A stretch of 35,799 nucleotides of DNA from an uncultured bacterium (lineage in GTDB: Bacteria > Cyanobacteriota > Vampirovibrionia > Gastranaerophilales > JAILCC01). Positions 1 to 35,799 of this stretch are shown here, one piece after another. How positions within the stretch are numbered: the stretch's first letter is position 1; each line of letters starts with the position of its first letter. The notes beneath the pieces were generated by a model. The model saw only the letters and a list, made by a program, of their open reading frames with translations, made no database searches and had not been told where the DNA came from. The stretch lies in NCBI GenBank assembly GCA_949283935.1, contig CASDUJ010000040.1:1-35799 (forward strand). Direction: 5' to 3'. The position numbers were made by a program, and so were the translations under genes.

Positions 1-910
1 TTTGACCGCTTGTAATAAGATGACCATCATTATCATAGCCATTACCGGGGCAATAACTAACTTGGCAGTCAGATTCATTTAGCATTTCGTAAAATTTAAT
101 GCTTAATCCATTTCCAGATTCATCAAAACAAGCTTTTGAAATATAAGAATAATCTTCACCTTGATAACAAGCTTCCAAAGTATTATCAGTTGGTCTATAT
201 GAATTGTCTTTACTTGAATTGTTGCTTGTAGAAGATGAAGCAATAGTATTATTGGCAATTGTTGTACCGCTCGTGTAGGTATTGGTAATACCAGTGGAGT
301 TTACGGCAAATGCCATCGTATCTTTTGTCAACGAAGAATTATTTGAAGTTACTGCTGAAGATGTTATTGAAGTAACATTATTTGGAACAGCAATGACTTC
401 TGCTGTTTCGTCCAAAATAGTATATATCATTACAGGTGCAAGGACAGTACTGTTTGTTGTTGGAGTTTCCACAAAATCATTGGAGATTTCAGTCTTTGAA
501 GCATTTGTTTTAACTACACTGGACATTGCATGCCAAGTATTAGCACAACCAGATGAACTTTCGAAGGCTATAATGCCAAATCCTGATAATTTTATAGCAG
601 GAAGATTCTTTCCATTGACATTTATATTGTCTGTAATTTCTGCGTTATTTAATCTTGTGGCATAAAGATCTCTCATTGCTACAGGATCACAAGCTTTTGT
701 TACACTTAATAGATTGTCTTGCCCAAGAATACTCATTGTTGCTGATTTTAAAGCACTTGAGATTTTGGCTTGTTTTACTGATGTTGTGTTGTTTTTAAAA
801 TTAGAATAGTTAAACATGCCGACAGCTAAAGCTGCGACGCAGCCAATAATTACTATTACTGCCATAACTTCTGTAAGGTTAAAACCTTTCTGTGTAGAAA
901 CTTTTTGCAT
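1..910 (-). CDS. Type IV pilin-like / pseudopilin protein, 3' part cut off by the window edge
   Basis: Reading leftward from an ATG at 910, the frame stays open for 303 codons to the window edge, so the C-terminus is missing. AGGAG lies 7 nt before the ATG. The N-terminus is a class III prepilin signal: a short leader with Lys-Gly, then FNLTEV and a hydrophobic helix to about residue 32. In this family a prepilin peptidase cuts after the Gly, and the Glu at +5 of the mature protein supports assembly into a pilus or type II-like pseudopilus. The middle (about residues 150-245) is very rich in Ser, Thr and Asn, like a linker or surface-exposed region. The visible C-terminal part has several Cys and a GNGYDNDGH stretch resembling an Asp/Asn-rich metal loop. 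No partner pilus genes are in view, so the specific system cannot be named. Confidence 0.85.
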   Translation of the reverse strand, partial: MQKVSTQKGFNLTEVMAVIVIIGCVAALAVGMFNYSNFKNNTTSVKQAKISSALKSATMSILGQDNLLSVTKACDPVAMRDLYATRLNNAEITDNINVNGKNLPAIKLSGFGIIAFESSSGCANTWHAMSSVVKTNASKTEISNDFVETPTTNSTVLAPVMIYTILDETAEVIAVPNNVTSITSSAVTSNNSSLTKDTMAFAVNSTGITNTYTSGTTIANNTIASSSTSNNSSKDNSYRPTDNTLEACYQGEDYSYISKACFDESGNGLSIKFYEMLNESDCQVSYCPGNGYDNDGHLITSGQ

Positions 911-1217
911 ATATGTACTCCTGTAACTTTTTTTACTTTTTATTAGTTGTCGAATATAGCTCATATATAAATTGAAAACATCTGAAATTTTTTTTTGCTA
1001 TTAATTTAATAAAATTTAAAGTTTTCTAGTTTTATATAAACAATATCTTAACATATTTGCAAGCTGCATACAAGTTGTAAGGCAAGTTTAGGTTAAGAAT
1101 GTTAAAATTGTAAAATATTTTTAAGCTTTGTAAAAAAATATTAAGAAGCTGTAATGCTTATCAGGCTTGAGTTTTAAAAAAAAGATTAAAAATTTTCAAA
1201 AAAAAGGTTTAAAACTG

Positions 1218-1364
1218 CCAACAACGTGGTATATAGGAATTAGGTTACAGGTTCTGGTCGCTTTTGCCCGATGGGCGCAAGAGATGACGTTGGGATCTTG
1301 TATATCTCCTTACTAATTAACTATTTCTGTGCTAGTGCTGAGGTTATTCACCTCAGTTTTTTTT
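1218..1364 (+). ncRNA. Candidate small structured RNA (family unknown)
   Basis: The 569-nt gap between the divergent pilin gene and atpB holds no convincing ORF. It holds a more GC-rich block with strong secondary structure, ending in a textbook terminator. CTTTTGCCC (1261-1269) pairs with GGGCGCAAG (1273-1281) with one mismatch around a GAT loop. CCAAC (1218-1222) can pair with GTTGG (1289-1293), closing a larger domain, and AATTAG (1239-1244) with CTAATT (1313-1318) offers an alternative. The terminator and this structure suggest an independent RNA of about 150 nt rather than an mRNA leader, because termination occurs before the atp promoter. I could not match it to SRP RNA, RNase P, tmRNA or a known riboswitch; a divergent 6S RNA is possible. 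The 5' end is a guess. Confidence 0.45.
1338..1364 (+). terminator. Rho-independent terminator of the candidate small RNA
   Basis: CTGAGGT (1338-1344) and ACCTCAG (1350-1356) form a perfect 7-bp stem with a 5-nt loop, followed directly by eight T. It points rightward and lies 52 nt before the predicted atp promoter, so it separates whatever is transcribed upstream from the atp operon. Confidence 0.85.
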
Positions 1365-1415
1365 GTGAAAATCTTTTAAAATTTTAAAGTATTGTTTGGT
1401 TATCGAAAATATTTG

Positions 1416-1444
1416 TTGTTTTAAAATTAAAAATTTAGTATCAT
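1416..1444 (+). promoter_or_regulatory. Probable sigma70-type promoter of the atp operon
   Basis: TTGTTT (1416-1421) and TATCAT (1439-1444) are separated by 17 nt. The ATG of atpB follows 36 nt later, preceded by AGAAGAGA as a ribosome binding site. In so AT-rich a region such boxes arise easily by chance; position just after a terminator and before the operon is the main support. Confidence 0.45.
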
Positions 1445-1479
1445 AAAAGTTGAAAGAGAGTTAACATAAGAAGAGATAA

Positions 1480-2169
1480 ATGAACATTCAACTTCATTTT
1501 GGAGAACATTGGCATTATGATTTGTTTGGCATGACTGTAAATATGGATACAGTGTTGATTGCTTGGCTGGCTATGCTTATAATTATTATCTTTTCTGCAT
1601 TAGTTTCTTTAGGATTAAGGCGTGAGCCTAGTAGATTTCAAGCTTTTGCGGAGATGATATATGGTGCTCTTGAAAGTATTCCTGTTTCTCAAATTGGAAA
1701 AGAGGGTAAGACGTATACACCTATTATAGGTTCTTTGTTTCTGTTTATTTTAACATCAAATTTAATAGGTCAAATACCTTGGAGACTTTACCATTTGCCC
1801 GAAGGAGAATTTGCTTCTCCTACAAACGATTTAAATTTAACTGCGGCTTTAGCTGTACTTGCAGTAATTTGTTATTTAGTTTCTGGTGTGATAAAAAAAG
1901 GACCTGTTAAATATTTGCGTAAATTTTTCACTCCTATGGGTTTGTTGGAAGTATTAGAGCTTGTAACGAGGCCTTTATCTTTGGCATTAAGGCTTTTTGC
2001 TAATATTCTTGCTGGGGAAATAATAATTATGGTTACCATAGGTTTATTAGCAGTATTTTTGCCAATACCTTTAATGCTATTTGAAGTTTTTGTAGCTTTC
2101 ATTCAGGCATTTATTTTTTCAGTTTTGACTGCTTCTTACATAGCAGGGGCTGTTTCAGATGAACATTAA
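1480..2169 (+). CDS. atpB: ATP synthase F0 subunit a
   Basis: Membrane subunit a of the F-type ATP synthase, which forms the two proton half-channels next to the c ring. The 229-residue protein is strongly hydrophobic with about five or six membrane helices. The conserved helix with SLALRLFANILAGE holds the essential Arg that faces the c-ring carboxylate, and the last helix is also typical (FVAFIQAFIFSVL). It is the first gene of the operon; the atpI-like gene 1 that often precedes it is not seen. Subunit c follows after 29 nt. Length is within the family range. Confidence 0.96.
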   Translation: MNIQLHFGEHWHYDLFGMTVNMDTVLIAWLAMLIIIIFSALVSLGLRREPSRFQAFAEMIYGALESIPVSQIGKEGKTYTPIIGSLFLFILTSNLIGQIPWRLYHLPEGEFASPTNDLNLTAALAVLAVICYLVSGVIKKGPVKYLRKFFTPMGLLEVLELVTRPLSLALRLFANILAGEIIIMVTIGLLAVFLPIPLMLFEVFVAFIQAFIFSVLTASYIAGAVSDEH

Positions 2170-2198
2170 CTATATAAAAATAAAGAAAGGAGAAAATT

Positions 2199-2435
2199 AT
2201 GGAACCAAAAGCAGCAGCATTTTTAGCGATGGGTATAGCAGTAGGGCTTGGTTCATTAGGTCCTGGTTTGGGGATGGGGACTGCAGTAGCTGCGGCAATT
2301 GAAGCTACTGTGCGTCAACCAGAAATGGCAGGAAAAGTTAACGTACTTATGTTAATAGGTCTTGCTTTTATGGAAGCACTTGCTTTATACGCATTAGTTA
2401 TAGCATTTATGTTATATTCACTTGCAGGAAATTAA
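2199..2435 (+). CDS. atpE: ATP synthase F0 subunit c
   Basis: Forms the proton-driven rotor ring. At 78 residues it is the usual hairpin of two helices joined by the polar loop RQPE (39-42). Helix 1 carries the glycine-rich run from about residue 12 to 27. Helix 2 carries the ion-binding Glu59 in FMEALALY. The Na+-type ligands are absent: Met26 stands where Na+-binding c subunits have Gln, and Ala60 follows the Glu instead of Ser or Thr, so proton coupling is inferred. AAGGAG precedes the ATG. It lies between the a and b' genes. Confidence 0.97.
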   Translation: MEPKAAAFLAMGIAVGLGSLGPGLGMGTAVAAAIEATVRQPEMAGKVNVLMLIGLAFMEALALYALVIAFMLYSLAGN

Positions 2436-2450
2436 TTTTTAGGATAGAAA

Positions 2451-2930
2451 ATGCTTGAATTTAATGGAACAGCAGTTTTGCTGGCGATAAGTTTTGTAAT
2501 ATTCGTTGTGTTAGAAAATTTTATTTTCTACAGACCTATGCGAAAAATTTTGGAAGATAGAAATGCATACGTAGAAGGAAATGAAAAAGAGGCGGCAAAA
2601 AATTTACAAGCTGCGCAAGAATTAGTTGATGAAAAAAACAAAAAGATCGCTGATGCAAAAAACAAATCAGCCACACTTTTAAATGAAACTTCGTTAAAAA
2701 CTCAGGCAAAATATGATTATTCTATAAATGAAGCCAAAAATAATTCTAACAAGTTGATAGAAGAAGTTAAAAGAAATTTGGAAAATGAAAAAATTGCGGC
2801 GCAAAACGTATTACGTAAAGAAATAGGATTACTTGCGGCTGCTATTGTTTCTAAAATTCTGCGCAAAGATATTGCAATGGTAAATGTTAATGAAGAAATT
2901 GTAGACAAAGCAATAAGGAGTGAGTTATGA
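2451..2930 (+). CDS. ATP synthase F0 subunit b' (first b-type subunit)
   Basis: A b-type peripheral stalk subunit of 159 residues. One N-terminal membrane helix (about 7-25) is followed by FYRPMRKILEDRNAYVEGN, which closely resembles the start of cyanobacterial b' (AtpG/AtpF2), then a long charged, Ala-rich helix that would dimerise with b. The stop overlaps the next start (ATGA), indicating translational coupling with the second b gene. Two distinct adjacent b-type genes are typical of Cyanobacteria, chloroplasts and some purple bacteria. The symbol is left empty because naming of b' varies. Confidence 0.9.
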   Translation: MLEFNGTAVLLAISFVIFVVLENFIFYRPMRKILEDRNAYVEGNEKEAAKNLQAAQELVDEKNKKIADAKNKSATLLNETSLKTQAKYDYSINEAKNNSNKLIEEVKRNLENEKIAAQNVLRKEIGLLAAAIVSKILRKDIAMVNVNEEIVDKAIRSEL

Positions 2931-3531
2931 AATTGCGGAAAATTTTATTAATTTTGGCAATTTCCATATTTGTACTGGCGGTTTTAGCGTGTATTATTTA
3001 TGCTATTTCCCCGCTAATTGTTGTTGCATATGATTACATATCCCACACATTATTTTTCACATCGAATACATTTAACTTTATTATTGTGGTAGCATTTTTT
3101 GTTTGGTTGTTATTTGGCAAATTAGATTTTGTGGGAGTGTTAGAGAACAAAAGAAAAGAAATCACTGAATATATAAACAATTCAGAAAGCAAGAAAGCTA
3201 ATGCCATAAAATATTTTGCGGAAACAAAAGAATCACTAAAAAATATTGATTATGAAACACAAAAAATTATCTCGGACGCGAAAGCAATTGCCGAATCGAT
3301 TGAGGATAAGACCAAAAATAAAATAGAAGAAGAACTTGCCGGTTTAGAAAATCGTGTAAAAATTTTGAAAGAAGCTCACGAAAGTAAAATTAAAGAAGAA
3401 ATATCTCAAAAGATAGCCAATGCTGCAATATTAGTATCAAAAGAATATATAGAAAATTCACTTAATGAAGGCACACATAAAGAATTAATATATAGTTTTA
3501 TAGATAATTTAGAAAATATGAAGGTTGAATA

Positions 3532-3532
<1 letters not shown>
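2927..3532 (+). CDS. atpF: ATP synthase F0 subunit b with an extra N-terminal hydrophobic segment
   Basis: Second b-type stalk subunit, 201 residues. The family core begins near residue 47: a membrane helix (about 50-64), then GKLDFVGVLENKRKEI and a long charged coiled coil ending near the C-terminus. Before it lies an additional strongly hydrophobic stretch (about residues 5-27) that ordinary b subunits lack; it could be a cleaved signal sequence or a second membrane helix. The gene overlaps b' by 4 nt and the delta gene by 1 nt (TAATG), so the start is firmly placed by context. It pairs with b' to tether F1 to subunit a. Confidence 0.88.
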
Positions 3533-5615
<2,083 letters not shown>

Positions 5616-5623
5616 GAAAGAAA

Positions 5624-6541
5624 ATGGCTAATTTACGTGATATAAAAAATAGAATAAAAAGTGTAAAAAGTACCGGTAAAATTACTCAAGCAATGAAAAT
5701 GGTTGCTGCAGCAAAGGTTAAAAAAGCAGAAAATGCTGCCAAAGAATCTCGTCCTTATGAAAAATTTCTTGTAAAAATTTTTTCTGAATTAGCTAAAGTT
5801 TATGGAGAAATACAATTTGATAAAGGGCAATACAAAACTGCATTGGAAAATTATCCTGCTCTTTTGGAAAAAAGAAATGTAAAAAATGTAGGATTGCTTG
5901 TTTTAACTTCGGATAAAGGTTTAGCTGGGGCATATAATACAAACATAGTAAAAGAAACTCTGCAAACAATTCAAAATTACAAAAACGCAGGCATAGGGGT
6001 AAAACTTTTTATTGTAGGATTAAAAGGAATAGCTTCTCTTAAAAGAATTTTTTCCCAAGATGAAGAGACACAAATAGTCAAGAACTATGCCAAAATACCT
6101 CCTTTGGTAGAAGTAGAAGTAGCCAAGATGATGGCTGAAGATTTGGCTCAAGCTTATGTAAATCAGCAAATTGATGAAATTGAAGTTATTTTTACTGAAT
6201 TTAAATCAATGCTTTCATATAAAGTTTCAAAATTTCAACTTCTTCCTTTGGTTATACCTAATAAATCTGGAGTAGGAATTAATCCGGAAATGATTTTTGA
6301 GCCTTCGCAAGAAGAAGTTTTAAAAAAGCTTGTACCTCTTTATTTGGCTAACACAGTATATACAGCACTTAAAGAAGCTAGTGCAAGCGAACTTGCAGCA
6401 AGGATGAATGCAATGAGTAATGCTACAAAGAATGCAGAAGAAATGGCGAAAAATCTTTCTATAGTTTACAACAAAGCACGTCAATATAACATTACTCAAG
6501 AAATTTTGGAAGTTGTTTCTGGGGCAAATGCAATAAGTTAG
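5624..6541 (+). CDS. atpG: ATP synthase F1 subunit gamma
   Basis: Central rotor shaft of F1, 305 residues. It has the N-terminal signature MANLRDIKNRIKSVKSTGKI, a VLTSDKGLAGAYNTN motif, and the C-terminal signature ASELAARMNAMSNATKNA. The stretch LEKRNVKNVGLLVLTSDKGL resembles cyanobacterial gamma. However, the roughly 30-40 residue regulatory insertion that photosynthetic cyanobacterial and plastid gammas carry after the LLPL motif is absent: only a short linker, VIPNKSGVGINPEM, joins LLPL to IFEP. Last atp gene in the operon; an unrelated YkgJ-type gene follows 11 nt later. Confidence 0.96.
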   Translation: MANLRDIKNRIKSVKSTGKITQAMKMVAAAKVKKAENAAKESRPYEKFLVKIFSELAKVYGEIQFDKGQYKTALENYPALLEKRNVKNVGLLVLTSDKGLAGAYNTNIVKETLQTIQNYKNAGIGVKLFIVGLKGIASLKRIFSQDEETQIVKNYAKIPPLVEVEVAKMMAEDLAQAYVNQQIDEIEVIFTEFKSMLSYKVSKFQLLPLVIPNKSGVGINPEMIFEPSQEEVLKKLVPLYLANTVYTALKEASASELAARMNAMSNATKNAEEMAKNLSIVYNKARQYNITQEILEVVSGANAIS

Positions 6542-6552
6542 AGGTTTTAATT

Positions 6553-7131
6553 GTGGATGAAATAGTTTATAGTGCAAAACACCGTCCTCAAAGATTATGT
6601 AAAAAATGCGGTAAATGTTGTACTATGGCTGTTTGCAGGTATTCCAAAGAGGAACTTGTTCAGTTTTCTGTTTGTGAAGAAAGTGAAGCTTCTGATTTTC
6701 TTGATTCATTTGTTCCTTATGATAATTTAAATGAACCACAAAAAATATGTGCGGAATATGTTGAATTAGTAATCAATAAACTAATAGAACAAGGTAAATA
6801 TAATGAAAATGAACCAATATTTTACCATTGCAAATACATAACAGAAGATAATAAATGTTCTATATATGAAAACCGTTATGGTTGGTGTATGAGGACGCCA
6901 AATCATGGCTGGACTTTAATGCCTAATGAATGTGGTTTTGCTGGTTGGCAATTTGCATTAAGAGAGCAAATAAAGCACAATGTAAGGAAATTAAAAGAAT
7001 ATTTATACGAATGTGAAATTTTGTACGGTGAAGGAATTATTCCCTCAGAAAATATAACAGTCAAAGAATTGAAAGAACTTGTTATGGAAAGAATAATTCC
7101 ATTCGAAAGATTTGGTTCATTAAATTGGTAA
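6553..7131 (+). CDS. CxxCxxCC (YkgJ/UPF0153-type) cysteine-cluster protein
   Basis: A 192-residue cytoplasmic protein starting with GTG, with AGAGG about 8 nt upstream. Near the N-terminus it has CKKCGKCC followed by another Cys, and later a spaced CKY...CSIYE...GWC...NECGF set. This is the layout of the YkgJ family (CxxCxxCC), thought to bind zinc or an iron-sulfur cluster; the biochemical role is not established for most members. It may be cotranscribed with the atp operon (11-nt gap after gamma). It ends 1 nt from the convergent fliR stop. No catalytic function is claimed. Confidence 0.8.
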   Translation: MDEIVYSAKHRPQRLCKKCGKCCTMAVCRYSKEELVQFSVCEESEASDFLDSFVPYDNLNEPQKICAEYVELVINKLIEQGKYNENEPIFYHCKYITEDNKCSIYENRYGWCMRTPNHGWTLMPNECGFAGWQFALREQIKHNVRKLKEYLYECEILYGEGIIPSENITVKELKELVMERIIPFERFGSLNW

Positions 7132-7132
7132 A

Positions 7133-7915
7133 TTAGATATTTATAATATTTTGGTAGCTTGTAAAGTAATCATTAATTACATTTAAAAGCATTGGAAGAA
7201 CAAATATTAGAATTAAAGCACCTAATCCTGGTTTAAACAAAAAACTTAATTGAAAAACATTTACTTGAGGGGCGGTTCGAGAAATTATTCCTAAAATAAT
7301 ATCTTGTCCAAGAGAAGCAATTAAAATAGGTGCAGCAATTTGTAATCCTACGTAAAGTACATTAGCAGTTATTGCAATTAAATATTCTGGAGATGCTAAA
7401 AGATTCATGTCAAATGAAGTAATAAAGACTCCGCAAAGTTCAAAAGATTTTTCCATTGCACGAATTAACCAATACAAACCACCGATATTAATGTAAATAA
7501 CTGCAGCTAAGAGGTTAAAAAATGCTGATAGTAAAGAACCTTGGGTTCTAGTACTTTGGTCAAACATAACGGCAGAAGATAAACCCATTTGCATATTAAT
7601 CATGTCTCCACCTGCAGCTATAGCAGAAAAAATGGCAGAAGAAACAAAGCCCAAAAATGCTCCAACAATTGCATTAATAAAAATTCCAATAATAAAAGGA
7701 AAATTTTGCGGCATAGTTCCAGTATCAATTATATTTAAGAAAATTATAGTCATAACCAAAGCAAAACTAAGTCTTATGGTTACATTAATTTCAGACCTCC
7801 CTAAAACAGGTGCAAATTTAGCGAAAGCTAAAAATCGAGCAAAAATCATTAAACCTGCTGATAAACCTGCATCAAATTGCGGAAAATATTTAAAAACAGC
7901 AAGAAATTGTTCCAT
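7133..7915 (-). CDS. fliR: Flagellar/type III export apparatus protein FliR
   Basis: FliR (SctT in injectisomes) is an inner-membrane part of the export gate. The 260-residue protein is hydrophobic with multiple membrane helices and shows FliR features: an N-terminal FARFLAFAKFAPVLG stretch, GGDMINMQMGLSSAVMFDQ in the middle, and a C-terminal half with LIASLGQDIILGIISRTAPQ and FQLSFLFKPGLG. Its ATG overlaps the preceding gene by 1 nt. It is the last gene of this operon in view; flhB and flhA, which commonly follow fliR, are not here because a convergent gene ends 1 nt away. Confidence 0.93.
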   Translation of the reverse strand: MEQFLAVFKYFPQFDAGLSAGLMIFARFLAFAKFAPVLGRSEINVTIRLSFALVMTIIFLNIIDTGTMPQNFPFIIGIFINAIVGAFLGFVSSAIFSAIAAGGDMINMQMGLSSAVMFDQSTRTQGSLLSAFFNLLAAVIYINIGGLYWLIRAMEKSFELCGVFITSFDMNLLASPEYLIAITANVLYVGLQIAAPILIASLGQDIILGIISRTAPQVNVFQLSFLFKPGLGALILIFVLPMLLNVINDYFTSYQNIINI

Positions 7916-8280
7916 TAGCTTCCCCCAAAAATGTCAACTTGTAGATTTTCTATAGGCGGATAATCTATTTCAATTAATTCTTTTGAACTTGTAGTTCCTT
8001 TAAGAAGTTTGTAGTTGTATAAATTGTTGTTTGTTTTTATCTGTAATATGCTTGTATTTGGTGATTTTAAAGCTAAAATGATTTGTTTTTTGTCATCAAA
8101 AATTGTATGCATAATTTGAACATCTGTTGCTTGATTATCAAAATGAATGTTTTGTATTTCTTCATCAAAATTTAAAAGATAAACTTTTCCCTCAACAAGC
8201 TCAAGATCTTTTGCTTGTACGCAAATAATGCCAAACAAAAAAATAAAAATAAAACTTAAAATAATATTTTTGAAAAACAT
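7915..8280 (-). CDS. Small secreted protein resembling the secretin/CpaC N-terminal (T2SS-T3SS pil_N) domain
   Basis: A 121-residue protein with a Sec signal peptide (basic start, hydrophobic core to about residue 20, likely cleavage near VQAK). The mature part, ELVEGKVYLLNFDEEIQNI followed by a beta-rich segment ending in SPNTSILQIKTNN, resembles the small N-terminal domain of CpaC/RcpA-type pilus secretins (an initial 'G-K' strand, a variable middle, then 'GtTnl' strands). No secretin channel domain follows, so this would be a free periplasmic domain. It overlaps fliQ and fliR by 1 nt on each side, so it is translated with the export gate. It is not a standard gene of flagellar operons. The family assignment is from pattern only. 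Confidence 0.6.
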   Translation of the reverse strand: MFFKNIILSFIFIFLFGIICVQAKDLELVEGKVYLLNFDEEIQNIHFDNQATDVQIMHTIFDDKKQIILALKSPNTSILQIKTNNNLYNYKLLKGTTSSKELIEIDYPPIENLQVDIFGGS

Positions 8281-8762
8281 TATTTTCTATTCTCCATAAT
8301 TTGCTTTGTTTCCATTAAATTTGGACGAGATTGACTATCAGGGAATGTTCTTTGTAAGTGTGGTTTTTGTTGAAATTCGCTATAAGGAGCTTTTCCTGGA
8401 TTTTTCATAAATTTATCTATGTCAGAAGTTTCTCCTGACTTATAATATTTTCCATCTGTTCCTAATGTAACATCAGATGGAAGCACAAAATCTCCTTGTT
8501 TAGTTATTACATTAAAAGCCAAATTGCCAGATTCCATAAGTAAATCAGTTAATTTCTTAGTAAAAAATCCACCTAAAATCATAATCATTAGAAAAACAAA
8601 AAGAATTTTTGGAGCAGCAACAATAGTTTGTTCTTGAACAGAAGTGACAGCTTGCAAAATTCCAATGATAAGACCTATCGCTGCAGCTGTTAATACTAGA
8701 GGCATAGTTATAAGCAACATAACAATAAAACCGTTTGCTAAATGTTCCATCATCAATTCCAT
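8280..8762 (-). CDS. fliQ: Export apparatus protein FliQ with a long C-terminal extension
   Basis: FliQ (SctS) packs around FliP and FliR in the export gate. Residues about 1-88 are a normal FliQ: two membrane helices with LTAAAIGLIIGILQAVTSVQEQT and a second helix with KILFVFLMIMILGGFF. FliQ is usually about 90 residues; this one is 160. The extra 70 or so residues are polar, rich in Gly, Pro, Lys and Gln, with no membrane segment. The reading frame is intact and the stop overlaps the next start, so the extension looks real and not a frameshift. Confidence 0.88.
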   Translation of the reverse strand: MELMMEHLANGFIVMLLITMPLVLTAAAIGLIIGILQAVTSVQEQTIVAAPKILFVFLMIMILGGFFTKKLTDLLMESGNLAFNVITKQGDFVLPSDVTLGTDGKYYKSGETSDIDKFMKNPGKAPYSEFQQKPHLQRTFPDSQSRPNLMETKQIMENRK

Positions 8763-8780
8763 TTTCTCATTACCTCATTA

Positions 8781-9422
8781 TTAATTAAAGCTTTGGATCA
8801 AGCCACTAACTACCATTCCCCAGCCATCTACTGCAATAAATATAAGTAATTTAAAAGGCAAAGAAATAATTGTAGGAGAAAGCATCATCATCCCTAGCGC
8901 CAACAAAATATTAGCTACAACAAGGTCTAATATGACGAAAGGAACAAATATGATAAAACCAATTTCAAAAGCTTTTTTCAATTCTCCAATCATATAAGCA
9001 GGTGCAACATCAAAAATACTTATATCTGCAGGAGTAGCTGGTTGAGGTCTTTTGGCAAGTTCTAAAAAGAAAGCTAAATCTTTTTGTTCAGTTTGTTTCA
9101 TCATAAATTCTTTCAAAGGTTCTGAACCTTCTTTCATGGCAAGAATGATGTCACCTGTTTTTTGATATGGAATATGTCCTGTTTCATACATTTTTGAAAA
9201 TACAGGAGACATTGTGTAAAGAGTCATAACTATTGAAAGCCCTATAATAATTATGCCTGGAGGAACTTGTTGTGTTCCTAAAGCAGTTTTTAAAATTGAA
9301 AATACTATTATAAATCGCATAAAACTTGTTAAACAAGCAAAAGCAAACGGCAAAAGTGAAAAAACACTCATTACTATTAGCATTTGAATAATTGGATTTA
9401 AATCTTTTATCATTGCTTCCAT
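8781..9422 (-). CDS. fliP: Flagellar/type III export apparatus protein FliP
   Basis: FliP (SctR) forms the pentameric core of the export gate. Motifs include LTSFMRFIIVFSILKTALGTQQVPPG, FIPFVILDLVVA-like FIIFVPFVILDLVVANILLALGMMMLSP and a C-terminal FKLLIFIAVDGW. The 213-residue protein starts directly at the first membrane segment and lacks the cleaved signal peptide seen in many flagellar FliP proteins, which makes it more like injectisome SctR. GGAG lies near the ATG. It sits 11 nt after fliO and 18 nt before fliQ. (Quoted stretches are parts of the conserved regions.). Confidence 0.94.
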   Translation of the reverse strand: MEAMIKDLNPIIQMLIVMSVFSLLPFAFACLTSFMRFIIVFSILKTALGTQQVPPGIIIIGLSIVMTLYTMSPVFSKMYETGHIPYQKTGDIILAMKEGSEPLKEFMMKQTEQKDLAFFLELAKRPQPATPADISIFDVAPAYMIGELKKAFEIGFIIFVPFVILDLVVANILLALGMMMLSPTIISLPFKLLIFIAVDGWGMVVSGLIQSFN

Positions 9423-9433
9423 TTATTTACTCC

Positions 9434-9820
9434 TTAGTTATTATTAAGTTTTTCCAGCATAGACTGAATTACGCTGGTTTTTTTAGATGTAAGGGATTTT
9501 TGTTTGGCAGGTTTTTCTTCTAAAAGTTCGCTAAATTCTTCTTTAATTTCCTCCGTTATTTCTCCTTGGTCATTAAGTTTTGCAAGAAGAGTTGTTGAAC
9601 TAGCATCAGAAGCTATTAAAAATCTTTCGTTAAAAGCTTTTATTATATGTAAAGTTTTTCTTTGAGATATTTGAAGAGTTTCTTCAATTTCTAAATTCCC
9701 TGTTCTTTTTCTGAATGACATAGTTCCTGCCAAGCAATGTTTGGCAATTACGTACGCCACCAACATAAATCCTATTACTCCCGCTGTGTAAAACACAAAT
9801 TTTATTAAATAATGAGTCAC
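9434..9820 (-). CDS. fliO: FliO-like flagellar export accessory protein
   Basis: FliO helps FliP assemble in flagellar systems and is generally absent from injectisomes. The 128-residue protein has one membrane helix (about 8-30) followed by a basic stretch and a small beta-rich domain (EIEETLQISQRKTLHIIKAF, then RFLIASDASSTTLLAKL), the usual FliO pattern, then a charged Glu/Lys tail. Its place immediately before fliP agrees. FliO is poorly conserved, so position and topology carry much of the weight. It is 3 nt from the preceding SpoA-domain gene. Confidence 0.82.
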   Translation of the reverse strand: MTHYLIKFVFYTAGVIGFMLVAYVIAKHCLAGTMSFRKRTGNLEIEETLQISQRKTLHIIKAFNERFLIASDASSTTLLAKLNDQGEITEEIKEEFSELLEEKPAKQKSLTSKKTSVIQSMLEKLNNN

Positions 9821-9823
9821 TTT

Positions 9824-10948
9824 TTACTCCTCAATTTCAAAATCATTTACATCAAAATCATCATTTTCGTTTGAATTGTCAGGAATTTCATTTTCTTCTT
9901 TTTCTATTGGTTCAGCTTGCGAAAAAATTTCAGTAATTTTTACACCATATTTATATCCAATAATGACAAGTTCTCCTTTTGCAACATTTTTATTTTCTAC
10001 TTCTAATACAACTTCGTTTCCATAAACAGAATCAAGTTCTACAACTACTCCTTCTGCCATTTCTCTAAGTTCTCCGAGGCTCATTTTTACTTGAGGAAAT
10101 TTTGCGCAAACATCAACTTGCACATTATCCCATATATCTTTTGTACTCACCTCTATATCCTCCTTTTGTATTTGTGTATCATTTTCTTCTTCTTTTATAA
10201 ATAATCTTGGGTCAGGGTTTACTTTAAATTCAAATTCTGTAGGTTTTGTTATTGCCATTTTTTTTATGTTGCTTTTTTCTAACAAAACTATATCTTCGGG
10301 TTCTATGTTATTTATTTCTTCCAAAGAAAGTTTAGTTTTTCCCACAAAAATATCTACAGGTGTTTGTGCTTTTTTAAATTTAGTTGTATCAATTTTACCT
10401 TCAATAAAAGGTAGTTCAGGATATTTTATCAATTTTTCAGGAATACTTAAAAAAAGTTTTCCCATTTCGTAAATGCTATTGTCTTCGAAAAGAATAAATC
10501 CTAAATTTAAATAATTTTCAATAACTTCTTCTTTATCAATTAATTTTTTAATTTCTTTGGGGGTAAGTAAATAAGATTTTATTGCTGAAAAAAGTATATT
10601 GTTAAATTTACTAATAATATTAGCTTCTAGTTCAGTAAGTTGAGAAAAATCAAAAAAATTTTCGTTGTTACTTCCTAAAGTTTCTGTTAAAAAAGCTTCG
10701 CAAGCTGTATCAGAAAGTCTTAAAGTTAATGTAATTGTTTGAATTTGAGCTTGAGTAACAAAATAATTATTTCCGGAAAAAAAAATTTTTGAATTCTTTT
10801 CCAAAGAAAAAAGTCTAATTTGCGGAGAAATTTTCCAAAAATCATTACAGGTATTTTTTATAATTGAAGAAAATTCATTATCCAGCCAAGAAAAATATTG
10901 CTTCAAGTCTTTGACAGAAGTGTTTATTTTAGTCATCATTTGAGACAT
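9824..10948 (-). CDS. FliM/FliN-type switch or SctQ-like protein with two SpoA domains
   Basis: A 374-residue cytoplasmic protein. The longest frame begins at a TTG at 10984, but the ATG at 10948 has GGGAG 7 nt upstream and is preferred. The N-terminal two thirds resemble no motif I can name. Two SpoA (FliN-type) domains follow: one around TPVDIFVGKTKLSLEEINNI and one around KFPQVKMSLGELREMAEG through ELVIIGYKYGVKITEI. The C-terminus is a highly acidic tail. A single chain with two SpoA domains is the layout of injectisome SctQ (HrcQ/YscQ); flagella normally use separate FliM and FliN. It likely forms the cytoplasmic ring or sorting platform under the export gate encoded by the next genes. 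Confidence 0.8.
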   Translation of the reverse strand: MSQMMTKINTSVKDLKQYFSWLDNEFSSIIKNTCNDFWKISPQIRLFSLEKNSKIFFSGNNYFVTQAQIQTITLTLRLSDTACEAFLTETLGSNNENFFDFSQLTELEANIISKFNNILFSAIKSYLLTPKEIKKLIDKEEVIENYLNLGFILFEDNSIYEMGKLFLSIPEKLIKYPELPFIEGKIDTTKFKKAQTPVDIFVGKTKLSLEEINNIEPEDIVLLEKSNIKKMAITKPTEFEFKVNPDPRLFIKEEENDTQIQKEDIEVSTKDIWDNVQVDVCAKFPQVKMSLGELREMAEGVVVELDSVYGNEVVLEVENKNVAKGELVIIGYKYGVKITEIFSQAEPIEKEENEIPDNSNENDDFDVNDFEIEE

Positions 10949-10994
10949 TTTTTTCTCCCTGCATACTTGTATACTCTTCCCCAATTATCCATAT

Positions 10995-11024
10995 TTTATA
11001 ATGTTTTAATCAATTGGGTATCAA
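10995..11024 (-). promoter_or_regulatory. Probable sigma70-type promoter of the export operon
   Basis: On the minus strand TTGATA (11024-11019) and TATAAA (11000-10995) are 18 nt apart, about 47 nt before the chosen start of the SpoA-domain gene. No sigma28-like (TAAA-N15-GCCGATAA) or sigma54-like (GG-N10-GC) flagellar promoter is visible there. Confidence 0.5.
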
Positions 11025-11031
11025 CCATTTA

Positions 11032-11077
11032 CTGTATGTTTTAATAATTAGATAGTAATTGGCAATTCTGTATGTTT
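11032..11077 (-). repeat. Pair of 10-bp direct repeats upstream of the export-operon promoter
   Basis: CTGTATGTTT occurs at 11032-11041 and again at 11068-11077, 36 bp apart, between the cdsA stop and the -35 box of the export operon. That position upstream of -35 would suit an activator, but no regulator is identified. Confidence 0.4.
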
Positions 11078-11085
11078 ATTTAAAT

Positions 11086-11919
11086 TTAGTAAACAGGATT
11101 TACAACAAAATAATAGAAAAAATAATAGGTTATTGCTACAGTAAATATATAACTGTCAGCTCTGTCTAAAAATCCTCCGTGTCCAGGAAGAATATCAGAA
11201 GCATCTTTTGCTCCTGCATCGCGTTTCATCATAGATTCGACAAGATCTCCTAGTTGAGCAAAAATAGTTATTAAAAGACCTATTACAAATGATTGCCAAA
11301 ATGCAAGACCAATAAAATAACCTACGAATAAGGCAAATATAACAGAGAAAAATGCTCCTGCCAATGAACCTTCTATTGTCTTTTTAGGGCTTATTGCTTC
11401 CCATAATTTGTGTTTTCCAAATTTACATCCAACAAAATATGCCCCTACATCAGTTACTGTTATAGACACTACCATTAAAATAACAAATCCTAATGCTTGA
11501 TTTAAATCATACCCAAAAAAGTCAACATATCCTGTATTCATATTTCTTAAAAATAAAAAATGTGCAGGGAAGAGACCTCCATATAAAATGCATATCAAAG
11601 TAGCTCCAATATCTTTTATTCTTGCGCTTTTTCCCCGACGTAATATAGCAAGAAAAGTACAAATAATTAAAAAAATTGTTGCTAAATGTAAATATTGAAT
11701 TTCACTTACGCAACCAAGAAAAAAGAATATTAAACAACCTAAATAAGAAGTAGTTATACTTGGATATAAATTTTTTGAACGCATCATAATTAATAATTCT
11801 CGCATTCCAAAGCACATTAAGGCTGTTAAGAATATACCCAAAACCCAACCGCCTAAAAATACTGCGGTAAAAGTTATTGCCAAAAAAATCCAGGCTGTAA
11901 TTGCTCTTTTCTTTTCCAA
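11086..11919 (-). CDS. cdsA: Phosphatidate cytidylyltransferase (CDP-diglyceride synthase)
   Basis: Makes CDP-diacylglycerol from CTP and phosphatidate, the branch point of phospholipid synthesis, in the inner membrane. The 277-residue protein has about seven or eight membrane helices and the full family signature near the C-terminus (about 230-256): KRDAGAKDASDILPGHGG followed by FLDRADS, including the paired Asp residues that bind the metal-CTP complex. It is the last gene of a pyrH-frr-cdsA cluster, 3 nt after frr. In many bacteria uppS lies just before cdsA; here uppS is about 6.6 kb away. Confidence 0.95.
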   Translation of the reverse strand: MEKKRAITAWIFLAITFTAVFLGGWVLGIFLTALMCFGMRELLIMMRSKNLYPSITTSYLGCLIFFFLGCVSEIQYLHLATIFLIICTFLAILRRGKSARIKDIGATLICILYGGLFPAHFLFLRNMNTGYVDFFGYDLNQALGFVILMVVSITVTDVGAYFVGCKFGKHKLWEAISPKKTIEGSLAGAFFSVIFALFVGYFIGLAFWQSFVIGLLITIFAQLGDLVESMMKRDAGAKDASDILPGHGGFLDRADSYIFTVAITYYFFYYFVVNPVY

Positions 11920-11922
11920 TTT

Positions 11923-12483
11923 TTATACCCTTAATACTTCTTGTTCTTTTTCTTGTGCAATATTATCAATAATTTTTGTGTATTTATCTGTTAGTTTTTG
12001 AATTTCATTTTGAATATTTTTTACTTCATCTTCTGAAAGATTGTCAGACTTTTCAATTTTTTTTAAATCATCTACTGCATCACGTCTAATATTTCTTATT
12101 GCAACTTTTGCATCTTCGGCAGTTTTTTTGACGGATTTACATATTTCTTTTCTTCTATCTTCTGTTAAAGGAGGGAAAGTTAATCTTACACATATTCCGT
12201 CGCTGTTTGGAGTAATACCTATGTCTGATTTGGTTATAGCTTTTTCTATTTCGTGAACAATAGTTTTATCAAATGGAGTAATAACAAGAGTTTGTCCATC
12301 TTGAACAGTAACATTTGAAAGTTGCCTTAAAGGAGTAGGGGCTCCATAATATTCAACATGTACTTTTTCTAAAATTAGTGGATTAGCTCTACCTGTTCTA
12401 ACATTAGCAAATTCTTTTTTTAAATTAGTAATGGCTTTTTCCATTTTGTCTTTAGCATTTGATAAAATTTCTTGTGTAGTCAT
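11923..12483 (-). CDS. frr: Ribosome recycling factor
   Basis: Splits the post-termination ribosome together with EF-G. The 186-residue length is standard, and the conserved parts are clear: KEFANVRTGRANPLILEKVHV near the N-terminus, GAPTPLRQLSNV, and LTEDRRKEICK in the middle, followed by the C-terminal coiled-coil half. It sits 3 nt after pyrH and 3 nt before cdsA, the conserved neighbourhood of this gene. Confidence 0.97.
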   Translation of the reverse strand: MTTQEILSNAKDKMEKAITNLKKEFANVRTGRANPLILEKVHVEYYGAPTPLRQLSNVTVQDGQTLVITPFDKTIVHEIEKAITKSDIGITPNSDGICVRLTFPPLTEDRRKEICKSVKKTAEDAKVAIRNIRRDAVDDLKKIEKSDNLSEDEVKNIQNEIQKLTDKYTKIIDNIAQEKEQEVLRV

Positions 12484-12486
12484 TAT

Positions 12487-13212
12487 TTATTCTCCAACAT
12501 ATGTTCCTATATTTTCGCCTTTTAAAATTTTTGCAATAGCATCTTTTGCTTCAAAATCAAACACAAAAAGCGGAATTTTATTTTCTTTACATAATGAAAC
12601 AGCCGATACATCCATAATTTTTAAATCTTTTTTTATTAAATCTTCATATGTTAATTTGTCAAATTTTTTAGCATCAGCAAATTTTCTTGGATCTTTATCG
12701 TAAATTCCATCTACTTTGTTTTTGGCCATAAGCATAGCTTGGGCATCAATTTCTGCAGCTCTTAGTCCTGCTGCAGTATCTGTTGTAAAAAATGGATTTC
12801 CTGTTCCTGCACTAAAAATTACCACTCTACCTTTTTCTAAATGTCTAATAGCTTTGTATCTAATATATGGTTCAGCTATGGCGTGCATTTCTATAGCACT
12901 TACTAATCTACAAGGGACTTCTAAATTACGCAACATTGATTGCAAAACTGACCCATTCATTACAGTTGCCAACATTCCTACATAATCTGCGGATGCTTGA
13001 GGCATGCCTAGTTTAGTACAATTTTGTACTCCTCTAAATATATTTCCTCCGCCTACTACAACTGCTATTTCTGCTCCAAGCGAATGGACAGATTTGATTT
13101 GTTGAGCTACTTCGTTAACTACAACAGGATCTATTCCAAATCCTTGATTCCCCATAAGTGCTTCACCACTTATTTTTAGAAGTACTCGTTTATACTTTAA
13201 ATTACTGACCAT
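12487..13212 (-). CDS. pyrH: Uridylate (UMP) kinase
   Basis: Phosphorylates UMP to UDP with ATP; an amino-acid-kinase fold enzyme. At 241 residues it is the usual length. Visible motifs are [14 protein letters not shown] at the N-terminus, the glycine-rich [11 protein letters not shown], a middle [16 protein letters not shown] stretch that binds UMP, and the [12 protein letters not shown] segment. First gene of the cluster; the upstream 128 nt would hold the promoter region shared divergently with the acetyltransferase gene. Confidence 0.96.
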
Positions 13213-13340
13213 TATCTTTGCCTATAAAACTTTCAAACATTTTATTATATTCTACTAGAAAACTTCTTAAATTGGAAGGCTTCACAAGAAATTTATCTTT
13301 GATAAAATTTAATTAGGGATGAGAATATTAGGATAGATTT

Positions 13341-14369
13341 GTGGCAAATATAGTAATTAAAACATACGATAGTTTTGATAAACAATTTGTTGAAAAATGG
13401 CAAGAACTATACGAAAAAGGTGCTATTTATAATTTATCTCCTGCTTGGTGCAAATTGTGGTTTGAAAATTTTGGAAGTGGAAAGAAATTATATATTGTTG
13501 CAATTTATGATAAACGGGAAAATTTAAAACTCGTTGCTCCATTTTATTTGAAGAAGAATATTTTGGCATTAATTGGGACTCGTCCCGTACTTTATGATGA
13601 ATGTAATATTTTGTCTGTTGACAAAGAGCATATGGTAGTTTTGTTAGATTATATTTTTCAAAACAATTTAGATTTAAATCTTACTCATGTAAATGCGCAA
13701 AGTGATTTTGCAAAAATTCTTCAGAGATATTTATGCGAAAAAAAAATTCGCTACAATGCTAAATTAAGTGAAACTAAACAAATTATTAACAAAGAATTTT
13801 CGCCAAAACATGGCGAATTAAAAAACATAAACCGCCAAAAAAGGTACGTGGAAAATAATATGCAAGATAGTTATGTTTTCCAATTTAATATTGCCAAAAC
13901 TCAAAAAAATATCAATGAACTTGTCAAATTACACAAGGCAAGATGGGGCGGGGGTATGTTAGAAAAAGAAAATACTAAGAAATTTTTTGAAAATTTGTTT
14001 TTAAATTTTCCAGAAGTAAAACTTTCAAGATTAGCTCTTGCAGGAGAAGACAAAACAACGGCCTTTGAACTTGGAATTATTGATTCAAATGGAAAATATT
14101 GGTTTTTGATGAGTGCTTATGATTATAATTTTCACAAAATTTCTCCTGGAAAAGTTTTGATGTATGAATTAACAAAACATCTTTTGGAAAATGGAGTGGA
14201 AATACTTGATTTAGGAAGAGGATGCGAAAGTTACAAGGGTGGATATTCAAATGAAGAAAATATCCTCGTTCATTTTAATACTTACAATTCAAATTTCTTT
14301 TCCAGACTTTATATAAGAATAGATGATTTAATAGAAAAAACAATAAAACGAATTAGAGGTATGGCTTAA
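13341..14369 (+). CDS. GNAT-fold acetyltransferase of the BioF2/CelD-FemAB-like type
   Basis: A 342-residue soluble protein starting with GTG (AGGATAG about 7 nt upstream). The C-terminal half has the pattern of Acetyltransf_6/FemAB-like enzymes: a basic N-terminal region ending in HKARWGGG, then AFELGIIDSNGKYWFLMSAY, a SPGKVLMYELTKHLLENG helix and EILDLGRGCESYKGGY. Such proteins often modify polysaccharides or peptidoglycan precursors, but the substrate here is unknown. It overlaps the convergent zinc-ribbon gene by 4 nt. The family is likely, the function is not determined. Confidence 0.72.
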   Translation: MANIVIKTYDSFDKQFVEKWQELYEKGAIYNLSPAWCKLWFENFGSGKKLYIVAIYDKRENLKLVAPFYLKKNILALIGTRPVLYDECNILSVDKEHMVVLLDYIFQNNLDLNLTHVNAQSDFAKILQRYLCEKKIRYNAKLSETKQIINKEFSPKHGELKNINRQKRYVENNMQDSYVFQFNIAKTQKNINELVKLHKARWGGGMLEKENTKKFFENLFLNFPEVKLSRLALAGEDKTTAFELGIIDSNGKYWFLMSAYDYNFHKISPGKVLMYELTKHLLENGVEILDLGRGCESYKGGYSNEENILVHFNTYNSNFFSRLYIRIDDLIEKTIKRIRGMA

Positions 14370-14752
14370 TTTAAATAATGTGGCAAAAGTCGTAGTCTTT
14401 TTATTGTTTCTACTTCTTCGCACCAAGTTTGAGTGATTTCCGGATGAGGTACAATTTTTTCTTCTTCTTTTTTGGCAATAGCAAAATTTATATCAAAATA
14501 ATTTAAATTTTTGATTTTTTCAATTTCATATTCTTGTGTTCCGCAATTAGTGCAAAATTTTGCTATAGGTAATACATTATTACCTCTTAATATACCTATT
14601 CTTTTTTTTCCGCAACATGCGCATCTTATAATGTACCAATTTGTTCTAATTAATTTTCCGCAATCTGGGCAATATGACAAATTTTTTGATGTCTCAACAT
14701 TTGGGTGGGAACATTTTGCTATATTAAGAAATTTTAAAATTAATTCAAACAT
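14366..14752 (-). CDS. Small zinc-ribbon protein of unknown function
   Basis: A 128-residue protein with three CxxC knuckles: CPDCG (near 28), CACCG (near 45) and CTNCG (near 68), plus additional Cys and His, giving two possible zinc sites. The rest is charged with an aromatic-rich C-terminus. I do not recognise a family beyond zinc ribbon. No clear Shine-Dalgarno sequence is seen before the ATG. A large palindrome lies 35 nt upstream of its start and could regulate it. It is convergent with the acetyltransferase gene (4-nt overlap). Confidence 0.65.
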   Translation of the reverse strand: MFELILKFLNIAKCSHPNVETSKNLSYCPDCGKLIRTNWYIIRCACCGKKRIGILRGNNVLPIAKFCTNCGTQEYEIEKIKNLNYFDINFAIAKKEEEKIVPHPEITQTWCEEVETIKRLRLLPHYLN

Positions 14753-14786
14753 ACACTTGATAATAATAATGCATCTAAAAATTTCA

Positions 14787-14820
14787 AGTTAATAAACAAT
14801 TTTGTAACAGTTTATTAACT
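14787..14820. repeat. Perfect 11-bp inverted repeat upstream of the zinc-ribbon gene
   Basis: AGTTAATAAAC (14787-14797) and GTTTATTAACT (14810-14820) are exact reverse complements with a 12-nt spacer. It lies in the upstream region of the minus-strand zinc-ribbon gene. It is not followed by a T tract on either strand, so an operator is more likely than a terminator. Confidence 0.6.
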
Positions 14821-14896
14821 AATAGCAATTTTTATTTTGTTTTGTTTTTTATATAAGTGGATGGAAAGCTCTCTCTTCTTATTAATTTAACCAAAC

Positions 14897-14924
14897 GGAT
14901 CTAACAACTAGATCCTTTTTTTTT
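14897..14924 (+). terminator. Rho-independent terminator, rightward
   Basis: GGATCTA (14897-14903), loop ACAAC, TAGATCC (14909-14915), then nine T. It points rightward, yet the only rightward gene before it ends at 14369, more than 500 nt earlier, behind a convergent gene. It could end a short unannotated RNA starting downstream of the TATATAAG at about 14851, or catch read-through. On the minus strand no U tract follows, so it is not a good murJ terminator. Confidence 0.75.
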
Positions 14925-14927
14925 GAG

Positions 14928-16493
14928 TTATTTTAATTTTGTCAACAATTTTATTACTAGTTGTTTAGCTATGGAAAGTTTAAATAAGAGTGTTAAAGCA
15001 AAATAACTTAACCCGCCTATTACAAATAAAATGGAAAGTTTAAAGAATAAAAACAACCAACTAGTTTCAGGGTGCACAACAATAAAAATTTGATTTAATC
15101 CAATACATATACCTAAAGATATTAACGCAGCCAGCAACATTTTACCAATAGGTTTTAGAAAACCTGTGTAATTTAAATAAATTTTTTTGTTACGAATTAA
15201 CATTCCCAATAATATTGCATTAAATAAAGTAACTAAAGTAGTAGAAAGCATAATACCGCCTATACCTAAAGTTTTCACAAAAATTATATTCATTAAAATT
15301 TTGATTAATACAGAACAAATAGCAACAACAAAAGGTGTTTTAGAATCATCAAAAGCATAAAATATTCTGGTAATAGTATCCCTCGCCATATAAGGAATTA
15401 AAGACAAAGTAATGAAAAACAAAGCTTCAGAAACCATTAAAGTAGCGTTAATATCAAAATTACCACGTTGAAACAAGATAGTTACAATATCTTGAGTGAA
15501 AGTTAATATAAATATAGTTAAGAAAAATGCTAAAAAGAACAAAGAATTTAATCCTTCGTGGAAATATTTTCTTAGAGAATAGAAATCTTTTTCCCCAACA
15601 AATTTTGAAAACATAGGAAATAAAGGAACAAGCATAGCAGTAATAAGTATTCCTGCAGGGAACTGAAAAACTCTATTTGCATAAGCTATAGCAGTCCAGG
15701 CTCCTTCTTGTAATGAAGATGTGAAAAACATATCAATGTAAATATTAATTTGTCCTATAGTTGTACCGAGTATTGCAGGGAATAAAATTTCCCCTATTTT
15801 TTTCAAGCCTTCTGAATTGAAATCAAATACAGGGAAATATTTAAAACCTGCTTTGAAAAAAACAGGCAATTGAAAAATGAATTGACCTAAAGAGCCTCCA
15901 AGTGTAGCCCAGACAAGTACATATCCAGAATTATCAGGAGGAATAATAAGTAAACTTATAATGACAACTATACTTAATATTGCAGGGCTTAAGGAAGTGA
16001 AAAAAAATTCTTTATAGACATTGGAAATACCATAAAAGATTCCAATAATACCTCCAATAAATATTATAGGACTCATTATTTTTAAATGATTTGCTGCGAG
16101 AGTTTTTAGTTCAATACTTCCATTTGCTGCAATTATGTCGATAATTTGGGGGGCAAATAACCAAAATATCAAAGATAAAATTGCAAAAAATAATCCAGTT
16201 AAAGTAACAAAAGAATTAAATATTTTAATTACTTTTTCTGAAGGTTTAGAATTAATATTGGGAATTAATTTAGAAAAAACTGCTACAGTAGCAGTATGGA
16301 AAGGCCCTCCTAATCCTCCTAAAAGTATTATTGCAAGTGCTGGAAATTGACTTGCATAAAAATATGCATCGCTAACTAAAGTTGCTCCATATGATTTTGC
16401 AATCATTACATCTCTAAAAAATCCGGCAAATTTACTTAAAATAGTAACTAAAGCTATCATAATACTTACTTTTAATAGACTATTTTTGGTCAT
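14928..16493 (-). CDS. murJ: Lipid II flippase MurJ (MviN family)
   Basis: Moves the peptidoglycan precursor lipid II across the inner membrane. With the chosen start the protein is 521 residues with about 14 membrane helices. The N-terminal LSKFAGFFRDVMIAKSYGA and the following ASQFPALAIILLGG region are typical of MurJ, including the conserved Arg in the first helix. A longer frame starts at 16511, but the ATG at 16493 has GGAG 10 nt upstream and reduces the overlap with the SpoIID-like gene to 14 nt. The gene overlap with another wall enzyme suggests joint expression. Confidence 0.95.
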   Translation of the reverse strand: MTKNSLLKVSIMIALVTILSKFAGFFRDVMIAKSYGATLVSDAYFYASQFPALAIILLGGLGGPFHTATVAVFSKLIPNINSKPSEKVIKIFNSFVTLTGLFFAILSLIFWLFAPQIIDIIAANGSIELKTLAANHLKIMSPIIFIGGIIGIFYGISNVYKEFFFTSLSPAILSIVVIISLLIIPPDNSGYVLVWATLGGSLGQFIFQLPVFFKAGFKYFPVFDFNSEGLKKIGEILFPAILGTTIGQINIYIDMFFTSSLQEGAWTAIAYANRVFQFPAGILITAMLVPLFPMFSKFVGEKDFYSLRKYFHEGLNSLFFLAFFLTIFILTFTQDIVTILFQRGNFDINATLMVSEALFFITLSLIPYMARDTITRIFYAFDDSKTPFVVAICSVLIKILMNIIFVKTLGIGGIMLSTTLVTLFNAILLGMLIRNKKIYLNYTGFLKPIGKMLLAALISLGICIGLNQIFIVVHPETSWLFLFFKLSILFVIGGLSYFALTLLFKLSIAKQLVIKLLTKLK

Positions 16494-18210
16494 GGCCGAA
16501 AAGCTCCACATAAAATTTTACATTATGATTAGAAAAATCTAACATGTTTGTCTCATAATTTACAAGTTCTACTTTATTTATACCTTTTTTCATCCATTTT
16601 TTTAATTCGATTTGTCCGTATTTTTTATCAAAATTTTGAGAAGAAATTAGCACAACAGAATCATTGATTTTAAAAGTTAAATCGTGAGGTTTTGCGGAAT
16701 ATTCTATTATTAAATAAGCTTTTGCTGTAGGTGAATAAAATGTAGATTGGCAATTTTTAAATTCTTTAAAATTACACTCAACAGGATAAGATCCAATAGA
16801 TATTCCATTATAATAATGTTTTAAAATTTTATCATACGAAAATCCTTTTTTGTCCATACCGGCAGCTCCATATTGACTGAGACCTACACCATGTCCATAC
16901 CCGCCTCCTGTAACTTTAAAGCCACTTAAAATATTTTGGTCAAAAATTTTTGTGAATACAATGTTAGCGCTTGGCAGCCATTTATTGTTGTATTCAAAAA
17001 TTTTTCTAATCATTATTTCTTTGGCAATTAAAAAAACTCCTTTATCCGTTGTAATCCTTACATACATTGCTTTTCCACTTACGCCTCTTTTGGGTATGTC
17101 AATATTTTGAATTTTTCCAAAGTCTTCGCGATTTTTCAAAGATGGTTTAACAAATTCATTGTTAGAAAATTTTATAAGATTTTTAGCCAAAATATCTTCA
17201 AGTTCTTCTATTTTCCAAATATATTCCCAACGATAACGTGGAGAATTTATATCATACGATTCCGGTTTTGTTTCGTAAAAACGTCTTGCATTATCTTCTT
17301 TAGATAAATCTTCGCCATAATCAAAATCTGCTGTTCCTTTTAAATACGGAATAGGTTCTGAGGGGAATTTTGTTTTTATCCCATTTTGCGAAAAAACATT
17401 TTCGTAATTTTCTGTATGCCCTCCGGCTGTGGAAGAATATAAAGACAAAATAATGTTACCTTTATAAAGTGCAAATTGTCCCATTGTTTCGTTTACTGCT
17501 TTATTAGCAATAGTATCGTAACTGTTGTAACCATTGTATACTTGTGAACCTGTTGTGTCACAAACATCATAATCAGTATTTTTGAGGCTAGTGTCTCTAT
17601 AAGCATATCCTCTGGCTGATATAGCTTGTGCCTTTAAAGCTTCGAGTCCAAAATATATAGGCATTTCATTTGGAACTACTCCTTTAATGTAATCTTCAAT
17701 GTCTATAATATTTATAATTTTCATTTTGTTTGTTTTAGCAGAAGATATTTCAATTTTGCCTAAATATTTTGCAGATGCTCCAATTTTTTTGATATTTTCT
17801 ATTTCAATAGGAGCTGATTTTGTTGAAACAATTAAATCTTCATTTACAAGAACTTTTTTTATAATTCCTTGAAATTTAACTAAAAAATAATCTCCATCTT
17901 TTGTTATTGTAATTGGAGTTGTAGAATTAGCAACAAGTTGATTAGAGCTTGTTATAAAAATTTCTTCTGTAGAAGTTAGAATAATTTCTTTTTGTTCAAA
18001 AGATCCTTTGTTTGAAATTAAAACTCTTATCGTTTTGTTTTGAAAATCTTGGCTATTGTTATTTTTTACATTAGAAGAAGTTTTCGAAAAAATATTTTCA
18101 TTTAAAGGAATTTTAAATGGTTCAATTTCTTGAGAAAAAACTAAATTTTCGCAAGAAATTATTAACATAAAAACAAATAAAATTGATAAAGTTTTTAATA
18201 ATTTACACAA
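16480..18210 (-). CDS. SpoIID/LytB-domain protein, probable exported peptidoglycan glycan-strand enzyme
   Basis: SpoIID-family proteins are lytic transglycosylases that act on glycan strands lacking peptides. This 576-residue protein has a signal sequence ending in LIISC (Cys20), a plausible lipobox. The SpoIID core shows VVPNEMP (178-184, with the Glu at the position of the catalytic Glu), ARGYAYRD, GGHTENYE (263-270) and GYGHGVGLSQYGA (437-449). The start is a TTG at 18210 overlapping secG by 8 nt; it is preferred because a later ATG would destroy the signal peptide. About 100 C-terminal residues form an extra beta-rich part. Outside spore formers the family occurs widely, including in Cyanobacteria, so sporulation is not implied. 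Confidence 0.88.
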   Translation of the reverse strand: MCKLLKTLSILFVFMLIISCENLVFSQEIEPFKIPLNENIFSKTSSNVKNNNSQDFQNKTIRVLISNKGSFEQKEIILTSTEEIFITSSNQLVANSTTPITITKDGDYFLVKFQGIIKKVLVNEDLIVSTKSAPIEIENIKKIGASAKYLGKIEISSAKTNKMKIINIIDIEDYIKGVVPNEMPIYFGLEALKAQAISARGYAYRDTSLKNTDYDVCDTTGSQVYNGYNSYDTIANKAVNETMGQFALYKGNIILSLYSSTAGGHTENYENVFSQNGIKTKFPSEPIPYLKGTADFDYGEDLSKEDNARRFYETKPESYDINSPRYRWEYIWKIEELEDILAKNLIKFSNNEFVKPSLKNREDFGKIQNIDIPKRGVSGKAMYVRITTDKGVFLIAKEIMIRKIFEYNNKWLPSANIVFTKIFDQNILSGFKVTGGGYGHGVGLSQYGAAGMDKKGFSYDKILKHYYNGISIGSYPVECNFKEFKNCQSTFYSPTAKAYLIIEYSAKPHDLTFKINDSVVLISSQNFDKKYGQIELKKWMKKGINKVELVNYETNMLDFSNHNVKFYVELFGHDQK

Positions 18211-18433
18211 GTTTAAAACCCAAAATAAAAGAAACTATGAGAAATAATATTGCAACAATAGCAGTTAATTTATTTAAACCTTTTTCCGCACCTTTTTGGC
18301 TGGAAAATAATTGTGCGGCACCTCCAAGCATAGCCATTCCATCTCCTTTTGGTGAATGTAGCAAAACCAGACCTATTAAAAATATTCCAAAAATAATTTG
18401 GGCAAGTTGTAATATTCCAATAAGATTAGACAT
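18203..18433 (-). CDS. secG: Protein translocase subunit SecG
   Basis: Small partner of SecY/SecE in the inner-membrane translocon. The 76-residue protein has two membrane helices (about 5-25 and 56-75) separated by LLHSPKGDGMAMLGGAAQLF, matching the conserved SecG loop. AAGGAG lies before the ATG. First gene of the secG-SpoIID-murJ run, and divergent from uppS. Confidence 0.93.
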   Translation of the reverse strand: MSNLIGILQLAQIIFGIFLIGLVLLHSPKGDGMAMLGGAAQLFSSQKGAEKGLNKLTAIVAILFLIVSFILGFKLV

Positions 18434-18492
18434 GTTTTTCTCCTTAAATCTTTTCTTGATAATAACATAAAAATTTTATAGTTTTTAAATAT

Positions 18493-18521
18493 TTGCTCAA
18501 ATAATACTTTTTTGTATTATT
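18493..18521 (+). promoter_or_regulatory. Probable uppS promoter overlapped by an 8-bp palindrome
   Basis: TTGCTC (18493-18498) and TATTAT (18515-18520) are 16 nt apart. AATAATAC (18500-18507), six T, and GTATTATT (18514-18521) form a perfect palindrome covering the -10 box. A start of transcription near 18527 would lie after the first ATG (18522), which supports the ATG at 18552 as the uppS start. Confidence 0.5.
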
Positions 18522-18551
18522 ATGTTTAAGTTAATAAAAAAGTGGCGGGTC

Positions 18552-19301
18552 ATGACAATTTTGACAAAAACTATTGAAGAAGAGTTATCTCAAATTGTTG
18601 CAAAAACTAATCTACAACATATAGCAATAATAATGGATGGAAACAGAAGATGGGCAAAAAAAAGATTTTTGCCTGTTGCTGCAGGTCATTCTGAAGGAGT
18701 AAAGGCTTTAAAGCGAGTTGTTATTTCTGCTCAAAAGATGGGAATAAAAGCTCTTACAGTTTATGCTTTTTCAACTGAAAATTGGCAAAGAAAAAAAGAA
18801 GAAGTAGATTTTTTAATGCAGCTTTTATGCAAAACTATTGACCACGAACTTGTAGAGTTATACGAACAAAATGTAATTGTAAAATTTATTGGTGATTTGT
18901 CAAAATTTACTCCGGAGTTAAGAAAGGTTTTGAATAAAGCAGAAAAAAGAACGGAAAAAAATACTGGTTTACTACTCCAAATAGCAATTAATTATGGAGC
19001 AAAAGATGAAATAAAAAATGCAGTTATACAAATTGCCAAAGAAGTCCAAGCAGGTTTATTAACTCCGGAAAATATTACAGAAAATACTATATCAGAAAGA
19101 CTTTACACAAAAAATGTTATGGATCCGGATTTGTTAATAAGAACAGGCGGAGAAATGAGGGTAAGTAATTATTTGCTTTGGCAAATAGCCTACAGTGAAT
19201 TTTATGTAACTTCAACCTTTTGGCCTGATTTTTCTGAAAAAGATTTAGCTCTTGCAATAAATTCTTTTGCGACAAGAGAGCGTAGATTTGGAAAAAATTA
19301 A
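18552..19301 (+). CDS. uppS: Undecaprenyl diphosphate synthase (cis-prenyltransferase)
   Basis: Adds cis isoprene units to farnesyl diphosphate to make the C55 lipid carrier for cell-wall precursors, working upstream of MurJ. The 249-residue protein has the conserved HIAIIMDGNRRWAKKR with the catalytic Asp, GHSEGVKALKRVV, TVYAFSTENWQR, and a C-terminal DPDLLIRTGGEMRVSNYLLW. The start at 18552 was chosen over the ATG at 18522 because the likely promoter places the transcript start between them and the length matches the family. MDGNRRWA has Arg where many homologues have Gly (MDGNGRWA), a known variant. It overlaps rdgB by 1 nt. Confidence 0.95.
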   Translation: MTILTKTIEEELSQIVAKTNLQHIAIIMDGNRRWAKKRFLPVAAGHSEGVKALKRVVISAQKMGIKALTVYAFSTENWQRKKEEVDFLMQLLCKTIDHELVELYEQNVIVKFIGDLSKFTPELRKVLNKAEKRTEKNTGLLLQIAINYGAKDEIKNAVIQIAKEVQAGLLTPENITENTISERLYTKNVMDPDLLIRTGGEMRVSNYLLWQIAYSEFYVTSTFWPDFSEKDLALAINSFATRERRFGKN

Positions 19302-19888
19302 TGAGAGAATTAGTTTTTGCTACATCAAATTCTAACAAAATTTTTGAAGTTCAAGAGAAATTTATAAGCGAAAATTTTTGTGTAAAAATTTTGCCTGTCC
19401 CTCAGCCTTTCAACCCAGAAGAAAATGGAACTAATTTCCTTGAAAATTCATACATAAAAGCTTACGAAGCTGCAAAAATTACAGGAAAAGATGCATTTGC
19501 GGATGATACAGGTTTGTGTGTAGAAGTATTAAATGGTCGTCCAGGAATTTATAGTGCAAGATATGCTAAAAAAGGTGAAGACAAAATTCAAAAACTTTTG
19601 TATGAAATGAAAAAATATAAAACATTAGATGAGAGAAAGGCTTATTTTGCTTGTGCTATCACTTTAGTAAATCCCTTGGGAAAAACATTGTTTTCTTATC
19701 AGTCTAAATTTAATGGATTTATAGATTTTGAACCAAAAGGAACTTATGGTTTTGGTTATGATCCTATTTTTTATGTAAAAGAGTTCGACAAAACTCTTGC
19801 CGAACTCAATATTAATGAAAAAAATAAAATTAGTCATCGTTCACTTGCTTTAAATGCTTTTATTAATTGGCTTTTAGCTAATTATTAG
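19301..19888 (+). CDS. rdgB: Non-canonical purine NTP pyrophosphatase (RdgB/HAM1)
   Basis: Hydrolyses XTP, ITP and dITP to monophosphates, keeping deaminated purines out of nucleic acids. At 195 residues it is full length. Signature parts are FATSNSNKIFEV at the N-terminus, NSYIKAYEAAK, FADDTGL (66-72), RPGIYSARYA, GTYGFGYDPIF and SHRSLAL near the C-terminus. The ATG overlaps the uppS stop by 1 nt (TAATG). Its last codon overlaps a small convergent gene by 4 nt. Confidence 0.96.
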   Translation: MRELVFATSNSNKIFEVQEKFISENFCVKILPVPQPFNPEENGTNFLENSYIKAYEAAKITGKDAFADDTGLCVEVLNGRPGIYSARYAKKGEDKIQKLLYEMKKYKTLDERKAYFACAITLVNPLGKTLFSYQSKFNGFIDFEPKGTYGFGYDPIFYVKEFDKTLAELNINEKNKISHRSLALNAFINWLLANY

Positions 19889-20193
19889 CTTTCCATACAA
19901 CGTTTTAGATATTCAATAATTTTGCATTTTTTTGTATACAAATATTTTATAAAACCTACGTTATTTAATGAAATTGATGAAATTACAATATTTATTTCAA
20001 AACCATCTGAACAGAAAGGTTCATAATCATAAACCACGTAACTGTTGTATTTGCTTTTCCATTCTTTTTTTTCTATGCAACAATTATTTTCATAAACAAT
20101 TTCATCAAACCAAGATAAAAGTTCTTTAGGGACATTATAAAATTCTGCAAAATAAACATCTGATGTGTGCAAGTTCCTTTGTCTTACAACCAT
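19885..20193 (-). CDS. Hypothetical protein, 102 residues
   Basis: A real gene judging from a very good Shine-Dalgarno sequence (AGGAGG, about 6 nt before the ATG). The protein is soluble, rich in aromatic residues and Lys, with five Cys (a CC pair, two single Cys and one near the C-terminus); no signal peptide or membrane helix. I do not recognise the family. It is convergent with rdgB with a 4-nt overlap and is the downstream member of a small group of minus-strand unknown genes. Confidence 0.6.
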   Translation of the reverse strand: MVVRQRNLHTSDVYFAEFYNVPKELLSWFDEIVYENNCCIEKKEWKSKYNSYVVYDYEPFCSDGFEINIVISSISLNNVGFIKYLYTKKCKIIEYLKRCMES

Positions 20194-20387
20194 AATCTTC
20201 CTCCTGCATTGGCTTGATGCCGTAGACTGTTATTATTGTAAGCTTTATGAACTGGTTTTTTATTACCCGAATAGATAAAATTCTTTAGTTATTAATTTAT
20301 TTTTTTGTATTACCTTAAGATAGTACAAAACTACAAAAAGCAACACGCAATAATGCCCGCCGCCTTTATAAGAATATTAATTGCTTT

Positions 20388-20654
20388 TTAAACTATTGTA
20401 TTTAATTTGCTACCAACTGTTCCGTACAAGGCTTCATTTCCTAAAGGCATATTCGTTAATGCTGCTCCTCTTAAGCAACTTACAGTTGGGTCTGAATTAA
20501 TTTGTTCTGGTAAATGAAAACCGCCAAGTGCTTGCTGCCAGCCAATGCGAGGGGAGCCTTCGTGATGATAAGGGACTTTTGTTTGCCCTTGTATCTTAGG
20601 GCTAATACCTTGATTGAATGGATTTTGTCCAATTGATTGTATTTCCAAAGCCAT
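20388..20654 (-). CDS. Hypothetical protein, 88 residues
   Basis: The frame can be extended to a TTG at 20681, but the ATG at 20654 gives a protein starting MALEIQSIGQNPFNQG and is preferred; the Shine-Dalgarno sequence is weak. The protein has no membrane segment. It is rich in Gly, Pro, Asn and Gln and looks partly disordered, with a single Cys in TVSCLRGAA. No family is recognised. The 194 nt after it, before the next minus-strand gene, hold a 9-bp inverted pair (AAAAAGCAA/TTGCTTTTT) around a GC-rich core that might be its terminator. Confidence 0.45.
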   Translation of the reverse strand: MALEIQSIGQNPFNQGISPKIQGQTKVPYHHEGSPRIGWQQALGGFHLPEQINSDPTVSCLRGAALTNMPLGNEALYGTVGSKLNTIV

Positions 20655-20774
20655 GTTAAATACCAGATTTATCCTATACAAGTAAATAAAAATAAATCAA
20701 AAAAAGAAAATGCTAAGTTTGATAAAAAACTTAGCAAAAGTTTACATTTATGGGTAATTATTTAGGAGGGGAAA

Positions 20775-20984
20775 TTAATTGTTTTCTTCATAATATATAT
20801 GTGCTTTTACCAATAATGGTAATAAAGCATATTCGCGACGAAATTCTTGCCTTATAATCTCATCAATTTTTTCATTTTCAAAAAATTTGTTAAAACCTTT
20901 GAAAAAAGAAATAAGATTGTCTAACGATTTTTTATTATCAAATGGATTTGATGCTTTACAATTCTTGTTCATATTACCAACCAT
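20775..20984 (-). CDS. Hypothetical small protein, 69 residues
   Basis: Short soluble, charged, predicted helical protein (LDNLISFFKGFNKFFENE, then IDEIIRQEFRREYALLPLL). GAAGG lies 10 nt before the first ATG and AAAGG lies closer; an internal ATG at residue 5 is an alternative start. No family recognised. It lies about 120 nt upstream of the 88-residue unknown gene on the same strand, and about 145 nt downstream of the fmt stop, so it could be in a transcript after fmt or have its own promoter. Confidence 0.45.
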   Translation of the reverse strand: MVGNMNKNCKASNPFDNKKSLDNLISFFKGFNKFFENEKIDEIIRQEFRREYALLPLLVKAHIYYEENN

Positions 20985-21128
20985 TTACCTTTGACCTTCA
21001 CATTTTAATAAAGTATTTTTGATAAAAAAAATTGCTAAAATCCTTTCAATAATTTATGTTTGCTTATATAAATATAAGGATGATTTTCTGTTTTAATAGA
21101 AAAATTTTAAATAAAATTCAATAAAATA

Positions 21129-22073
21129 TTAAAAAGAATTAAACATAATTGGGGTAGAAATTCCGCAAGCCCAAGCGTATGCATTCATTTCTTTTTTTCC
21201 TTCGGGTTTTAAGGTTTTTATCAAAAGAATTTTATTTCCGGTTGCTATGTATATTCCTTTTTTGTCTGTTCTTATAACTGTACCTGCTAAATTTGAGCTG
21301 TTTTCGTCTATTACTTCTGTTTCTAGTATTTTTATTAATGTTTTGTTGAAAAAAGTATTGGCAGAAGGTTTTGGGTATAATGCTCTTACTAAATTGTGTA
21401 ATTCTTTTGCTGATTTATTAAAATCTAAATATGTTTCTTCTTTCGAAAATTTTGGAGCAAATGTAGCTTGAGTATGATTTTGCGGTATGGGTTTTATTTT
21501 TTGAGTACTTAAACCTTTTAATGATTTATATAAGATTTCTGGGGCTATTTCGGAAACTTTAGTTGTTAAGTCTAAAGTTGTCATATTTTCTGTTATTGTA
21601 ATTTCTTCTGTTAAAACTATGTTACCTTCGTCAACTCCTATTGATGTTAGCATAGTCGTTATTCCTGTTGTTGTTTCGCCATTTGCAATGGCTCGGGCAA
21701 TTGGATTAGCTCCTCTGTATTTTGGGAGTAAAGAAGCATGAAGATTTATTGTTCCGTATTTTGGAATATCTAAAATTTCTTGCGAAAGAATTTGCCCAAA
21801 TGCTACAGTAATAAAAAAATCGGAATGAAAAAGTTTTAAAGTTTCTATCAAATTAATATCTTTGCGAATTGAAATAGGTTGAAATACTGGGATATTGTTA
21901 TTTTCTGCCAAAATTTTTACAGGAGGCGAAGTTAACTTGTGACCTCTTCCAGCTGGTTTATCAGGTTGAGTAATAACTGCTAATATTTCTATATCTTCAT
22001 ATTCTAATAATTTTGAAAGTGTGTTGCTTGCAATTTGCGGAGTTCCTAAAAAAATTACTTTTAATCTATTCAT
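21129..22073 (-). CDS. fmt: Methionyl-tRNA formyltransferase
   Basis: Formylates the initiator Met-tRNA with 10-formyl-THF. The 314-residue protein starts MNRLKVIFLGTPQIA; the ATG at 22073 has CGGAAA upstream and overlaps the def stop by 8 nt, so it is preferred over a TTG at 22097. The catalytic set is present: Asn110 and His112 in NLHASLLPKYRGANP and Asp148 in GVDEGNIV. The C-terminal OB-like tRNA-binding domain is present. Translational coupling to def joins the two ends of the formyl-Met cycle. Confidence 0.96.
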   Translation of the reverse strand: MNRLKVIFLGTPQIASNTLSKLLEYEDIEILAVITQPDKPAGRGHKLTSPPVKILAENNNIPVFQPISIRKDINLIETLKLFHSDFFITVAFGQILSQEILDIPKYGTINLHASLLPKYRGANPIARAIANGETTTGITTMLTSIGVDEGNIVLTEEITITENMTTLDLTTKVSEIAPEILYKSLKGLSTQKIKPIPQNHTQATFAPKFSKEETYLDFNKSAKELHNLVRALYPKPSANTFFNKTLIKILETEVIDENSSNLAGTVIRTDKKGIYIATGNKILLIKTLKPEGKKEMNAYAWACGISTPIMFNSF

Positions 22074-22647
22074 TTTTTGTTTCCGATTCTTTCGCAATTT
22101 CTTCTTCTAAATCATTTTCTTCCATAAAATAATTCATATCAATTGGATTAAGTTTGTGGGAAATAAGTGCTTCGTCTGTTGCAAAACGATTACGGGCATG
22201 ATCAACAAAGAGCTTTCCTTCTAAATGGTCAAATTCATGCTGAATTGCTATCGCTAATAATTCTCCATCTTTAGCTTCAATAGTAAAAGGCTTTCCTTGA
22301 AGATTTGTAGCTTTAACTTTTACGTTTTTGTATCTTCTTACGTCAGTGTATACTTCCGGAAAACTTAGGCATCCTTCGTAGCTATTTATTGCCCCTGATT
22401 TTTGTATAATTTTAGGATTAATAAAAATTATAGGATTTTTGGGTTGATTTGCTTCTGAAACATCTATTACAAAAATTCTCAAACTTTCTCCTACTTGAGG
22501 AGCTGCAAGTCCTACTCCATTGTATGCATAAAGAGTTGCAATCATGTTTTCTACTAAAATTTGAATTTTTTTTGAAATTTTATTAACTTCTTTTGCTTTT
22601 TTTCTTAAAACTTCATCACCGTACACACGAACTTTCAAAATACTCAT
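22066..22647 (-). CDS. def: Peptide deformylase
   Basis: Removes the formyl group from nascent proteins. The 193-residue protein carries the three deformylase motifs: GVGLAAPQVG (44-53), EGCLS (91-95, metal-binding Cys93) and QHEFDHLEG with the two His ligands and catalytic Glu (His137, Glu138, His141). It has a longer Glu-rich C-terminal tail than many homologues. It overlaps fmt. The gene follows the sigma-factor gene on the same strand by 41 nt. Confidence 0.97.
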   Translation of the reverse strand: MSILKVRVYGDEVLRKKAKEVNKISKKIQILVENMIATLYAYNGVGLAAPQVGESLRIFVIDVSEANQPKNPIIFINPKIIQKSGAINSYEGCLSFPEVYTDVRRYKNVKVKATNLQGKPFTIEAKDGELLAIAIQHEFDHLEGKLFVDHARNRFATDEALISHKLNPIDMNYFMEENDLEEEIAKESETKNE

Positions 22648-22688
22648 CGCTATTCCTTTTTAATTTACAAAAACATAATAGCACAAAA

Positions 22689-23300
22689 TTAAACTAAACA
22701 TTGTTTTTTTAGTTCATTTCTTACTTTTTCCAAGCCACTTTGAATAATTCTGGTTATTCTTGATGGAGAGAGATTATAATCTTCAGATAATTCTTTTAGC
22801 TTTTTGTCTTGATAAAATCTTGCTTCAATTATTTCTCTGTATCTTAAAGGTAGTTTTTTAATGGCTTCTCTTATTGCTAGATTTATTTCAGATAATTCGG
22901 CTGCTTCTTCTTGATTCATTGAATTATCACTAATTTGCTGAGGATTTTCTCCTTCTGCCATTTCATCAATAGACAAAATAGTTTCGTATATAGCTTCTCT
23001 AACTTTTTCTTTCCCCAAATCTTCATCAGATGATTTGGTGCTGTACCAATTATAGCGCCTGCGTAATTCATTTCTTATTGCCCATTTTATGGCTACAGAT
23101 AAATATGTAACATTAAATTCTTTGTCTGGATTTTCTTCTAAAATTGTGTGAACAGTTATAATTGCTATGTTTTGAAATTCTTCAAAATCAACCATATAAT
23201 TGTTATTTAGTCTTTTAAATTCTACTTTGCTTACTACATCTATTAAATCCATGTAGTCTTTGTAAGTTTTTTTAGTCTGCAATTTTTTTTCAGGTGCCAT
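22689..23300 (-). CDS. Sigma-70 family RNA polymerase sigma factor (alternative type)
   Basis: A 203-residue protein with sigma regions 2 and 4. Region 2 lies around FEEFQNIAIITVHTILEE and VTYLSVAIKWAIRNELRRR, the latter matching the -10-binding helices. Region 4 near the C-terminus, KLPLRYREIIEARFYQDKKL then SEDYNLSPSRITRIIQ, is a helix-turn-helix for -35 recognition. The linker is acidic, and region 1 and a clear region 3 are missing, so it is an alternative sigma factor and not the housekeeping one. The ATG at 23300 is preferred over a TTG at 23342. The regulon is unknown; a flagellar or stress role is only a guess. Confidence 0.82.
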   Translation of the reverse strand: MAPEKKLQTKKTYKDYMDLIDVVSKVEFKRLNNNYMVDFEEFQNIAIITVHTILEENPDKEFNVTYLSVAIKWAIRNELRRRYNWYSTKSSDEDLGKEKVREAIYETILSIDEMAEGENPQQISDNSMNQEEAAELSEINLAIREAIKKLPLRYREIIEARFYQDKKLKELSEDYNLSPSRITRIIQSGLEKVRNELKKQCLV

Positions 23301-23506
23301 GTTCGAAAAAGCCTTAAATACCCTTCTAAAGAACAATACCAAAATTATAAAGCAAAAATAATTGTTTGTAAAATTATATTTATATAAAAATAGGTTTTTT
23401 TAATTTATTTGTTTGATTTTTCAGTAATTTCTCAATTACTGTTTAGGCAATTTTTATTTTTAAATTGATTTTAATTAATTGTGAGAGAATAGTTATGGAG
23501 AAAATT

Positions 23507-23899
23507 ATGAGTAACATACCCAAAATTTTAGGTGTACCTGCAAATGAAGTAAAGAATTTCGAAAAATTTTTGCAAAAAAATAAAATTGATGAGCCCAAAG
23601 AATATCTCATAGTGTTCGACCCAAATAATGAAGGGAAATTTACTGATGGTTCTGCTGTTAATATAGTTTCAGGACAAGACAAAATAACAATATATAATAT
23701 TGCTCCTAATGATAATTTAAACAAAATAGCCAAAAAATTTGGGTTAACTGTAAATGAATTAGTTAAAGCAAATAATATAAAAAATCCTGACAAAATTAAA
23801 GATACAGAATTTTTAAAACTTCCTTTGAAAAACGATAGTGATTCAATATTTCATCAAGATGATCCTGATGCTGTGAATTATTATAGGTCGTTAGAATAA
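23507..23899 (+). CDS. LysM-domain protein
   Basis: Start taken at the ATG at 23507, with GGAG 6 nt upstream; ATG at 23495 is possible. The 130-residue protein lacks a signal peptide, so export is uncertain. A LysM module, usually binding GlcNAc-containing glycans such as peptidoglycan, spans about residues 60-105: ITIYNIAPNDNLNKIAKKFG, LTVNELVKANN, KIKDTEFLKLP. The C-terminus is acidic (DDPDAVNYYRSLE). It stands alone between the sigma-factor gene, which is divergent, and a terminator facing tRNA-Lys. Confidence 0.8.
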   Translation: MSNIPKILGVPANEVKNFEKFLQKNKIDEPKEYLIVFDPNNEGKFTDGSAVNIVSGQDKITIYNIAPNDNLNKIAKKFGLTVNELVKANNIKNPDKIKDTEFLKLPLKNDSDSIFHQDDPDAVNYYRSLE

Positions 23900-23920
23900 A
23901 AGTTTTCAATCTTAATAACA

Positions 23921-23945
23921 AAAAGACTCCTTTTAGGAGTCTTTT
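23921..23945. terminator. Bidirectional terminator between the LysM gene and tRNA-Lys
   Basis: AAAAGACTCC (23921-23930), loop TTTTA, GGAGTCTTTT (23936-23945): a perfect 10-bp stem with A and T tracts on its ends, so it can stop the rightward LysM transcript and the leftward tRNA transcript. Confidence 0.85.
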
Positions 23946-23948
23946 AAA

Positions 23949-24024
23949 TGGTGCGTCCGCTGCGATTCGAACGCAGGACCTATCCCTTAAAAGGGGAGTG
24001 CTCTACCTACTGAGCTACGGACGC
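23949..24024 (-). tRNA. tRNA-Lys (UUU)
   Basis: The reverse complement folds into a full cloverleaf: acceptor GCGTCCG/CGGACGC, D arm GCTC/GAGC, anticodon loop CTTTTAA giving anticodon UUU, T arm CTGCG/CGCAG with TTCGAAT loop. The 3' ACCA is encoded. The outer pair of the anticodon stem is a C-U mismatch. It has its own promoter upstream and a bidirectional terminator downstream. Confidence 0.97.
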
Positions 24025-24046
24025 AAATTTTGCGTTTGATATTATT

Positions 24047-24075
24047 AAGATAGCAAGCACAAAATTTTCCGTCAA
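24047..24075 (-). promoter_or_regulatory. Promoter of tRNA-Lys
   Basis: On the minus strand TTGACG (24075-24070) and TATCTT (24052-24047) are separated by 17 nt and lie 22 nt before the tRNA 5' end. This is among the best consensus-like promoters in the window. Confidence 0.75.
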
Positions 24076-24114
24076 GAAGTTTTTTATAAATTTCATAAAT
24101 AACTTTACTTTTAA

Positions 24115-24477
24115 CTAAACAATTTTGAATTTACGGTTAATTATTGGTCTTTTTCCTTCAATTGCATCTGATTTGCTCATGTATATTTGAAACATTTTAT
24201 CAATTTCAAAAATGTTTAAAATACTGTTATTAAAAGCATTAACATTTATAAAGCATATATTTCTACTTTTGAGTAACATGCGCATTTTTTTGAATTTATT
24301 TATAGTGTCATTGTTTATTTCGTACAAATTAGCAATATTTACGTATAATTTGTTGAAATTTTTAAGTTTTTTTATACTAGCTATGTTAATGTCAAATTCG
24401 AGGGTGTTAATATTGTCACCAATTAAATCTAACATTAATGATTTGCCTATACGCCTAAGGCGCATCGAATTTTCCAT
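24115..24477 (-). CDS. STAS-domain-like protein (anti-sigma-factor antagonist type)
   Basis: A 120-residue protein using the ATG at 24477 (a longer frame would use TTG at 24492). Its alternating pattern fits a STAS domain: a first strand pair around LMLDLIGDNINTLEFDI, then FNKLYVNIANLYEINNDTI, where the loop after the strand would carry the phosphorylatable Ser/Thr in SpoIIAA-type proteins, then a helix and SRNICFINVN with a following helix. The usual D-S motif is not obvious (INNDT in its place). No kinase partner gene is nearby. Family call is by pattern and moderate. Confidence 0.5.
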   Translation of the reverse strand: MENSMRLRRIGKSLMLDLIGDNINTLEFDINIASIKKLKNFNKLYVNIANLYEINNDTINKFKKMRMLLKSRNICFINVNAFNNSILNIFEIDKMFQIYMSKSDAIEGKRPIINRKFKIV

Positions 24478-24578
24478 AATTCTTACACACAACTATCCTA
24501 TAAATTTATCATAACTGTATTTTTTTTATTTTACTATTGAACAAAATGTACACAAAAATCAAACAAAAGTATGGTTTG

Positions 24579-25757
24579 TTATATGTGATATGCTTTTTTC
24601 CTGTACATATAATAACCTAGGGTAAGCAGAATGATGTTAGGAAGCCAAGCTGCAATAATAGGTGAAATAATATGTCCTTGTCCTAAAGAAATGGATAATG
24701 CTCTTAATATGTAAAATAAAAATAAAACAACAATACTAAATAATAATCCTCTGTTAAAACGAGCTCTCGGACCTGTTATGGCAAGAGGAATTGCTATCAA
24801 GGCGAAAACAATTGCTGTAAAAGGAAGTGAGATTTTTTCATTCATAAGTATTTCAAATTCTAAAAGTTGATTGTATATTTCTTTTTTCTTTGCTTCTACA
24901 TTTATTGGTTTTAGTGGGTTGCTAAGTTTTTTAAATTGTTCAATGTTTTTGTCTATGTTTTGTCGTTCTGTTTTTATGTGATTTTTTAATTCAAAATAAT
25001 TAAGTTCAGTTTCACTTATTTCTGTAATACGTTGAACTGCTTCAGATGTATTATCGAAATTCATTGTGTCAAAAACTGCAGTGTTTAGTACTTTTCCTGT
25101 TGTTGAAATAGTGTAAACTACTCCATTATCAAGTAACCAGCCTTCAGCAGTAGTATCTCCTTTTTTTGCGTAAACAACTTGAATAGTATTTTTTCTTGAT
25201 AAGTCCAATACGGTAATATTGTGTAATTGGTTTTTTTCTACAGATGCAATATGAAAAAACCTATTTAAATTATTGTTTTTCATTTCTTTAAATATAAAAT
25301 TTCTTTTTCCATTAGGAACATTTTTTTGCATAATTGCCCAAATTGTAAGAGTTTTAGCTTGTTGAGAAGCAGCAGGCGCTATAATTTCATTTACCGTAAA
25401 ACCTACAAGAGCTGCAATGGTAGCACAAATCATAATTGGTTTTGCAATTCTATCTATCCCTACACCGCATGCTCTTAAAATGGTTATTTCTTGGGATGTA
25501 TTCATTCGATTAACAGTCATAATTGTTGCTAATAAAATTCCCATTGGAATAGTTAAAACTAACATAGTAGGTAGTTTTAGCATAACCAACATGGCGGCAA
25601 TCTGTAGAGGAATACCATAATTTGTTATTTGTTTCACAATTGTTATAAATGCATCAGTTGCGAAAATGATTGATGTGAAGATTACTAAACTTATTAAAAA
25701 TGTTTCCAAAACTTGTTTTAGAATGTATTTGTCTAAGATTTTAAGCTTTTTGTACAT
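24579..25757 (-). CDS. LptF/LptG-family lipopolysaccharide export permease (YjgP/YjgQ)
   Basis: Membrane part of the LptB2FG ABC transporter that lifts LPS from the inner membrane. The 392-residue protein has the family layout: one N-terminal helix (about 14-35) after KILDKYILKQVLETF, two or three more to about residue 125 with RMNTSQEITILRACGVG, the coupling stretch to the ATPase, a periplasmic beta domain in the middle (about 130-290), and three C-terminal helices with LPFTAIVFALIAIPLAIT. Only one such gene is here; F and G cannot be told apart. It implies an outer membrane. Confidence 0.88.
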   Translation of the reverse strand: MYKKLKILDKYILKQVLETFLISLVIFTSIIFATDAFITIVKQITNYGIPLQIAAMLVMLKLPTMLVLTIPMGILLATIMTVNRMNTSQEITILRACGVGIDRIAKPIMICATIAALVGFTVNEIIAPAASQQAKTLTIWAIMQKNVPNGKRNFIFKEMKNNNLNRFFHIASVEKNQLHNITVLDLSRKNTIQVVYAKKGDTTAEGWLLDNGVVYTISTTGKVLNTAVFDTMNFDNTSEAVQRITEISETELNYFELKNHIKTERQNIDKNIEQFKKLSNPLKPINVEAKKKEIYNQLLEFEILMNEKISLPFTAIVFALIAIPLAITGPRARFNRGLLFSIVVLFLFYILRALSISLGQGHIISPIIAAWLPNIILLTLGYYMYRKKAYHI

Positions 25758-25838
25758 GAAAAACCTGCAAATTTTTTAATCTTGTGATAAAATCATAACG
25801 AAGATTTGTTTTAAAAACAAGATTTAAGGAGAAAATTA

Positions 25839-26162
25839 ATGTCAAATGCTTTAGAAGTAAATGATTCAAATTTTGAAACAGAAGTTAAAAACAGCGATAT
25901 CCCTGTTTTAGTTGATTTTTGGGCTCCTTGGTGTGGACCTTGCAGAAAGATTTCCCCTATTATTGACGATATTGCTGCAGAATTTGATGGAAGAGTTAAG
26001 GTTGTAAAAGTTAACACTGATGAAAATTTGAAAACAACTCAAGAATTTAGCATAAGCGGAATTCCTAGTGTTTTAATTTTTAAAAAGGGTCAGGCTGTTG
26101 AAAGACTTGTTGGTCTTATGCAAAAATCTCAATTAATTTCTAATTTAGAAAAGCATCTATAA
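25839..26162 (+). CDS. trxA: Thioredoxin
   Basis: Dithiol-disulfide reductant. The 107-residue protein matches classical thioredoxin: LVDFWAPWCGPCRKISP with the redox Cys32 and Cys35, VVKVNTDEN, and the cis-Pro segment ISGIPSVLIFKKG. AAGGAG precedes the ATG. A monocistronic gene: a strong terminator follows directly. AATCTTGT (25778-25785) and ACAAGATT (25817-25824) form an inverted pair around the likely -10 region; the same half-site makes the palindrome before groES. Confidence 0.97.
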   Translation: MSNALEVNDSNFETEVKNSDIPVLVDFWAPWCGPCRKISPIIDDIAAEFDGRVKVVKVNTDENLKTTQEFSISGIPSVLIFKKGQAVERLVGLMQKSQLISNLEKHL

Positions 26163-26177
26163 TTTGAAAAAATAATG

Positions 26178-26204
26178 AAAAAAGCTCCTTTTAGGGGCTT
26201 TTTT
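26178..26204 (+). terminator. Rho-independent terminator after trxA
   Basis: AAAAAAGCTCC (26178-26188), loop TTTTA, GGGGCTTTTTT (26194-26204) form an 11-bp stem with one G-U pair, and the T tract follows within the stem arm. It isolates trxA from obgE. Confidence 0.85.
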
Positions 26205-26280
26205 GTCTATATTATTGTTTTGAGGTTTCTGTTAATTCGGATACTTTAAAACTTTGTGTTTTCATATTATTATGATTTCT

Positions 26281-27555
26281 ATGTTTATAGATAAAGTAAA
26301 AATAAAAGTAATTTCTGGTGCAGGTGGTAATGGCATGGTTGCTTGGCGACGTGAAAAATATGTTGACAAGGGTGGTCCTGCAGGTGGAGATGGAGGTAAA
26401 GGAGGAGATATTTATTTAGTAGCTGATGAAGCTATCTCTACTCTTTTAGACTTTAAATACAAATCCGTTTTTAAGGCAGTTTCTGGTGAAAATGGTAAAA
26501 TAAAAAATCAAATGGGAAAATGCGGAGAAGATTTGTTTATACATGTTCCTTTAGGAACAATAGTTAAAGATTTGAAAAATGGGAAAATTATTGCAGATTT
26601 TACAAAAACCGGACAAAAAGCAATGGTTGCAAAGGGAGGAAGAGGCGGTAGAGGAAATGCAAGATTTTCTACTTCTATTATGAGAGCTCCTCAATTTTGT
26701 GAACCGGGAGAACCTGCAATTGAAAGAGAACTAGAGCTAGAACTTAAATTAATTGCAGACGTTGGGCTTTTAGGTTTGCCTAATGCAGGAAAATCTACTT
26801 TTATAAGTGTAGTAAGTGCTGCGAAACCAAAGATTGCCGATTATCCTTTTACAACTCTTGTTCCAAACTTAGGAGTAGTTAAAAAACCTGATGGAGATGG
26901 TTTTGTTATTGCGGATATTCCAGGATTAATAGAAGGGGCAAGCGAGGGCGTAGGACTTGGTTATGAATTTTTAAGACATGTAGAGCGCACCAGATTTTTA
27001 ATTCATCTTGTTGATTTGACTTTGGAAAATCCAATAGAAAACTATTTGAAAATAAATGAAGAATTGCAAAAATATGGTGGGAGATTGGCTGATATATATC
27101 AAATAGTAGTTTTAAATAAAATTGATGTTGTAAGCGATAAAATTGTTGAACAATACAAAAAAGAATTTCAAAAATATAACAATGACATATTTGCAATTTC
27201 TGCAGTTACTGGTCAAAACATAGATGAATTAATGAATTTTGTTTATAAAAAAGTTGACGAAATTCCTCATCCTGAATTTGAAGTTGAAGTTGACGAAGAT
27301 TTAGAAGCATTAAACAATGATGATAGTGAATATGAAATTTTGAAAGTAGACAAAAATACGTTTCTTGTCAAAGGTGGAAAAGTAGGAAGATTAGCTTCTG
27401 TAACTGATGTAAGAAATACTCGGCAAGTAATAAGACTTCAAAATATTTTAACTAACATGGGAGTTTTTGCTGATCTAAAAGCGAAAGGTGCCCAAGATGG
27501 AGATACTATAATAGTTTCACATATTGAGTTTATTTATTATGAACAAGAAAATTAA
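26281..27555 (+). CDS. obgE: GTPase ObgE/CgtA
   Basis: Ribosome-associated GTPase for 50S assembly. The start at 26281 gives the conserved MFIDKVKIKVISGAGGNG; the longer TTG frame adds non-conserved residues. The glycine-rich Obg fold fills residues 1-158. The G domain follows, with GLPNAGKST (165-173), DIPG (212-215) and NKID (279-282). A C-terminal OCT domain (about 345-424) is present, so the 424-residue protein is complete. No Shine-Dalgarno sequence precedes the ATG; the TATTAT at 26265-26270 would place transcription only a few nt before it. ispE overlaps its 3' end by 17 nt. Confidence 0.97.
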   Translation: MFIDKVKIKVISGAGGNGMVAWRREKYVDKGGPAGGDGGKGGDIYLVADEAISTLLDFKYKSVFKAVSGENGKIKNQMGKCGEDLFIHVPLGTIVKDLKNGKIIADFTKTGQKAMVAKGGRGGRGNARFSTSIMRAPQFCEPGEPAIERELELELKLIADVGLLGLPNAGKSTFISVVSAAKPKIADYPFTTLVPNLGVVKKPDGDGFVIADIPGLIEGASEGVGLGYEFLRHVERTRFLIHLVDLTLENPIENYLKINEELQKYGGRLADIYQIVVLNKIDVVSDKIVEQYKKEFQKYNNDIFAISAVTGQNIDELMNFVYKKVDEIPHPEFEVEVDEDLEALNNDDSEYEILKVDKNTFLVKGGKVGRLASVTDVRNTRQVIRLQNILTNMGVFADLKAKGAQDGDTIIVSHIEFIYYEQEN

Positions 27556-28429
27556 AATTGCTACTCCTGCAAAAATAAATTTGTCTTTAGAAATTTTAGA
27601 TCGTTTTCCGAATGGTTTCCATTCTATTTCTTCTATAATGCAAACAATTTCTTTGTATGATTATTTAACTTTTAATGTTAGCAATTGTATTGGTGAAAAT
27701 AAAATATGTCTAAGCGGAAATTCTTCCAACATTCCTTATAACGAAAAAAATATTGTGTACAAAATTTTGAATTTATACTTGAACAAAATTGAAACAAAAG
27801 GAATTAAAATAGAAGTTATAATAGAAAAATATATTCCTGTAGAAGCTGGATTAGCAGGTGGAAGTACAAATGCAGCAGGTGCTTTATGTGCTATAAACAA
27901 ATTATTTAATGATAAACTTTCTTTACAAGAATTACATGAACTTGCTTCTAAGGTAGGATCTGATTTAAATTTTTGTATTGAAGGTGGAGCTTGTGAAGTA
28001 TCTGCGAGGGGAGAAAATATAGAAGAAAAATTGCCTTTTAGAAATTACAAAATTTTATTAGTTAAGCCAAAAAATATTTCGGTTTCTACTTCAGATTGTT
28101 ACAAAAAGTTTTCTGCTAAATATTTTGAACCAAAAGAAGCTTTCTATTCTCAGAAAATAGCCAATCTTTTCAAAAATTCTACTGAATTTTCTTCTAAAAA
28201 ATTAGCAAAATTTTTATACAATGATTTAGAAAAACCTGCTTTTGAAATGCATCCTCAGTTAAAACAAATAAAAAACAATTTAATTGAGGCAGGATGTACA
28301 GGAGCCCTTATGTCTGGGAGTGGCTCAAGTATATTTGGTATTGTGGATAGTAACATAGATTGTGAATTAAATATTGATTCAGAAATTTTTTGTCTTGATG
28401 CAACTAGTGATGGTGTGAAATTTTTGTGA
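27539..28429 (+). CDS. ispE: 4-diphosphocytidyl-2-C-methyl-D-erythritol kinase
   Basis: GHMP-family kinase of the MEP pathway for isopentenyl diphosphate, the source of precursors for UppS. The 296-residue protein begins MNKKIKIATPAKINLSLEIL, has the ATP-binding PVEAGLAGGSTNAAG (101-115), and the C-terminal SGSGSSIFG. The ATG at 27539 was chosen over a TTG at 27524; it overlaps the obgE end, suggesting coupled translation. Confidence 0.95.
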   Translation: MNKKIKIATPAKINLSLEILDRFPNGFHSISSIMQTISLYDYLTFNVSNCIGENKICLSGNSSNIPYNEKNIVYKILNLYLNKIETKGIKIEVIIEKYIPVEAGLAGGSTNAAGALCAINKLFNDKLSLQELHELASKVGSDLNFCIEGGACEVSARGENIEEKLPFRNYKILLVKPKNISVSTSDCYKKFSAKYFEPKEAFYSQKIANLFKNSTEFSSKKLAKFLYNDLEKPAFEMHPQLKQIKNNLIEAGCTGALMSGSGSSIFGIVDSNIDCELNIDSEIFCLDATSDGVKFL

Positions 28430-28445
28430 AATATTCAAACAAAAT

Positions 28446-28484
28446 TTTTACATAAAAAGTGTTATGTAAAATTTTATACATAAC
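28446..28484 (+). promoter_or_regulatory. Interlocked inverted repeats with an NtcA-type site upstream of glnA
   Basis: TTTTACATAA (28446-28455) and TTATGTAAAA (28462-28471) are a perfect 10-bp inverted pair. Overlapping them, GTTATGTA (28461-28468) and TACATAAC (28477-28484) form a perfect 8-bp palindrome whose core is GTA-N8-TAC, the consensus of the cyanobacterial nitrogen regulator NtcA. It lies 62 nt before the glnA ATG. A clear -10 at the usual distance is not obvious. Confidence 0.55.
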
Positions 28485-28545
28485 TTTGACTTAATTGGCA
28501 AATTTTTTGTTTAATTTTGGTGTTACAAGTCAAAAAGGAGCGGGC

Positions 28546-29901
28546 ATGAAATTTATTCCCCAGCATAATGTTGAGCTAACTGACAGCGAAATTATTCAAA
28601 TAATTAAAGATAGCAATGTCAAACTCGTAAAATTACAATTTGTTGATTTAAATGGGCATGTTAAAAATTTAGCGGTACCATCGGGGCAAATTGACAAAAT
28701 TTTGAATAATGAAATGATGTTGGATGGTTCTTCCATCAAAGGTTTTAGAAACATAGAAACTTCTGATATGTATTTTTATCCGGATAGAAAAACTTTTTCT
28801 TTAATTCCATGGAGATCTAAAGAAAATAGTAATATAGCTCGTTTAATTTGTGATATTCATGATGCAGACGGAACTCCTTTTGAAGGTTGTCCTAGGGCAA
28901 ATTTGAAGAGAGTTTTAGCTGAAGCTAAAGAAATGGGTTTTGAAATGAATGTTGGGCCAGAAGCTGAATTTTTCTTATTTAAAAAAGATGAAAATGGTGC
29001 TCCAACAACTATTACAAATGATACAGCAGATTATTATGATGCAGGGCCTGATGATAAAGGTCAAGAAGTAAGGGCTAAAATTGTTTATGCACTTCAAAAT
29101 ATGGGATTTGAAATTGAGGCAAGTCATCATGAAGCAGCTCGTGGTCAACATGAAATAGGTTTTAAATATGCTGATGCTTTGACAACTGCGGATAATGTAG
29201 CAACTTTTAGATTTGCTGTAAAATCTATTGCTGAAAAAAATGGCTTACATGCAACATTTATGCCAAAACCTATTTATGGAATAAACGGATCAGGGATGCA
29301 TTGTAATATTTCTCTTTTTAAAGATGGAAAAAATGCTTTTCTTGATGAAACAAAGGAGCATCAATTAAGTGACATTGCTATGTATGCTATAGGTGGTTTA
29401 CTTAAGCATATACGTTCAATTACGGCTATTGCAAATCCTACTGTAAATAGTTACAAACGCTTAGTTCCCGGCTATGAAGCTCCTGTTTATCTCGCTTGGT
29501 CTTTGGCTAACAGAAGTGCATTGGTAAGAGTTCCCGCAAAACGTGGCAATGCAACCAGAATTGAATTGCGTTCTCCAGATCCTTCTTGTAATCCATATTT
29601 AACTTTTGCTGCAATTTTGACAGCAGTTTTAGATGGAGTAAAGAAAAAGACATTACCTCCTGAAGCAGTTGATAGTAATATTTACAAGTTATCAGGCAAA
29701 GAAAGAAAACGCTATAAAATAAATTCGCTTCCTGGTAGTTTAAATGAAGCTTTGGATCTTATGGAACGTAGTACCATTGCAAGAGCTGCTCTTGGCAATC
29801 ATATATTTAGTGAGTTTTTGACTGCAAAGCGTTTAGAATGGGATTCATTTAGAACATATGTTTCTTCTTGGGAAATTAACAGATATTTAGGAAGATATTA
29901 A
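28546..29901 (+). CDS. glnA: Glutamine synthetase, type I (GSI-alpha-like)
   Basis: Makes glutamine from glutamate, ammonia and ATP; central to nitrogen assimilation. The ATG at 28546 has AGGAG 6 nt upstream, so the TTG at 28495 is rejected; the protein is then 451 residues, near the GSI-alpha length. Motifs include LDGSSIKGF, VGPEAEFFLF, EASHHEAARGQHEI, GSGMHCNISL and RSPDPSCNPYL. The region NIYKLSGKERKRYKINSLPG resembles the Bacillus-type enzyme, and the adenylylation Tyr motif of GSI-beta (NLYDLP) is not present, so covalent control is unlikely. Transcriptional control may act through the palindromes upstream. Confidence 0.96.
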   Translation: MKFIPQHNVELTDSEIIQIIKDSNVKLVKLQFVDLNGHVKNLAVPSGQIDKILNNEMMLDGSSIKGFRNIETSDMYFYPDRKTFSLIPWRSKENSNIARLICDIHDADGTPFEGCPRANLKRVLAEAKEMGFEMNVGPEAEFFLFKKDENGAPTTITNDTADYYDAGPDDKGQEVRAKIVYALQNMGFEIEASHHEAARGQHEIGFKYADALTTADNVATFRFAVKSIAEKNGLHATFMPKPIYGINGSGMHCNISLFKDGKNAFLDETKEHQLSDIAMYAIGGLLKHIRSITAIANPTVNSYKRLVPGYEAPVYLAWSLANRSALVRVPAKRGNATRIELRSPDPSCNPYLTFAAILTAVLDGVKKKTLPPEAVDSNIYKLSGKERKRYKINSLPGSLNEALDLMERSTIARAALGNHIFSEFLTAKRLEWDSFRTYVSSWEINRYLGRY

Positions 29902-30025
29902 AATTTAATTTTTAGTTCTGTAGAAATTTAGGTTTTTAGCATATAAAGTTTAAAAATATTTTAGGTAATTTTAGATTTTTTATGTTATGATGTTCTTCGT
30001 AAAATTGCTAGAAGGAACGCATAAA

Positions 30026-31108
30026 ATGGAAGAAATGCTTGAAAAAATACTAAGCATTGAAAAATCATACAATGAACTTGGAGAAAAATTATCAGATCCT
30101 GTAATTATTCAGGATTACAAAGAATTTACAAAACTTTCCAAACTTCGTAAATCAATGGAAGAAACAGTAGAGTTATACAAAAAATGGAAAGAAGCTTCTG
30201 ACACTTATCATGATTCTATTCAAATGTTAAAAGGAGAACATGATCCTGAAATGAAGGCATTTTTAGATGCAGAAGCTCAATCTGCCAAAGAAAAAATGGA
30301 TAAATATAGTGAAGAAATGAAAGTTTTGTTACTTCCTCGAGATCCAATGGACGACAAAGATATTATGTTAGAAATTCGTGGTTCTGCAGGAGGAGATGAA
30401 GCAAATATTTTTGCTGGAGATTTGATGAGAATGTATTTAAGATATGCGGAAAAACAAGGCTGGAAGACGCAAGTTTTAAGTATAAATGAATGTGACGTAG
30501 GAGGCATTAGTGAAGTTGTCATTTCTATTCAAGGTGATAATGTATACAGTAAATTAAAATATGAATCTGGTGTACACAGAGTTCAAAGGGTGCCGCAAAC
30601 AGAATCACAAGGGCGCATACATACAAGTACAGCTACGGTAGCAGTTATGCCTGAAGTAGAAGATGTGGAAATTGACATTAATCCGGCAGATTTGGAAATT
30701 TCGACAGCTAGGAGTGGTGGAGCAGGCGGGCAAAATGTTAATAAAGTGGAAACAGCAGTAAGAATAGTTCATAAACCTTCGGGAATTATGGTTTTTTGTA
30801 CAGAAGAAAGAAGTCAGCTTCAAAACAAAGAAAGAGCAATGCAAATTTTGAAAGCGAAACTTTATGATATAGAAGTTCAAAAACAAATGCAAGAAATTAC
30901 TGATTTAAGACGTTCCCAAGTTGGTTCTGGAGATAGGAGCGAAAGAATCAGGACATATAATTTTCCTCAAGGTAGATTGACTGATCACCGAATTGGGCAA
31001 AATCTTAATGTCTGGACGGTTATAGAAGGAGAACTAGATGAATTAATCGGCTTGTTGATTAACTATGACCAACAAAAGAAGTTAGAATTGTTAGCAAAGA
31101 ATGCTTAA
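30026..31108 (+). CDS. prfA: Peptide chain release factor 1
   Basis: Reads UAA and UAG stop codons. The start at 30026 has AAGGA 9 nt upstream and gives 360 residues, the usual RF1 length; the ATG at 29987 lacks a good site. The RF1-type tripeptide PQT (190-192, equivalent to PAT/PxT) and the catalytic GGQ (234-236) are present, along with [17 protein letters not shown] and [20 protein letters not shown]. The next gene follows after 11 nt. Confidence 0.96.
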
Positions 31109-31119
31109 GGAGAATTTTC

Positions 31120-31308
31120 ATGGACAAAATTACCATACGCTCTGACAGAGATACTGATTATACATTTTCTTATAATGGAGAAGATGTTGTATTACCTGCA
31201 AGACAAGTATTAAGTATAGCTGGGGGATTACAGAATGTTGTTTTGCCAACCACTGTTATGAAAATTATGAACAATCTTATTGTAATAAAAGACAAAAACG
31301 GTTTATAA
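31120..31308 (+). CDS. Small conserved-looking hypothetical protein, 62 residues
   Basis: AAGGAG lies 7 nt before the ATG, and the gene is tightly placed 11 nt after prfA and 33 nt before the phosphorylase gene, all on one strand, so it is probably translated. The protein is soluble and beta-rich: MDKITIRSDRDTDYTFSYNG, then EDVVLPARQVLSIAGGL and a short helix, then strands. No Cys, no membrane segment. I do not recognise the family. Confidence 0.6.
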   Translation: MDKITIRSDRDTDYTFSYNGEDVVLPARQVLSIAGGLQNVVLPTTVMKIMNNLIVIKDKNGL

Positions 31309-31341
31309 TAATAGAATAATTTACCAAAACGAGAGTCAATT

Positions 31342-32646
31342 ATGCGAGCTGTTGATATAATATCAAATAAAAAAAATGGAAAAGTTCACAGTCGAGAAGA
31401 GCTTGAGTTTTGGATTAATGGAATTGTATCTAATAAAATTCCTGATTATCAAATTACTGCTTGGCTTATGGCAGTTTGTTTGAATGGAATGAATTTTGAC
31501 GAAACTGCTATTTTGACTGAACTCATAGCCAAAACAGGGACAATGTTAGATTTAAGTTCAATAGATGATTTTATATTAGACAAACACTCAACAGGTGGAG
31601 TTGGCGACAAAATTACTTTGATATTAATTCCTTTAATGGCAGCTTGTGGAGGAAAGATTGCAAAACTTTCAGGAAGAGGATTAGGTCACACAGGTGGAAC
31701 AATTGACAAATTAGAATCAATAAAAGGATTTAATACTGGTTTAGAAACAAAAGAATTTATAGAGCAAGTAAAGAAAATAGGTTGTGCTATTGCTTCACAA
31801 ACAAATGATTTGGCATATGCGGATAAAAAATTTTATGAGTTGCGAGATGTAACTGCAACAGTAGATTGTTTACCTTTAATAGCATCTAGCGTAGTGTCAA
31901 AAAAGATTGCTTCAGGTGCGAACATTATAGTTTTGGATGTAAAATGTGGCGATGGAGCAATTGTTAAAACAAAAGATCAAGCTGAAAGACTTTCTAAATT
32001 AATGGTCGAAGTAGCAAAAAGATTAAATAGATCTATTACAGCAGTTATTTCTTCTATGGATGAACCTTTAGGGTATAATGTTGGAAATGCACTTGAAGTT
32101 ATTGAATCGATAGAAGTTTTAAAAGGCCAGGGAGCAAAAGACCTTGTTGATTTAACTTTTGAACTTGGTTCTATACTTCTCACAAAGGCAAAAATTGCTT
32201 CATCCAAAGCTCAAGCTATAGAAATAATGGAACAGGCAATAAAAAATGGTAGTGCATTAAATAAATTCAGGGAACTAATAAATATTCAAAAAGGTTGTTC
32301 AGAATGTATAGACGACTATAGTCTTTTACCAAAAGCTTCCATAATAGAACCATTGTATGCTTCTAAAACAGGATATGTTCAAAAAATTAAAACACTAGAA
32401 CTAGCTAATGCTTGTAAAATTTTAGGAGCTGGTCGGGAGCGAAAAACAGATTCCATAGATTATTCCGTAGGCGTAGTTTTGAACAAAAAGGTAGGAGACA
32501 AAATAGAAATAGGTGAAAAACTTTTAGACATTCATTCAAATTCTGTAGAAAAACTCCAAGAAGCTAAAAATATTTTAAAGGAAGCTTTTGTAATTACAAA
32601 TGAAAAAACATTGCCTGAACCTTTGGTATATAAAATTATTGATTAA
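31342..32646 (+). CDS. Pyrimidine-nucleoside (thymidine/uridine) phosphorylase
   Basis: Splits thymidine or uridine with phosphate for salvage. The 434-residue protein has the family's order: KHSTGGVGDKITLILIPL, then the family signature SGRGLGHTGGTIDKLE, then VTATVDCLPLIASSVVSKKI, which contacts the base, and a C-terminal domain with GYVQKIKTLELANACKILGAG. Length agrees with the single-domain bacterial enzymes (DeoA or Pdp). The two specificities cannot be told apart from sequence here, so no symbol is given. Confidence 0.93.
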   Translation: MRAVDIISNKKNGKVHSREELEFWINGIVSNKIPDYQITAWLMAVCLNGMNFDETAILTELIAKTGTMLDLSSIDDFILDKHSTGGVGDKITLILIPLMAACGGKIAKLSGRGLGHTGGTIDKLESIKGFNTGLETKEFIEQVKKIGCAIASQTNDLAYADKKFYELRDVTATVDCLPLIASSVVSKKIASGANIIVLDVKCGDGAIVKTKDQAERLSKLMVEVAKRLNRSITAVISSMDEPLGYNVGNALEVIESIEVLKGQGAKDLVDLTFELGSILLTKAKIASSKAQAIEIMEQAIKNGSALNKFRELINIQKGCSECIDDYSLLPKASIIEPLYASKTGYVQKIKTLELANACKILGAGRERKTDSIDYSVGVVLNKKVGDKIEIGEKLLDIHSNSVEKLQEAKNILKEAFVITNEKTLPEPLVYKIID

Positions 32647-32655
32647 GGTAATAAA

Positions 32656-33270
32656 ATGTTGGAAATAATAAATGAGAAAATAAACGAGCAGGAAAAAATT
32701 AAAATTTTACAGAATTTGCAAGAAGTATGTTCTCAATGTACAAATTGTGAACTAAGCAAAACTAGAAGCAATGTTGTTTTTTCTGATGGAAATCCTATAG
32801 CAAAAATTATGCTTATAGGTGAAGCACCGGGGCAAAACGAAGATATTAGAGGTGTTCCTTTTGTTGGAAGAGCTGGTCAACTTTTGGACAAATTTCTTGA
32901 AGAAGCAGGAATTTTAAGAAAAAAAGATTTGTACATATGCAATACAGTAAAATGCAGACCTCCTGAAAATCGCATTCCTACCCAAGCAGAAAAAGCTGCT
33001 TGTAAGGTTTATCTAGATTCACAAATTTCTATTGTTAGGCCATTAGTAATTTTACTTTGTGGAATGACCGCAGTTAATTCAATGATAGAAACAAAATTAG
33101 CTATATCCAAAATTAGAGGGCAATGGTTTAACGGTCCTTTTGATTCTAAAATGATGCCAATATTTCATCCTTCATATCTTTTACGCAATCATTCGAATGA
33201 AGAAGGTTCTCCAAGATATTTTATGCAAAAAGATTTAGAAAAAGTTGTTCAATACATAAAAACGTGTTAA
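32656..33270 (+). CDS. Uracil-DNA glycosylase, family 4 (Fe-S)
   Basis: Removes uracil from DNA. The 204-residue protein has motif 1 GEAPGQNED (55-63) and motif 2 HPSYLLR (171-177), plus Cys28, Cys31, Cys100 and Cys116 with the 2-x-69-x-16 spacing that binds the [4Fe-4S] cluster in this family. The middle PFVGRAGQLLDKFLEEAGI is also typical. It follows the phosphorylase gene by 9 nt and ends the transcription unit, before a 193-nt gap that holds the groES promoter region. Confidence 0.94.
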   Translation: MLEIINEKINEQEKIKILQNLQEVCSQCTNCELSKTRSNVVFSDGNPIAKIMLIGEAPGQNEDIRGVPFVGRAGQLLDKFLEEAGILRKKDLYICNTVKCRPPENRIPTQAEKAACKVYLDSQISIVRPLVILLCGMTAVNSMIETKLAISKIRGQWFNGPFDSKMMPIFHPSYLLRNHSNEEGSPRYFMQKDLEKVVQYIKTC

Positions 33271-33430
33271 TACACAACAAAAAGATAAACTTTATGCGAA
33301 AAATTTTTGTGTTTATATAAATAATTTTGCGAATAAATTTTAAATATTAATTAAAACATTAATTTTTTATTAATAAAAAGCAGGATTTAAAATTTCTGTT
33401 ATACATTAAAATAGAAGAGTAGGATAAATG

Positions 33431-33444
33431 CAAGATTAATCTTG
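33431..33444. repeat. 14-bp perfect palindrome in the groES leader
   Basis: CAAGATTAATCTTG reads the same on both strands. It lies 20 nt before the groES ATG, after the TATACAT at about 33400-33406 that may be the -10 box. The gap (33271-33463) contains no CIRCE element (TTAGCACTC-N9-GAGTGCTAA), so this palindrome is the only candidate operator visible. Confidence 0.55.
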
Positions 33445-33463
33445 TAAGAAGAAGGAGAAAAAT

Positions 33464-33760
33464 ATGTCTGAAGTTAAAATAAGACCTTTGGCTGACAAGC
33501 TTTTAATTAAAATTATTGATGATACTCAACAAACACAAGGTGGAATTTTTATTCCTGATAGTGCAAAAGAAAAACCACAAAAAGGTGAAGTTATTGCTGC
33601 TGGTCCTGGAGCAATGAACAAAGAAGGTAAAAGAGAAGAAATGGAAGTTAAAGTTGGCGACAAAGTTCTTTTTGCTAAATATGCTGGAACAGATATTAAG
33701 TTAGAAAGACAAGAAATGAAAATTTTAAGCGAAAAAGATATTTTGGCTATTATTGAATAA
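33464..33760 (+). CDS. groES: Co-chaperonin GroES
   Basis: Lid of the GroEL cage. The 98-residue protein shows the standard N-terminus KIRPLADKLLIKIIDDTQQT with the mobile loop GGIFIPDSAKEKPQKGEVIA, then KVGDKVLFAKYAGTDIKL. AAGGAG lies 7 nt before the ATG. First gene of a two-gene operon; groEL follows after 18 nt. Confidence 0.98.
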   Translation: MSEVKIRPLADKLLIKIIDDTQQTQGGIFIPDSAKEKPQKGEVIAAGPGAMNKEGKREEMEVKVGDKVLFAKYAGTDIKLERQEMKILSEKDILAIIE

Positions 33761-33775
33761 TAAAAGGAGAATTAG

Positions 33776-35428
<1,653 letters not shown>

Positions 35429-35445
35429 TTTTTATCGCTTTTAGT

Positions 35446-35478
35446 AAAAACGGCAGAAGATTTTTTCTGCCGTTTTTT
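35446..35478. terminator. Bidirectional terminator between groEL and the LuxR-type gene
   Basis: AAAAACGGCAGAA (35446-35458), loop GATTTT, TTCTGCCGTTTTT (35465-35477): 13-bp stem with a GC core and A/T flanks. It stops groESL rightward and, on the other strand, the LuxR-type gene whose stop is 4 nt away. Confidence 0.92.
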
Positions 35479-35481
35479 ATT

Positions 35482-35724
35482 TTAAATTTTTATTATATTT
35501 GTTTTAATTGCTTTAACTACTGCACCTACTCGATCATGAACTTCTAATTTTGTAAAAATATTTCCTACGTGTGCTTTTGCAGTGTGAACACTCATGATTA
35601 ATTTGTCAGCAATTTCTGCATTACTTTTGCTTTGTACCATTAGTTTTAATACTTCGACTTCTCGTTCTGTTAAAGAAGAAGTTTCTTCTTTTATTGTGTT
35701 GATTTTCTTGTAGATATTAACCAT
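35482..35724 (-). CDS. Stand-alone LuxR/GerE-type HTH transcription regulator
   Basis: An 80-residue protein consisting almost entirely of the LuxR-type helix-turn-helix: SLTEREVEVLKLMVQSKSNA, then EIADKLIMSVHTAKAHVGNI and the C-terminal FTKLEVHDRVGAVVKAIK. No receiver or sensor domain is attached, unlike most NarL/LuxR regulators; GGAG 6 nt before the ATG supports the short form. It could be a GerE-like stand-alone regulator. The 5' part of the gene (35659-35705) is repeated inverted at the window end, so its upstream region is unreliable. Confidence 0.85.
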   Translation of the reverse strand: MVNIYKKINTIKEETSSLTEREVEVLKLMVQSKSNAEIADKLIMSVHTAKAHVGNIFTKLEVHDRVGAVVKAIKTNIIKI

Positions 35725-35799
35725 TTCGGCTCCAGAATAAAATATTACTTATAAATCAACACAATAAAAGAAGAAACTTCTTCTTTAACAGAACGAGAA
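35659..35799. repeat. Perfect 47-nt inverted repeat at the window end
   Basis: 35753-35799 is the exact reverse complement of 35659-35705, with a 47-nt spacer. The right arm would encode part of the same LuxR-type protein (EETSSLTERE) on the plus strand but is preceded in frame by a TAA and has no start. The window stops inside the repeat. A fold-back chimera or contig-end artefact is the simplest explanation. Confidence 0.9.

Follow-up and report, generated by a model that had tools for sequence, protein, structure and literature searches.

A small secreted protein with a predicted pil_N/VirB9-like fold in the gate operon of a second flagellum-type export system of Gastranaerophilales

In an uncultured bacterium of the order Gastranaerophilales, the export gate genes fliQ and fliR are separated by a short gene for a protein with a signal peptide, here called X. 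Which machine does this operon serve, and what might a secreted protein be doing inside it? The DNA analysed is a stretch of 35,799 nucleotides (the window) from the genome here numbered G000. The suffix 2 marks the genes of a second flagellum-type export set (system 2), and the suffix 1 those of the canonical flagellum.

A secreted protein between fliQ and fliR

The gene order is fliN-O-P-Q-X-R, beside cdsA, frr and pyrH, with the fliN-like gene, fliO, fliP and fliQ upstream of X and fliR downstream. The features of the operon are:

7133 to 7915, minus strand: fliR2, export gate (Pfam FliR, PF01311, 5.9e-48)
7915 to 8280, minus strand: X, 121 residues, ATG start, predicted free pil_N/VirB9-NTD-like β-sandwich, between fliQ2 and fliR2
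7918 to 7998, minus strand: C-terminal tail of X, low confidence, with a conserved [IL]DxPP motif (alignment)
7999 to 8211, minus strand: β-sandwich domain of X, approximately residues 24–94, seven strands (AlphaFold and Foldseek)
8212 to 8280, minus strand: signal peptide of X, approximately residues 1–23, cleavage site judged by eye
8280 to 8762, minus strand: fliQ2 (Pfam FliQ, PF01313, 7.2e-18), with a C-terminal extension of about 85 residues (8283–8537)
8781 to 9422, minus strand: fliP2 (Pfam FliP, PF00813, 2.3e-67)
9434 to 9820, minus strand: fliO2 (Pfam FliO, PF04347, 1.4e-7)
9824 to 10984, minus strand: fliN2, a 386-residue FliN/SctQ-like protein (FliMN_C, PF01052, two stretches, 1.9e-21)

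X overlaps fliR (7133–7915) by one nucleotide and fliQ (8280–8762) by one nucleotide, and the sequence TAATG is found at both junctions (fliQ-X and X-fliR), so that translation of X is probably coupled to that of fliQ2 and fliR2. The ORF coordinates and junctions confirm the original prediction of a signal-peptide protein in this position with overlaps of 1 nt. X begins with a Sec-type signal peptide (MFFKNIILSFIFIFLFGIICVQA, followed after the cleavage site by KD), with no lipobox as judged by eye, and the N-terminus is strongly hydrophobic in all 64 of the X proteins of named relatives. X is a predicted secreted periplasmic protein. Its last 11 residues have a pLDDT of 57–59 in the AlphaFold model. 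A motif scan of the other system-2 proteins of the window genome produced no convincing partner for the [IL]DxPP motif.

The neighbouring proteins have features of their own. FliQ2 is 157–183 residues long in 81 loci of the order, as against approximately 90 for the canonical FliQ of the same group; a GKxP[YF] motif is found within its extension (8283–8537) in 55 of these 81 loci, and the extension is present also in orders without X. The FliR2 product falls short of the FliR equivalog cut-off, with 138 bits as compared with 168.6. FliN2 combines its two FliMN_C stretches in a single polypeptide, like the SctQ of injectisomes, in place of a separate FliM and FliN, and residues 203–352 match the SctQ model below its cut-off. 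Elsewhere in the window is an envelope gene pair, in which the gene for a SpoIID-domain protein (16480–18210) adjoins and overlaps that for the lipid II flippase MurJ (14928–16511).

An ORF of similar size is found in the same slot in relatives, X lying between fliQ and fliR in 79 of the 102 distinct loci (that is, those with distinct FliR2 sequences in the order), as the original prediction implied. In the other 23 loci fliQ and fliR are nearly adjacent, with no X in the slot. The dN/dS of X is 0.04–0.22 in the 16 close pairs where it was computable, and its strand pattern and signal peptide are conserved across the order. X is a conserved gene under purifying selection. It evolves faster than FliR: dN/dS for FliR2 is lower, at 0.01–0.07, and between species of family f1 the identity is around 50% for X and 83% for FliR.

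Eight changes between presence and absence of X are needed on the FliR2 tree, at least 6 of them forced by well-supported branches. Since X is present in all rows of the outer families, the pattern would fit an ancestral X that was then lost repeatedly (at least 6 times), possibly with some regain. In the loci examined of other Vampirovibrionia orders (f9, f10, f12, f14, f15), the gate is of the same type, X is missing from the slot, and fliQ lies next to fliR. X is an accessory, given its absence from this position in the other orders examined and its loss on at least 6 occasions. The machine is kept without X in 23 of 102 loci, and the repeated loss shows that the gate can do without it. A search for free copies elsewhere in the X-less genomes found none, using a single-sequence search that is weak for divergent X.

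Several candidates were rejected. The proteins of 837–838 residues in L016–L019 and L023 match X weakly and are taken as chance matches, L016 reading by eye as a PglZ/BREX-type protein, and L020, L024 and L025 are chance frames. A group of divergent slot proteins, typified by L110 (L110:9607–9987), joins the X family at 96.7% in a profile comparison, and counts as a subfamily of X on the basis of its slot and this comparison. Conservation within it is unusually high (69–94% identity to L110), and two of its cysteines, C46 and C123, are invariant and may form a disulfide. Foldseek on this type gave weaker, mixed Ig-fold matches, with the F-type T4SS outer ring 7oko at rank 4. It may be added that two records titled Clostridia and Brachyspira (L080, L088) carry Gastranaerophilales gate genes, and these titles are probably misassigned.

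The predicted fold of X

X was originally proposed to resemble the small N-domain of pilus secretins. Searches of Pfam and NCBIfam gave no match for the window's own X. Among 44 orthologues, 26 match PF13629 (T2SS-T3SS_pil_N) at E ≤ 1, and this is the only family matched by more than a few of them. Against the gathering cut-off of 23 bits, the scores are 23.4 for L096, 20.3 for L107 and 18.7 for L026. Weak matches to CagX (VirB9) and TraK_N occur in single orthologues.

An AlphaFold model was built from the 44-row alignment. It is a β-sandwich, with a mean pLDDT of 84 and a pTM of 0.69. When the model was compared with the PDB using Foldseek, ranks 1–3 were the N-terminal domain of TrwF/VirB9 (E = 2e-3, TM 0.50, 2.3 Å over 80 columns), rank 7 was Xanthomonas VirB9 and rank 12 a chain of the F-plasmid outer-membrane core; generic Ig folds rank close to these, all E-values being above 0.001 and the TM score only 0.50. 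Against viral models, only generic Ig-like matches were obtained. With hhalign, residues 31–100 of X align to the pil_N region of the CpaC-type secretins of relatives, two pairs reaching 88.4% and 25.6%, as compared with 0.2% for FlhB as an unrelated control.

The profile and structural matches agree with each other, because the N-domain of the Tad secretin CpaC has itself been described as a VirB9-like β-sandwich (PMC13170226). It is thus largely supported, on moderate evidence, that the predicted fold of X is most like a free-standing pil_N or VirB9 N-terminal β-sandwich. Both the pil_N profile and the structural comparison gave fold matches (the latter moderate, at E = 2e-3 and TM 0.50), and the secretin N-domain resemblance holds for the orthologue L096, which is over the Pfam cut-off, and in Foldseek and hhalign; it does not extend to a Pfam match for the X of the window.

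A second flagellum-type export machine

Incomplete flagellar gene sets in the order have been described by earlier authors (PMC4040986, PMC3787301). In Di Rienzi et al., fliP, fliQ and fliR of ACD20 are genes 0006, 0007 and 0009 of one contig; the numbering leaves one gene between fliQ and fliR, which, judged from its position, is probably X. A literature search, with most subscription journals beyond its reach, located no publication about type III systems of Gastranaerophilales, nor one treating these genes as a separate machine.

Judged by its gene complement, the gate operon with X is part of a second, separate, flagellar-type, non-motile export machine. The parts of system 2 are FliE2, FliF2 (MS ring), FliH2, FlhA2, FlhB2, FliN2, FliO2, FliP2, FliQ2, FliR2 and four rod-type proteins (two FlgF/G-like, FlgB2 and FlgC2). 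In the window genome they are split between the window operon, flhB2 on contig C23, and a cluster on C11 that contains the two FlgF/G-like proteins, FlgB2, FlgC2, an SLT lytic transglycosylase, FliE2, FliF2, an unrecognised protein, FliH2 and FlhA2. This cluster and the canonical fliP1-Q1-R1-flhB1-flhA1 operon are convergently oriented, and canonical FlgB1-FlgC1-FliE1-FliF1-FliG1-FliH1-FliI1 are on contig C27. The same genome thus holds an independent and complete canonical flagellar set, on contigs other than that of the window, and the flagellar-operon setting first assumed for X is not supported.

In other genomes FliI2 adjoins FlhA2 (G009, G086, G005), and the four rod-type genes form an operon of their own in the flagellin-free G004 and G018. 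No filament was detected as system 2's own. The place between FliF2 and FliH2, in which one would look for FliG or SctK, is taken by a conserved protein (L136:16770–17714) that matches no Pfam, NCBIfam or PDB profile; hhalign gives it 2.7% as FliG, and this identity is not supported. Many genomes also encode an extra protein of around 490–510 residues whose match to FlhA is confined to the C-terminal, cytoplasmic half (for example L142:7888–9369).

By the profile matches, system 2 is conserved across the order, and most of the genomes that carry it lack flagellin and the P ring. FliR is found in 96 of 97 genomes, FlhB likewise in 96 of 97, and FliF in 59 of 60. FlhA falls into two types by E-value, approximately 1e-258 to 1e-268 in 31 genomes and approximately 1e-200 to 1e-222 in 92 of 97, the latter count being a manual tally of the full-length matches listed. 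This second type is missing from G008, G017, G023, G044 and G095, three of which are less complete drafts. Flagellin is found in 34 of 97 genomes, and FlgI, the protein of the P ring, in 29 of 95. The FlgC2-type rod protein is found in 92 of 95 (E around 1e-46 or better; again a manual tally of listed matches), including nearly all of the flagellin-free genomes.

A tree of FlhA was constructed from 42 rows, including 23 of the second type (from families f1–f5, f7, f9–f12, f14 and f15 as sampled), 13 flagellar and three SctV. System-2 FlhA forms one clade with 100/100 support, apart from both flagellar FlhA and injectisome SctV. The flagellar-type rows group with FlhA of E. coli, Thermomicrobium and Azospirillum, and the three SctV stand apart; because of long branches, the deeper branching is not certain. 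With 690 bits, FlhA2 stays under the FlhA equivalog cut-off (772), which FlhA1 passes, and under the one for SctV as well. FlhA2 identity is approximately 74–80% across most of the order and 64–68% in families f9 and f15; FlhA2 is absent from the listed f8 and f13 genomes. The clade, the scores against the cut-offs and the identity across the order together speak for system 2 being an old, vertically inherited and selected machine, rather than a decaying flagellum.

The role of X and comparison with known systems

On the basis of these observations we lean towards X being an accessory periplasmic subunit of this order-wide non-motile export machine, acting as a ring-forming or bridging adaptor at the gate and rod. 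X would be exported by Sec and fold in the periplasm, surrounding the exit of the gate and the proximal rod, next to the extended tail of FliQ2. In the gate structure of PMC7064499 the membrane domain of FlhB has its two ends in the cytoplasm, the C-terminus of FliR lies in the periplasm, and the hairpin of FliQ points in the opposite sense to a hairpin of FlhB; by this orientation, the long tail of FliQ2 should be periplasmic. There X could form an adaptor or collar in the manner of CpaI, a small free periplasmic protein like the Tad secretin N-domain, which has been modelled as a bridge between inner and outer membranes (PMC13170226). It is this modelled precedent for a free domain of the same fold that makes us favour a collar or bridge, and it is a close precedent for the periplasmic scaffold suggested originally. 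X may thus connect gate and rod with the peptidoglycan, or with some component of the outer membrane. It would tune or stabilise the machine rather than being essential for export, since the gate has remained intact through its repeated losses. The analysis turned up neither an interaction partner of X nor an outer-membrane component.

Two other partners had been suggested. The P ring is rejected, because X is kept in genomes without FlgI and flagellin, for example G004, G018, G038 and G056. An outer-membrane channel may be a partner, but no secretin is linked to system 2. Membership of X in a linked secretin system was rejected in the same way, as no gene linkage was seen.

The alternatives differ in what they make of the neighbouring genes and of the fold. 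All the neighbours of X are flagellar-family proteins, and with incomplete flagellar sets described in the order (PMC4040986, PMC3787301) the operon might be a part or decaying remnant of a flagellum, with X as an accessory of its basal body, situated for instance by the P ring. We consider this improbable, given the complete separate canonical set in G000, the separate and strongly supported clade of system-2 FlhA, the dN/dS of 0.01–0.07 for FliR2, and the persistence of system 2 and X without flagellin or FlgI. Docking of system 2 to a type IV pilus or Tad-like secretin, which would lend it an outer-membrane exit through X as adaptor, is equally doubtful: secretins are present in all 60 genomes searched and the predicted fold of X is that of a CpaC N-domain, but the only secretin of G000 sits with pilB- and pilC-like genes, X is absent from many genomes that also have a secretin, and no co-localisation of X and secretin genes was seen.

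A less doubtful possibility, though still an unlikely one, is that X is not structural, and serves as a periplasmic assembly factor or chaperone (FlgA-like or chaperone-like) for rod subunits or for the gate. It is small, fast-evolving, Sec-exported, coupled to the gate genes and dispensable in evolution, all of which would suit such a role. However, its fold matches are ring-forming periplasmic domains of secretins and T4SS, no match to FlgA was found in the Pfam search of orthologues or with Foldseek, and in G009 the rod genes are present without X. The repeated clean losses of X could also be those of a passenger gene with no function at the gate, held in place by translational coupling; this we regard as very improbable, because dN/dS is 0.04–0.22 in the 16 pairs and the signal peptide and strand pattern are conserved across the order.

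An adaptor at the gate and rod continues to be the reading we favour for X. A wider proposal is that system 2 represents a type III machine of a class of its own, an export organelle, ancient and non-motile, with a flagellar gate, MS ring and short rod, inherited vertically in much of Vampirovibrionia and mistaken for incomplete flagella; X would have been gained in Gastranaerophilales as a CpaI/VirB9-NTD-like bridge, giving a new route to the surface for secretion in animal guts. We offer this tentatively, as a possibility that falls somewhat short of being probable. The setting is of more interest than the fold, X being a lineage-specific addition to an order-wide non-motile basal body.

The flagellar genes of non-motile gut Gastranaerophilales had been taken for remnants of a flagellum, and the evidence here is that most carry a conserved and selected export machine. 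Its genes place this exporter beside or instead of a flagellum in gut relatives of the cyanobacteria. This makes the substrate and role of system 2 a question that can be put to the test in a gut lineage that is common but has been little studied. A CORE/nanotube export complex would be marked by a need for FliPQR-FlhBA in nanotubes, a non-flagellar role. System 2 would be a further case, besides injectisomes, of the flagellar export core being reused, here with a domain of pilus or conjugation type.

The closest likeness of X in fold type and sequence pattern is to the N-domain of the Tad secretins (CpaC/RcpA, PF13629), as seen from L096 over the cut-off and from hhalign. It differs from these secretins in being a free domain of 121 residues in an export-gate operon, with no PF00263 match and no barrel. 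With CpaI it shares the character of a small free periplasmic protein resembling the Tad secretin N-domain (PMC13170226), but X is outside any tad/cpa locus, in the order fliN-O-P-Q-X-R beside cdsA-frr-pyrH, and has no linked secretin partner. The N-domains of VirB9/TrwF and TraK, from the outer-membrane core of T4SS, are the best structural matches of the AlphaFold model; unlike VirB9, X is a single domain, without the C-terminal OMCC domain and without any T4SS context.

System 2 as a whole resembles the flagellar basal body in having FliE, FliF, FliH, FliN to FliR, FlhA, FlhB and rod-type proteins. It differs from a motile flagellum in being kept without flagellin or P ring, in having its own FlhA clade, and in the protein between FliF2 and FliH2, which is not recognisable as FliG. 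It is also like the NF-T3SS, including the secretin-less Myxococcales type (PMC9380563), as a flagellum-related exporter without motility and with no linked secretin, and in FliN2, whose two SpoA stretches resemble SctQ. Set against the injectisome NF-T3SS, however, FlhA2 lies outside the SctV clade, and system 2 keeps FliO and rod proteins of FlgB/C/F/G type.
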